Source: a virus
Length of the DNA: 39,463 nucleotides
IMG/VR virus record: IMGVR_UViG_3300042691_033130
Span: 1 to 39,463 of that record
Reading direction: 5' to 3' (one strand)
The notes beneath the pieces are model-generated. The model searched no databases. It had not been told where the DNA came from and worked only from the letters and a program-made list of their open reading frames with translations. Within the stretch, counting starts at the first letter, position 1. Each line of letters begins with the position of its first letter. Below, one piece after another: positions 1-39,463 of this stretch. A program made the position numbers and the translations under genes.

Positions 1-440
1 TTGACACCATTATGCATGCTCGTGAAATACAAGCACGTAATCTTGCTGAATTTCTAGTGAAACAATCTTATGGTGCACTCAACGGCAATGACATGCCAAT
101 TGCCATTCATGGCAAAGCCTACAAACCAGATGTGCCATACTGTATTGGCAGTTACTCAACATTGGTAGGACATTATGTGCAAGAACTGGGATACAAAGTA
201 AAGTACATTGATCCATTGGCTGATGACCAAACCGACGTGGTACATGATCTAGGCAATCAACCACACGTGGTACTTTGGGCGCACAATCGCAAGATCACTT
301 ATGAATACACTGGGGATCAACTTGACACCGAACCCTACTGTGACATTCCTGCTGGAAGTGTAATTGTAGATCCCTGGCGTAAGCTAGGTGTTTCCAGTAG
401 TCATAATGTGATTCATTATGGAAATACACGCACACATTAA
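1..440 (+). CDS. UDP-glucose/GDP-mannose dehydrogenase family, C-terminal part (5' end outside window)
   Basis: The reading frame is open from the window edge (codons begin at base 3), so this is the 3' part of a longer gene. About 146 residues are visible. A segment reading IAIHGKAYKPD, followed by GSYS, a helical stretch and YIDPLAD, matches the C-terminal UDP-binding domain of nucleotide-sugar dehydrogenases, where G-x-A-[FY]-K-P and a later D-P are typical. The end carries VDPWRKLG. Such enzymes oxidise NDP-sugars to uronic acids in the cytoplasm. The catalytic Cys lies upstream and cannot be checked. It overlaps the next gene by 23 bases, so the two are probably co-transcribed, which fits a glycan or small-molecule cluster. 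Confidence 0.72.
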   Translation, partial: DTIMHAREIQARNLAEFLVKQSYGALNGNDMPIAIHGKAYKPDVPYCIGSYSTLVGHYVQELGYKVKYIDPLADDQTDVVHDLGNQPHVVLWAHNRKITYEYTGDQLDTEPYCDIPAGSVIVDPWRKLGVSSSHNVIHYGNTRTH

Positions 441-936
441 TTCCTGGGCCAGGGGTCATGTTGATCCCTGGTGGTCTTTGGAAAATCTTGCGTTGCCATA
501 TGTGAACGAACCATTCAACGATCAAGTGGCCTTAAACGAGTGGACCAAATTAGGTTATACCCAAACCAAATTCACTGGTGACATGTATGACATGCGCAGC
601 CCCGAGCCTGTGTGGATAAATCCGTTTAGAAAAGTATTTCCCTTGAGCAATTTCAGTTGGTCAATTTATAGAATGGGACCTGGTACTGTGTTACCTGAAC
701 ACACTGATACCTACAGTCGTTTTAAAAAGGTTTACCGGATAAAAGAACACACCACCATAATGAGAGCCATAGTGTTTCTTCAGGATTGGGATAGTGGTCA
801 CTATCTAGAAATGAACGGTGAACCTGTGATAAAATGGCGTGCAGGAGATTGGGTAATATGGAGTGATCAATTTCCACATTTGGCGGCCAACATGGGTAAA
901 ACCAATCGTTACACACTACAGATAACCGGAACATGA
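418..936 (+). CDS. 2OG-Fe(II) oxygenase-like protein
   Basis: This 172-residue protein shows the facial triad of cupin-fold Fe(II)/2-oxoglutarate oxygenases: H95-x-D97 in PEHTDTYS, a distal H154 in FPHLAANMG, and R164 in NRYTLQITG as the likely 2-oxoglutarate anchor. The order and spacing resemble aspartyl/asparaginyl-hydroxylase-like proteins. The protein would hydroxylate a peptide or small molecule; the substrate is unknown. The ATG at 418 lies inside the end of the dehydrogenase gene, and the stop overlaps the amidinotransferase start, so this is the middle of an operon. Family confidence is good; the reaction is only inferred. Confidence 0.75.
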   Translation: MEIHAHINSWARGHVDPWWSLENLALPYVNEPFNDQVALNEWTKLGYTQTKFTGDMYDMRSPEPVWINPFRKVFPLSNFSWSIYRMGPGTVLPEHTDTYSRFKKVYRIKEHTTIMRAIVFLQDWDSGHYLEMNGEPVIKWRAGDWVIWSDQFPHLAANMGKTNRYTLQITGT

Positions 937-1856
937 AAATCAAAGTTTACAGTCACAATGAATGGGATCCGTTACGCACCATCATGGTTGGATCAGCTAC
1001 CAATGCCAATTGGCCCAGCACCGATCCGGTTTTTGCCTTGGAATCAACTCGGACCAAATGGACCAAAACTCCAGTGCCCAGCGGGCCGGTTCCGCAGGAT
1101 ATCGTGGATTTGGCCAATGCAGAGCTTGACCAATTAAGCACTGTGTTATATAATCTAGGTATTGAAGTTTGGAGACCAGACCCAATTGATTTTCCTGGTC
1201 GAGGGGGCATGTACAACTATTGCCCGCGCGATAGACTGCTCATAGGTGACAGCACCGTGGTTGATCCAGCCATGCTTTATCCTTGTAGAGATATCGAGAT
1301 CGAAGAGATGGGTTTCATACTGGAATCTGCAGATCGTGTGCTGCACATGCCACGAGATCAAAACATGATTCTGGATGCAGCAAATGTGTGCAGATTAGGT
1401 GACAATTGGTTGTATTTAGAAAGTCAAAGTGGTAATCATGCCGCTTATGATTGGCTTTGTAATCAATTTCCCAACAAAAACATCGAGCTGGTAAACTTCT
1501 ATGCAGGTGTACACATTGACAGTACCATAGCACCCTTGCAAGAGGGCTTGGTGCTGTTAAATGGCAGTAGAGTCAATGAAGAAAACGTGCCCCAGTGTTT
1601 GAAACGCTGGGATAGAATTTACATCAACGAAATTGTGGAGCGGGACTTTTATCAGTACCCTTATGCAAGCAAATGGATAGGAATGAATATATTGGTAATC
1701 CGTCCCGGACTGGTGGTCGTGGACGAAATTCAGAAACCATTGATCTCGGTGCTGGAAAGTCGCGGCATCGAATGCATAGCTCTACCTCTAACTCACAGTC
1801 GGACTTTGGGCGGTGGCTTTCATTGCACCACTCTAGACATTCATCGCGAACACTAG
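933..1856 (+). CDS. Amidinotransferase (glycine/inosamine amidinotransferase-like)
   Basis: This 307-residue protein has the catalytic layout of the arginine:X amidinotransferase fold: an N-terminal SHNEWDPL...MVG, D148 in ILDAANVCRLGDN (equivalent to the F-D-A-A-D motif), H194-I-D196 in GVHIDST, and the nucleophile C298 in GGGFHCTTLD. Family members move an amidino group from arginine onto an amine such as glycine or an inosamine. All three catalytic residues are present, so activity is likely; the acceptor is unknown. The protein is somewhat shorter than typical bacterial homologs. It overlaps the oxygenase gene by 4 bases and the next gene starts inside its 3' end. Confidence 0.83.
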   Translation: MKIKVYSHNEWDPLRTIMVGSATNANWPSTDPVFALESTRTKWTKTPVPSGPVPQDIVDLANAELDQLSTVLYNLGIEVWRPDPIDFPGRGGMYNYCPRDRLLIGDSTVVDPAMLYPCRDIEIEEMGFILESADRVLHMPRDQNMILDAANVCRLGDNWLYLESQSGNHAAYDWLCNQFPNKNIELVNFYAGVHIDSTIAPLQEGLVLLNGSRVNEENVPQCLKRWDRIYINEIVERDFYQYPYASKWIGMNILVIRPGLVVVDEIQKPLISVLESRGIECIALPLTHSRTLGGGFHCTTLDIHREH

Positions 1857-2287
1857 ACTATCCCCCTTTATACTTTGCCTACGGCAGTAACCTAAATCAC
1901 GATCAAATGAGCAGACGTTGCCCTAATGCACGTTTTGTTCAGCGCATGGATCTCAAAGGCTGGCAATTGCACTTTGGAGCTCACGCTACAATTGTGCCCA
2001 AACGTGGCGCAGTGGTTCCGGGGGCTCTTTGGCAAGTGGACCTGATTGATTTCTATGCCCTAGATCGATACGAAGGCTATCCAATCTACTACACACGCCG
2101 CAGATGGCGTCAAGATAATCAACATTTTTTCTTTTACGAGATGACCACACCTGCTGTGGGTGATCCAAGTGTGAACTATGTTCAGGGCATTGTGCAGGGT
2201 TATCAAGACTGTGGCATCACGGAAGATCATTGGCATCAAAAACTTCGACCTTATTTGAAAGAAAGTGTATACTACAATCATGAATGA
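1823..2287 (+). CDS. Gamma-glutamylcyclotransferase-like (GGCT/AIG2 fold) protein
   Basis: The protein begins a few residues before YFAYGSNLN, the substrate-binding signature of the gamma-glutamylcyclotransferase fold, and has a later DRYEGYP segment (usual form LDxxEG) with the conserved acidic residue. About 154 residues is a normal length. These enzymes release 5-oxoproline from gamma-glutamyl amines. The start is uncertain. The frame extends upstream through the amidinotransferase gene with an ATG at 1772, but a TTG at 1823 preceded by GGCGGTGG gives a shorter overlap and the expected N-terminus, so I prefer it. Sitting next to an amidinotransferase and an oxygenase, it may modify the same metabolite. 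Confidence 0.7.
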   Translation: MHHSRHSSRTLDYPPLYFAYGSNLNHDQMSRRCPNARFVQRMDLKGWQLHFGAHATIVPKRGAVVPGALWQVDLIDFYALDRYEGYPIYYTRRRWRQDNQHFFFYEMTTPAVGDPSVNYVQGIVQGYQDCGITEDHWHQKLRPYLKESVYYNHE

Positions 2288-3299
2288 AGCCATACACAGA
2301 ATTGGGTTTGCCTGCAAGTGGCTCACTCACGAGGATGAAGTTGCTGGCAAGCGCCCTGCAGCCACTGATCATAACACTCGTTCAACCACTGTGGCCTGGC
2401 TCAATCGTCAGACTAAAGACGTGGCAGTGGCCAAACTCTGGGAACTGATAGAACACAACATTGCAGCAACCAAACGCTTGGTAGAAAGGGTTGGATTATA
2501 TGATCTCGAACGCCGCATGGTTCGTATTGGTAGTGATATTCTTCCCATGTATACTCAGCCTGATTGGAGCTGGTTTTATCAGCAACCTGATGTTAGAGCG
2601 TATGCCGAGACACATTTTGCTGAAGTGGGACGGGTGGCTCGCGCCTTTGATGTGCGTTTGTCTTTTCATCCTGGCCAATATTGTGTTCTTGCTAGTGACA
2701 ACGACAATATTGTTGAACGCAGTATTGAAGAATTTGAGTATCATGTAGACATGGCACGTTGGATGGGTTATGGCGGCGCATGGCATGATCATGGTTTCAA
2801 GATCAATGTGCATTTGAGCGGCCGCGGTGGTCCAGCAAAATTTCTCCATAGCCTAGGTCGTCTAACGCCCGAAGCAAGGAATTTAATAACAATTGAAAAC
2901 GATGAGATGACATATGGGCTTGATTATACTTTTATTGTGGCTGAGCATTGCGCACTCGTATTGGACATACACCACCATTGGGTCAAAACGGGAGAGTATG
3001 TCGCCCCTAATGATGCTCGCGTGGCTAGGGTCGTGGAGTCTTGGCGTGGTAGCCGTCCTGTACTTCACTATTCAGTTAGTCGCGCTGACATTCTCGTCGA
3101 CCATGACACAAATATTCGACCCGATCTTGATCGACTTCTTGCTCAGGGCTTTAAAAAACAGCAGTTGCGAGCCCACAGCGACTTTTATTGGAACCATGAT
3201 GTAAATCAGTGGGCCTTGAGTTTTCGAGATCAATTTGATATCATGTGCGAAAGCAAGGCCAAGAATCTTGCTCGTGATCAACTCTTAGCATTGGCATAA
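2280..3299 (+). CDS. uvsE: UV damage endonuclease (UvdE/UvsE family)
   Basis: This 339-residue TIM-barrel protein has the UvdE landmarks: an opening IGFACKW, VRIGSDILPM (usual R-x-S-S), SFHPGQYCVLAS, a KINVHLSGRGG strand end, ITIENDE with the metal-binding acid, VLDIHHHW, and HYSVSR near the C-terminus. These enzymes nick 5' of UV photoproducts and some other lesions, so this probably supports repair of the phage genome. An upstream GTG at 2265 is possible, but the ATG at 2280 overlaps the previous stop in the style of its neighbours. The length matches bacterial UvsE. Confidence 0.87.
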   Translation: MNEAIHRIGFACKWLTHEDEVAGKRPAATDHNTRSTTVAWLNRQTKDVAVAKLWELIEHNIAATKRLVERVGLYDLERRMVRIGSDILPMYTQPDWSWFYQQPDVRAYAETHFAEVGRVARAFDVRLSFHPGQYCVLASDNDNIVERSIEEFEYHVDMARWMGYGGAWHDHGFKINVHLSGRGGPAKFLHSLGRLTPEARNLITIENDEMTYGLDYTFIVAEHCALVLDIHHHWVKTGEYVAPNDARVARVVESWRGSRPVLHYSVSRADILVDHDTNIRPDLDRLLAQGFKKQQLRAHSDFYWNHDVNQWALSFRDQFDIMCESKAKNLARDQLLALA

Positions 3300-3300
3300 C

Positions 3301-3585
3301 ATGGACTTATTAAAAGATTTACTGACATTTTTTTCAGTGCCAATCGTTTTGTTCTTGATGATTATGATTACCTTGCGCGGTCACACGCCCAAACGATATA
3401 AAATTGTTCGTATTACCAACACACTTGATGAAGTCAAATATGAAGTTTGGTTTGAGTATTTTACTATGCCTTTGGTCAACCAATCTTGGAAACATGAAGA
3501 AACCTTTGATACAGAAACACTTGCCAATCAATTTATCGCTAGGCAATTTCAAATTAGAGAAGTTGTAAGAGAAGGAAAGTTCTAA
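3301..3585 (+). CDS. Small membrane protein, unknown function
   Basis: This 94-residue protein has one hydrophobic helix near the N-terminus (about residues 10-27, SVPIVLFLMIMI) followed by a polar domain of mixed beta and helix character. I recognise no family. It starts one base after the uvsE stop and its own stop overlaps the next start (TAATG), placing it in a chain of small membrane-protein genes through 4227. Confidence 0.6.
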   Translation: MDLLKDLLTFFSVPIVLFLMIMITLRGHTPKRYKIVRITNTLDEVKYEVWFEYFTMPLVNQSWKHEETFDTETLANQFIARQFQIREVVREGKF

Positions 3586-3767
3586 TGTCTATTGTTTTGT
3601 TGATAATGGCATTTGCTGCCACATTTTTGTCTGGTATGCATGCATCTGCCATCATGATCAATCGCAGCGAGAACCTGCCGGTGCAACTGTGGCAGTATGT
3701 GTATGTGTTCATTTTGGCTGTGTTTGGTGTTTATTACATGATTGCTTTGTTAGGACACACATCATGA
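3585..3767 (+). CDS. Small two-helix membrane protein, unknown
   Basis: Sixty residues form two hydrophobic segments (about 3-22 and 36-55) joined by a short polar loop with SENLP. The start ATG shares its A with the previous stop TAA. No family is recognised. The size, topology and position suggest a small inner-membrane protein of the kind phages often carry in accessory operons. Confidence 0.55.
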   Translation: MSIVLLIMAFAATFLSGMHASAIMINRSENLPVQLWQYVYVFILAVFGVYYMIALLGHTS

Positions 3768-3937
3768 AAACTGTTATAGTATGGGTGTTAAGTGTACAGA
3801 TCTGGAGCGATCCTCCTCCTCGAATACAAGTGCAGTGGAATAAAGAATTTGCCACCCATGAATCTTGCATGGAAGAACGAGCAAAATGGAGTGACAAGTT
3901 CACAGCCTTGTGCTTGACCAAAGTCAAAACTCAATGA
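3764..3937 (+). CDS. Small secreted or membrane-anchored protein with a cysteine pair
   Basis: The 57-residue product begins MKTVIVWVLSVQIW, a short signal-like hydrophobic stretch, followed by a small domain with two cysteines (ESCMEE...ALCLTKV). A similar plan, a short hydrophobic start followed by xxC-[ML]-E and a C-terminal [ALQ]-C-[LV]-x-K-V, occurs in the gene at 30812, so the two may be distant paralogs. The ATG at 3764 overlaps the previous stop. Function is unknown. Confidence 0.5.
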   Translation: MKTVIVWVLSVQIWSDPPPRIQVQWNKEFATHESCMEERAKWSDKFTALCLTKVKTQ

Positions 3938-4227
3938 TTGATATTTTTAGACCCACACTTGAATGGATCAAAGATGATTGGGCATCCAATCGTGTGCGTT
4001 TTGTTATTGAGCTGCTGGCTTGGGCTTGCAGTATTGGATGCTCCATCACCATGGCGGTCACAGTTCCTAATCCTCCACTCCTGGCTTTATATCCTGTGTG
4101 GATAACTGCATGCGCTATGTATTCTTGGGCTGCTTGGACTAGAAAATCCTTTGGCATGTTGGCCAACTACTTCTTGCTCACCGCTATTGATATCACTGGG
4201 ATGGTAAGATTACTGTATGGATCTTGA
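3934..4227 (+). CDS. Integral membrane protein, about three helices
   Basis: The product is 97 residues. After a charged N-terminus (FRPTLEWIKDDWASNR) come hydrophobic segments around residues 22-43, 47-65 and 75-92. The ATG at 3934 overlaps the previous TGA (ATGA); a GTG at 3910 would extend it. The aromatic-rich region WITACAMYSWAAWTRKSFG is suggestive of small transporter-like phage proteins, but I cannot assign a family. Confidence 0.55.
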   Translation: MIDIFRPTLEWIKDDWASNRVRFVIELLAWACSIGCSITMAVTVPNPPLLALYPVWITACAMYSWAAWTRKSFGMLANYFLLTAIDITGMVRLLYGS

Positions 4228-4477
4228 CTGTTACTGTTGGGAGTGTCGCAAGGACAATGTTATATTCAAGGCTGATGAGGTAGGTATCAGCATAACCGAA
4301 GGCATGAATAGAATGTTTTTGTGTCCAGTTTGCGGCAACAAACGCTGTCCTCATGCTACCAGTCACCTGGAACCGTGCTCTAATTCAAATGAACCGGGAC
4401 AATTGGGCAGCCATTATGGCATCTACCCAAATCCCAATCGTAAGTTGATAGACTTTGTTAATGCAAAAAAAGCCTAA
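4217..4477 (+). CDS. Zinc-ribbon phage protein
   Basis: This 86-residue protein has two knuckles, C7-W-E-C10 and C36-P-V-C39-G-N-K-R-C44-P-H46, separated by 25 residues. That is a zinc-ribbon layout. The following H-x-x-x-C-S-N-S-N-E-P-G-Q-L-G-S tail is, from memory, a recurrent feature of small phage zinc proteins with an NKRCPHA motif. Binding to nucleic acid or protein is possible, but no function is known. It overlaps the previous gene by 11 bases and ends directly against a convergent gene. Confidence 0.68.
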   Translation: MDLDCYCWECRKDNVIFKADEVGISITEGMNRMFLCPVCGNKRCPHATSHLEPCSNSNEPGQLGSHYGIYPNPNRKLIDFVNAKKA

Positions 4478-4705
4478 TCACTCAGTCTTTTCTTCGGTTT
4501 TCTTTTTACGCGAGGTCTTGACTTTGGTTTTTACCACTTCAACTGCGGCTTTGGCATCATCGCTGTCAATCTTGCCGTCTTTGTTCACGTCAAGCTTGTC
4601 AGTGAAAGTCTGGAGTGGGTGCCCTGATTCTTCATGTTTGCGATCCATCCAAATCCACCAACCAATACCGCCTACTACAATGACTCCAATAATAAACAAT
4701 TCCAT
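4478..4705 (-). CDS. Membrane-anchored single EF-hand protein
   Basis: This reverse-strand 75-residue protein has an N-terminal transmembrane helix (residues 2-20, ending GWWIWM), a short linker, and one canonical 12-residue EF-hand loop at 39-50 with ligands D39, N41, D43, G44, I46, D47 and D50. A lysine-rich tail follows (SRKKKTEEKTE). The strong ribosome-binding site AAAGGAG lies just before the ATG. A single EF-hand tethered to the inner membrane suggests Ca2+ binding or dockerin-like pairing. It is the first reverse-strand gene in the window and converges on the zinc-ribbon gene with no spacer. Confidence 0.68.
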   Translation of the reverse strand: MELFIIGVIVVGGIGWWIWMDRKHEESGHPLQTFTDKLDVNKDGKIDSDDAKAAVEVVKTKVKTSRKKKTEEKTE

Positions 4706-4751
4706 ATCTAGATCTCCTTTAAGGATACATATTTAATCCAAGGAAAATGCA

Positions 4752-5624
4752 GTGAGTCAAATTATAATAAGACTAGGTGATGATGATCAAACACTTGATT
4801 TAAAATTTGAAGTGTTAGACACAGCCATTGGCCAAAGATGGCTAGATCAAGTGCGAATGTTTGTGGCACTGGGCTCGCCATTTGATGATCGTGAACGCTT
4901 TTATAATTTTCCCAACAGCAAGTTTACCCGGGACTACTGTGAAAATCACGTTAGAAAACTGGTAGACATTATTGCTCCTTACATACCCGATCTAGCAACA
5001 GTGGATCTAGCGGTTTTTGATCAGGACACTCTCAATCGCTTGCATCATGTGTTTGAACTATATCATGGCTTATACGATGCACAAAAAACTAATTTGGCAT
5101 TTCAATCTCTGTCCCCGCAAGCCAAATCTGCCATTGCTGATCTAAACATCTGGATACACAGATTGGAAACATTTGGACAGGATCCAAGATTTGTAGTGAC
5201 CTGGCATACCAAACCCTGTAGAATGCCTTTGTATCCAACTGATCTTGATCTCATGACTCTAGAAGAAAACTGGGGAGATCTTAGATTGAACTATTGTGAT
5301 ATTGGTAAAACACTGGAATGTCTATGGCAAGATAATGATCAATACATTTCCGAACAAGCATTCCGACCCATGAGACACTTCAGCATGGATTTCGTAGTCA
5401 AATTCAGTAACCATGGCAAGCCCTATTATCAAACGCGAGCTAGACAAATTTGGCAATACTTTGACCAAAAACAACAGTTTTTCCAAGATCTAGGATTTCA
5501 ACGCAGTGATATACAGTTAGGGTCTATCACTGTGGCCAAACTGCTGCACACAGGCAGCAAACAGTCCTTGATTTCAGACATCAGTGAATACACTCGTGTG
5601 CACTCTATAATGGTAAAAGACTAA
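4752..5624 (+). CDS. Conserved hypothetical protein, 290 residues
   Basis: The start is GTG, preceded by AAGGAAAA. The protein is acidic and aromatic-rich, with no membrane segment, signal peptide or motif I recognise; notable pieces are NFPNSKFTRDY, HVFELYHGLYD and a C-terminal region with repeated D-x-x-L. It is divergent from the EF-hand gene, with 46 bases between start codons. A soluble cytoplasmic or virion role is equally possible. Confidence 0.6.
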   Translation: MSQIIIRLGDDDQTLDLKFEVLDTAIGQRWLDQVRMFVALGSPFDDRERFYNFPNSKFTRDYCENHVRKLVDIIAPYIPDLATVDLAVFDQDTLNRLHHVFELYHGLYDAQKTNLAFQSLSPQAKSAIADLNIWIHRLETFGQDPRFVVTWHTKPCRMPLYPTDLDLMTLEENWGDLRLNYCDIGKTLECLWQDNDQYISEQAFRPMRHFSMDFVVKFSNHGKPYYQTRARQIWQYFDQKQQFFQDLGFQRSDIQLGSITVAKLLHTGSKQSLISDISEYTRVHSIMVKD

Positions 5625-5664
5625 ACTAATTTGTCCAAAATGTCATAATCTGAGCATTTAATTA

Positions 5665-5693
5665 TTGTTGCACTGCAATAATTAGTATATAAT
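5665..5693 (+). promoter_or_regulatory. Promoter of the phasin unit
   Basis: TTGTTG and TATAAT are separated by 17 bases, 28 bases upstream of the phasin ATG, with AAGGAG at normal distance. The spacer contains the near-palindrome TGCACTGCAATA. Confidence 0.65.
5669..5680 (+). promoter_or_regulatory. Candidate operator TGCACTGCAATA (copy 1)
   Basis: This 12-base word lies in the -35/-10 spacer of the phasin promoter and recurs exactly at 23218-23229 over the peroxiredoxin promoter. TGCA-N-TGCA is nearly palindromic, as expected for a dimeric repressor. From memory, host phasin promoters in proteobacteria are bound by PhaR at TGC-rich sites of this kind; binding here is inference. Confidence 0.45.
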
Positions 5694-5721
5694 ACAGGTT
5701 ATACATTCACAAGGAGATAGT

Positions 5722-6090
5722 ATGTTTACTTTAGATAGCACCATTGATTCAATTCAAAACAGCAAAAAAACCTTTGTCAATCAGTACGTCACTGACGCTG
5801 CGATTGCCAAGAACCTCAACGAAATGGTTGATGCGCAGACTGCTTATGTTAAATCGGTTGTGAAAACCGGTCAAAAAGCAGCTGAACAAATTGGTAATGA
5901 AATTTTGAACGCACAACAAGAAGTAACCAAAACTGCCAAAACTGCTGTTGAACAGATGGTTAATAATGCAGTGATCAAAGATTTAAATGAAAAAATCACC
6001 AAAGACTTTGTGGAAAGCTTTTGGAAAGATGCTTTCAAGTGGACTCAACCAGCTGCTGGCACTGCTAAGAACAGCAAGGCAACTGCTTAA
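5722..6090 (+). CDS. Phasin-like polyhydroxyalkanoate granule protein
   Basis: The 122-residue product is an all-helical, amphipathic, Lys/Ala/Gln-rich protein without membrane segments. The pattern NEMVDAQTAYVKSVVKTGQKAAEQIGNEIL and a low-complexity Ala-rich tail (AAGTAKNSKATA) are what I expect of phasins. These coat polyhydroxybutyrate granules in the cytoplasm and tune granule size and access of depolymerase. The gene has its own promoter with a near-palindromic site and a strong AAGGAG, and ends in TAATG overlapping a 51-residue gene. It could instead be an unrelated coiled-coil protein; the helical pattern and length favour phasin. Confidence 0.68.
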   Translation: MFTLDSTIDSIQNSKKTFVNQYVTDAAIAKNLNEMVDAQTAYVKSVVKTGQKAAEQIGNEILNAQQEVTKTAKTAVEQMVNNAVIKDLNEKITKDFVESFWKDAFKWTQPAAGTAKNSKATA

Positions 6091-6245
6091 TGCAATTTTT
6101 ACAACAAATTTGTCGTTTTCTTGAAACTGCCAATTTCCGAACCGAGTTGGAAAGTTATATAGAAAGCAAGAATCCAAAAACCGCAAGTGATGTTGAATTT
6201 TGGCAAAATCACTGGATGCGCGAACAGCAACACCAACATTTGTAA
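6090..6245 (+). CDS. Small helical protein, 51 residues, phasin-coupled
   Basis: The ATG shares a base with the phasin stop. The product has an aromatic N-terminal helix (MQFLQQICRFLETANF) and a second half containing YIESKNPKTASDVEFWQNHWM, a segment style I associate with short uncharacterised proteobacterial and phage proteins. It is the last gene before the terminator at 6254, so phasin and this protein form a two-gene unit. Function is unknown; a granule-surface or phasin partner role is only positional inference. Confidence 0.6.
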   Translation: MQFLQQICRFLETANFRTELESYIESKNPKTASDVEFWQNHWMREQQHQHL

Positions 6246-6253
6246 TTTTTCCC

Positions 6254-6281
6254 AATCCCGCTTGTGGCGGGATTTTTTTTT
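6254..6281 (+). terminator. Rho-independent terminator
   Basis: An 8-bp perfect stem (AATCCCGC with GCGGGATT) around a 5-base loop is followed by about seven further T after the stem. It closes the phasin unit. Confidence 0.92.
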
Positions 6282-6305
6282 GGGCAAATTTGGGCAGGCT
6301 AACCG

Positions 6306-6334
6306 TTGACCAAAAATCGCATGTCGTTTAATAT
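6306..6334 (+). promoter_or_regulatory. Promoter, TTGACC class, with TAATATACACACA extension
   Basis: TTGACC, 17 bases, TAATAT; the ATG lies 27 bases further with ACAAGGAGC before it. The -10 region TAATATACACACATTG nearly repeats at 16492. Confidence 0.75.
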
Positions 6335-6361
6335 ACACACATTGCAACACAAGGAGCTTTT

Positions 6362-6484
6362 ATGAAATATCTGTTGGTTGTATTGGTCTCGACTGTTATA
6401 GTCGGGTGTGGAACGATCGGTGGTGCGGTATCCGGTGCCGGCCAAGATCTCTCAAAAGCCGGGGAATGGATTAAAAACAAATGA
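6362..6484 (+). CDS. Entericidin-like small lipoprotein
   Basis: This is a 40-residue precursor: MKYLLVVLVSTVIVG signal, lipobox V-I-V-G-C16, then GTIGGAVSGAGQDLSKAGEWIK. The Gly-rich start and G-Q-D-L-x-K-A-G-E ending match the entericidin A/B family, small envelope lipoproteins that form a toxin/antitoxin-like pair in bacteria. The mature peptide would be about 25 residues, lipid-anchored in the outer membrane or periplasm. A promoter at 6306 and ACAAGGAGC drive it, and its stop overlaps the next lipoprotein start (ATGA). It is very short but the lipobox and family pattern make it convincing. Confidence 0.8.
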   Translation: MKYLLVVLVSTVIVGCGTIGGAVSGAGQDLSKAGEWIKNK

Positions 6485-7191
6485 AACAGCGACTTTTACT
6501 CTCTGCAATCGCAGCCGCTTTGGTTACAGGCTGTGCTTCTAACAAACCTGTACAACCAGGTGCGGGCGTTGATATGCCAGCAGGTCCGCAACAGGCCATC
6601 TCAGAACAGCGAGTGGTCAATGACTTCACGCGACAAGGTATCAAGGTGGTGTTTGATCTTCGAGGCAACTTGCAGGCCATTGAAGCCACTGGATATGCGC
6701 CAGTCTGGGGCAACAGCGAAAACGCTGTGCGTGAAGCCTATCGCGTGGCTGAACTTGAAGCCAAGAAATCTCTAAATGATTTCATTAACAAAGAAACCAT
6801 TTCCAGCACAGTGTCAGTGGCCATGGTTAGCCGTAATCTTGAAAAAGCACGTGACAACAAGTTGAACAACTTTGCAACCAATCGCAATCGTGATCAAGTG
6901 GCCAGTCAGGTCACAGATGACGAACTGGAAAAAAGTCTTGATCAACCGCTCACAGATGCCAACAAAGGTGATGTGAATCGTGAAGAAAACACTGCTAGCA
7001 GAAATGATGCTGTGAACATTGCCAGTCGTGTGAGCACCACGATCATGACCACTAACAAAGGTATCTTGGGTGGACTGTATCTTGTGGAAGCTGAATCTAT
7101 CAATGGTGGACGCAATGTCAAGGCAGTGTATCGTTGGGATACCAAGAGCGCTGCTGCTCGTCCGCAGATCCGTAACATGATGGCGCAATGA
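6481..7191 (+). CDS. Lipoprotein, 236 residues
   Basis: A signal peptide ends in the lipobox LVTGC18. After a Pro/Gly-rich linker comes a domain containing NAVREAYRVAELEAKKSLNDFI, a helix typical of LPP20/FlgT-N-like periplasmic proteins where A-x-x-x-A-E-x-x-A-x-x-x-L is conserved. The C-terminal region carries GILGGLYLVEAESINGGRNVKAVYRWD. It is translationally coupled on both sides (ATGA overlaps) with the entericidin-like and secreted-protein genes, so the three probably act together in the envelope. Exact role is unknown. Confidence 0.68.
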   Translation: MKQRLLLSAIAAALVTGCASNKPVQPGAGVDMPAGPQQAISEQRVVNDFTRQGIKVVFDLRGNLQAIEATGYAPVWGNSENAVREAYRVAELEAKKSLNDFINKETISSTVSVAMVSRNLEKARDNKLNNFATNRNRDQVASQVTDDELEKSLDQPLTDANKGDVNREENTASRNDAVNIASRVSTTIMTTNKGILGGLYLVEAESINGGRNVKAVYRWDTKSAAARPQIRNMMAQ

Positions 7192-8252
7192 AGCGCCTAG
7201 CGGCTGCGGCTGTATTGAGCCTGTGCGTGATTGCTGCGCAGGCTCAAACCACAGTGCAACAAATCCTTACGCCCAGTCCTTGGACCATTGGCATCATGGT
7301 GGCCCAATGGATCATGAAAGAAGAGCGTAAGATTTTCTATGTTGAGGTCACAGCACAAGGCGCCACTCTTGAAGAAGCCCGGAAACAGGCCATGCGAATG
7401 GCTGTGGAACGTGCCGTGGGATCGGTGGCTAGCACAGCCACAGAAGCCAAGAATTCTCGCTTGGTTCGAGATGAAATCATTGTGTATTCGTCAGGTTATG
7501 TTGACGATTACCGAGTGATCAATCAGCAGTTGGTAAATGGTCAAACTCAGGTGCAAATGAAAATTTGGGTGAGTCATAGCAAGTTGGCCAATAGACTGCT
7601 AGGCGAAAGCAAAACCACAGGGCAAATTGAAGGCGGGCGCATTTCAGCTCAGATTGAAACTTTTCAGCATGAAAGAAAATCTGGCGATCAATTGCTGCTG
7701 CAAGTGTTACGCGATTATCCCAGCAAGAGTTTTCACGTGGTAATGGACAAAACTCAGATATGGGTGCATACTGATAGAGAGACTTACATCACCATACCTT
7801 TCCGACTGTACTGGGACAAAAATTACATTGAAAGTTTTTCCGAAACCATGCGTTTGATCCAACAGCGCAAAGACTGCGACTCTTGGATACTGCCATGCAC
7901 AGCCACCCGAGTGGTCAAAGTAGCCAACGACCGATATGGTTTTGATGATGAACAGGCTGTTAATCTCATGTGGCAAGAGATTCAGTTGAGTAGACCGCAG
8001 ATCCTGCTCAAACTTTATGATCGATCCAATCAATTGCAGTGGCAAAACTGCTTCACACTGCCAGAGCTGGACAGCTGGGACAGTGCTTGGAATGCCTGGG
8101 TGTATTTTAACGGATCTACTGTGAGCATTGATCCTTACCGCAAGCAGTTGGCCAATGTCACACTGCCTACCAAGAGCCTGCCCATGCAAAATCTGGACCG
8201 AGCTGATATTGAAATAGTGCGTATGTCCAATTGTCCCAAACCTCGTAGATAA
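7188..8252 (+). CDS. Secreted periplasmic protein, 354 residues (FlgT-N/LPP20-like segment)
   Basis: The N-terminal signal peptide is cleaved probably after AQA (MKRLAAAAVLSLCVIAAQA). A segment TLEEARKQAMRMAVERAVGS is the classic helix of FlgT-N/LPP20-type domains, also echoed in the preceding lipoprotein. The rest is mixed alpha/beta with two paired cysteine positions (KDCDSWILPC), possibly a disulfide. As the third gene of an envelope operon it likely works with the lipoprotein upstream, perhaps modifying the outer membrane of the infected cell. No enzymatic motif is visible. Confidence 0.66.
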   Translation: MKRLAAAAVLSLCVIAAQAQTTVQQILTPSPWTIGIMVAQWIMKEERKIFYVEVTAQGATLEEARKQAMRMAVERAVGSVASTATEAKNSRLVRDEIIVYSSGYVDDYRVINQQLVNGQTQVQMKIWVSHSKLANRLLGESKTTGQIEGGRISAQIETFQHERKSGDQLLLQVLRDYPSKSFHVVMDKTQIWVHTDRETYITIPFRLYWDKNYIESFSETMRLIQQRKDCDSWILPCTATRVVKVANDRYGFDDEQAVNLMWQEIQLSRPQILLKLYDRSNQLQWQNCFTLPELDSWDSAWNAWVYFNGSTVSIDPYRKQLANVTLPTKSLPMQNLDRADIEIVRMSNCPKPRR

Positions 8253-8292
8253 TCATCTGCTGCAATAGTACAATACGCTATTGGAGACAACT

Positions 8293-8868
8293 ATGGCCAC
8301 CGCAGATAAAAGTTCAAATGATTACCTAGCACCCAGCGACGCCTTGCCCGACCATGGCATCTATGTGCTCATGAACAGTATAGATGATGAAACTGTTAAA
8401 CCCGTGATCGAATGGTTGTTGCATGAAAACTATGTGCGAAAGAAAAAGCATAAAGAACTGCTGTTGATGATCTGTTCTGCAGGAGGCGATCTAGAAACTG
8501 CGTTTGCTCTAATAGACGTCATGACTTCCAGTAACATTCCAATCAAGACCGTGGGACTGGGCAGTGTGGCCAGTTGTGGCCTAATGATTTTTCTAGCAGG
8601 CACCCGTGGCCGTAGAATTCTCACACCCAATACCAGTATACTCAGTCATCAGTTCAGTTGGGGTAACTCAGGCAAGGCGCATGAATTATTTGCCACAATC
8701 AAAGAGTTTCAATTAGTCGAACAACGCATGTTGGAACACTACAAAAAATGCACCGGACTTGATGATGACAAGATCAAAAAGGTTCTGTTGCCACCTCAGG
8801 ATGTGTATCTTTCAGCACAAGAAGCCTTGGATTACGGAATCTGTGATCACGTGGCCAACTTGCCTTAA
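8293..8868 (+). CDS. ClpP-type serine protease, divergent copy
   Basis: This 191-residue protein has the ClpP fold: MICSAGGD (oxyanion-loop region), the nucleophile S94 in GSVASCGLM, H119 in LSHQFSWG, and D170 in QDVYLSAQEALDYG, so the triad is complete. Sequence around the triad differs from bacterial ClpP (ASCG for ASMG, HQFS for HQPL), indicating a phage lineage. It could make a tetradecamer alone or with the second ClpP at 10460. The ATG at 8293 follows TTGGAGA at good distance; the frame also opens with TTG at 8281, less likely. Its 3' end overlaps a convergent gene by 4 bases. Confidence 0.86.
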   Translation: MATADKSSNDYLAPSDALPDHGIYVLMNSIDDETVKPVIEWLLHENYVRKKKHKELLLMICSAGGDLETAFALIDVMTSSNIPIKTVGLGSVASCGLMIFLAGTRGRRILTPNTSILSHQFSWGNSGKAHELFATIKEFQLVEQRMLEHYKKCTGLDDDKIKKVLLPPQDVYLSAQEALDYGICDHVANLP

Positions 8869-10412
8869 CTTCTGCGTTTTCTTCCTAGAGATTTCTCAGT
8901 ACCCATGGGTTCGGTCTTGAAAGCCTTGACTGTGCTGCGTTTGGGTTTCAAGTCCGGACTGTCAATATCCGCTTGAGCCGACTGAGGGTCGTCAAGAGTT
9001 TTGCCAGTGGGATTCACAGTGAATGTGAACTTCTGTTTGATACCAGTGCTATAATAACCCTTGTCTGGGTCAAGTGTAATTGCACTAACCAGTGATCCAG
9101 GCCATTTGCTAGTGAACTTTTGCAAAGTCCACTGTTGGCCACGTGCTGATACCTTAGTATAGATCTGAACCAAAGCACTGTTGTTCATGATAATGGCTGC
9201 GTCTTTACCAAAGTTGGTATTGTTATTCACATGCTTGGCCACTTCAAATGCCACGCTGGCCAACACATGATAGAACAAATTCACACTCTGCGGTTCGCGA
9301 GTGTTTCTTGACTGAGCCAATTTGATAATTTTCTTTGAAGGACTGATTCCATTAACAGTGACGTCACCGATGGATGCCAGCGGCAACGGTCTCACACGCT
9401 TGAGTGATTTGATAAATTCAGCATCCTGGTCTGTAATGATCTTGAACTGTCGTGCTAATATTAAAGGACCATCTACCATGCTGGAGTTGGCAATGGTTTC
9501 CAAGATGTCAATAGTGTCAGTGAGTTTGCGAGTGAGTTTACGCCCTTCGGCAGTTTGTTGCAGTTCTTTATAACTGTTTAGAATATTCACTGCCGACGCG
9601 GCAGCTCCTCGACCACCCTTGCTGCTGACCTTGATTGATCTACCATCAGGTGATACCATTAAACTATCACTTAGGCCTTCGGTTTTACTGGAACCAAAAT
9701 TTATTGTGGTATCTGCGAATCCACCGTCACCAAGAAAAATCTCTCCAGCCTGTGCAGCTTCGCCTTCGAATTGTCCAGTTTGCAGCGCAATTGGCTGTAG
9801 TAGTTCACAGAAGTAATCTTGGAACGCACTGATGTCCATTTCACTGGGCCTGACAAAACTGAATGGCAGTTCGCCACCTGAGGCTAGGTGTTGAGTGACT
9901 GTGGTCAGTGAGCTACCTGGAAATTTGGCCTCAACCTGTCTCACGATATCAGCAGCGGTCAAGTTGTCAAGTTCGGTCAGTATGTCTTGAGGAGTTGCAC
10001 TGCTTTGTGTTTTGACAGCGGCCTTGCCTTTGTATCTATAGTCACCCAGACCGGTTTGATTGTCCCAGTAATTGCCTCTTGGATCAGGGCTGAGTTCTTT
10101 GTCAAAGTATCTAATAAAATACACAGGACGACCATTTGCGTCTTCAAATTCAGCTATGCCAAAAGATCTAGTCTGCTTGCGCCACCAATTGGTTTCTACA
10201 GGCCGACTTCCTAGAGTCTGCGTTACTTGATTTACTGCCTGCTGCGTTTGCTCATTTGAATCGTATTTGCCGCCACCTTCAGGGAAGAATTGGATGCTTC
10301 TAAAACGGATTTCGTTGCCCGCACCATCAGCAAACACGTCTCCCGGTTTGCGATTGGCAATGCCCGTGCTTTCGGTTAAGATATCAAATTTGTCAAGTAG
10401 ATTGCGTATCAT
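8865..10412 (-). CDS. Large hypothetical protein, 515 residues
   Basis: It is on the reverse strand, wedged between the two clpP genes. The chosen ATG at 10412 gives MIRNLLDKFDILTES, an N-terminus I associate with large phage proteins of unknown role. The middle holds D249-S-L-M-V then I-K261-V-S-S-K265-G-G-R-G-A-A, a spacing loosely like a PD-(D/E)XK nuclease core, but the second acid is missing, so this is weak. The C-terminal 60 residues are basic and disordered (KPKRSTVKAF...SLGRKRRS). A virion protein or DNA-binding effector is possible. A longer start at 10460 exists but overlaps clpP. Confidence 0.62.
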   Translation of the reverse strand: MIRNLLDKFDILTESTGIANRKPGDVFADGAGNEIRFRSIQFFPEGGGKYDSNEQTQQAVNQVTQTLGSRPVETNWWRKQTRSFGIAEFEDANGRPVYFIRYFDKELSPDPRGNYWDNQTGLGDYRYKGKAAVKTQSSATPQDILTELDNLTAADIVRQVEAKFPGSSLTTVTQHLASGGELPFSFVRPSEMDISAFQDYFCELLQPIALQTGQFEGEAAQAGEIFLGDGGFADTTINFGSSKTEGLSDSLMVSPDGRSIKVSSKGGRGAAASAVNILNSYKELQQTAEGRKLTRKLTDTIDILETIANSSMVDGPLILARQFKIITDQDAEFIKSLKRVRPLPLASIGDVTVNGISPSKKIIKLAQSRNTREPQSVNLFYHVLASVAFEVAKHVNNNTNFGKDAAIIMNNSALVQIYTKVSARGQQWTLQKFTSKWPGSLVSAITLDPDKGYYSTGIKQKFTFTVNPTGKTLDDPQSAQADIDSPDLKPKRSTVKAFKTEPMGTEKSLGRKRRS

Positions 10413-10430
10413 ATAAATGTGTTGTATAAT
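10402..10430 (+). promoter_or_regulatory. Promoter of second clpP; divergent with the 515-residue gene
   Basis: TTGCGT, 17 bases, TATAAT, 29 bases before the clpP ATG, followed by ACAAGGAGT. The palindrome GTATAATAC could serve as -10 for the opposite strand too, and the forward -35 falls inside the reverse gene's first codons. Confidence 0.5.
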
Positions 10431-10459
10431 ACTGTACTTATCTAAAACAAGGAGTCCCA

Positions 10460-11050
10460 ATGCCCAATCTAGTGCCTATCGTTCTTGAGCAAACCAGCAA
10501 AGGCGAACGCAGTTATGACATCTACAGCCGACTTTTGCGTGATCGAATCATCATGCTTGACGGAGAAGTAACACAGCATTCTGCCAGTCTTGTGGTAGCT
10601 CAAATGCTGTTTTTAGAAAGTGAAGATCCTAAAAAACCAATTAATCTCTATATCAACAGCCCGGGCGGGTCTGTTACAGCAGGCATGAGCATCTATGATA
10701 CCATGCAGTTTATTCAGTGCCCGGTGCATACCATTGTGATGGGGCAGGCAGCGTCCATGGGCTCACTGTTGGCCACAGCTGGGGAAAAAGGACATCGTTA
10801 CATACTGCCCAACGCTCGACACATGATACATCAACCCTTGGGCGGAGCAAGTGGACAGGCCACTGACGTTGAAATACAAGCTCGTGAGCTGTTGCGTTGG
10901 AAAACAGTGTTGACTGATATCTATTCAAAGCATACCGGACTTGATGCCGAGGCTTTGAAAGCCGACATGGAGCGAGATAACTTCATGACAGCCGAACAGT
11001 CTGTGGCCTATGGTCTGGCTGACAAATTGATTACCAAGAGAGAGTTATAA
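10460..11050 (+). CDS. clpP: ATP-dependent Clp protease proteolytic subunit
   Basis: This is a canonical 196-residue Clp[22 protein letters not shown], nucleophile S99 in [16 protein letters not shown]124 in MIHQPLGG, and D173 in [18 protein letters not shown]. The N-terminus ([27 protein letters not shown]) is the axial-loop region needed to dock an unfoldase. No ClpX/ClpA gene is present in the window, so it would borrow a host unfoldase or serve as a processing protease. Its stop overlaps the asparagine-synthase-like gene (TAATG). It is much closer to bacterial ClpP than the copy at 8293. Confidence 0.95.
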
Positions 11051-12231
11051 TGTTCTTTTGGATCAGTAAAGAGCCCCGGGCCATGATGAGTCAACACACA
11101 CGTTACTTTCATTGGTCAGTGGATACTGACGAAGGATGGCAGGTTAGCCGTACCTGGGATAGATTTCTAATTTACAAGGGTTATACTGACGAAGGTCAAT
11201 TGCCTAATCGAGTGTGGGAGATAGCGGATGCACCTTGGGCTTCAATCAAAGGCAACTTTTGTATACTTGATATTCAAGATTCTGGTATAAGAGTCATACA
11301 CAATGACTGCAGAAGTTTTCCTCTTTGGTATGACAATCAACAAGGCTTAACCAATTTAGTGCCTTTAACACACAGTGTCTGGGCCGACAGCTCGGTGCAT
11401 ATCAATCAAGATCTTGCGCTCACTGAAATCAAACATGACATCATTGGTGACTTGCCACAGAGCACAGCACTAGTGAATTATGTATTAGATACCATTGATC
11501 ACATTCTAATCACAAAGTTCAAAACCTTTTTTGAACACAACCCATTGCCAGTGCGTATTTTTCTCAGCGGAGGTATTGATACTACCTTGATGTGGAGTTA
11601 TCTACACAAACTTGGAATCAAACATGAAGTTGTACTAGCTGAACATCTTGAGTTTGACAAGTTCTGGGTACGCAATCATCATAGACTCACAGAACAGAAC
11701 TGGGCATACAAACAAATACATCACTGGCGTGAGCCAACTGTGCTGGTTAGTGGTTGCCCTGGTGATGAATTTAGTCTACGCAATCCTGGCATGGCCAATA
11801 TGTTGAGTCTATGCCACGACGGACGTATGTTGCATGAGTGCATTGAAACTGACGACTTACACTATTATTACTTCAATTCACAGAAAAATCGCGAGCTGTT
11901 TATACAACAAAGACAAGATCCTGAAGTTGCCAAGCTGATTCGTGATCCTGACACGCTTAACAGGCATCTTTTAGATCGTGCCGCAAACGATCACCAACAC
12001 TGGCATCTTGGTAACACATTGACATTTACACCCATGCGTGATCTTGTGATTCTCAAAGAATTCTTGAGCTTGCCTTTTGATGTCATGCGCTCACAAATGT
12101 TAAACAGCAAGATCAGTCGTTTGTTGATAGAACGCAACTGTCCAAAAGCTCTAGATATTTTAAGCACACAGAAGAATCATGAGAACTATTTGGAAAATCT
12201 AACATGTCTACTTCCACTAGAAGTAACTTGA
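11050..12231 (+). CDS. Asparagine-synthase-like ATP-pyrophosphatase protein
   Basis: This 393-residue protein has the N-type ATP-pyrophosphatase P-loop S173-G-G-I-D177-T-T in RIFLSGGIDTTLMW, and a following SGCPGDEFSLRNP segment where asparagine synthases have their second nucleotide motif. No N-terminal Cys glutaminase nucleophile follows the initiator Met, so it probably does not use glutamine directly. The first 130 residues look like a degenerate glutaminase-like or substrate domain. Such proteins amidate or form amide bonds through an acyl-AMP. In-frame ATGs at 11083 and 11086 are alternatives. It converges on the radical SAM gene with a 15-base overlap. Confidence 0.74.
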   Translation: MFFWISKEPRAMMSQHTRYFHWSVDTDEGWQVSRTWDRFLIYKGYTDEGQLPNRVWEIADAPWASIKGNFCILDIQDSGIRVIHNDCRSFPLWYDNQQGLTNLVPLTHSVWADSSVHINQDLALTEIKHDIIGDLPQSTALVNYVLDTIDHILITKFKTFFEHNPLPVRIFLSGGIDTTLMWSYLHKLGIKHEVVLAEHLEFDKFWVRNHHRLTEQNWAYKQIHHWREPTVLVSGCPGDEFSLRNPGMANMLSLCHDGRMLHECIETDDLHYYYFNSQKNRELFIQQRQDPEVAKLIRDPDTLNRHLLDRAANDHQHWHLGNTLTFTPMRDLVILKEFLSLPFDVMRSQMLNSKISRLLIERNCPKALDILSTQKNHENYLENLTCLLPLEVT

Positions 12232-13386
12232 TACCTCTGGTAGGTAATCTCTAATGTTGATGTGTTTGGCCTGATCCATTTGGTAAATGAAATCTTTCAT
12301 GCGTTGATGCTTGATAGCATCAAAAGGCATGTCCTCTAGATTGTCTCTGATACTGGCCAAAGCGTTTTGAGCATTTATACGTTGATACTTTTCAATATCA
12401 GCATGCTCTAGATTTTTTATTGTGCTGTTCAATCTAGTAATGATAGCAGGTCTACTCTGCAATAGGATAGCACTTTCATCCATGAACCAAGTGTTGTTCA
12501 CTGTGTGCGCCGCACCAAAACTCACCACTTCCGGCCAATCCTTCGCAAGCCATTCCACAAGCTCGCTCACCAAATGAAAATTGTACACACTGGTAGTGAT
12601 GTTCACTCTTACAGCAACATTGGGCAAGGCACGACAGTGCAAATAATTTGAGTACACTGTGTCCCAATCAGTACCATACCTAATGTACTCTGCTGGTCTG
12701 CCAATGGCGTCTAGACTAAAGATCATGGTCACGCTACCAGGATAGGCAGCAAGTAGTTCACGATCAACACAGCTACCGTTGGTAAAGATCATGAGATTGG
12801 ACTTGCATGATTGTTCAACCAGCCACGCTAGAAATCTTTTGCAGGCAGGATCATAAAAGGGTTCTCCTCCCAACACCACAATATCGCGGATGCGCGGTAA
12901 TACTGCGCCAATCTTGTCTAGATCCAGTTGGTGTTTGACCTGACGAATTTCTATCACTGCATCATCGCCTGCTGTCCAATCCGCGGTGGTATCAATTCCA
13001 GCTTTGCGGTAAAAATCAGTCACACGACTGCTGGCTTCGGGCCAGCAGGTTTGGCAAGCAAAATTGCACACATTGCCCGGACGTATTTCCAAGGTAAGAT
13101 CATCTGCTTGATAGTGTGCATAACTGCTTTCCGCATTCAATCGCATGCTGTCTCCGCGACCTTGTGATTCAAAGTGTTCACACACATGACATTCTGATGG
13201 CCATTGCTCTTGGCTGAGACTTTGTTGTAACTTTTGCAACTCTGGTCGTTGATGCCAGGTCACAAGATCAACTTGGTCCAAGTGCATGTTTGAACGCCAG
13301 GCATGATCACCATGAAAACTGCAACATGGTCGTACCAAACGGTTATAATCTATGGCTATACCGTGCTGAAGAAATTGACATCGCAT
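12217..13386 (-). CDS. Radical SAM protein with extra Cys clusters (twitch/SPASM-like)
   Basis: This 389-residue reverse-strand protein has the radical SAM signature C107-N-F-A-C111-Q-T-C114, a following VVLGGEPFYDPA (GGEP motif for SAM), and MIFSLDAIG. Cysteines upstream at the N-terminus (VRPCCSFHG) and in ECHVCEHF resemble the auxiliary-cluster region of twitch-type radical SAM proteins, here placed before the core. These enzymes modify peptides or sugars. I choose ATG at 13386; a TTG at 13419 would add 11 residues but overlaps the forward promoter. Together with the adjacent asparagine-synthase-like gene it suggests a peptide or glycan modification pair. Confidence 0.82.
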   Translation of the reverse strand: MRCQFLQHGIAIDYNRLVRPCCSFHGDHAWRSNMHLDQVDLVTWHQRPELQKLQQSLSQEQWPSECHVCEHFESQGRGDSMRLNAESSYAHYQADDLTLEIRPGNVCNFACQTCWPEASSRVTDFYRKAGIDTTADWTAGDDAVIEIRQVKHQLDLDKIGAVLPRIRDIVVLGGEPFYDPACKRFLAWLVEQSCKSNLMIFTNGSCVDRELLAAYPGSVTMIFSLDAIGRPAEYIRYGTDWDTVYSNYLHCRALPNVAVRVNITTSVYNFHLVSELVEWLAKDWPEVVSFGAAHTVNNTWFMDESAILLQSRPAIITRLNSTIKNLEHADIEKYQRINAQNALASIRDNLEDMPFDAIKHQRMKDFIYQMDQAKHINIRDYLPEVSSYF

Positions 13387-13411
13387 GGGGTACTTAGTGG
13401 TCAGCTCCAGG

Positions 13412-13440
13412 TTGACCAAAAAACCCCATTTCGTTATACT
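13412..13440 (+). promoter_or_regulatory. Promoter, TTGACC class
   Basis: TTGACC, 17 bases, TATACT. The leader then reads ATTGAAACACTAACTGATAA and GGAGT, 30 bases from -10 to ATG. It faces away from the radical SAM gene. Confidence 0.8.
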
Positions 13441-13470
13441 ATTGAAACACTAACTGATAAGGAGTTAACA

Positions 13471-13752
13471 ATGTCGCAATTGACCATTCAGGATGTTAAT
13501 TCAGCAATCATGTATGGCTCGTTCACAAACGACCAACTCAGTAGCATTGGCGATGCTATACGTTATCGGCGTGCTCAAATTGGCAAAGAGACCAAGCGTT
13601 CCTTGATGCCAGGAGATGTTGTGAAATTCACAAACCCCAAGACTGGACGTACCCATCAAGGCAATGTTGTTAAAATCAAAATCAAAAATGTTCAGGTACG
13701 AGAAGGTCTTGTTACATGGAACGTTCCTGCAAACATGCTGACTATTGCTTAA
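13471..13752 (+). CDS. Small KOW-like phage protein
   Basis: The product is 93 residues. The N-terminal part is a short helix (TIQDVNSAIMYGSFTNDQLSSIGDAIRYRRAQIG). The second half, MPGDVVKFTNPKTGRTHQGNVVKIKIKNVQV...WNVPANMLTIA, is a small beta-barrel with the L/M-P-G-D-x-V-x-F start and the T-G-x-V-x-K turn seen in KOW/SH3-like domains of many phage proteins. Nucleic-acid binding is plausible. A clear ribosome-binding site AAGGAG and the TTGACC-class promoter fix the start; longer frames upstream are overlaps with the radical SAM gene. Confidence 0.76.
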   Translation: MSQLTIQDVNSAIMYGSFTNDQLSSIGDAIRYRRAQIGKETKRSLMPGDVVKFTNPKTGRTHQGNVVKIKIKNVQVREGLVTWNVPANMLTIA

Positions 13753-13771
13753 TAAGCAACAGGAACTTTGG

Positions 13772-13800
13772 TTGGCCAATTATTACCAATTTTGTATAAT
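13772..13800 (+). promoter_or_regulatory. Promoter, TTGGCC variant
   Basis: TTGGCC, 17 bases, TATAAT, then ATGGGTATAGTGAACAACAA and GGG before the ATG at 13830 (29 bases). Confidence 0.75.
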
Positions 13801-13829
13801 ATGGGTATAGTGAACAACAAGGGACCAAA

Positions 13830-14069
13830 ATGATACTGGCTGATGAACTTAACAAATATACAACAATTGATCGTTATGAACTCAGCAATATTCTCGCCAA
13901 TAGTGGTTATTCTGATTGTAGTTTTAATTCTGTTCGATTTTTAGGACTCACAAACGGCGGAAACTTTTGCTATTCTGTAAAGTATTTTGATGATCACAGC
14001 GATGGCGAACAAACAGGCAAAGTGTTTGTTAGCAAAAGTGCAACCGGAGACATGATTGCAGAGTTCTAA
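13830..14069 (+). CDS. Hypothetical protein, 79 residues
   Basis: This is a soluble protein with an N-terminal helical part (ADELNKYTTIDRYELSNILANSGY) and a beta-rich end (FCYSVKYFDD...GKVFVSKS). No family is recognised. It has its own TTGGCC promoter and is followed by another promoter, so it appears to be a single-gene transcript. Confidence 0.6.
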   Translation: MILADELNKYTTIDRYELSNILANSGYSDCSFNSVRFLGLTNGGNFCYSVKYFDDHSDGEQTGKVFVSKSATGDMIAEF

Positions 14070-14075
14070 AAACGG

Positions 14076-14104
14076 TTGGCCAAAAATCTCCCTTTTGCTA
14101 CAAT
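14076..14104 (+). promoter_or_regulatory. Promoter, TTGGCC variant
   Basis: TTGGCC, 17 bases, TACAAT, followed by ATTGGTATAGTAACTAATAA and GGAGC, with the ATG 32 bases after the -10 box. Confidence 0.78.
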
Positions 14105-14136
14105 ATTGGTATAGTAACTAATAAGGAGCGTATCAA

Positions 14137-14436
14137 ATGTCAAAACTTACTGAATACACCCTAGAAATATACAAAGCAGACAAGCGAGTTAAAAAAGCCG
14201 ATCGTTATGGTAAGAGCAAGCCGGGTCTGCGTTTTTACCAAATAATGGACTTTGCTCCTGTTACTAAGGATTACATTGAAACAGTAGCAGAGCAAAAGCG
14301 TAAACTAGGTTTTGTTGTAGAAGTTTTTGAAACTTTTGTTACTCGCAAGAATTTAGTAGGTGGTAAGGAATTTCAGGAACGTTACGATACGCCCTACTAC
14401 TGCTCACCCAGTTCTGAATCTTTTTGGAGTATGTGA
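14137..14436 (+). CDS. Hypothetical protein, 99 residues
   Basis: Basic in the first half (KADKRVKKADRYGKSKPG) and mixed alpha/beta afterwards. No motif or membrane segment is visible. It leads a run of overlapping small genes through 16443: its stop overlaps the next ATG (TGATG). Confidence 0.58.
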   Translation: MSKLTEYTLEIYKADKRVKKADRYGKSKPGLRFYQIMDFAPVTKDYIETVAEQKRKLGFVVEVFETFVTRKNLVGGKEFQERYDTPYYCSPSSESFWSM

Positions 14437-14558
14437 TGTTAAGAAAACTTATTGATATGATTCCTACTCCCAGTCCTGAATTTGGGGACACTTTGATTAA
14501 TTTGGCACTAGCGTTCGTAGCAGGTTTTGTGATTGCCATGCTGGTGTTTGTGGGATAA
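14436..14558 (+). CDS. Small single-span membrane protein, 40 residues
   Basis: An N-terminal amphipathic part (MLRKLIDMIPTPSPEFGD) is followed by a strong transmembrane helix (INLALAFVAGFVIAMLVFVG). The ATG overlaps the preceding TGA. No family is recognised; spacing and codon continuity with the array of small genes support it. Confidence 0.5.
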   Translation: MLRKLIDMIPTPSPEFGDTLINLALAFVAGFVIAMLVFVG

Positions 14559-14561
14559 TCC

Positions 14562-14777
14562 ATGAACGAACTCATTCATAAACTAGCTGAACATTGTGAA
14601 TCGTTTGGCTCATGGGATAATAAAACCTACACTTTTAATAAACAAAAATTCGCCGAGTTGATTGTGCGGGAATGTATGGAAGTCTGTGCTGATAGAGGTA
14701 AACATCACGATGGACTGTATAGTGCTTGGGCAAGTGATTGTTCTGAGCGAATAGGAAAACGATTTGGAGTTGAATAA
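14562..14777 (+). CDS. MNERI/FAELIV family small protein (paralog 1)
   Basis: This 71-residue protein has the family plan: MNE-L-I-x-x-L-A-E start, a variable aromatic middle, the core KFAELIVRECMEVC, and a C-terminal R-F-G-V-E. I recognise this plan from many large phages, where function remains unknown. DNA coding for the core (14646-14665) is identical to that in copies 2 and 3. The terminal GGAGTTGAATAATG supplies both the last codons and the next gene's ribosome-binding site. Confidence 0.74.
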   Translation: MNELIHKLAEHCESFGSWDNKTYTFNKQKFAELIVRECMEVCADRGKHHDGLYSAWASDCSERIGKRFGVE

Positions 14778-14908
14778 TGGAAGAAGCAATTTTTATCATT
14801 ATGAATTATTATAGAGTATCCCGAGAAACTGCTATAACTCTTTATTGGGATGAGATTGAAGCCTACATGGAGTTGAATGATGAACGAACGAATTCGAGAA
14901 CTTGCTGA
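14777..14908 (+). CDS. Possible 43-residue protein between paralogs
   Basis: The ATG shares its A with the previous stop and is preceded by GGAG. The translation MEEAIFIIMNYYRVSRETAITLYWDEIEAY is helical and protein-like. It overlaps the next gene by 29-32 bases. No homologs are recalled, so it is a tentative call. Confidence 0.4.
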   Translation: MEEAIFIIMNYYRVSRETAITLYWDEIEAYMELNDERTNSRTC

Positions 14909-15182
14909 TGAGGCTAAACAATATTGTTTTGAACAATCTCAAAAACGACTGGCTCCTGAGGACTATATGCCCTATAGTGATATGTACGATAAAAAATTCG
15001 CCGAGTTGATTGTTAGAGAATGTATCGGATTGTGCGACCAGGCTGTAGAAGAAAACAAAAGAACATTTTATACTGTCAACGAAACACAAGAAGTAGGACC
15101 AGCATTGGTAGCAAAAGGATCTCAAGTTCAGGCTGAAAAATTGTCTCAGCAGATTAAACAACATTTTGGAGTTGGCAAATGA
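14880..15182 (+). CDS. MNERI/FAELIV family protein (paralog 2)
   Basis: The 100-residue product is the longest of the family here. It shows MNERIRELADEAKQYCFEQSQ, then DKKFAELIVRECIGLC, a 25-residue insert (ENKRTFYTVNETQEVG...), and the C-terminal IKQHFGVGK. Two adjacent ATGs (14877, 14880) exist; the second matches paralogs. It overlaps the next paralog by 4 bases. Confidence 0.73.
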   Translation: MNERIRELADEAKQYCFEQSQKRLAPEDYMPYSDMYDKKFAELIVRECIGLCDQAVEENKRTFYTVNETQEVGPALVAKGSQVQAEKLSQQIKQHFGVGK

Positions 15183-15412
15183 ACGAACGAATCCGAGAAT
15201 TAGTAGAACAATCTGGTATATCTTTGTATAAGAAAGATGTACTGGATAAACATTTTCCCGAACTTTACGACAGTGTGTATTGTGAATCCTCTGTAGAACA
15301 ATTGGAAAAATTCGCCGAGTTGATTGTACAGGAATGTGCTGGCTTTTTGAGAGATACATTAGACGACCATTTTGCAGCCGAACAGTTAGAACAACATTTT
15401 GGAGTTGAGTGA
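15179..15412 (+). CDS. MNERI/FAELIV family protein (paralog 3)
   Basis: Seventy-seven residues: MNERIRELVEQSGISLYKKDVLD, core KFAELIVQECAGFL, and LEQHFGVE at the end. The core DNA (15308-15327) equals copies 1 and 2 over 20 bases while the middle differs fully. Its last codons GGAGTTGAG act as ribosome-binding site for the next ATG. Confidence 0.73.
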   Translation: MNERIRELVEQSGISLYKKDVLDKHFPELYDSVYCESSVEQLEKFAELIVQECAGFLRDTLDDHFAAEQLEQHFGVE

Positions 15413-15660
15413 TGCGTAGCCAATGGCGTCTAATAGAAGTTAAAAACGGTATTGCATTTATCGAAGACCTCGATGGTCCTGTTAGTGTAACCAACGAAGC
15501 CGAACGGGTGTTGTGGCATTTAATGGCCATAGCAAGTCGTGTGGTGTATCTTGACACTTACGGCGAATGGACAGAAATTGCAGCAAATCCAGATACCCAA
15601 GGAATGACAGTTATTTTTAAGCCCTGGCACGGTATGGTCTGGGATACTTTGGGTAGATAA
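15412..15660 (+). CDS. Hypothetical protein, 82 residues
   Basis: The ATG overlaps the preceding TGA. The protein starts MRSQWRLIEVKNGIAFIEDLDGPVSVTNEAE, a beta-rich start, and ends with a Trp-rich tail (FKPWHGMVWDTLGR). It is inserted between members of the MNERI array but is not a member. No family is recognised. Confidence 0.6.
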   Translation: MRSQWRLIEVKNGIAFIEDLDGPVSVTNEAERVLWHLMAIASRVVYLDTYGEWTEIAANPDTQGMTVIFKPWHGMVWDTLGR

Positions 15661-15673
15661 CAGGAGTCGAAGA

Positions 15674-15781
15674 ATGAGTGAATACGAAATGGAACAATGG
15701 TGGGTAGGCATCATTACGATATGTAAAGGTCTAACCTATTTGCTGGCCATAGCCTCAATGATAAAATACCTGTGGAGTTGA
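15674..15781 (+). CDS. Small membrane protein, 35 residues
   Basis: CAGGAG precedes the ATG by 6-7 bases. The product MSEYEMEQWWVGIITICKGL continues into one hydrophobic helix (TYLLAIASMIKYLWS). Three bases separate its stop from the next start, and its final TGGAGTTGA again supplies a ribosome-binding site. Confidence 0.48.
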   Translation: MSEYEMEQWWVGIITICKGLTYLLAIASMIKYLWS

Positions 15782-15784
15782 ATC

Positions 15785-16051
15785 GTGAACGAACGAATTA
15801 AACAACTTGCTGAACAGGCTGCAATTACAACTAATTTGGAAACAGATTATTTTGAAAAAGATATCAACAAATGGGTTGACTATTATTCAGAAAAGTTCGC
15901 CGAGTTGATTGTGCAAGAATGTATTGATCTGGCTCGATTTTGTGAGTGTATAGATGGATCAAGAGATCCAGATGACTATACTAAAGGCTGTCACGATGCT
16001 ATACATATCACAATTGAAAGAATGGCCTCAGAATTTGGAGTTAGACTATGA
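15785..16051 (+). CDS. MNERI/FAELIV family protein (paralog 4)
   Basis: The start is GTG, preceded by GGAGTTGAATC. The 88-residue product reads MNERIKQLAEQAAITT, EKFAELIVQECIDLARFC, an acidic insert (DGSRDPDDYTKG) and a final EFGVRL. The core DNA at 15893-15912 has one change from copies 1-3. It overlaps the next gene by 4 bases. Confidence 0.73.
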   Translation: MNERIKQLAEQAAITTNLETDYFEKDINKWVDYYSEKFAELIVQECIDLARFCECIDGSRDPDDYTKGCHDAIHITIERMASEFGVRL

Positions 16052-16443
16052 GCTCAGTACAAGTTCCCACTGTGGGCAGTAGAATCAAAATTGAATTGAT
16101 TGATAGATTCTCACCAAACATGATTCCCCCTGGTCCCAGGCATCGGGAGTTTGAAGGTGAGGTATTGCCATCCTACCGCTGGCTTACAGACCGAGAGTTC
16201 TGTATCACAGGTGATGACGCATGGCCTGTGCGTGTGATCAATATGGCCAATGTGCAAAACATTGTGATCCAATCTGGATCAACTACCACAGTTCAGACCA
16301 GCACCCAAACCTATCACATAGCCGGCAGCAAAGGCGCCGCTTATACAGTGACTCGCAGTGCTGCAGGTTGGCATTGCCAATGCAAGGGGTTTGAGTTCCG
16401 CGGACGTTGTAGACACATTGAAGAAGCTCAAAAACAACCATAA
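16048..16443 (+). CDS. SWIM-type zinc finger protein
   Basis: The 131-residue protein ends with W-H-C110-Q-C112-(8)-C121-R-H123, which fits the SWIM pattern C-x-C-xn-C-x-H. The N-terminal 60 residues look like a small beta domain (VGSRIKIELIDRF...FEGEVLPSYRWLTDREFCITGDD) followed by a Thr/Gln-rich linker. SWIM domains bind DNA or protein and occur in recombination and chromatin factors. It closes the array that began at 14137, and a new promoter follows. Confidence 0.7.
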   Translation: MSSVQVPTVGSRIKIELIDRFSPNMIPPGPRHREFEGEVLPSYRWLTDREFCITGDDAWPVRVINMANVQNIVIQSGSTTTVQTSTQTYHIAGSKGAAYTVTRSAAGWHCQCKGFEFRGRCRHIEEAQKQP

Positions 16444-16468
16444 CGGCAAAATCGCTTGATCAAAACTG

Positions 16469-16497
16469 TTGCTTTCTACCTAACATGCGTGTAATAT
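16469..16497 (+). promoter_or_regulatory. Promoter, TTGCTT with TAATATACACACA
   Basis: TTGCTT, 17 bases, TAATAT. TAATATACACACACTG nearly repeats the lipoprotein promoter at 6329. The GTG start lies 46 bases downstream after GAAAGG. Confidence 0.65.
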
Positions 16498-16543
16498 ACA
16501 CACACTGCTTCTAGCAGAAATATTTTTTGAAAGGTAAACAACC

Positions 16544-16810
16544 GTGAAATTGATCAATCCTGAAACCAAGACTTTCCGTGTATTCCAAGCACTACAAAAC
16601 GGTGAGGCCATCACCGAATCCAAAGCCAAAAAAATGGGCGTGGGTAATTTGGCCGCAGAAGTCAGCCGCATTCGTCAACATGGCTTTGCTGTGTACACCA
16701 ATCAGCGCACAGCTGGCAACGGTGTGCGTGTGACCGAGTATGTGCTGGGCAAACCAAGCCGTCGCTTGGTAGCAGCTGGATACAAGGCCATTGCTCTTGG
16801 ACTTGCCTAA
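16544..16810 (+). CDS. Small basic protein, possible helix-turn-helix DNA-binding
   Basis: This 88-residue protein starts at a GTG, preceded by GAAAGG. Residues 11-50 (TFRVFQALQNGEAITESKAKKMGVGNLAAEVSRIRQHGFAVY) read as a helix-turn-helix with a recognition helix around NLAAEVSRIRQHG, followed by a wing-like strand (YTNQRTAGNGVRVTEYVLG) and a basic C-terminal tail. It resembles the helix-turn-helix proteins that phages use to alter gene expression. It is a monocistronic unit between a dedicated promoter and a terminator, as expected of a regulator. Confidence 0.66.
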   Translation: MKLINPETKTFRVFQALQNGEAITESKAKKMGVGNLAAEVSRIRQHGFAVYTNQRTAGNGVRVTEYVLGKPSRRLVAAGYKAIALGLA

Positions 16811-16829
16811 TTTTACACTAGGCTGACAC

Positions 16830-16853
16830 AAAGGGCCCGCTAGGCCCTTTTTG
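16830..16853 (+). terminator. Rho-independent terminator
   Basis: An 8-bp perfect stem AAAGGGCC with GGCCCTTT encloses a 5-base loop, followed by a short T-rich run (TTTTTG counting the stem end). It ends the preceding single-gene transcript. Confidence 0.88.
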
Positions 16854-16865
16854 TTTGACCTTACG

Positions 16866-16873
16866 TATAAGTA
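16866..16873 (+). promoter_or_regulatory. TATAAGTA box (possible T4-like late promoter)
   Basis: TATAAGTA occurs just after a terminator and 21 bases before an ATG. T4-type late promoters are an isolated TATAAATA -10 element. A second copy at 33543 is also between a terminator and a gene. Two hits only, so tentative. Confidence 0.35.
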
Positions 16874-16894
16874 ATTTTTTAACCTGGTACAATT

Positions 16895-17230
16895 ATGAGC
16901 ATCTTTGACATTATCGTGGTTACCCTGGTTGTTTGGTGGTTAGGCAATTACATGCGCCTAAAGGCCAAAGAAGAAATCACCAAACAGATACAAAGTCTTG
17001 ATCAAGACATAGAAAAACTCCGCAAGGTGTTCAAAAGGATCAAGCTGGAACAACATGGCGACATGCTGTATGTTTGGGATCATGACACCGACAAGTTTAT
17101 CATGCAAGGTCAAACTGCTCAAGACTTTGAAGATCGTGTGCCCCATGACATGATGTTCCGCATTGAATCAGGTGATCCTGAAGCTATCCGTAGGTTTAAA
17201 GAACTTTTCCCTCAAACCAAATCCCAATGA
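16895..17230 (+). CDS. Membrane-anchored coiled-coil protein, 111 residues
   Basis: One N-terminal transmembrane helix (residues 3-20, IFDIIVVTLVVWWLG) is followed by a heptad-rich helix (KAKEEITKQIQSLDQDIEKLRKVFKRI) and a small domain with LEQHGDMLYVWDHDTDKFIMQGQT. That last part resembles conserved beta-rich domains of short phage membrane proteins. It overlaps the next gene by 4 bases. Function is unknown. Confidence 0.62.
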   Translation: MSIFDIIVVTLVVWWLGNYMRLKAKEEITKQIQSLDQDIEKLRKVFKRIKLEQHGDMLYVWDHDTDKFIMQGQTAQDFEDRVPHDMMFRIESGDPEAIRRFKELFPQTKSQ

Positions 17231-18429
17231 TCTATATCCTAGTGCCAGAAGAAGCTCAACGCATGAGCCGAGCTCTTGATCTGTTGGAATTTGATCATGA
17301 ATACCTGGACACGTGGAATCCTGTTACCAACCAACATCAGTTGCCCAGCAATCACCAAGGCTGTTTGACGTTTGTTGATCCAATTTTTCTAGCCCGGTTG
17401 GTACACAATCAAGGCATTCAGCCTGTGCTTGATTATGCTGACCATAATCACATTCTGGTAGGCAATGACATCATGAACAGCAGTTGCTGGCGATGCATGG
17501 GCACAATCTCACCGGCGTACAAACAGCTTGAACCACTGTTTGATCATCCGCGTGTGTGGCGCTTGTGTGATGATGCACATGTGTCAAATCAAGAAGTGGA
17601 AATCTTAAGCTCTTGGTGGTATGCATTAGACCTTGGCAGTTTGGTTGCGCCAGCACTGCAAAGCCATGTCACCAGAACCAATCAATTTTTCGCTGCCATC
17701 AATGGTTATAGACCCAACAGACAACAGATTCTAAATCAACTGGATCAACTGGGACTTATAGAGAAAAATTTTGTGATCTATCATGGACATCAAGGCAGCG
17801 ACAGCATGCGTTCAAGATTGGTATCACATGAGCCCTTTTCTGATTGTGCACCAAGACGCCTCAGTAGAGATCTGCATATTGAGTATGAGGCCTGTCACAT
17901 TAACAGTTGGTACCATGAGTTTAGTTTGGAATTGGTGCTAGAAGCCTTGGTCGAGGAAAGTCTGGTTTCTGAAAAAACTGTGCGTCCTATTCTTGGTCGC
18001 ATGCCATTTGTGATACTGGCTGGCGCAGGACATCTTGCATATTTAAGAAAGCTTGGGTTCAAAACCTTTGACCATTTGATAGATGAAAGTTATGATCAAG
18101 AAACCAACATCAGTGACCGAATTAAAAAAATCATAGACGTGCTGGTCGCTCTTGATAGACAGCCCAACGGTTTCTTAGACTTCTATCAAGCATGTGATCA
18201 AATCCTTGAACACAATTTTGATCATTTGTTCTGGCTGAATGGACGTAAAGATTTAGATTACTCAATCAGCTTGCGAAAATATATAGATCAGTGTAAAATA
18301 GCCACTAGCACCACGGTACATCACAGCTGGCACATGAGCAAGCGAGATTATTACCAAGGCATGGCAGCACTAGCCAAAGGACCTTGGTTTGACCATGATA
18401 GTGGCAAAGATCATTATTTAAAAGATTAA
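17227..18429 (+). CDS. Conserved hypothetical protein, 400 residues, with SEKT..P.....PF motif
   Basis: No enzyme motif is certain. The segment SEKTVRPILGRMPFVILAGAGHLAYLRKLGFKTFDHLIDESYDQE (residues about 246-290) is a signature I recall from many phage and algal-virus proteins of unknown function, some annotated as glycosyltransferase-like. The preceding half could be a Rossmann-like domain (ILVPEEAQRMSRALDLLEFDHEYL). If a glycosyltransferase, it would fit the sugar and modification enzymes elsewhere in the window, but no DxD or nucleotide-sugar motif is clear. Confidence 0.6.
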   Translation: MIYILVPEEAQRMSRALDLLEFDHEYLDTWNPVTNQHQLPSNHQGCLTFVDPIFLARLVHNQGIQPVLDYADHNHILVGNDIMNSSCWRCMGTISPAYKQLEPLFDHPRVWRLCDDAHVSNQEVEILSSWWYALDLGSLVAPALQSHVTRTNQFFAAINGYRPNRQQILNQLDQLGLIEKNFVIYHGHQGSDSMRSRLVSHEPFSDCAPRRLSRDLHIEYEACHINSWYHEFSLELVLEALVEESLVSEKTVRPILGRMPFVILAGAGHLAYLRKLGFKTFDHLIDESYDQETNISDRIKKIIDVLVALDRQPNGFLDFYQACDQILEHNFDHLFWLNGRKDLDYSISLRKYIDQCKIATSTTVHHSWHMSKRDYYQGMAALAKGPWFDHDSGKDHYLKD

Positions 18430-18445
18430 TTCACACAAGGCACAC

Positions 18446-18664
18446 ATGTTAGACTGGATCAAAAGTTGGTTTGGCAAAGGACGAGTGAGATTGGAATTTC
18501 AAGGTATTGATCGCACGGGCAACATAGTCACAGGCGATGGTCGAGTGCCTTATGTGGGTAGATACACAGAACAAGATGTAATTGCATATTTCAAACGAGA
18601 ACTCATGTATAAACATGGAGTGAGTGCTACCCAAGTAACCATTGTTCAACACATCGAGGAATGA
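18446..18664 (+). CDS. Hypothetical protein, 72 residues
   Basis: A short amphipathic start (MLDWIKSWFGKGRVRLEF) precedes a small alpha/beta domain with TGDGRVPYVGRYTEQDVIAYFKRELM. The end overlaps the next ATG by 4 bases. No family is recognised. Confidence 0.55.
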   Translation: MLDWIKSWFGKGRVRLEFQGIDRTGNIVTGDGRVPYVGRYTEQDVIAYFKRELMYKHGVSATQVTIVQHIEE

Positions 18665-18870
18665 ATATGAGAAAAGAATTAATTGACACCCTGCGAGTGC
18701 ATTTTTCAGGAAACCTGCTCAAGCATAAAATGAATGTGGAGATCATGCTCAAGAACCCCATGGCCATACATGATCACACTGATTGGATAGGTGCAATTGA
18801 ATCAGAAATTGCACACATTGCAGAATACGAAGACAAATTGGAAGTTTTAAACAAACATTTTAAGGTTTAA
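18661..18870 (+). CDS. Conserved small phage helical protein
   Basis: Sixty-nine residues, all-helical: MRKELIDTLRVHFSGNLLKHKMNVEIMLKNPMAIHDHTDWIGAIESEIAHIAEYEDKLEVL. The pattern KHKMNVEIML-NPM-I-x-H-x-D followed by an acidic coiled coil is one I recall as recurrent in T4-like phages, with no known function. It is coupled to the previous gene and 1 base from the next. Confidence 0.66.
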   Translation: MNMRKELIDTLRVHFSGNLLKHKMNVEIMLKNPMAIHDHTDWIGAIESEIAHIAEYEDKLEVLNKHFKV

Positions 18871-18871
18871 C

Positions 18872-19702
18872 ATGCGCAATCACTATTGGACCAGCGGACC
18901 TTTTGCCGACTGGCTGCGTGGTACTAAAAGTCCCAAGAGCGAAACACATGAAGGCTGGCGTGCGTGGGAACGTGCTGCTAGGAAAGCTCATCCAGTGCGT
19001 TACTGGATGGCCGAAGAAGGCCTAAGATATCTCCAGAACTTTTTCTATTGGATTCCAGATCGACTGTATGGTCTCAAATACTACATTAACAATCGTTGGG
19101 TTACTCGCACACACGCTCTTACTGCCAGCAATCGTGATATTCCCCGAGGAGAATGGCGCGACGTGGGCGATCGTTTTCTTCCTTGCTTGTTTAACGAGCT
19201 TGTGGATTTCGTGGAAGTTGAACTCGCGTGGTGGCACATAGCCTGGAGTGATCGGGAAGAAAAGAAAAAGTATAATGCACCTTTCTGGGCTTCTGGGTGG
19301 TGGCGTTGGCGTGTATGGCGCTGCCCGCAAGCTGGATTGGATAACCTTGCTTGGCAAAAGACCTGTGATAACAAAGACTATACTGCTGAAGATCATCCTG
19401 ACTACGGCAAACTGACTCAGCAGGCTTACAATGCCATGGAAATTGAAGCCCTGTATCTATGGTGGACTCAAGAGCGTCCAAAACGTGTTGAACCCATGGA
19501 AGCATCAGGCTGGAGTGCCTATTGTGCACGTAAATGGCGAAACAAGAAAAGCGTGTTTGACGACATTGAGGATGAGGCAGGAGAAAAGATTGACACCGGT
19601 CCCATGTTAGAACAAATGCGTGTAATGGAAGCAGAGTACGACCAGCAAGACGAAGAAATGCTGATTCGATTGATCAAAATTCGCCACGCACTTTGGACAT
19701 AA
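18872..19702 (+). CDS. Conserved Trp-rich phage protein, 276 residues
   Basis: The N-terminus HYWTSGPFADWLRGTKSPKSETHEGW is a signature I recall from several large phages. The protein is extraordinarily rich in Trp (about 20 in 276) and Arg, with no signal or membrane helix, and an acidic C-terminal helical stretch (DDIEDEAGEKIDTGPMLEQMRVMEAEYDQQDEEM). Function is unknown. It sits mid-operon, 1 base after the previous stop. Confidence 0.66.
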   Translation: MRNHYWTSGPFADWLRGTKSPKSETHEGWRAWERAARKAHPVRYWMAEEGLRYLQNFFYWIPDRLYGLKYYINNRWVTRTHALTASNRDIPRGEWRDVGDRFLPCLFNELVDFVEVELAWWHIAWSDREEKKKYNAPFWASGWWRWRVWRCPQAGLDNLAWQKTCDNKDYTAEDHPDYGKLTQQAYNAMEIEALYLWWTQERPKRVEPMEASGWSAYCARKWRNKKSVFDDIEDEAGEKIDTGPMLEQMRVMEAEYDQQDEEMLIRLIKIRHALWT

Positions 19703-19703
19703 C

Positions 19704-19952
19704 ATGAAAAACTCAAACTCTTGGTGCTCGGTGCTTTACAATGATCAAGCAGTGTCTACAATTTCAGTGGATCTCTTTGAAACATGGAAACAGCATTTGA
19801 TATTCGATCACTGCCGCGGCAAAACCATGGGTGAAAGCTTTTGCGATTATTTCTCCGTGAAAGACTTTTTGTTGCTATATAATGTCATACCAGCAGATTC
19901 AATAGACTCTTATATACGTGACCAATACTTGGAAAAACCCATGGCCCACTGA
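19704..19952 (+). CDS. Hypothetical protein, 82 residues
   Basis: A soluble protein with several aromatic residues (SVDLFETWKQHLIFDHCRGKTMGESFCDYF). The following gene starts with GTG inside its 3' end, overlapping 35 bases. No family is recognised. Confidence 0.5.
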   Translation: MKNSNSWCSVLYNDQAVSTISVDLFETWKQHLIFDHCRGKTMGESFCDYFSVKDFLLLYNVIPADSIDSYIRDQYLEKPMAH

Positions 19953-20193
19953 TGATCCTTGGCATTGGGGTTTCGATGATCGAACCAAGGTTCAAAAAGG
20001 TTTTGCTTGTGCTTGCGAAGTTCAGCTGCCATATGGCAGACTGGACAATGCACTCAGCTGGTGTCGAGAAGAAGTGGTTAAAGATTGGCGTTGGCAAATG
20101 CGTGATCATGCTACTCCAACCAATCCTGGCAGATACATATTCTATTTTGATTCAGAGCAAGACAAATGTGCATTTTTAATGAAATGGAGTTGA
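19918..20193 (+). CDS. F-x-L-[RK]-W family small protein (dispersed copy)
   Basis: The product has 91 residues. The family plan is visible: a variable N-terminus, A-L-S-W-C-R-E-E, aromatic WRWQ, YIFYFDSEQDKCAFLMKWS at the end. The last element matches the tandem array at 27240-28764 (x-F-x-L-[RK]-W-[ST] terminus). The start is GTG, with no clear ribosome-binding site; the long overlap with the upstream gene makes the start uncertain. Function is unknown. Confidence 0.65.
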   Translation: MTNTWKNPWPTDDPWHWGFDDRTKVQKGFACACEVQLPYGRLDNALSWCREEVVKDWRWQMRDHATPTNPGRYIFYFDSEQDKCAFLMKWS

Positions 20194-20203
20194 AACAATC
20201 ACA

Positions 20204-20464
20204 ATGAAATGGGAACGCATAGGTGAACGCACACACGAAATCGTGTTTGACAACAATGTGAAAATGTTACTAATTGACAGCAAACCTTTTGCAGCATTGG
20301 TCAATAGAATAAATGCCAGTCAAGTGGTTATTCGCTCACAACGACAACACGATCAAGATATAGAACGCATTATCACAGAATGGGTCAGTCATCAACCAGT
20401 GACGTCGGCCATTGTACCACAAGCCACACTAGATAAACTGTTAGACAAAGAAGGAAAAATATGA
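20204..20464 (+). CDS. Hypothetical protein, 86 residues
   Basis: Starts MKWERIGERTHEIVFDNNVKMLLIDSKPF, a beta-rich opening, then a helical C-terminus (HDQDIERIITEW...TLDKLLDKEGKI). Its stop overlaps the methyltransferase start by 4 bases. No family is recognised. Confidence 0.52.
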   Translation: MKWERIGERTHEIVFDNNVKMLLIDSKPFAALVNRINASQVVIRSQRQHDQDIERIITEWVSHQPVTSAIVPQATLDKLLDKEGKI

Positions 20465-21207
20465 AATTTCATAGACTGGTAGACCGCTTGCGACAGTGGT
20501 GGCGCTATCCTCAACCATCTTGGTCACAACGTCAACTGGTTGGTCAATACACAGACGTGATTGACACCGAGTTCACTGCCATGAGATTGGCTTCAGAAGA
20601 ATCTGCACGTTATGTGCAGTTCAAGATGCGCACTGTGCCTAACTTTGAATGTGATTATGATTTACATGAATGGGTAGTAGAAACACAACTGGACTCAAAA
20701 CTCAACGATGGCTTGGTATTGGAGTTTGGTGTTGCCACAGGTAGAACATTAAATCACTTTGCAAGACTCCTACCCGGCCGTTGGATACATGGGTTTGATA
20801 GTTTCGAAGGCCTGCCCGAAAACTGGACGTCAAGGATGCCCAAGGGATTCTTTGCTAGAAAGTCTTATCCCAAGGTAGCAGTGAATTGTCGCTTGCATGT
20901 GGGTTGGTTTAATAAAACATTGCCAACTTTTATCACCAATTATGCTGCACCAATTCAACTGTTGCATGTTGACTGTGATCTTTACAGCAGCACTGAATAT
21001 CTACTGAAAACTCTAAAGAATCAAATTGTTCCAGGCACAGTGATCATCTTTGATGAATACATGAACTATCCGGGTTGGCAATGCGATGAATTCGCTGCAT
21101 GGAGAGAGTTTGTGAGAAACTACAACATTCAGTATGAATACATAGGTCGTGTAAGTCGGCATCAACAGGTTGCAGTTCGGGTAACCGCAGTCTTGACCGA
21201 CAAATAA
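20461..21207 (+). CDS. TylF-like (macrocin O-methyltransferase family) methyltransferase
   Basis: This 248-residue protein has the AdoMet-binding loop LEFGVATGRT (residues 87-96), FDSFEGLPENW where TylF enzymes read F-D-S-F-E-G-L-P, the metal site HVDCDLYSST (169-178), and VIIFDEYMNYPGW (194-206). TylF-type enzymes methylate sugar hydroxyls; in phages and bacteria related proteins sit in glycan clusters. All key residues look intact. The substrate is unknown. It is coupled to the preceding small gene and followed by an untranslated region with two hairpins. Confidence 0.82.
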   Translation: MKFHRLVDRLRQWWRYPQPSWSQRQLVGQYTDVIDTEFTAMRLASEESARYVQFKMRTVPNFECDYDLHEWVVETQLDSKLNDGLVLEFGVATGRTLNHFARLLPGRWIHGFDSFEGLPENWTSRMPKGFFARKSYPKVAVNCRLHVGWFNKTLPTFITNYAAPIQLLHVDCDLYSSTEYLLKTLKNQIVPGTVIIFDEYMNYPGWQCDEFAAWREFVRNYNIQYEYIGRVSRHQQVAVRVTAVLTDK

Positions 21208-21226
21208 TTAAGTAGTATAGTAGTAG

Positions 21227-21253
21227 GGTAATAGCGCATAGGGTGCTATTACC
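21227..21253 (+). promoter_or_regulatory. Leader hairpin 1 of the DGQHT-protein operon
   Basis: GGTAATAGCGC and GTGCTATTACC form a stem of about 11 pairs with one G-T, around a 5-base loop. No T-run follows, so it is not a classical terminator. Confidence 0.6.
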
Positions 21254-21260
21254 AACAAGC

Positions 21261-21285
21261 AGCACGGTATTTTAGAAACTGTGCT
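21261..21285 (+). promoter_or_regulatory. Leader hairpin 2 of the DGQHT-protein operon
   Basis: AGCACGGT and ACTGTGCT form an 8-bp stem with one mismatch around 9 bases. Its right arm GTGCTATTTAC resembles hairpin 1's GTGCTATTACC, so alternative pairing is conceivable. The ATG at 21310 lies 24 bases further. Confidence 0.5.
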
Positions 21286-21309
21286 ATTTACAATTTGAAA
21301 GGAAATATC

Positions 21310-22557
21310 ATGTCAGCAGTTCTCGCAACCAACGGTCAATTTGGCACAAACTATGTTCGCCAACATGCACGTCAAGTAAACGCCCGCTATCTCAACAATG
21401 CGGCAAATGTTCTAACCGCCAAAGAAAGATTCAACCAAGTTCTAGCAGGTCTTCCTGCTACTGAAAAACACAATGCCACTAGCAAGCTAAAAGCGGCCAT
21501 TTCACAGTTTCAACGTCAATATCCAAATATCAAAAGCTTTAATGATCCTGCTTTTAGGATCTGTCGCGCACTGCCTGTGCGTCTAAGCGATTGCTGCATT
21601 GATACCACGATTCAGCGTCACCTTGATATTGATTGGGTGATCAAGATTGTCACAAACTTCACTGCGTATCAGGCCATGCCTATACAAATGTACAAGGTAG
21701 GAGCAGCTGACTTGCCGCAGTCTTGGGATAGCTCACGCACGTGGTGGGCGGCGTGGGATGGCCAACACACCTTGGTTGCCTTCTACATCATTGCTGTGAT
21801 GATTTTTGGTGAAAATCCAGAAGATGTGATGATACCCATGGTCGAATATGACATGCAGAATCGACTGGAATGCCGTGTGACCTTTATGAAAGGCAACAGC
21901 AAGGAGGGCAAAAAGGTCATGGAGCCCATTGATCTAGCCATGCAACAGATCTATGCCTGCAAACTTGATGGCGTGACCTGGCCGGCATGGAAGGCCGTGG
22001 AAGCCAAACATGATGCTCTTGCTGCCCATGATCTTTTCTTGACTGCAAGTAAATTTCATGATCAATATCAACCAGGAGCAATTAGTCGCACTGGTGATAT
22101 TGTTGACGAGAAGTTTTCAGTTGATGTGATACGACAATTCTCTGTGTACGCAGATCATGTGCTGGCTCGTCAACAACGTGCGATTGATACCAAGGAGCTG
22201 CCGATTATCATGGGCTTCTTACGCATGGCTGCCAGCGACAACTGCAACTACAATGATGCTGAAATTCAAAGTCTGGCAGATCTTTGTTTGCAACTGTTTG
22301 ATGCCAACTTTGACGAAAGTGGGCCGTTCTGGGCACAGGTTGGACAGGCATACATGAACTGGCATGTGAATTACTATGCCAACATGCAAGCAAACATGCG
22401 GCCTGGCATGCGCTTGAACAAGGACTGGATACAAGGCGGCACGTTCTTCTGGCACCAACTGAGAAACAGCTGGCTGGATGCTAATGGTCAATCCATGCGC
22501 ATGCCGCAGTTGAATATCCAGACGTCGTTCTACCCTAACCAACAGGATCTTTTCTAA
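21310..22557 (+). CDS. ParB-like (DGQHT-motif) protein, 415 residues
   Basis: The middle contains W149-D-G-Q-H-T154 in WWAAWDGQHTLVAF, the position at which ParB/sulfiredoxin-like nucleases carry D-G-x-H-R-x-x-A, preceded by a 40-residue beta region (IQMYKVGAADLP). The rest is helical. Such proteins act in DNA binding or partition-like functions; enzymatic activity is unproven. The start ATG at 21310 follows GAAAGGAAAT. A structured 5' leader precedes it. The stop overlaps the next start (TAATG). Confidence 0.62.
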   Translation: MSAVLATNGQFGTNYVRQHARQVNARYLNNAANVLTAKERFNQVLAGLPATEKHNATSKLKAAISQFQRQYPNIKSFNDPAFRICRALPVRLSDCCIDTTIQRHLDIDWVIKIVTNFTAYQAMPIQMYKVGAADLPQSWDSSRTWWAAWDGQHTLVAFYIIAVMIFGENPEDVMIPMVEYDMQNRLECRVTFMKGNSKEGKKVMEPIDLAMQQIYACKLDGVTWPAWKAVEAKHDALAAHDLFLTASKFHDQYQPGAISRTGDIVDEKFSVDVIRQFSVYADHVLARQQRAIDTKELPIIMGFLRMAASDNCNYNDAEIQSLADLCLQLFDANFDESGPFWAQVGQAYMNWHVNYYANMQANMRPGMRLNKDWIQGGTFFWHQLRNSWLDANGQSMRMPQLNIQTSFYPNQQDLF

Positions 22558-23129
22558 TGAACCAAGAGCAGCTACGTGAATGCACCGAAGGATTCCAGCC
22601 CAGCAGCTATGGGCGAGTCCAACGTAGCGGCGAAACCTATGTGGCTACTGAGCGTTGGGCACGTTCAGTAGTCACTTGGGCACTAGAGCAATATCGCCAA
22701 ATGGATCGTCTTGATCAAACTGCACGTTTGCTGAGAGATCAAATGGAAAAGGCTCTGCGTCGCTATCACGATTACGCAATCAAAGAACGTTTAGGCAAGC
22801 CCGGTGCCCACTATCGAGATGCCACTATTAAACCACATGAAAAAACTGGATTGATATTTGAACATGTGATTCCAGTTCGCTATCTAATCAACATGTTGAT
22901 TCAAGACAAGATCAGTATTGAATTGGCCATGAATCCTCCCACTTGCCTGTTGCGTGAGGCACAGGACGACATCTTGGAAAAAGCAGGATTAGGTGATCGA
23001 ACTCCATGTCCATTTAACTTTTGGCGTAGATATCAAAGTCTAAACATCAATATCATCACGCACGATAACCAACCAATAGACCAAAGCTCTTGGACTCTGT
23101 ATGATCACTTTGAAAGATTTGTGAAATAG
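22557..23129 (+). CDS. Protein with EHVIP motif, possible HNH-like nuclease
   Basis: This 190-residue protein is coupled to the DGQHT protein by TAATG. The region E102-H-V-I-P followed by VRYLINMLIQDKISIELAMNPPTCLLREAQDDILEKAGL and a C-terminal FNFWRRYQ looks like a variant ββα-metal nuclease (E-H-x-x-P, catalytic His), as in some phage and restriction-associated proteins. The final His/Asn ligand is not clear. Charged helical N-terminus (RLDQTARLLRDQMEKALRRYHDYA). Function uncertain; the pair may be a two-component nucleic-acid system. Confidence 0.5.
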   Translation: MNQEQLRECTEGFQPSSYGRVQRSGETYVATERWARSVVTWALEQYRQMDRLDQTARLLRDQMEKALRRYHDYAIKERLGKPGAHYRDATIKPHEKTGLIFEHVIPVRYLINMLIQDKISIELAMNPPTCLLREAQDDILEKAGLGDRTPCPFNFWRRYQSLNINIITHDNQPIDQSSWTLYDHFERFVK

Positions 23130-23189
23130 ACATTGATAATACCAATTACAGCTATAGAAAAATAAAATGGCGAATTTATGAAAAATAGC

Positions 23190-23218
23190 TTGTGTCTATG
23201 ATATATACAGTTTATAAT
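23190..23218 (+). promoter_or_regulatory. Promoter of the peroxiredoxin operon
   Basis: TTGTGT, 17 bases, TATAAT, 35 bases before the ATG, with AAGGAG. The gap 23130-23253 holds only this promoter and the operator-like site. Confidence 0.65.
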
Positions 23219-23229
23219 GCACTGCAATA
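23218..23229 (+). promoter_or_regulatory. Candidate operator TGCACTGCAATA (copy 2)
   Basis: Identical 12-base word to 5669-5680. It overlaps the last base of the -10 box and covers the likely transcription start, an ideal repressor position. Shared control with the phasin unit is inferred. Confidence 0.45.
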
Positions 23230-23253
23230 TAAATTTCAATCAAGGAGAAATGT

Positions 23254-23787
23254 ATGAAAACAGTTTATGAAAAGCTAGGCAGCTTTACAGTCACTGGTGT
23301 TAATCCAGGGTCTGACCAATTTTTTGATATCACTGAAAAATCTTTTGAAGGCAAATGGAAAGTGATTGTGTTTTATCCAAAAGATTTTACATTTGTTTGC
23401 CCTACAGAAATCGTGGCCTATGACAAATTGTTCCAAGACTTTGCGGATCGCGATGCGGTGTTGCTCACAGGATCAACAGACAACGAATTCTGCAAACTGG
23501 CATGGCAAAAGTCTCACGAAGATTTGAGTAAGATCAAGCATATTCAATTCGCTGACACACAGCGTGGTATGCACAGTCTTGCACAAGAACTTGGAGTGTT
23601 CCACAGTCCAGCAGGTGCCGCACTTCGCGCCACATTCATTGTTGATCCAGACAACGTTATCCAGCACGTGACTGTGAACAACCTTGATGTTGGTCGCTCG
23701 CCAGAAGAAACACTGCGTGTGTTAGATGCATTGCAAACAGGTGAACTTTGTGCTTGCAATCGTACAGTTGGTGGCGAAACACTATGA
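23254..23787 (+). CDS. ahpC: AhpC-type 2-Cys peroxiredoxin
   Basis: The 177-residue enzyme has VFYPKDFTFVCPTEIVAYDK with peroxidatic C49 (P-x-x-x-T/S-x-x-C), and C-terminal C166-A-C168-N in ELCACNRTVGGETL as resolving cysteine candidates. It resembles AhpC types that pair with AhpD rather than AhpF. It reduces H2O2, organic peroxides and peroxynitrite in the cytoplasm. Gene order ahpC, cytochrome c, ahpD with ATGA overlaps makes one operon, driven by the promoter at 23190. This would protect the infected cell during oxidative stress. AhpC in a phage-like genome is uncommon. Confidence 0.9.
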   Translation: MKTVYEKLGSFTVTGVNPGSDQFFDITEKSFEGKWKVIVFYPKDFTFVCPTEIVAYDKLFQDFADRDAVLLTGSTDNEFCKLAWQKSHEDLSKIKHIQFADTQRGMHSLAQELGVFHSPAGAALRATFIVDPDNVIQHVTVNNLDVGRSPEETLRVLDALQTGELCACNRTVGGETL

Positions 23788-24089
23788 GTTGGTTTGTGCT
23801 ACAGCTGAGCCTGGTGTTGCTCATGATTTACAGTGGCACATCCTTGGCCAACGACGCAGAGTCACTGGCCAAGCAAAAGGCCTGTCTAGGCTGCCATAGC
23901 GTTGAACACATTGGTATCAGCTATCCGCCTGCACTAGTTCGAGTGGCAGAAAAACATCGCGATAATGCCGAACACATCAAAACTGTGATAAGAAACGGCA
24001 AAGGAAAAATGCCTGCTCATCCCACGTTAACCGATGCGGAAATCTTGACATTGACAAATTGGATCTTGAGTTTAGGAGAAACCAAATGA
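23784..24089 (+). CDS. Periplasmic class I c-type cytochrome
   Basis: The 101-residue precursor has a signal peptide (residues 1-22, cleaved near SLA/ND). The mature part carries C34-L-G-C37-H38, the heme-c attachment site, and M76 in GKGKMPAHP as the axial ligand, with a C-terminal helix ILTLTNWILSL. This is a small cytochrome c551/c552 type. It requires the host heme-ligation system. The gene starts on the ahpC stop (ATGA) and ends on the ahpD start (ATGA). A periplasmic electron carrier between two cytoplasmic thiol-peroxidase genes is unexpected; it could be an electron relay for respiration or peroxidases. Confidence 0.87.
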   Translation: MSWFVLQLSLVLLMIYSGTSLANDAESLAKQKACLGCHSVEHIGISYPPALVRVAEKHRDNAEHIKTVIRNGKGKMPAHPTLTDAEILTLTNWILSLGETK

Positions 24090-24598
24090 GTTGGGTTGAT
24101 ACAATTAAACAAGGCTTACCAGACTATGCAAAAGACACCAAGCTTAATCTTGACGCGGTTATTAACCGCAGTACCCTGGATCCGGCTGAAGCAAACTGTT
24201 TGGCACTGGCTGCGGCTATGGCCACAGGCAATGGCAAACTTGTCAGCTTTATCCAATCTAGTATTGAAGATGCCACCGAGCGAGATGCGGCGCTGACCGC
24301 TGCTGCGATCATGGCGCAGAACAACGTATGGTATCCTTATGTTGAAATGGCTGATGATCCAAATCTCACCGGGTTACCAGCACAGTTACGCATGAACGCT
24401 ATTGCTAGTCATGGTGGCACTACCAAGGCTAGATTTGAAGCATATAGTCTAGCAGCTAGTATAGTTGGTAAATGTCACTTCTGCGTTAAGGCACACTACG
24501 AAACACTCAAGAAGGAAGGCTACACTGTGGAACAACTAAGAGATATCGGACGAATAGCAGCAACCATAACGTCTGTGGCTCGAGTACTCAACAGTTGA
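24086..24598 (+). CDS. ahpD: AhpD-type alkylhydroperoxidase
   Basis: A 170-residue all-helical carboxymuconolactone-decarboxylase-fold protein with the AhpD motif C130-H-F-C133-V-K-A-H137, in ASIVGKCHFCVKAHYE. In the known pathway AhpD is reduced by lipoylated dihydrolipoamide acyltransferase and in turn reduces AhpC. The partner ahpC is encoded two genes upstream in the same operon. A GC-rich terminator lies directly after its stop codon. The start ATG at 24086 overlaps the cytochrome stop; it shares the first four amino acids (MSWV/F) with the cytochrome start. Confidence 0.88.
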   Translation: MSWVDTIKQGLPDYAKDTKLNLDAVINRSTLDPAEANCLALAAAMATGNGKLVSFIQSSIEDATERDAALTAAAIMAQNNVWYPYVEMADDPNLTGLPAQLRMNAIASHGGTTKARFEAYSLAASIVGKCHFCVKAHYETLKKEGYTVEQLRDIGRIAATITSVARVLNS

Positions 24599-24602
24599 TT
24601 TC

Positions 24603-24623
24603 AGCCCCGAAAGGGGCTTTTTT
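24603..24623 (+). terminator. Rho-independent terminator of the redox operon
   Basis: AGCCCC and GGGGCT with a GAAA tetraloop, then six T (counting the last stem base). It sits 5 bases after the ahpD stop and 14 bases before the next start. Confidence 0.9.
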
Positions 24624-24636
24624 ATGGAGCACACGA

Positions 24637-24816
24637 TTGATCGAATCACACAAGAGAACCATAGCAAGAGCAGTTTGTTGGAGAATCATAGCCACTTTAA
24701 TCACGGCCATATGGGCCGGCTGGAGCGGAGCTATCATGGCCAATATTGTATTAACAGTGTTACACTATGCCCATGAACGAGTCTGGCTGCGAATTAAATG
24801 GGGCCAAGATGTTTGA
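24637..24816 (+). CDS. DUF2061-like small membrane protein
   Basis: In the first residues after a TTG start at 24637 (GGAG 8 bases upstream), the protein reads LIESHKRTIARAVCWRIIATLITAIWAGW...ANIVLTVLHYAHERVWLRIKWG. That matches DUF2061: E-S-x-x-R-T-[IL]-A-[KR]-A-x-x-W-R, two membrane helices, and a final H-E-R-[VL]-W-x-x-I-x-W-G. These small inner-membrane proteins are widespread in proteobacteria but uncharacterised. The frame is open further upstream through the terminator, but TTG with GGAG fits the family's usual start. Transcription must read through the terminator or begin within it. Confidence 0.72.
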   Translation: MIESHKRTIARAVCWRIIATLITAIWAGWSGAIMANIVLTVLHYAHERVWLRIKWGQDV

Positions 24817-24880
24817 CTTTTTATCTAGACTCGCTTAAACTATTGCTGTATAACTTTTTTATTTCTATAGGTGATAATTC

Positions 24881-25159
24881 ATGAATACACTGCTACTTAA
24901 TTGTAGACCTGGCGCAGTTTTTGATGCAACCAATAAAGAACACCGTAGAGCCTATTTTAACTTTTTGAAATATTCCAGTTGGGGGCGCAGTCCTTATCAA
25001 TTTATACTGGAGCCTGGGTTCGAAGACATACCCACTCTGTGTAGACATCGTCTTTGTGAATTCTATGTGGCTAAAGAGTTTGGTAAAGACACACCCAAAA
25101 GACACAAAGATTCAAACAAACTCACTGTGATCAATCTTCCTCAAAAAGCGCATCACTGA
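24881..25159 (+). CDS. Hypothetical protein, 92 residues
   Basis: It opens MNTLLLNCRPGAVFDATNKEHRRAYFNFLKYSSWGRSPYQFILEPGFEDIPTLCRHRLCEFYV. Aromatic-rich, basic C-terminus (KDTPKRHKDSNK). AGGTGAT precedes the ATG. No promoter matching the TTGACC class precedes it. The next gene follows after 2 bases. No family is recognised. Confidence 0.55.
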   Translation: MNTLLLNCRPGAVFDATNKEHRRAYFNFLKYSSWGRSPYQFILEPGFEDIPTLCRHRLCEFYVAKEFGKDTPKRHKDSNKLTVINLPQKAHH

Positions 25160-25161
25160 TC

Positions 25162-25851
25162 ATGATCAAATACGAAAGTATCTATGCAGTAAACACTGCC
25201 AAAATGCGTTTAACAGATGATAAACGCAACAGATATCATTGGATGGATGGCACCACACGAGACACGGACCGAATGACCGTGTTTACCCTTGAGCAACAGG
25301 CAGAACAAGACAGCGAATACAATTTGCAATTCTTGTTAGAACTTGGTAGAAAGCACCATCAGTCAATCTTGGTATTCACGGATATCAAGATACAACTGTT
25401 AGGCGAATACCATTCAGTGCCTGTGATGGATAACTTAGTGACAGAATCATGGGTGAAATCATTCTCTAGCTTTAACAACTACAAAAATCTCAATGTCAGT
25501 AGGCCTCGACGAGAAGCTAGCAACCAGGGAGAGTTAGTAACTCTTTCTATGTGGAAACGCTGTTTCACTGTGCCTGCATTGCAAGGTGTTTATGATGTGG
25601 AATCGGGTGGTAAAATCAAAGATCGCAAAGTTGTGATACAGCGCATGTGGGATCTAGGTTTTGCAGCTCAACGAGGACGTCCAATGACAGTGGCAAATAT
25701 TCACACGGTTGGTGAACGCACTGAACTTGAAGACATCACTGCCATGGCAGAACACTGCCGACACCGAGTTGAAATTAGTGCAGCAGCAAAAAAAATGGTT
25801 AACAATTTCACAAGTCTTAACAAAATAGCAGCCTGGCCTGGCTATTGGTAG
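25162..25851 (+). CDS. Hypothetical protein, 229 residues
   Basis: A soluble protein with a beta-rich N-terminal region and a basic middle (NVSRPRREASNQGELVTLSMWKRCF) followed by KIKDRKVVIQRMWDLGFAAQRGRPM. No catalytic motif is clear. Second gene of a pair with 24881; a new promoter follows. Function unknown. Confidence 0.57.
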   Translation: MIKYESIYAVNTAKMRLTDDKRNRYHWMDGTTRDTDRMTVFTLEQQAEQDSEYNLQFLLELGRKHHQSILVFTDIKIQLLGEYHSVPVMDNLVTESWVKSFSSFNNYKNLNVSRPRREASNQGELVTLSMWKRCFTVPALQGVYDVESGGKIKDRKVVIQRMWDLGFAAQRGRPMTVANIHTVGERTELEDITAMAEHCRHRVEISAAAKKMVNNFTSLNKIAAWPGYW

Positions 25852-25869
25852 TTGCTGATTCAGCAACCA

Positions 25870-25899
25870 TTGACCTAAAATATCCAATTCTCGTACAAT
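25870..25899 (+). promoter_or_regulatory. Promoter, TTGACC class
   Basis: TTGACC, 18 bases, TACAAT, then AGTGGTATTGTAACAAACAG and GAG; ATG 31 bases after the -10. Confidence 0.72.
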
Positions 25900-25930
25900 A
25901 GTGGTATTGTAACAAACAGGAGATGCAAAA

Positions 25931-26263
25931 ATGCAAACACGAGAATTGGATACCCCTAGTGCAGGACCGTTTGCCTGGGCCGCTGCTCAAAATGCCCGCA
26001 TGCGAGCTTTGGCCATGTGGAGTCACTACACACAAGCTCAAAAAATCCGCGCAGAACGCATGAAGCTGGCATTAGAGCTGTGCTATCATGCCAAAAACAT
26101 CTATATCAATCCCAGGGAAAAATTCATCTCAATCAAGATTGACAAACCTCGTGTGCGGGATTCCAAAAATCTTGCCCTGCTAGAAGCAGACTACGAGAAA
26201 CAAGGTGTTAAAAAAATCACAACAGATCAGGGCATCACTTACAGAATTGCTAAGACCAAATAG
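25931..26263 (+). CDS. Hypothetical protein, 110 residues
   Basis: A basic, helical protein (AWAAAQNARMRALAMWSHYTQAQKIRAERMKLALELCYHAK) with a short beta end (KITTDQGITYRIAKTK). Single-gene unit between two TTGACC-class promoters; the second promoter's -35 begins 3 bases after its stop. No family is recognised. Confidence 0.57.
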   Translation: MQTRELDTPSAGPFAWAAAQNARMRALAMWSHYTQAQKIRAERMKLALELCYHAKNIYINPREKFISIKIDKPRVRDSKNLALLEADYEKQGVKKITTDQGITYRIAKTK

Positions 26264-26266
26264 TGT

Positions 26267-26295
26267 TTGACCAAAAAACACCAAAATCATATAAT
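26267..26295 (+). promoter_or_regulatory. Promoter, TTGACC class (best consensus copy)
   Basis: TTGACC, 17 bases, TATAAT; leader ATTGGTATAGTAACTAACAA and GGAGC; ATG 30 bases after the -10. Closest to the inferred consensus. Confidence 0.85.
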
Positions 26296-26325
26296 ATTGG
26301 TATAGTAACTAACAAGGAGCACACA

Positions 26326-26562
26326 ATGACTGAATTCGAAAAGAACTGCTTTGGTATGTCCGAGCAAGCAATCCGTGAACAGTACATGCAGTCAATCACT
26401 GCCCGACTGTCCGGTCTAGAAATGGTTGCCATGGGTGTGTTGAGTGATGCACAAGAGTTAATGACTTTTGGAAACGCACAGGCAATGGATCAGGCTCGCA
26501 AAAACATTAACATTGCCAAGTTTATTCTTTCTGAAATGATGGAAGCTCGGGAGGCAGCGTAA
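26326..26562 (+). CDS. Hypothetical helical protein, 78 residues
   Basis: MTEFEKNCFGMSEQAIREQYMQSITARL then ALGMLSD-like helices (LEMVAMGVLSDAQELMTFGNAQAMDQARKNINIAKFILSEMMEAREA). Entirely helical and Met-rich. Strong leader and GGAGC. The stop overlaps the next start. Function unknown; resembles the frequent short helical early proteins of phages. Confidence 0.62.
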   Translation: MTEFEKNCFGMSEQAIREQYMQSITARLSGLEMVAMGVLSDAQELMTFGNAQAMDQARKNINIAKFILSEMMEAREAA

Positions 26563-26648
26563 TGACCATGCTAAGTGCTATGGTTTTTATCGCAGCCTTG
26601 CTCACAATGCGGGCTTATTTCAAAGGTTGGAATTGGGAGGAAGTATAA
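26562..26648 (+). CDS. Tiny membrane peptide, 28 residues
   Basis: ATG shares a base with the previous TAA, and the stop shares a base with the next ATG. MTMLSAMVFIAALLTMRAYFKG is one hydrophobic helix followed by WNWEEV, whose codons TGGGAGGAAG supply the next gene's ribosome-binding site. Plausible but short. Confidence 0.42.
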   Translation: MTMLSAMVFIAALLTMRAYFKGWNWEEV

Positions 26649-26845
26649 TGAGTATTCAATTTATTACAGATGGCCGCAACGGTCGTGACGAGCGTGTGAT
26701 CCTTTGGCGTACTGGTGAATACACATACGAACTGGAAATTGGTACAGGTATCTACCGAAAGAATCTAAAGTTTTACGAAACTGAATACTACGAGGCATTG
26801 GAACAGTTTGATGCCGCAGTAAAAAACTATCAGGAGACTGTATAA
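26648..26845 (+). CDS. Hypothetical protein, 65 residues
   Basis: ATG at 26648 follows GGGAGGAAG. MSIQFITDGRNGRDERVILWRTGEYTYELEIGTGIYRKNLKFYETEYYEALEQFDAAVKNY is a beta-rich domain then a helix. Coupled to neighbours on both sides. No family recognised. Confidence 0.57.
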   Translation: MSIQFITDGRNGRDERVILWRTGEYTYELEIGTGIYRKNLKFYETEYYEALEQFDAAVKNYQETV

Positions 26846-27243
26846 TGAGTTTTGATCAATCTGTAAACTTTCGCACCAAGACCAATGGTCGAGGGTATTG
26901 GAGTGCCACTGAAAAGTTTGTGACTATCAATCGTGTGCGTGTTGCATATCTTGATGACGAGGGCGATTTTGGTGAACTCCGTGCTTACTTTGATCCTGTG
27001 GAGTGGAACGTTGACAACGACGGTCTAATTTATACAGATCCAGCTTGGATGCACAGTTTCCGAGAGTGCATGAAGACCTTGGGATTTAGCGATGCTGCTG
27101 TAAAAGCCATTCACTACAGTGAACAAGGCATGCAAGGCGACAACTTTGTGAGCATGGATGTGACTGGAGCGTTCATTCGTGAATGCGAAGCACTGTATCG
27201 CTTCACTATCAATCGATCAAGTTTGAGTGAGATGCACAGTTGA
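26845..27243 (+). CDS. Hypothetical protein, 132 residues
   Basis: Opens MSFDQSVNFRTKTNGRGYWSATEKFVTINRVRVAYLDDEGDFGELRAYFDPVEWNVDNDGLIYTDPAWMHSF, a beta-rich acid-rich domain, then a C-terminal helical part. No motif recognised. Its stop overlaps the first LRW-family gene by 4 bases. Confidence 0.58.
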   Translation: MSFDQSVNFRTKTNGRGYWSATEKFVTINRVRVAYLDDEGDFGELRAYFDPVEWNVDNDGLIYTDPAWMHSFRECMKTLGFSDAAVKAIHYSEQGMQGDNFVSMDVTGAFIRECEALYRFTINRSSLSEMHS

Positions 27244-27467
27244 AACTCATTTGGTCTCCTGTGGCTAGAACATCTGGACATTGGTTCCAGGTGTCTTGCC
27301 TGTATGAACACGGTGCTGTCACACCCACTGGTTTGAGAGAACAGGATCTCGTGCATGTGCAACAATGGTGTGTAGAAAATCATTGTGGTACCCGCATGAG
27401 TTTTGACCAATGGCGGTTTGATAATGAATCTCAGGTAACTGCATTTTTGTTAAGGTGGGGCTCATGA
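27240..27467 (+). CDS. LRW family small protein, array member 1
   Basis: 75 residues; VQQWCVENHCGTRMSF in the middle, TAFLLRWGS at the end. It overlaps the preceding gene, and the next ATG begins on its stop. Function unknown. Confidence 0.66.
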   Translation: MKLIWSPVARTSGHWFQVSCLYEHGAVTPTGLREQDLVHVQQWCVENHCGTRMSFDQWRFDNESQVTAFLLRWGS

Positions 27468-27652
27468 CAACAAGTTTGTTTTCCACTGTGGTCTGTGTGC
27501 CACCTCCTGACCGTACTCCATACGCGGGTTGGACGCCATGTGTGTATTGGTGTAAGGCCAATTGCAAAGGTTTTTGGTCATACGACAGTGAAGGTGCTTT
27601 TAGGTTTGAACTGGCATCTGATGCCAGTGCATTCACACTGAAATGGTCATGA
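27464..27652 (+). CDS. LRW family small protein, array member 2
   Basis: 62 residues; YWCKANCKGFWSYDSEGAFRFEL and ASAFTLKWS. Pro-rich N-terminus (VPPPDRTPYAG). ATG overlaps the previous TGA; a GTG at 27455 is the alternative. Confidence 0.65.
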   Translation: MTTSLFSTVVCVPPPDRTPYAGWTPCVYWCKANCKGFWSYDSEGAFRFELASDASAFTLKWS

Positions 27653-27653
27653 T

Positions 27654-27878
27654 ATGTCCGTGGATAATACTCATCCATATCAAGTGCATTTTACAAAAGA
27701 TCGATATCATCAAGTTCAAGACATGGTAGGCTGGTGCACTGACCAATTTGGAGATGGAGGGTACATCCACAGTTCTGCTAAAAACGAACGATGGGCATTG
27801 GACATTGCGTTTGGTAATTCCAGCTGGTTGTTTAGAAATTTGGAAGATGCTACACTGTTTGCACTAAGGTGGACATGA
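27654..27878 (+). CDS. LRW family small protein, array member 3
   Basis: 74 residues; GWCTDQFGDGGYIH, ALDIAFGNSSWLFRNLEDATLFALRWT. Its last codons, AAGGTGG, resemble a ribosome-binding site for the next ATG. Confidence 0.66.
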   Translation: MSVDNTHPYQVHFTKDRYHQVQDMVGWCTDQFGDGGYIHSSAKNERWALDIAFGNSSWLFRNLEDATLFALRWT

Positions 27879-28039
27879 GATACCATACTCCAAAAATTCC
27901 CGAAATGTACGCTAGATTAACCTGGTGTCGACAGGTGTTTGGCGAACACAATGAAAACATAACCTGGCAGAGAATCAAGGGTAGAATTCATTTCCGGCGC
28001 CAACAAGATCTCACATGTTTTTTGTTAAGGTGGACATGA
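27875..28039 (+). CDS. LRW family small protein, array member 4 (short)
   Basis: 54 residues; MRYHTPKIPEMYARLTWCRQVFGEHNENITWQRIKGRIHFRRQQDLTCFLLRWT. The shortest member, but it keeps the W-C near the middle and the terminal F-L-L-R-W-T. ATGA overlap at both ends. Confidence 0.6.
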   Translation: MRYHTPKIPEMYARLTWCRQVFGEHNENITWQRIKGRIHFRRQQDLTCFLLRWT

Positions 28040-28254
28040 GTTCTCCAGGTCCAAAGTGGATATACCAAGTGGTTATCAGCAATAAAGATTGGCAAGATGC
28101 TGAAACATGGTGTCTTGAAAACTTTGGTGAATTTGGTGTACGCTGGTATAAAATAGGAATAGATCCTTTGTCATGGTTGCTTGAAGATTATCAAACCACA
28201 TGGTATTTTAAAACACAAGCAGATACTGTTGCTTTCTCACTCAAGTGGTCATAA
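28036..28254 (+). CDS. LRW family small protein, array member 5
   Basis: 72 residues; ETWCLENFGEFGVRWYKIG and the end TVAFSLKWS. ATG shares bases with the previous stop; an in-frame ATG 21 bases upstream exists. Confidence 0.64.
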   Translation: MSSPGPKWIYQVVISNKDWQDAETWCLENFGEFGVRWYKIGIDPLSWLLEDYQTTWYFKTQADTVAFSLKWS

Positions 28255-28275
28255 AAATATTGAGCTCAAATTTAT

Positions 28276-28530
28276 ATGAACAGCAAACAACGTAGAATTG
28301 ACCAACGCAGATGGCGTCATCGTGTCATAACCGAAGTCAAAGACTACGCACACTATTGTCGCATGTGGGACTGGCTTAAAGAAAAACACACTTGTAAGGT
28401 TAGCCGTTGTGGTTGGCGCGATAGGCATCCTGAAGATGTAGAGCCTGATGCATGGGATCATGAGTTTGTGGTGATTTGGGAGTTTGAACGTGAACGCACC
28501 GCAGTGGAATTTGCTCTACGGTGGCGTTAG
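28276..28530 (+). CDS. LRW family small protein, array member 6
   Basis: 84 residues; very basic N-terminus (MNSKQRRIDQRRWRHRV), MWDWLKEKHTCKVSRCGWRDR in the middle, TAVEFALRWR at the end. The W-C pair has become W-L with cysteines later. Confidence 0.62.
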   Translation: MNSKQRRIDQRRWRHRVITEVKDYAHYCRMWDWLKEKHTCKVSRCGWRDRHPEDVEPDAWDHEFVVIWEFERERTAVEFALRWR

Positions 28531-28764
28531 GTGCGTGATCATAGTAATCCACTGAGTCGCCCTTATTCAGTGCGACTGGCCGAACAAGGATTCGTACATT
28601 GTGTACCAATGCGCATAAACATCGAACCCTACACCCTAGACGATGTTCATACATGGTTGCACCGATATGACAAACGTGTTAAACTAGACTATATAATCAG
28701 TAATTGGTCGGTGTATTTTAAAGATGAAAAAATTGCACTGCTTTTTGCACTCACGTGGAGTTAG
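28531..28764 (+). CDS. LRW family small protein, array member 7
   Basis: 77 residues with a GTG start directly after the previous stop. VHTWLHRYDKRVKLDY and LLFALTWS. Its stop is immediately followed by the inverted repeat around the tRNA. Confidence 0.58.
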   Translation: MRDHSNPLSRPYSVRLAEQGFVHCVPMRINIEPYTLDDVHTWLHRYDKRVKLDYIISNWSVYFKDEKIALLFALTWS

Positions 28765-28857
28765 GTGGCTTTGTGGGCCGGAAGCTTAATTGGTATAAGC
28801 GTCCGACTCATAATCGGGGGACAGTGAGTTCGAGTCTCACCCGGCCCACAAAGCCAC
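28765..28857 (+). repeat. Inverted repeat extending the tRNA acceptor stem
   Basis: GTGGCTTTGT (28765-28774) is the exact complement of ACAAAGCCAC (28848-28857), so with the 7-bp acceptor stem a precursor forms 17 continuous pairs that include the discriminator base. Confidence 0.85.
28775..28848 (+). tRNA. tRNA with anticodon CAT (Met or Ile2)
   Basis: A full cloverleaf: acceptor GGGCCGG/CCGGCCC (7 bp), D stem GCTT/AAGC with loop AATTGGTAT, anticodon stem CCGA/TCGG with loop CTCATAA (anticodon CAT at 28809-28811), T arm GTGAG-TTCGAGT-CTCAC, discriminator A at 28848. CCA is not encoded; the next bases are CAA. CTCATAA occurs in both elongator Met and Ile2 (CAU, lysidine-modified) tRNAs; I cannot separate them by eye. 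The acceptor stem is extended by 10 more pairs in flanking DNA. Confidence 0.93.
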
Positions 28858-28864
28858 TTTGAAC

Positions 28865-29209
28865 ATGGAACACTATCCAGATCTAGAGCAAGACATTTAC
28901 GATTGTGATTGGTTATCTAAAAAAATAGAAACCAACGAACAGTATGCTCAACATTTCTATGCTGCCTTGTGCAATAATGAATTTCAACGCAATGCAGTGT
29001 GGCCTATCCTACGCGAGCAGACTTGGTCATGTACCTGGCGATATGCAGGTGGTATTGTGGCACATCTGCGTGACAATGAAGACTACATTGATTGGTACTG
29101 TTCAGGCATGGGCCAGAAAGATCTCACCGGATTTGTAGGTGAGGGCTTTGTCACAGATGAAGTGCGCGAGGACCTGCTGCGTCTGGGCTGGCGTGTGGTT
29201 GATGGATAG
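28865..29209 (+). CDS. Conserved hypothetical phage protein, 114 residues
   Basis: DIYDCDWLSKKIETNEQYAQHFYAALCNNEFQRNAVWPILREQTWSCTWRYAGGIVAHLRDNEDYIDWYCSG is a pattern I recall from many phages (C-x-W-L...AALCNNE-x-Q-R-N...W-x-C-[ST]-W-R-Y-A-G-G). Function is unknown. It starts 8 bases after the tRNA inverted repeat; an upstream TTG at 28859 is possible. Confidence 0.68.
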   Translation: MEHYPDLEQDIYDCDWLSKKIETNEQYAQHFYAALCNNEFQRNAVWPILREQTWSCTWRYAGGIVAHLRDNEDYIDWYCSGMGQKDLTGFVGEGFVTDEVREDLLRLGWRVVDG

Positions 29210-29243
29210 AAATCTGTTAACAAAATCGCAACAGAAATAGCGT

Positions 29244-29272
29244 TTGACCAAAAAACACATGACCTGTATAAT
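29244..29272 (+). promoter_or_regulatory. Promoter, TTGACC class, leaderless type
   Basis: TTGACC, 17 bases, TATAAT, then only 6 bases to the ATG at 29279. Transcription should begin at or next to the A of the ATG. Confidence 0.75.
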
Positions 29273-29278
29273 AAGGTT

Positions 29279-29413
29279 ATGAACAGTAAAAACACTCTTC
29301 CAAAACCGCGCAATTGGGTTGTGAAAAACGATCACAATCGAGCTGCTCGTCATAGGGACAGATCACAGTATCAGCGTCAGCCCAAACATCGTAATCGCAC
29401 ACAGGAGGCCTAA
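29279..29413 (+). CDS. Small basic protein, 44 residues
   Basis: MNSKNTLPKPRNWVVKNDHNRAARHRDRSQYQRQPKHRNRTQEA is strongly basic and disordered, of a type common in phages (K-P-R-N-x-V start, Arg/His/Lys-rich). Its probable mRNA is leaderless. Its stop is followed 3 bases later by the next ATG, and ACAGGAGGCC in its last codons supplies the ribosome-binding site. Function unknown; nucleic-acid or ribosome binding is plausible. Confidence 0.62.
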   Translation: MNSKNTLPKPRNWVVKNDHNRAARHRDRSQYQRQPKHRNRTQEA

Positions 29414-29415
29414 TC

Positions 29416-29616
29416 ATGAGTTATCGTGTTTTCAAGCACAATCAAGAGTTTGGTCCACGCAAGGATCTAGAAGGTCCATTTCACTATCCCAATGGTCGTG
29501 TGCTGTACTATGATACTCGCGCAGGCGAATATTGGGATCCACGTACCGACTTCTACGTGCCCGCAGACGAAGTTGCAGATTTGCAAAACAGCATTTTTGA
29601 TCTAGTAAGGACTTGA
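29416..29616 (+). CDS. Hypothetical protein, 66 residues
   Basis: Very strong AGGAGG before the ATG. MSYRVFKHNQEFGPRKDLEGPFHYPNGRVLYYDTRAGEYWDPRTDFYVPADEVADL is beta-rich and aromatic; the PNGRVLYYDTRAGEYWDP part reads as repeated Y/W-D/P turns. One base separates it from the next gene. No family is recognised. Confidence 0.6.
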   Translation: MSYRVFKHNQEFGPRKDLEGPFHYPNGRVLYYDTRAGEYWDPRTDFYVPADEVADLQNSIFDLVRT

Positions 29617-29617
29617 T

Positions 29618-29833
29618 ATGAAATTGCAAGGCCGCGAGGTTTATGATCCTATGAGTCTGCCCTGTGGCGGTACTGCCTACTATGACCCACATAGTAGCAA
29701 TTTCGCTTATCGTTGCATTAATTGCATGAAAGTTGTGGGCAGTCTGGGCATGAGTAAAAGTTGCAAAGATGCTATGGAAAAAGACGAAATTATCAAACGA
29801 CTGGGCGGGCAAGGTTGGGATTATTTTGCTTGA
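29618..29833 (+). CDS. Cysteine-containing small protein, 71 residues
   Basis: It has C16-G-G-T, C33-I-N-C36 and C49, a possible zinc-ribbon remnant (SLPCGG...FAYRCINCMKVVGSLGMSKSCKDAM). Three or four cysteines in this spacing suggest one metal site. The next promoter's -35 begins within its stop. Function is unknown. Confidence 0.6.
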   Translation: MKLQGREVYDPMSLPCGGTAYYDPHSSNFAYRCINCMKVVGSLGMSKSCKDAMEKDEIIKRLGGQGWDYFA

Positions 29834-29858
29834 CCAAAAAATTCCATTTTTGTATAAT
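29830..29858 (+). promoter_or_regulatory. Promoter, TTGACC class
   Basis: TTGACC, 17 bases, TATAAT, then AGTGGCATAGTGAATAACAA and GGAGC; ATG 32 bases after the -10. Confidence 0.82.
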
Positions 29859-29890
29859 AGTGGCATAGTGAATAACAAGGAGCGTAACAA

Positions 29891-30046
29891 ATGAGCAAAA
29901 AACACTTTGAATTACTTGCACATTACATTTCAACTATGCTGGATAGCCATTGCAAACTTAATGCCGCAGTAGCAGTGGCGTCTGCTTGTAAAGTGGCCAA
30001 TCCCAAGTTTGACGAACAAAAGTTTTTTAAAGCGTGTGGAGTATAA
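29891..30046 (+). CDS. Small helical phage protein, 51 residues
   Basis: MSKKHFELLAHYISTMLDSHCKLN...VANPKFDEQKFFKACGV. The N-terminal K-K-H-F-x-x-L-A and C-terminal P-K-F-[DN]-x-x-[KR]-F-x-x-A-C-G are recurrent in phage proteins I recall. The last codons TGTGGAGTA give the next ribosome-binding site. Function unknown. Confidence 0.65.
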   Translation: MSKKHFELLAHYISTMLDSHCKLNAAVAVASACKVANPKFDEQKFFKACGV

Positions 30047-30048
30047 TT

Positions 30049-30300
30049 ATGCAAACCGAACAAGAATTGGTGTTTAATATTCTAAAAGATAGTGTGCAGT
30101 TTGATCGCACACGACATGGTGGTCTGTGGGATCGTGGCAGTGCAGACAGCTATTACGGTCGTCCACGCAGCCCGCATTGGTGGCCCGAAGGTACAGGAAC
30201 AGGTGTAAAGATCGAAGACCTCTCCGATGCGGAACGTGCAGAATACATGGCAGGCTACGACTACAACGAACGTGTTGGTGACAAAAAATCTTGGGAGTGA
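30049..30300 (+). CDS. Conserved small phage protein, 83 residues
   Basis: Contains RHGGLWDRGSADSYYGRPRSPHWWPEGTGTG and, later, AERAEYMAGYDYNE, a pattern known to me from phages (R-H-G-G-x-[WY]-D-R-G-x-A-D-[SA]-Y-Y-x-R...G-[YW]-x-x-G). No function assigned. Its last codons supply GGGAG ahead of the next gene. Confidence 0.68.
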   Translation: MQTEQELVFNILKDSVQFDRTRHGGLWDRGSADSYYGRPRSPHWWPEGTGTGVKIEDLSDAERAEYMAGYDYNERVGDKKSWE

Positions 30301-30302
30301 TC

Positions 30303-30479
30303 ATGGGCAAGATAAAAAATCTAGCAACAGGCATCATGGAAATGGCAGAACAACTAGGTGATCCATACGGTTTTGAACTAGAGACTGTGGATTATATTGC
30401 AGGCGAGTTTCAAATCAGCACACAAGAAGTTCAAGCGGTTTTTGATCTTATGACCTCGGAGGAAAAAGCATATGGGTAA
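30303..30479 (+). CDS. Hypothetical protein, 58 residues
   Basis: A helical acidic protein, MGKIKNLATGIMEMAEQLGDPYGFELETVDYIAGEFQISTQEVQAVFDLMTSEEKAYG. It overlaps the next gene by 8 bases. Probably an intracellular protein-binding or regulatory factor; nothing further is visible. Confidence 0.58.
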   Translation: MGKIKNLATGIMEMAEQLGDPYGFELETVDYIAGEFQISTQEVQAVFDLMTSEEKAYG

Positions 30480-30636
30480 TTTTTTAGTCAGTGTTGACCA
30501 CGATCCTGTGAGTGATGCTTACATGGCCTGCTATGCAGAAGGACAGGTGATTTTGCTGGGCGCTACCAACTATCATGACGCAGTGTTGGAAGCAGATCTT
30601 TTGGAACCTGCAGACTACGAAGTGGGGTATAACTAA
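30472..30636 (+). CDS. Hypothetical protein, 54 residues
   Basis: MGNFLVSVDHDPVSDAYMACYAEGQVILLGATNYHDAVLEADLLEPADYEVGYN, acidic and beta/alpha. TCGGAGGAAAAAG in the upstream gene is its ribosome-binding site. The stop shares a base with the next start. Confidence 0.58.
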   Translation: MGNFLVSVDHDPVSDAYMACYAEGQVILLGATNYHDAVLEADLLEPADYEVGYN

Positions 30637-30815
30637 TGGATCGTTTGGAAATCCTGGCAAGCGAAATAGCCATGCTCAGTAACGTGAGCCTGCAAAAACT
30701 AGCGGACATTTTAGCACGTGACTACAATCCTAGAGCCAATGTGCTAGAATGTCAGCTGAACTCAGCCATGTTTGAGCAAGACCTTTCTCAACGAGGCGAT
30801 GTGGTAAATCTATGA
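30636..30815 (+). CDS. Hypothetical protein, 59 residues
   Basis: MDRLEILASEIAMLSNVSLQKLADILARDYNPRANVLECQLNSAMFEQDLSQRGDVVNL, helical and acidic. The ATG shares a base with the previous stop; it overlaps the next gene by 4 bases. No family is recognised. Confidence 0.57.
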   Translation: MDRLEILASEIAMLSNVSLQKLADILARDYNPRANVLECQLNSAMFEQDLSQRGDVVNL

Positions 30816-31027
30816 ATGGTATTGTGTACGTTATGATAGCTTGGGTCACCGCATCGGGCTCGGCAATGAAATTACCTAATGGTGAAATTCGTGCATATCA
30901 TATGACCGCACAGGATTGTGAACTAGAACGTCTTAGAGTTCAAAAAATCAACAATCACGGCCTGTGGAATTTTCAATGTGTGAAAGTAAATAATGAACAC
31001 GACCCAAAAATCCTGGCAAGAGACTGA
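30812..31027 (+). CDS. Small protein with signal-like start and cysteine pair
   Basis: 71 residues: MNGIVYVMIAWVTASGSAMKLPNG then AQDCELERLRVQKINNHGLWNFQCVKVNN. The layout repeats the 57-residue protein at 3764. The product may be exported and disulfide-bonded. The next gene overlaps its 3' end by 35 bases. Confidence 0.52.
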   Translation: MNGIVYVMIAWVTASGSAMKLPNGEIRAYHMTAQDCELERLRVQKINNHGLWNFQCVKVNNEHDPKILARD

Positions 31028-31235
31028 AGCAGAAGTTGAATCAGTAATAGATAAATTTCATGGAGCCTGTCAACTCACTCATGGCTATGCATATGAATCT
31101 GGTTGGTACCATACCATGATAGTAAGATTATTAATGCACTTGCCTGAAAGTCAAAGACAACAGGAACTTGACATTTTACGATCTCAGACACACAGTCTTG
31201 AGGCCATGGCCATAGTTTCTAAATTAATGAAGTGA
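30993..31235 (+). CDS. Hypothetical protein, 80 residues
   Basis: An acidic helical start (QKSWQETEAEVESVIDKFHGACQ), aromatic middle, then MHLPESQRQQELDILRSQTHSLEAMAIVSKLMK. It overlaps its predecessor by 35 bases, with no strong ribosome-binding site. No family is recognised. Confidence 0.52.
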   Translation: MNTTQKSWQETEAEVESVIDKFHGACQLTHGYAYESGWYHTMIVRLLMHLPESQRQQELDILRSQTHSLEAMAIVSKLMK

Positions 31236-31237
31236 TC

Positions 31238-31429
31238 ATGAATAAACCACTAATAGATCAATTGGTTGCGCAAAGCTCACATGACATTCTAGGTGTGAGT
31301 ATTCTAGACCGATACGCTTTTACCAAGTTAATTGTGAGCGAATGCTGTAGCATGATGCTGGATCTTGAAACAAAGTATCCTGCCAATCTCACAGTTAAAG
31401 AAATCAAACAACATTTTGGCATTGAATAA
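31238..31429 (+). CDS. MNERI/FAELIV family protein (paralog 5, diverged)
   Basis: MNKPLIDQLVAQSSHDILGVSILDRYAFTKLIVSECCSMMLDLETKYPANLTVKEIKQHFGIE: start MN-x-x-I-x-x-L, core FTKLIVSEC (for FAELIVREC), end IKQHFGIE. The DNA core is no longer conserved, so this copy is older or under different selection. The start codon could be ATG 31232. It ends TAATG, overlapping the oxygenase. Confidence 0.62.
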   Translation: MNKPLIDQLVAQSSHDILGVSILDRYAFTKLIVSECCSMMLDLETKYPANLTVKEIKQHFGIE

Positions 31430-32106
31430 TGGTACACCAGCCGGTGATCATTTACAAAAACATATTGTCAGATGATGCGGTGTCATGCCTGCGTGATTGG
31501 TTTTTTGCACAAGATCACTATGTGGATGCAAGGACAGATTGTGTGAGCAAATCACCTCGTTGGTCAGCTGATGATTGGCCAAGACAATGGATTGAAGATT
31601 GTGTGAGACAGGTGCACCAAGATCCGTTTGAAGTTGAAATGGTGCATTTTTTCCATAATCTTACCAGTAGATTTAACGTACACGTGGACAGCGGTCTAGG
31701 AGTAGAACATCAAAAACTTGCACAAGGCGTGATTTTTCCCTTGATCACGCAAGGTGAAGTGGGCACTGTGTTTTTCAAAAATCATTGGCTTGGGCGGTGC
31801 AGTAAATTTTCTAAATCATTAGAGTCACAGACAGTGGGCTATCAGGCCAATGGTGATCCGCGCAACGCCGTGGTCACTGATTACAGTTCAGTTGAGAACT
31901 ATTCTGGTCGACCATTTAATCAAGATGCCTATAATAGATACTTGACACATTTGAACATGTATGACCTAGAAGGATTGGAGTTTGATTGCTATGCTCAGTG
32001 GTACCCAGGAGATGCCATAGTGTTTCCTAGAACACAATTGCATGCCGCGTCAAACGGCACGTTACCCAAATTAGGTTTATCAATTTTTACCAATCATGAA
32101 CACTAA
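31429..32106 (+). CDS. 2OG-Fe(II) oxygenase
   Basis: A 225-residue protein with H85-V-D87 in FNVHVDSGLG and a distal H205 in RTQLHAASNG, i.e. the H-x-D...H triad. YQ/WYPGDAIVFPRTQLH is the DSBH strand before the distal His as in prolyl-hydroxylase-like oxygenases. It probably modifies a small molecule, protein or DNA base; no substrate clue. It shares no close similarity with the 172-residue oxygenase at 418. Coupled to genes on both sides. Confidence 0.75.
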   Translation: MVHQPVIIYKNILSDDAVSCLRDWFFAQDHYVDARTDCVSKSPRWSADDWPRQWIEDCVRQVHQDPFEVEMVHFFHNLTSRFNVHVDSGLGVEHQKLAQGVIFPLITQGEVGTVFFKNHWLGRCSKFSKSLESQTVGYQANGDPRNAVVTDYSSVENYSGRPFNQDAYNRYLTHLNMYDLEGLEFDCYAQWYPGDAIVFPRTQLHAASNGTLPKLGLSIFTNHEH

Positions 32107-32437
32107 TACTTTTGCAATCATGTGGGACTGTTATGGTCTCGAGAGTGTGGTCAATGTCAGCGAGATCGGACGTAAACGTACATGGGCCACCTTGAAAGAC
32201 CAAGACACCAAAAGTCTACCTCAATTGCCAAATCTAAATCATTGGGCATTGCGAGCAAGATACAACCCTCAAAGAAATTACGAAATTTACATTTTTGAGG
32301 CAGACAAAACCATGAGTCGCGAGGATATCATACAGGCTTTTGATGACCATCCTCAACACATGGCCGACACCATACGCCGAGTAGGTACCAAATTTTACAG
32401 TGATCGTGCAGACAAGCAAGAAAGGAAGATAGTGTAA
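32096..32437 (+). CDS. Conserved hypothetical protein, 113 residues
   Basis: Opens MNTNTFAIMWDCYGLESVVNVSEIGRKRTWATLKDQDTKSLPQLPNLNHWALRARYNPQRNYEIYIFEADKTMSREDIIQAFDDHPQHMADTIRRVGTKFYSDR. This arrangement, MWD-x-x-GLE...W-x-L-x-x...LRARYN-x-QR-x-YEIY-x-F, is familiar from phage genomes. Function is unknown. It overlaps the oxygenase gene by 11 bases and the next gene by 1. Confidence 0.66.
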   Translation: MNTNTFAIMWDCYGLESVVNVSEIGRKRTWATLKDQDTKSLPQLPNLNHWALRARYNPQRNYEIYIFEADKTMSREDIIQAFDDHPQHMADTIRRVGTKFYSDRADKQERKIV

Positions 32438-32847
32438 TGGGACTGGACCAATATGCCTATGTGGCTTCACGAGCAGGTGAGATGAATGACTATTACGAGA
32501 GCAGTGATTATGAAACCAACTCTACTCCAGTGGTCAAGCCTAGAGAAATTGCTTACTGGCGCAAGCATCCAAATTTACAAGGATGGATGGAGCAGCTTTG
32601 GATAGACAAAGGCTGTCATAATCCGGAAGATGACCCTTCATTTAACGGTGTTGAAGTTGAACTCACTTGGGAGGACCTGGATCAACTTGAACAGGCAGTG
32701 AAAGAAGGTGAACTTCCCAAAACTCGAGGATTCTTCTTTGGTGAAGACAGTGATGAATACTACAAAGACGCAGACCTAAAGTTTATCCGAGAAGCTCGCG
32801 CAGAACTGTTCATGGGTCTTAAGGTTTTTTACAACTCTAGTTGGTAA
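32437..32847 (+). CDS. Conserved phage protein, 136 residues
   Basis: MGLDQYAYVASRAGEMNDY...REIAYWRKHPNLQGWMEQLWIDKGC...FNGVEVELTWEDLDQLEQAVKEGELPKTRGFFFGEDSDEYYKDADLKFIREARAELFMGLKVFYNSSW. This is a very characteristic phage protein (GLDQYAY, YWRKHPNLQGWME, GFFFG-x-x-SD, VFYNSSW) sometimes labelled phosphoglycerate kinase, which I do not support. Function is unknown. Confidence 0.75.
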   Translation: MGLDQYAYVASRAGEMNDYYESSDYETNSTPVVKPREIAYWRKHPNLQGWMEQLWIDKGCHNPEDDPSFNGVEVELTWEDLDQLEQAVKEGELPKTRGFFFGEDSDEYYKDADLKFIREARAELFMGLKVFYNSSW

Positions 32848-32858
32848 CGGGAGAAATC

Positions 32859-32987
32859 ATGCGAAATTTGATAGTTGGATTTGTGTTGGGCATTGTGGTT
32901 GCATCAGTGGGTTTTACCGGTGTGGCACGGATTTTTGATCGGGGTGTGGACCAAATCAAAAATCAAAGCCAAGAACTGGCACAATGA
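32859..32987 (+). CDS. Small membrane protein, 42 residues
   Basis: CGGGAGAAATC precedes the ATG. MRNLIVGFVLGIVVASVGFTG is one transmembrane helix, then VARIFDRGVDQIKNQSQELAQ, an amphipathic tail. It is too short for a domain assignment but is typical of small phage membrane genes. Confidence 0.56.
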   Translation: MRNLIVGFVLGIVVASVGFTGVARIFDRGVDQIKNQSQELAQ

Positions 32988-33046
32988 TCTGGGGAATTTG
33001 GCACACAGAATTGGCAAAATTCTGTGAGTCAAACAGCAAAAAGTGG

Positions 33047-33075
33047 TTGACCAATATATCCCTTTTTGCTATAAT
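33047..33075 (+). promoter_or_regulatory. Promoter, TTGACC class, long leader
   Basis: TTGACC, 17 bases, TATAAT; the ATG is 67 bases after the -10. The leader holds a short ATG-started frame at 33082 and a GCATGC word. Confidence 0.75.
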
Positions 33076-33142
33076 ATGAACATGCTAAGAAATTGGCATG
33101 CACTTTTAACTACTCTTTATGGCTTAATAGAAAGGCAACATT

Positions 33143-33484
33143 ATGGCAACCGAGAAACTCTTTACTGTAGCTGGTACTGCAACCAATCCTGATGGTACTG
33201 TCAAGGCACGTTTTGCTAACGATCTGGTAGCACGTATCAAGATTCTAAACAAGGCTGGATGCGCCAATGTGAACTTGGTGGAACTGCCCCGTCCTATGAC
33301 CAAGCTGGAGGCGCTGCAACATCTGCAGACTCTGGGCATTACTGAAGGTGATGCTGGCTACGTGGTAGCGAACAAGATTGCAGAAAAGAGCCGCGACAGC
33401 CGCAAGAGCGAAGTGAGTGTCACGCTCAAGACCGGCAGCAAGGCCAAGTCCACAGCTGGTGTAAAAACCAAAGACATGGCTTAA
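33143..33484 (+). CDS. Conserved small phage protein, 113 residues
   Basis: MATEKLFTVAGTATNPDGTVKARFANDLVARIKILNKAGCANVNLVELPRPMTKLEALQHLQTLGI is a frequent phage pattern (LFTVAG-x-x-x...G-x-x-K-x-R-[FW]-A-x-D...I-K-x-L-x-K-x-G...LVELP-x-PMTK-x-EA). Its basic Thr/Lys/Ser-rich tail (SRKSEVSVTLKTGSKAKST) is disordered. Single-gene unit with its own promoter and terminator. Function is unknown. Confidence 0.72.
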   Translation: MATEKLFTVAGTATNPDGTVKARFANDLVARIKILNKAGCANVNLVELPRPMTKLEALQHLQTLGITEGDAGYVVANKIAEKSRDSRKSEVSVTLKTGSKAKSTAGVKTKDMA

Positions 33485-33501
33485 GGTTTTCCATGTTGTA
33501 C

Positions 33502-33524
33502 AAGGCCCGCAAGGGCCTTTTATT
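33502..33524 (+). terminator. Rho-independent terminator
   Basis: AAGGCCC and GGGCCTT form a 7-bp stem with a 4-base loop GCAA, followed by TTATTTT. Confidence 0.86.
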
Positions 33525-33542
33525 TTGACCACAATTTCTTGG

Positions 33543-33550
33543 TATAAGTA
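33543..33550 (+). promoter_or_regulatory. TATAAGTA box (possible late or leaderless promoter)
   Basis: TATAAGTA lies 5 bases before an ATG, after a terminator, like the copy at 16866. If it is the -10 element the mRNA would be nearly leaderless. Confidence 0.35.
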
Positions 33551-33555
33551 TTTTT

Positions 33556-34113
33556 ATGTTACGTGATCCCGAAGAACAGAGATACGTAGACACATACCAA
33601 GATCACGATCCTCCTCAAGCATACAAGAGTTTTGTCTTTTTTGAAAATCTAGCACAACGGCTGGTACCAGCTGATGGACTGAAAATTCAACTGGGCGTGG
33701 GACATGGATACACACTTGCTGCCATGAACCGTTTTTGGGGACAAGATCAAGTGATGGGCATTGACTTGGTGAATCGTACTGGTCTACCTAATGTTTGGTG
33801 TATTGATGCTGAAAATCTCAGCACAAGAATTCCAGCCACCTATATTGAAAATGACATTGGTAGAACCTTTACCGAGCCAGGCAGAGCAGCTCGTTGGCAT
33901 GCGGCCAAATGGGCGGTGCAGTGTCTAGCACCAGGTGGTGTTTTGATCACCAGTCATGATAGACTGCTAGGCTATCCCATGGTATCTTATGCCATGGATC
34001 ATGGACTTGTTGTACAGGACATGACGCAATTTGATCATGAGCCTTGGGCTAGATATCTAAATGAACAAACACCCTGGCACACTGCAAACTGGCTTTTGAT
34101 CAGAAGACCTTAA
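33556..34113 (+). CDS. AdoMet-dependent methyltransferase-like protein, 185 residues
   Basis: A Rossmann-type start, IQLGVGHGYTL (44-54), with MGIDLVNRTG (67-76), and later VLITSHDRLLGYP. G-V-G-x-G-x-T is the AdoMet loop but deviates from the classical G-x-G-x-G. The protein lacks the C-terminal metal motifs of TylF. It may be an inactive or unusual methyltransferase. Only 5 bases separate the TATAAGTA box from its ATG. It ends TAAATAAATA, also -10-like. Confidence 0.63.
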   Translation: MLRDPEEQRYVDTYQDHDPPQAYKSFVFFENLAQRLVPADGLKIQLGVGHGYTLAAMNRFWGQDQVMGIDLVNRTGLPNVWCIDAENLSTRIPATYIENDIGRTFTEPGRAARWHAAKWAVQCLAPGGVLITSHDRLLGYPMVSYAMDHGLVVQDMTQFDHEPWARYLNEQTPWHTANWLLIRRP

Positions 34114-34125
34114 ATAAATACGATT

Positions 34126-34356
34126 ATGATTGAAGAAGTCTTAGAAGAGAGACTACGCATTGTGATGCATCAAGTGTTAATGGTGCTACACGACAACGGT
34201 ATTAAGGAAGTTTCCGCAGGCGCTCTAATGCGACTGTTTGGAGTACCAAGCCAATCAGCTGAAAAATGGGACGATACTATTTTTGAACTCAGTGATAGTA
34301 TTGAGGATCTACAGGCCTTGAACGATCTACCTACATCATCCAAACAACTGCATTGA
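34126..34356 (+). CDS. Hypothetical protein, 76 residues
   Basis: Helical: MIEEVLEERLRIVMHQVLMVLHDNGIKEVSAGALMRLFGVPSQSAEKWDDTIFELSDSIEDLQAL. GAL-M-R-L-F-G-V-x-x-x-x-A-x-x-W looks like a small helix-turn-helix-like segment. Overlaps the next gene by 4 bases. Confidence 0.57.
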   Translation: MIEEVLEERLRIVMHQVLMVLHDNGIKEVSAGALMRLFGVPSQSAEKWDDTIFELSDSIEDLQALNDLPTSSKQLH

Positions 34357-34586
34357 CCTACAGTACCAACGAAGCTTTGTACCTGATCATCTATCGCGAC
34401 GCAGCAGCTGAGAAAAAGTTACGCGAGTGGGCACGTTCATCCACACACAATGTGTTTTCAGTTGACGGCAATAGACTGCGTATTTTTGACACGCACACTT
34501 ATGATAGATTTTGTACCACCTGGACCAATGGGTGGGACGAAATAATCATTTGGGATGTGTGGAATCGGCGGCACATTTACCACTGA
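34353..34586 (+). CDS. Hypothetical protein, 77 residues
   Basis: TTG start within the previous gene's end (overlap 4). TYSTNEALYLIIYRDAAAEKKLREWARSSTHNVFSVDGNRLRIFDTHTYDRFCTTWTNGWDEIIIWDVWNRRH. It is aromatic-rich, beta/alpha. No motif. The start is tentative because TTG lacks a clear ribosome-binding site. Confidence 0.5.
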   Translation: MTYSTNEALYLIIYRDAAAEKKLREWARSSTHNVFSVDGNRLRIFDTHTYDRFCTTWTNGWDEIIIWDVWNRRHIYH

Positions 34587-34604
34587 TTGTACCTCCCAAT
34601 AATC

Positions 34605-34634
34605 TTGACATCTCATGGTCAAGGCTTATATAAT
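34605..34634 (+). promoter_or_regulatory. Promoter, consensus TTGACA
   Basis: TTGACA, 18 bases, TATAAT, then ATG at 34657 with ACAAAGGAG. It is near the canonical sigma-70 promoter. Confidence 0.75.
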
Positions 34635-34656
34635 TCACAATACAAAGGAGAATCAC

Positions 34657-34842
34657 ATGGAATCACAACACGAAATTATCAAACGAGCTTTTGAAACTTA
34701 CATCAGCGAAAACGAAAAGTTCACTCAAAAAGGTGTAAAAGCCAGTGCTGCTCGTGCTCGCAAAGCCTTGCAAGAACTCACCAAGGCCATTAAAGAACGT
34801 AGGAAAGAAATCACAGCTGAGAAAGAGGCTTTGGCCAAGTAA
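34657..34842 (+). CDS. Small basic protein, histone-H1-like motif
   Basis: 61 residues: MESQHEIIKRAFETYISENEKFTQKGVKASAARARKALQELTKAIKERRKEITAEKEALAK. The F-x-x-K-G-V-K-A-x-x-x-R-A-R-K-A-L-x-E-L pattern recurs in T4-like phages as small basic proteins annotated histone-H1-like. DNA binding is plausible. A strong promoter precedes it; the gene may be early. Confidence 0.68.
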   Translation: MESQHEIIKRAFETYISENEKFTQKGVKASAARARKALQELTKAIKERRKEITAEKEALAK

Positions 34843-34852
34843 GGAAACATCC

Positions 34853-35980
34853 ATGGCCAATCTTACTGAAACTCAGATACACTGGGACAACAAAACCTAT
34901 AACTATGACCTTTCGGTTTACGATTGGCCAGCATGGGCACTGGGTGTGATTCAAGAAATCGCCCCACAAGTGAAAGAACTAGAAACCATTCATGAAGTGC
35001 TGTCGCCCACAGACATTTTGCGTGTGAGCAATCATGTGCAAAATGCCTGTAGCCGTAGAGATTTTATGGAAAGATTTGATGAATTCGCTGCCCAATGTGT
35101 GCCCAGTCGCATTGGCAACCGACGTTACATGATACAACGGCAAGGCACTTTACGTGTGGTCATACCCAATCAAGAAAGTGTGGGTCGTAGATTGGCCTTC
35201 CATCAGGGCATATTTGTTGGCAACGGTCGAGGCTGCAGAACCATATGGACACCGTTTACCAAGGCACATGGAACCAATACCATGTGGATGCTGGACCTGG
35301 ATATCAGTAGAGACATCACCAAACGTGTGCTAGCTGAAAAGTGGAGCTTGGATCGTTTTGAAGATGAATGCCTAAAGCATGCCTGGCCTGTGACACTGAG
35401 TCCGGGACAAAGTCATTTGTTTTTCCAGGAACACTTGCATGGTAACAAGAACAATCTGGAAGGCTATACCCGAGTGAGCATGGACATGCGTATCCTGATC
35501 GAAGGCGAAGAGTGGGGTCGCAGATTACCTGGCGGCTTCATGCGCTTGCCTGGTGACTATGAAGTCACACAAACACATGACTACACCGGTGCTAGATTCA
35601 TTACCTATGCAGGTTGGAACAGCACATTCAGCAAACACATTCCTCTACCCATGCAACGTGCGGTAATCGAACCCTATTGTCAAAAAAACAAAATTGCCTA
35701 TACCAGTTATGAGTTTGAAAACGAACACATGGATTGGCAACCTGGACTTGAATGGTACATCAAAGAACGTCCCGACGGTATTGTGTTGTGCAGCATGTAT
35801 TGCATGACCGATAATGTAGAAAGACGTCTTGAACTGTTGCATCTGGCTCTGGATCTTGGTGTTGAACTGCACTTTGCCAACGAACTGGTCAGCCTTAAGA
35901 CCATGGCCGATCTAGAAAAGATCGAAACCTATCTTAATTTTGCTGTGCCAAAATCTGGTCCTTATGTTTGGGAAATTTAA
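34853..35980 (+). CDS. Two-domain sporadic-carbohydrate-cluster-like protein (2OG oxygenase plus LIC12192-type domain)
   Basis: 375 residues with two parts. Residues about 75-255 look like the 2OG-Fe(II) oxygenase family of sporadic carbohydrate clusters: H117 in FHQGIFVGNGRG, LFFQEHLHG with H196-G-N-x-N, and TRVSMDMRI with R207. Residues about 265-365 (RAVIEPYCQKNKIAYTSYEFENEHMDWQPGLEWYIKERPDGIVLCSMYCMTDNVERRLELLHLALDLGVELHFANE) resemble the LIC12192-type partner protein, normally encoded by a separate gene. So this appears to be a fusion. It may act in surface sugar chemistry. Start ATG 34853 follows AAGGAAAC. Confidence 0.62.
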   Translation: MANLTETQIHWDNKTYNYDLSVYDWPAWALGVIQEIAPQVKELETIHEVLSPTDILRVSNHVQNACSRRDFMERFDEFAAQCVPSRIGNRRYMIQRQGTLRVVIPNQESVGRRLAFHQGIFVGNGRGCRTIWTPFTKAHGTNTMWMLDLDISRDITKRVLAEKWSLDRFEDECLKHAWPVTLSPGQSHLFFQEHLHGNKNNLEGYTRVSMDMRILIEGEEWGRRLPGGFMRLPGDYEVTQTHDYTGARFITYAGWNSTFSKHIPLPMQRAVIEPYCQKNKIAYTSYEFENEHMDWQPGLEWYIKERPDGIVLCSMYCMTDNVERRLELLHLALDLGVELHFANELVSLKTMADLEKIETYLNFAVPKSGPYVWEI

Positions 35981-35992
35981 TCAAGGAAGAAC

Positions 35993-36670
35993 ATGATAAC
36001 AAACACATTTATTCAATCTGCTGAAAGTCTAAACACCGCTGTGGCGGGTGTGTTGTCACGCATGGCCGGTGGCATAGTGGCCACCATGTTAGTGGCCATG
36101 ATTGTCACTGCACTTGGTCTTGTGCCTGTGCTGTTTTCAGGTGTACTGGGCTATGTGATTGTGTTTTTGCCCCTGCTCATGAGCCTTTATCTTGCATGGA
36201 AAGGTGAAAGCATGGATCAAGAACAAATTAAATTTTGGTTCTTTGCTTTTGCATCGGCCATGGGTCTGAGCTTGAGTCTGCTGTTCAAGGTATACACCAG
36301 TGCCAGCATAGTTCAGGCCTTGGTATGTACCACTGTGAGTTTTCTAACACTAGCTGGTTGGGGATATTTTACCAAACGAGATCTTTCAGGATTTGGTCCC
36401 TGGCTTATAGCAGGCGTTATAGGCCTGGTGGTGGCCAGCTTGCTGAATATATTTTTTGCCAGTGGAACCTTCCAACTAATTATTAACCTATTGACCATTG
36501 TGATATTTCTGGGCTTAACCGCTTATGACATGAATCGCATTAGAGATGAGTTTTATCTAGCCGATCATGACTCAGTGAGTAGACTACAATGGTTTGGAGC
36601 ACTTAGCTTGTACATAAACTTTATTAATATTTTTGTTTCATTGTTACAGCTATTGGGGTCTAAAGAATGA
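35993..36670 (+). CDS. Bax inhibitor-1 (UPF0005/YccA-like) membrane protein
   Basis: 225 residues with about seven membrane helices. Family landmarks: a cytoplasmic start then VAGVLSRMAGGIVATMLVAMIVTAL, the paired ALVCTTVSFLTLAGWGYFTKRDLSGFG segment, and LTAYDMNRIRDEF with GALSLYINFINIFVSLLQLLG at the end. In E. coli YccA inhibits the FtsH/HflB membrane protease; a phage copy could stabilise membrane proteins or delay lysis. RBS AGGAAG. It overlaps the following gene by 4 bases. Confidence 0.9.
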   Translation: MITNTFIQSAESLNTAVAGVLSRMAGGIVATMLVAMIVTALGLVPVLFSGVLGYVIVFLPLLMSLYLAWKGESMDQEQIKFWFFAFASAMGLSLSLLFKVYTSASIVQALVCTTVSFLTLAGWGYFTKRDLSGFGPWLIAGVIGLVVASLLNIFFASGTFQLIINLLTIVIFLGLTAYDMNRIRDEFYLADHDSVSRLQWFGALSLYINFINIFVSLLQLLGSKE

Positions 36671-36855
36671 CACAAGAAACACCTGCTCGATTCACACGAA
36701 CTATTCAAGAAGATTCTGAAGGCTCAGGAGAACTTGTGATTGATCTTGGCAATGAAATTTGCGATATGCTGGGGTGGCAAGTGGGAGATGTGATCGAGTG
36801 GATTGATAACAAGGATGGCACATGGATTCTACAGAAGAAAAATACCAACAACTGA
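36667..36855 (+). CDS. AbrB/MazE-like small protein
   Basis: 62 residues: FTRTIQEDSEGSGELVIDLGNEICDMLGWQVGDVIEWIDNKDGTWILQKK. The pattern G-x-L-V-I-x-[LF]-x-x-E-[IV]-x-x-x-L-G-W-x-x-G-D-x-[IV]-x-W fits swapped-hairpin AbrB-type domains, frequent as small phage proteins. DNA binding is possible. The next gene starts inside its end. Confidence 0.72.
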   Translation: MTQETPARFTRTIQEDSEGSGELVIDLGNEICDMLGWQVGDVIEWIDNKDGTWILQKKNTNN

Positions 36856-37406
36856 AATCTGCATTGGAAAACTATCCAATGTCAGATAATACCGAAACCA
36901 AGGAAGATATTCCTCCAAGTTTGTTTCAGTCTGATCGTTTAGACTTTTCTGCGCTGGACAGTTTAAGTATTCAATCGCTGACCACTGCTCAAATCAGCAC
37001 GATTGATCTTAGTTCTTTGAATTCTTTAGGCTCAATAAGTCCTAATGTCTACACCATCACAGGCGGCAGTGGCGGCACGTATGCAGGCGGTGGAGGTGGT
37101 GGTGGAGGTAGCGGTGGTGTGTATATATCTCCCAATACCATGCCAATGCAGAACGGTACGACCACGGGCTGGACTTACTCTAATCCATATAATGGCACTG
37201 TTAAAATACAAGCTGATGATCTAGAGATCAATGGTAAAAGTGTAATGAAGACTCTAGAAAGAATAGAGATTCAATTGGGTCTATTGGATCATGATGATAA
37301 ACTGGAACAGGACTGGAAAGAGCTGAGAGACTTGGGCGACAAATATCGCCGTGCGAAAAAACGCATCGAAGACAAACTAGAAACATTTAACCGATTGAAA
37401 AAATGA
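36822..37406 (+). CDS. Phage protein with glycine-rich middle, 194 residues
   Basis: Three parts: an acidic helical/Ser-Leu-rich N-terminal part, a Gly-rich linker at residues 81-99 (GGSGGTYAGGGGGGGGSGG), and a C-terminal region QADDLEINGKSVMKTLERIEIQLGLLDHDDKLEQDWKELRDLGDKYRRAKKRIEDKLETF. The last part is a pattern I recall from phages (E-I-x-G-x-S-[VL]-x-x-T-L-x-x-I-E-x-[RQ]-L-x-[LM]-L). It looks structural or assembly related. Start could be 36879. The 3' end overlaps nadE by 4 bases. Confidence 0.66.
   Translation: MDSTEEKYQQLKSALENYPMSDNTETKEDIPPSLFQSDRLDFSALDSLSIQSLTTAQISTIDLSSLNSLGSISPNVYTITGGSGGTYAGGGGGGGGSGGVYISPNTMPMQNGTTTGWTYSNPYNGTVKIQADDLEINGKSVMKTLERIEIQLGLLDHDDKLEQDWKELRDLGDKYRRAKKRIEDKLETFNRLKK
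37086..37119 (+). repeat. GGN codon repeat in the glycine-rich gene
   Basis: About ten GG pairs spaced 3 bases apart (GGCGGTGGAGGTGGTGG...). Two-tetrad G-quadruplexes and slippage are possible. Confidence 0.5.
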
Positions 37407-38176
37407 AAGCAAAAAAACGTATCAAGCACATAGTCAAGTGGATCAAGAACTATGCGTATGATCATAAGATTCAAAAACTTGTGGTGGGCGTGAGTGGCGG
37501 TATTGACAGTGCAGTGGTCAGTACTCTTTGCGCTCATACTGGAATACCAACTATAGTGCTTAGTATGCCAATTCATCAGAGTGAACATACACATAATCTA
37601 AGCCGAGCACATTGTGAGTGGTTAGTAGAAAATTTCTCCAACGTGCAAGACCGTACTTTTGATCTTACCACGGTGTTTGATGAGTTCAATAAACTTTTCG
37701 TAGACCATCGCAGCGATCTAGCATTTGCCAACAGTCGCTCAAGACTGCGCATGATGTGTTTGTATCAAGTGGCTCAAAGTGAAAACGGTATTGTGGTTGG
37801 TACTGGCAATCTTGTAGAAGACTTTGGTCTGGGATTCTTTACCAAATATGGCGATGGCGGCGTGGATATCAGTCCCATTGGCAACTGCTTGAAAACTGAA
37901 GTTTGGAAAATGGGCAGCGAACTAGGTGTCTTACTAGAAATTATAGATGCCGCGCCCACAGACGGACTCTGGGACGATCAGCGCACAGATGAGGATCAAC
38001 TTGGCATGAGTTATAGGGATCTTGAGCGCATGATGGAAATTGACACATGGTCTAACAAAAAAATTCTTGAATCGGTCACCCCAGAAGATTTGGAAAAATT
38101 GCTCAAATATCGCGTCATACGGCGCCGAAATCTGCATAAAATGACACCAATTCCGGTGTGCATGTTTGACAAATAA
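37403..38176 (+). CDS. nadE: NH3-dependent NAD+ synthetase
   Basis: A 257-residue protein with the ATP-pyrophosphatase P-loop S31-G-G-I-D-S-A in VVGVSGGIDSAVVS, LANANSR-equivalent ANSRSRLRMMCLYQVA, GTGNLVEDFGLGFFTKYGDGGVDISPIGNCLKTEVW, and PTDGLWDDQRTDEDQLGMSYRDLE. These match NadE from end to end. It has no N-terminal nitrilase glutaminase domain, so it should use ammonia. It makes NAD+ from NaAD in the last step of NAD synthesis. In a phage it would keep NAD pools up and could counter NAD-depleting defences. It overlaps the preceding gene by 4 bases. Confidence 0.93.
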   Translation: MKAKKRIKHIVKWIKNYAYDHKIQKLVVGVSGGIDSAVVSTLCAHTGIPTIVLSMPIHQSEHTHNLSRAHCEWLVENFSNVQDRTFDLTTVFDEFNKLFVDHRSDLAFANSRSRLRMMCLYQVAQSENGIVVGTGNLVEDFGLGFFTKYGDGGVDISPIGNCLKTEVWKMGSELGVLLEIIDAAPTDGLWDDQRTDEDQLGMSYRDLERMMEIDTWSNKKILESVTPEDLEKLLKYRVIRRRNLHKMTPIPVCMFDK

Positions 38177-38337
38177 ATCAATTTGCAGTAATATACTACT
38201 TTTAGTTTTATCTACGTATATCATACTACTGTCAAACCATATATAAAACTACCATGAAAAAACTTTCAAGGATGTCTATGGACCTGAATACGCAAACTAG
38301 TAAGGATTTGTCGGCATCCCAAAAGGGAGAATATGAT

Positions 38338-38877
38338 ATGGCAACAATATTGAGAATAATACTGTTCACATTGACTTTGTTTTTGAGTTTCACCATTGTC
38401 AAGTGGGCAGTGAACCTAAAGCATAGAGATATGCAAGTCAGTACCAATCATCACGTGAGTTCGGTTTCGGACATTGACCGTAAGCTGAATTGCATGACCA
38501 AAAACATCTATTATGAAGCTGCGTTTGAACCAGCGGAAGGAAAACTTGCTGTGGCTCAGGTGGTTATGAACCGAGCGGCCAGTGGACAATTTCCAAATGA
38601 TGTATGTCAAGTGATAGCACAGAAAACTGTGTTTCATAGTGGCGTGGTTTGTCAATTCAGTTGGCTTTGTGACGGCAGTGAAAAGACTCGCCCAATCAAT
38701 CGTGCTATGTGGGATGAAAGTCGCGAAGCAGCCAAAAAAGTCCTACTTGAAGGATTTAGGTTGCCTAGTTTGAAAAATGCCATGTACTACCATGCAGACT
38801 ATGTCAACCCACGATGGCCCATGAAACCAGTGATAAAAATTGGCCGGCATATCTTCTACAATCCTAAGAACACATGA
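38338..38877 (+). CDS. SleB/CwlJ-type cell-wall hydrolase (signal-anchored)
   Basis: 179 residues with an N-terminal membrane anchor (ILRIILFTLTLFLSFTIVKWAV) and a hydrolase domain: CMTKNIYYEAAFEPAEGKLAVAQVVMNRA with the catalytic-like E60 in Y-Y-E-A, PNDVCQVIAQ, CQFSWLCDG, and NAMYYHADYVNPRW. This is the SleB/CwlJ hydrolase_2 family that cleaves peptidoglycan. I prefer ATG 38338 because GGGAG lies 9 bases upstream; ATG 38254 would add 28 residues without a ribosome-binding site. It may be an endolysin or virion-associated enzyme, exported by its anchor. The 160-base upstream gap holds no clear promoter. Confidence 0.86.
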   Translation: MATILRIILFTLTLFLSFTIVKWAVNLKHRDMQVSTNHHVSSVSDIDRKLNCMTKNIYYEAAFEPAEGKLAVAQVVMNRAASGQFPNDVCQVIAQKTVFHSGVVCQFSWLCDGSEKTRPINRAMWDESREAAKKVLLEGFRLPSLKNAMYYHADYVNPRWPMKPVIKIGRHIFYNPKNT

Positions 38878-39206
38878 TGAACTTTCTTGACCAACTGCGC
38901 AATCTAAAACTGGACTTTACTCCGATTATTGCTTGGATACGCGAGCACACTCCACATATCAGTGCTACTGCTTTGCAGTTGCTGGCAGTGGTACTGCTGC
39001 ATGCTACAACCATTCCAAGTCTCCTAAGTGTGATGATGGCATGGACTGATAGAATGCCCATGCTTGACATGGTGGTGTTGGTCTGGGCTGGATTGATAGC
39101 CTTGTTTTGTCAGGCTCTTGTGGTACGTAATCAACTGATAGCAGTTGTGATTTCAGTTGGATTCATGCTACAAAGTCTGTTCATGGCCATGATCTTTTTC
39201 CGGTAA
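38874..39206 (+). CDS. Integral membrane protein, 110 residues
   Basis: Three hydrophobic helices (about ALQLLAVVLLHATTIPSLLSV, LDMVVLVWAGLIALFCQALVV and LIAVVISVGFMLQSLFMAMIFF) after a short amphipathic start. It overlaps the hydrolase gene by 4 bases. The position right behind a peptidoglycan hydrolase makes a holin-like or lysis-accessory role attractive, but the topology also fits a generic membrane protein. Confidence 0.62.
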   Translation: MMNFLDQLRNLKLDFTPIIAWIREHTPHISATALQLLAVVLLHATTIPSLLSVMMAWTDRMPMLDMVVLVWAGLIALFCQALVVRNQLIAVVISVGFMLQSLFMAMIFFR

Positions 39207-39214
39207 AATCACGT

Positions 39215-39243
39215 TTGACCAGGAACAATATTCATGCTAGAAT
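39215..39243 (+). promoter_or_regulatory. Promoter, TTGACC class, leaderless type
   Basis: TTGACC, 17 bases, TAGAAT, then 6 bases to ATG 39250, the same geometry as at 29244. Confidence 0.7.
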
Positions 39244-39249
39244 TAGCAC

Positions 39250-39463
39250 ATGAATCACACTTCTCAACCTGCGAAAAACATCATGGAAACCGGAAGCTGG
39301 GCAGATGCTCGTGCTTACCGTGTGGCCTGCGACTGTCATCACAATCAACATGATCTAGACGTCTGGATTGAAGTTGTTCCAGAATCAGACTCCAAAGATA
39401 TCACTGTGACCTTTTACAAAGATATCTATGTGCCATTTTGGAAAAGCGGATACAATAGATTGC
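39250..39463 (+). CDS. Hypothetical protein, 5' part (runs off window)
   Basis: About 71 residues visible: MNHTSQPAKNIMETGSWADARAYRVACDCHHNQHDLDVWIEVVPESDSKDITVTFYKDIYVPF. The ACDC-x-x-x-x-H-D-L start followed by beta strands (VWIEV, ITVTFYKD) resembles small phage proteins with a conserved C-x-C near residue 27. It has a probable leaderless mRNA. Nothing more can be said because the end is missing. Confidence 0.6.
   Translation, partial: MNHTSQPAKNIMETGSWADARAYRVACDCHHNQHDLDVWIEVVPESDSKDITVTFYKDIYVPFWKSGYNRL

Follow-up and report, generated by a model that had tools for sequence, protein, structure and literature searches.

Gene content of the operon

Why would a virus carry the gene for an apparently exported cytochrome c between the genes for AhpC and AhpD, two proteins of cytoplasmic peroxide reduction? 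The question is raised by IMG/VR virus record G000 (39,463 bases; the window hereafter, meaning the whole stretch of DNA that was analyzed), in which three plus-strand genes follow one another: ahpC (23254..23787; a typical 2-Cys peroxiredoxin of 177 aa), a cytochrome c gene (23784..24089; 101 aa) and ahpD (24086..24598; alkylhydroperoxidase D, 170 aa). A sequence-only reading of this DNA had described the three open reading frames, the ATGA overlaps and the catalytic residues, all of which are present in the sequence and supported by Pfam; the overlaps couple both junctions, ahpC/cytochrome and cytochrome/ahpD. The same reading had placed the genes between one promoter and one terminator, of which the terminator holds and the promoter is probable. 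The intrinsic terminator (24603..24624, plus strand; AGCCCC-GAAA-GGGGCT-TTTTTA) matches the consensus with a fold z of -2.1, and equivalent hairpins are found at the end of the corresponding operon in contig L002 and behind the cytochrome gene in contig L006. Upstream, TTGTGT-17 bp-TATAAT (23190..23218, plus strand) is probably the sigma-70-like, host-type promoter of the operon. It received no call in a generic sigma-70 scan, and the stretch around it is homologous to the sequences that precede rubrerythrin in the sister phages L010 and L006 and ahpC in L009, where the counterpart reads TTGACA/TATAAT (alignment score reached by 0 of 500 shuffles for each of the three). We rejected a T4 late promoter (TATAAATA) before ahpC, which occurs at chance level across 101 ahpC upstream regions, and the lone near match to it in the window (ATATAAAT at 23227) is at chance level too.

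Past the terminator, a gene for a DUF2061-like small membrane protein (24595..24816, plus strand; weak Pfam match, E 0.0012, below cut-off) probably belongs to the same island as a separate unit, and its homologues hold the same position behind the cytochrome gene in L006 and behind ahpD in L002. This cargo island also collects SGNH, DUF2061, aldolase-like and NifS-like genes. Among PHROGs, AhpC and the cytochrome match unannotated families only, and AhpD matches none.

Phage origin of the window

By sequence comparison, we assign the window to a large uncultured T4-like aquatic phage, because its genes from about 0 to 31 kb are collinear, at 36-98% protein identity, with those of G007, a 156,620-base record that bears a gp23 gene. 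G007 and a second record, G006, each encode the T4 gp23 major capsid protein (PF07068, E about 1e-100; 5e-100 for G007); no gp23-type capsid gene lies within the 39-kb window itself. Related records that share these peroxide genes are as long as 262-400 kb and contain terminase genes. The collinearity with G007 rules out a bacterial-chromosome origin, which the sequence-only reading had named as the finding that would overturn it. Neither AhpD nor the cytochrome matched any INPHARED phage, so the phage group appears to be uncultured. Elsewhere, the window encodes two ClpP-type proteases (8293-8868 and 10460-11050), the second of which shares 98% identity with the corresponding G007 protein, a higher value than elsewhere in the window, as well as a UV-damage endonuclease UvdE (2265-3299), a radical-SAM protein (12217-13386) and an NAD synthetase (37403-38176). 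A weak phasin-like match at 5722-6090 (PF09361, E 2e-4, below cut-off) possibly points to a function at polyhydroxyalkanoate granules of the host.

Properties of the three proteins

In M. tuberculosis, AhpD hands electrons from lipoamide to AhpC, and the two form a cytoplasmic pair. The phage AhpC (PF00578, E 7e-23) has M. tuberculosis AhpC as its closest solved relative (2bmx, E 1.4e-40) and carries the cysteines expected of the AhpD-dependent type, namely the peroxidatic C49 within FTFVCPTE and the resolving CxC, C166/C168, within ELCACN; a fourth cysteine, C80, had gone unmentioned in the earlier reading. Against the AhpF-dependent equivalog TIGR03137 it scores 120.6 bits, far under the curated score of 272 bits, which is in line with an AhpD-dependent protein. 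The phage AhpD (PF02627, E 1e-12) aligns with M. tuberculosis AhpD (1gu9, E 5e-23), and its C130, C133, H137 and E118 are invariant across 13 phage AhpDs; His132 of the M. tuberculosis proton relay is missing, the window having H131-F132 there. Its score falls below the curated value for TIGR00777 (120 against 192 bits) and above that for the core domain TIGR00778 (32.9 against 27.8 bits). Both proteins lack an export signal. The AhpC-AhpD systems of M. tuberculosis and Burkholderiales and that of the phage share the gene order, the AhpC residues C49/C166/C168 and the AhpD CxxC, His and Glu, whereas the phage copies form their own family (window AhpD shares 72-91% identity with AhpDs of other phages and 53-61% with bacterial ones), have CHFC (C130-H-F-C133) in place of CSHC, and have a cytochrome c gene interposed. 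In L002, a degenerate second AhpC paralogue with a YVFPEE motif and without the peroxidatic cysteine lies behind the DUF2061 gene (5989-6525), and several other AhpD loci also hold a second ahpC-like gene.

The cytochrome (PF13442, E 5e-10; PF00034, E 6e-6) has a signal peptide followed by a single haem motif, CLGCH (C34, C37, H38), and a distal methionine, M76. These three features place the protein, as predicted from sequence, in the periplasm, and the export signal, CxxCH motif, distal methionine and helical core assign it to the class I cytochromes c. Among solved proteins, c551/c552 cytochromes are nearest to it by sequence; the structure model is moderate (pLDDT 70) and its Foldseek matches to c6 and SorU are not significant (E above 0.05). 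It shares the signal peptide, CxxCH, distal methionine and a mature domain of about 80 residues with the c551/c552/c6/SorU group, but differs from them in having two extra residues ahead of the PPA stretch and a shorter loop ahead of the methionine, and forms a separate, supported clade. The signal peptide of the window protein begins with MSW and has no positive charge at its N-terminal end, whereas four of five relatives start with MK. Forty residues, including C34, C37, H38 and M76, are invariant in the six phage lineages that carry the gene. Between them, dN is 0.14-0.37 and dS about 1.5 or more where computable, giving dN/dS of about 0.05-0.2 in those comparisons, with dS near saturation; these values indicate that the phage cytochrome is kept by purifying selection.

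The sequence-only reading had suggested that the operon links cytoplasmic peroxide reduction to respiratory electron flow. A direct electron link between AhpC/AhpD and the cytochrome is unlikely, because the inner membrane would separate AhpC/AhpD from the cytochrome and a cytoplasmic lipoamide route is known for AhpD.

Comparison with host genomes

The trio could have been captured whole from a host that already possessed ahpC-cytochrome-ahpD, and host ahpC-ahpD is an obvious source of the flanking genes: in a scan of 84,980 species, in which bacterial AhpD relatives were found with two motifs (one being GKCHF), the best cellular relatives were those of Burkholderiales (53-61% identity). Among the best 80 of these bacterial AhpD loci, ahpC stands directly upstream of ahpD in 77, and in none of the 77 pairs does a cytochrome gene separate them. 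The genomes of 399 Burkholderiales and 398 Pseudomonadota contained no close relative of the phage cytochrome; two bacterial matches (52-56 bits) are c551-like, lie on short stretches and have no peroxide genes in view, and the best match in 369 genomes of the class reached 48 bits. The cytochrome also occurs in phages that have no ahpC or ahpD at that place. Capture of the whole trio is therefore unsupported in the genomes examined, and we consider it highly improbable, although a rare host case may exist beyond the best 80 loci. The search for the three-gene order that the sequence-only reading had proposed has thus been run and did not find it to be a common host arrangement among the best 80 AhpD loci, and the view that a cytochrome in this position is unusual is upheld. 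In the data searched, the cytochrome family was found in phages only.

Distribution of the cytochrome among phages

Viral AhpD scans returned at least 600 matches, and we examined 160 locus rows, partly overlapping, among the matches listed. The ahpC-ahpD pair without a cytochrome is a common arrangement in these uncultured phages: ahpC lies no more than 2 kb upstream of ahpD in 148 of the 160 rows, and in the first scan it precedes ahpD in nearly all loci that reach far enough upstream, those without it beginning inside or just before ahpD. The AhpC-AhpD pair itself is therefore no exceptional trait of this phage group. Genes standing between the two are mostly small SGNH-type genes, and otherwise DUF2061-like, aldolase-like, BI-1-like or NifS-like (names assigned by eye, except SGNH and DUF2061). 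The cytochrome is rare in these surroundings, appearing in 2 of the 160 partly overlapping AhpD rows and in 4 of 80 viral rubrerythrin loci, in both cases among the matches listed. This rarity speaks against a functional tie, since it means that the peroxide genes do not need the cytochrome.

Seen from the cytochrome, the association is recurrent. The family comprises 11 contigs (the window and 10 viral contigs) in six lineages (window; L002-L005; L006-L008; L009; L010; L104), and a peroxide scavenger adjoins the cytochrome in 10 of the contigs and five of the lineages. The window and L009 have the order ahpC-cytochrome-ahpD, L002 has ahpC-SGNH-cytochrome-ahpD, L006 has rubrerythrin-DUF3501-SGNH-cytochrome and L010 has rubrerythrin-GNAT-cytochrome; the locus in the window, L006 and L010 goes back to common descent, and these three do not count as independent cases. 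In the exception, L104, the cytochrome gene lies between nrdB and pstS with no peroxide gene nearby. Four further contigs (L011-L014) were left out because they match over a 31-residue segment only, which in L013 belongs to a 509-aa protein that lacks CxxCH and is encoded next to a probable terminase gene.

These patterns bear on the possibility that a cargo hotspot carries the cytochrome as an independent passenger, which aids respiration or some other process and whose position between ahpC and ahpD is meaningless. Unrelated small genes share the island, the cytochrome does without peroxide genes in L104, a different cytochrome c occurs elsewhere in the genomes of other phages, and part of the association could be mimicked by one gain shared among the window, L006 and L010. 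Adjacency in 10 of 11 contigs, in operons that do not form one clade, argues the other way. We regard the passenger explanation as unlikely, yet it has to be taken seriously, given the promiscuity of the hotspot and the lack of a peroxide gene near the cytochrome in L104; in so promiscuous an island, neighbourhood may mean little.

The L104 stretch (7012-10815) holds nrdA/nrdB, the cytochrome gene, pstS and a porin-like gene, and constitutes another envelope cargo cluster. Cytochromes of other subfamilies were also seen, one c551-like and located after a DnaB-like helicase gene (L409 1489-1785, in record G397), the other longer and located near glyA and about 400 bp from an SdhB gene (L416 9357-9776, in record G410).

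Exchange of the scavenger and history of the operon

In G007, both flanks of the operon are collinear with the window, yet rubrerythrin replaces ahpC; ahpD is absent from this locus and the cytochrome gene occupies the same place as in the window. Scavengers have thus been swapped behind one homologous promoter region while the cytochrome was retained. How the cytochrome came to this position is suggested by the junctions. The ahpC/ahpD overlap in relatives without the cytochrome reads ACACTATGAGTTGGGTTGA, and the cytochrome gene of the window starts with ATGAGTTGG (23784..23792, plus strand), identical to the start of ahpD (24086-24094). From these letters, the cytochrome gene appears to be lodged within an ahpC-ahpD pair that is older and was itself coupled by ATGA, and to have taken over its start from ahpD, which would explain the odd MSW signal peptide. 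The order of events may have been entry of the cytochrome into the pair or assembly of the pair around a resident cytochrome.

Mapping the cytochrome-bearing rows on the AhpD tree takes two changes, and a single clade of the window, L009 and L002 is rejected (AU test, p = 1e-5). The cytochrome-bearing ahpC-ahpD operons are thus not one clade, which means that the association arose, or was lost, repeatedly. In the cytochrome tree, L009 pairs with L104 (support 99/97), away from the window, and the test of a sister relationship between the window and L009 gave p = 0.077, so that the incongruence between the cytochrome and AhpD trees is suggestive only.

Proposed role during infection

We propose that the locus is a cargo (auxiliary-metabolism) operon of a T4-like phage that relieves oxidative stress and supports respiration, a reading to which we give even chances. 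It draws on the scavenger swap behind homologous promoters, the 10-of-11 adjacency, the absence of a single clade and the purifying selection, and on the presence of respiratory parts near peroxide genes in related phages (SdhB in G412 and G410). Transcription would start at the host-type promoter, and translation of the three genes would be coupled. In the cytoplasm during infection, AhpC would reduce both hydrogen peroxide and organic peroxides, and AhpD would re-reduce AhpC with electrons from host lipoamide dehydrogenase complexes. The cytochrome would be exported, loaded with haem by the host maturation machinery, and would supplement a small c-type carrier of the host, taking electrons from the bc1 complex to haem-copper oxidases or a periplasmic peroxidase. 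The benefit might be sustained ATP production and a chain kept from over-reduction, a source of more peroxide. Of the functions offered by the sequence-only reading, keeping the infected cell respiring while peroxide is removed fits best, given cytochrome c, SdhB and rubrerythrin in related phages. Against our proposal are the rarity of the cytochrome beside AhpD and rubrerythrin and its position beside nrdB and pstS in L104.

Since neither an oxidase (PF00115) nor a cytochrome c peroxidase (PF03150) is encoded in 22 related phage records, a phage-encoded partner of either kind was rejected and the partners of the cytochrome must be those of the host. This point also bears on the main rival explanation, in which the cytochrome donates electrons to a periplasmic di-haem cytochrome c peroxidase of the host and the operon covers peroxide in both compartments. 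In Pseudomonas, c551/c552 cytochromes donate to such peroxidases, and the phage cytochrome has c551/c552 proteins as its closest solved relatives; the rival would also account for the frequent pairing with peroxide scavengers. However, the 22 phage records lack a gene for such a peroxidase, and the distal-methionine loop is shorter in the phage cytochrome than in c551. We rate this donor role as rather unlikely. A bolder version of our proposal, a peroxide-respiration module of the phage's own in which the cytochrome is fixed and the scavenger exchanged and the two form an electron route dedicated to peroxide reduction, with no known cellular counterpart, seems to us distinctly improbable.

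Under the cargo-operon proposal, some phages would manage both the respiration and the peroxide stress of the infected cell. If this is true, peroxide defence and the respiratory chain join the host functions carried by large aquatic phages, in parallel to photosynthesis in cyanophages. The exchange of scavengers with the cytochrome kept also leads to a testable claim, namely that the phage requires a peroxide scavenger in combination with a respiratory carrier.

Full-length genes for SdhB-like iron-sulfur subunits lie at L297 4446-5153 (record G412) and L416 8235-8942 (record G410). In G412, which also has a terminase gene, the order is rubrerythrin, full-length SdhB, GNAT and a Prx5-like peroxiredoxin.

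Relation to known systems

Auxiliary metabolic genes in T4-like phages are known; the phage-only cytochrome, the scavenger swap and the SdhB parallels distinguish this case, and we found no prior description of a peroxide scavenger combined with a cytochrome in the open literature searched. That phages supply single electron-transfer components to the host chain is described in two papers (PMC5082946, PMC8190135), with cyanophage genes for photosynthetic electron transport and phages carrying soxC/soxD (Kieft et al., 2021; PMC8190135) as examples there. The component found here, in contrast, is a small, soluble cytochrome c linked to peroxide scavengers, and its carriers are T4-like phages with betaproteobacterial AhpDs as the nearest cellular relatives of their own AhpD.

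An aerobic-type rubrerythrin-DUF3501(-RFO) cluster has been described, in which the electron route to rubrerythrin forms without RFO is an open question (Cardenas et al., 2016; PMC5114695). The same order of rubrerythrin and then DUF3501 replaces ahpC in sister phages such as L006. The phages L006 and L010 add a cytochrome, whereas in 30 Burkholderiales loci no short CxxCH protein lies within 1.5 kb of DUF3501. It is speculation that the phage cytochrome bears on the electron route of the RFO-less rubrerythrins. In L006, DUF3501 (3985-4587) is located directly behind rubrerythrin, and 27 such viral ORFs were seen in partly overlapping loci.
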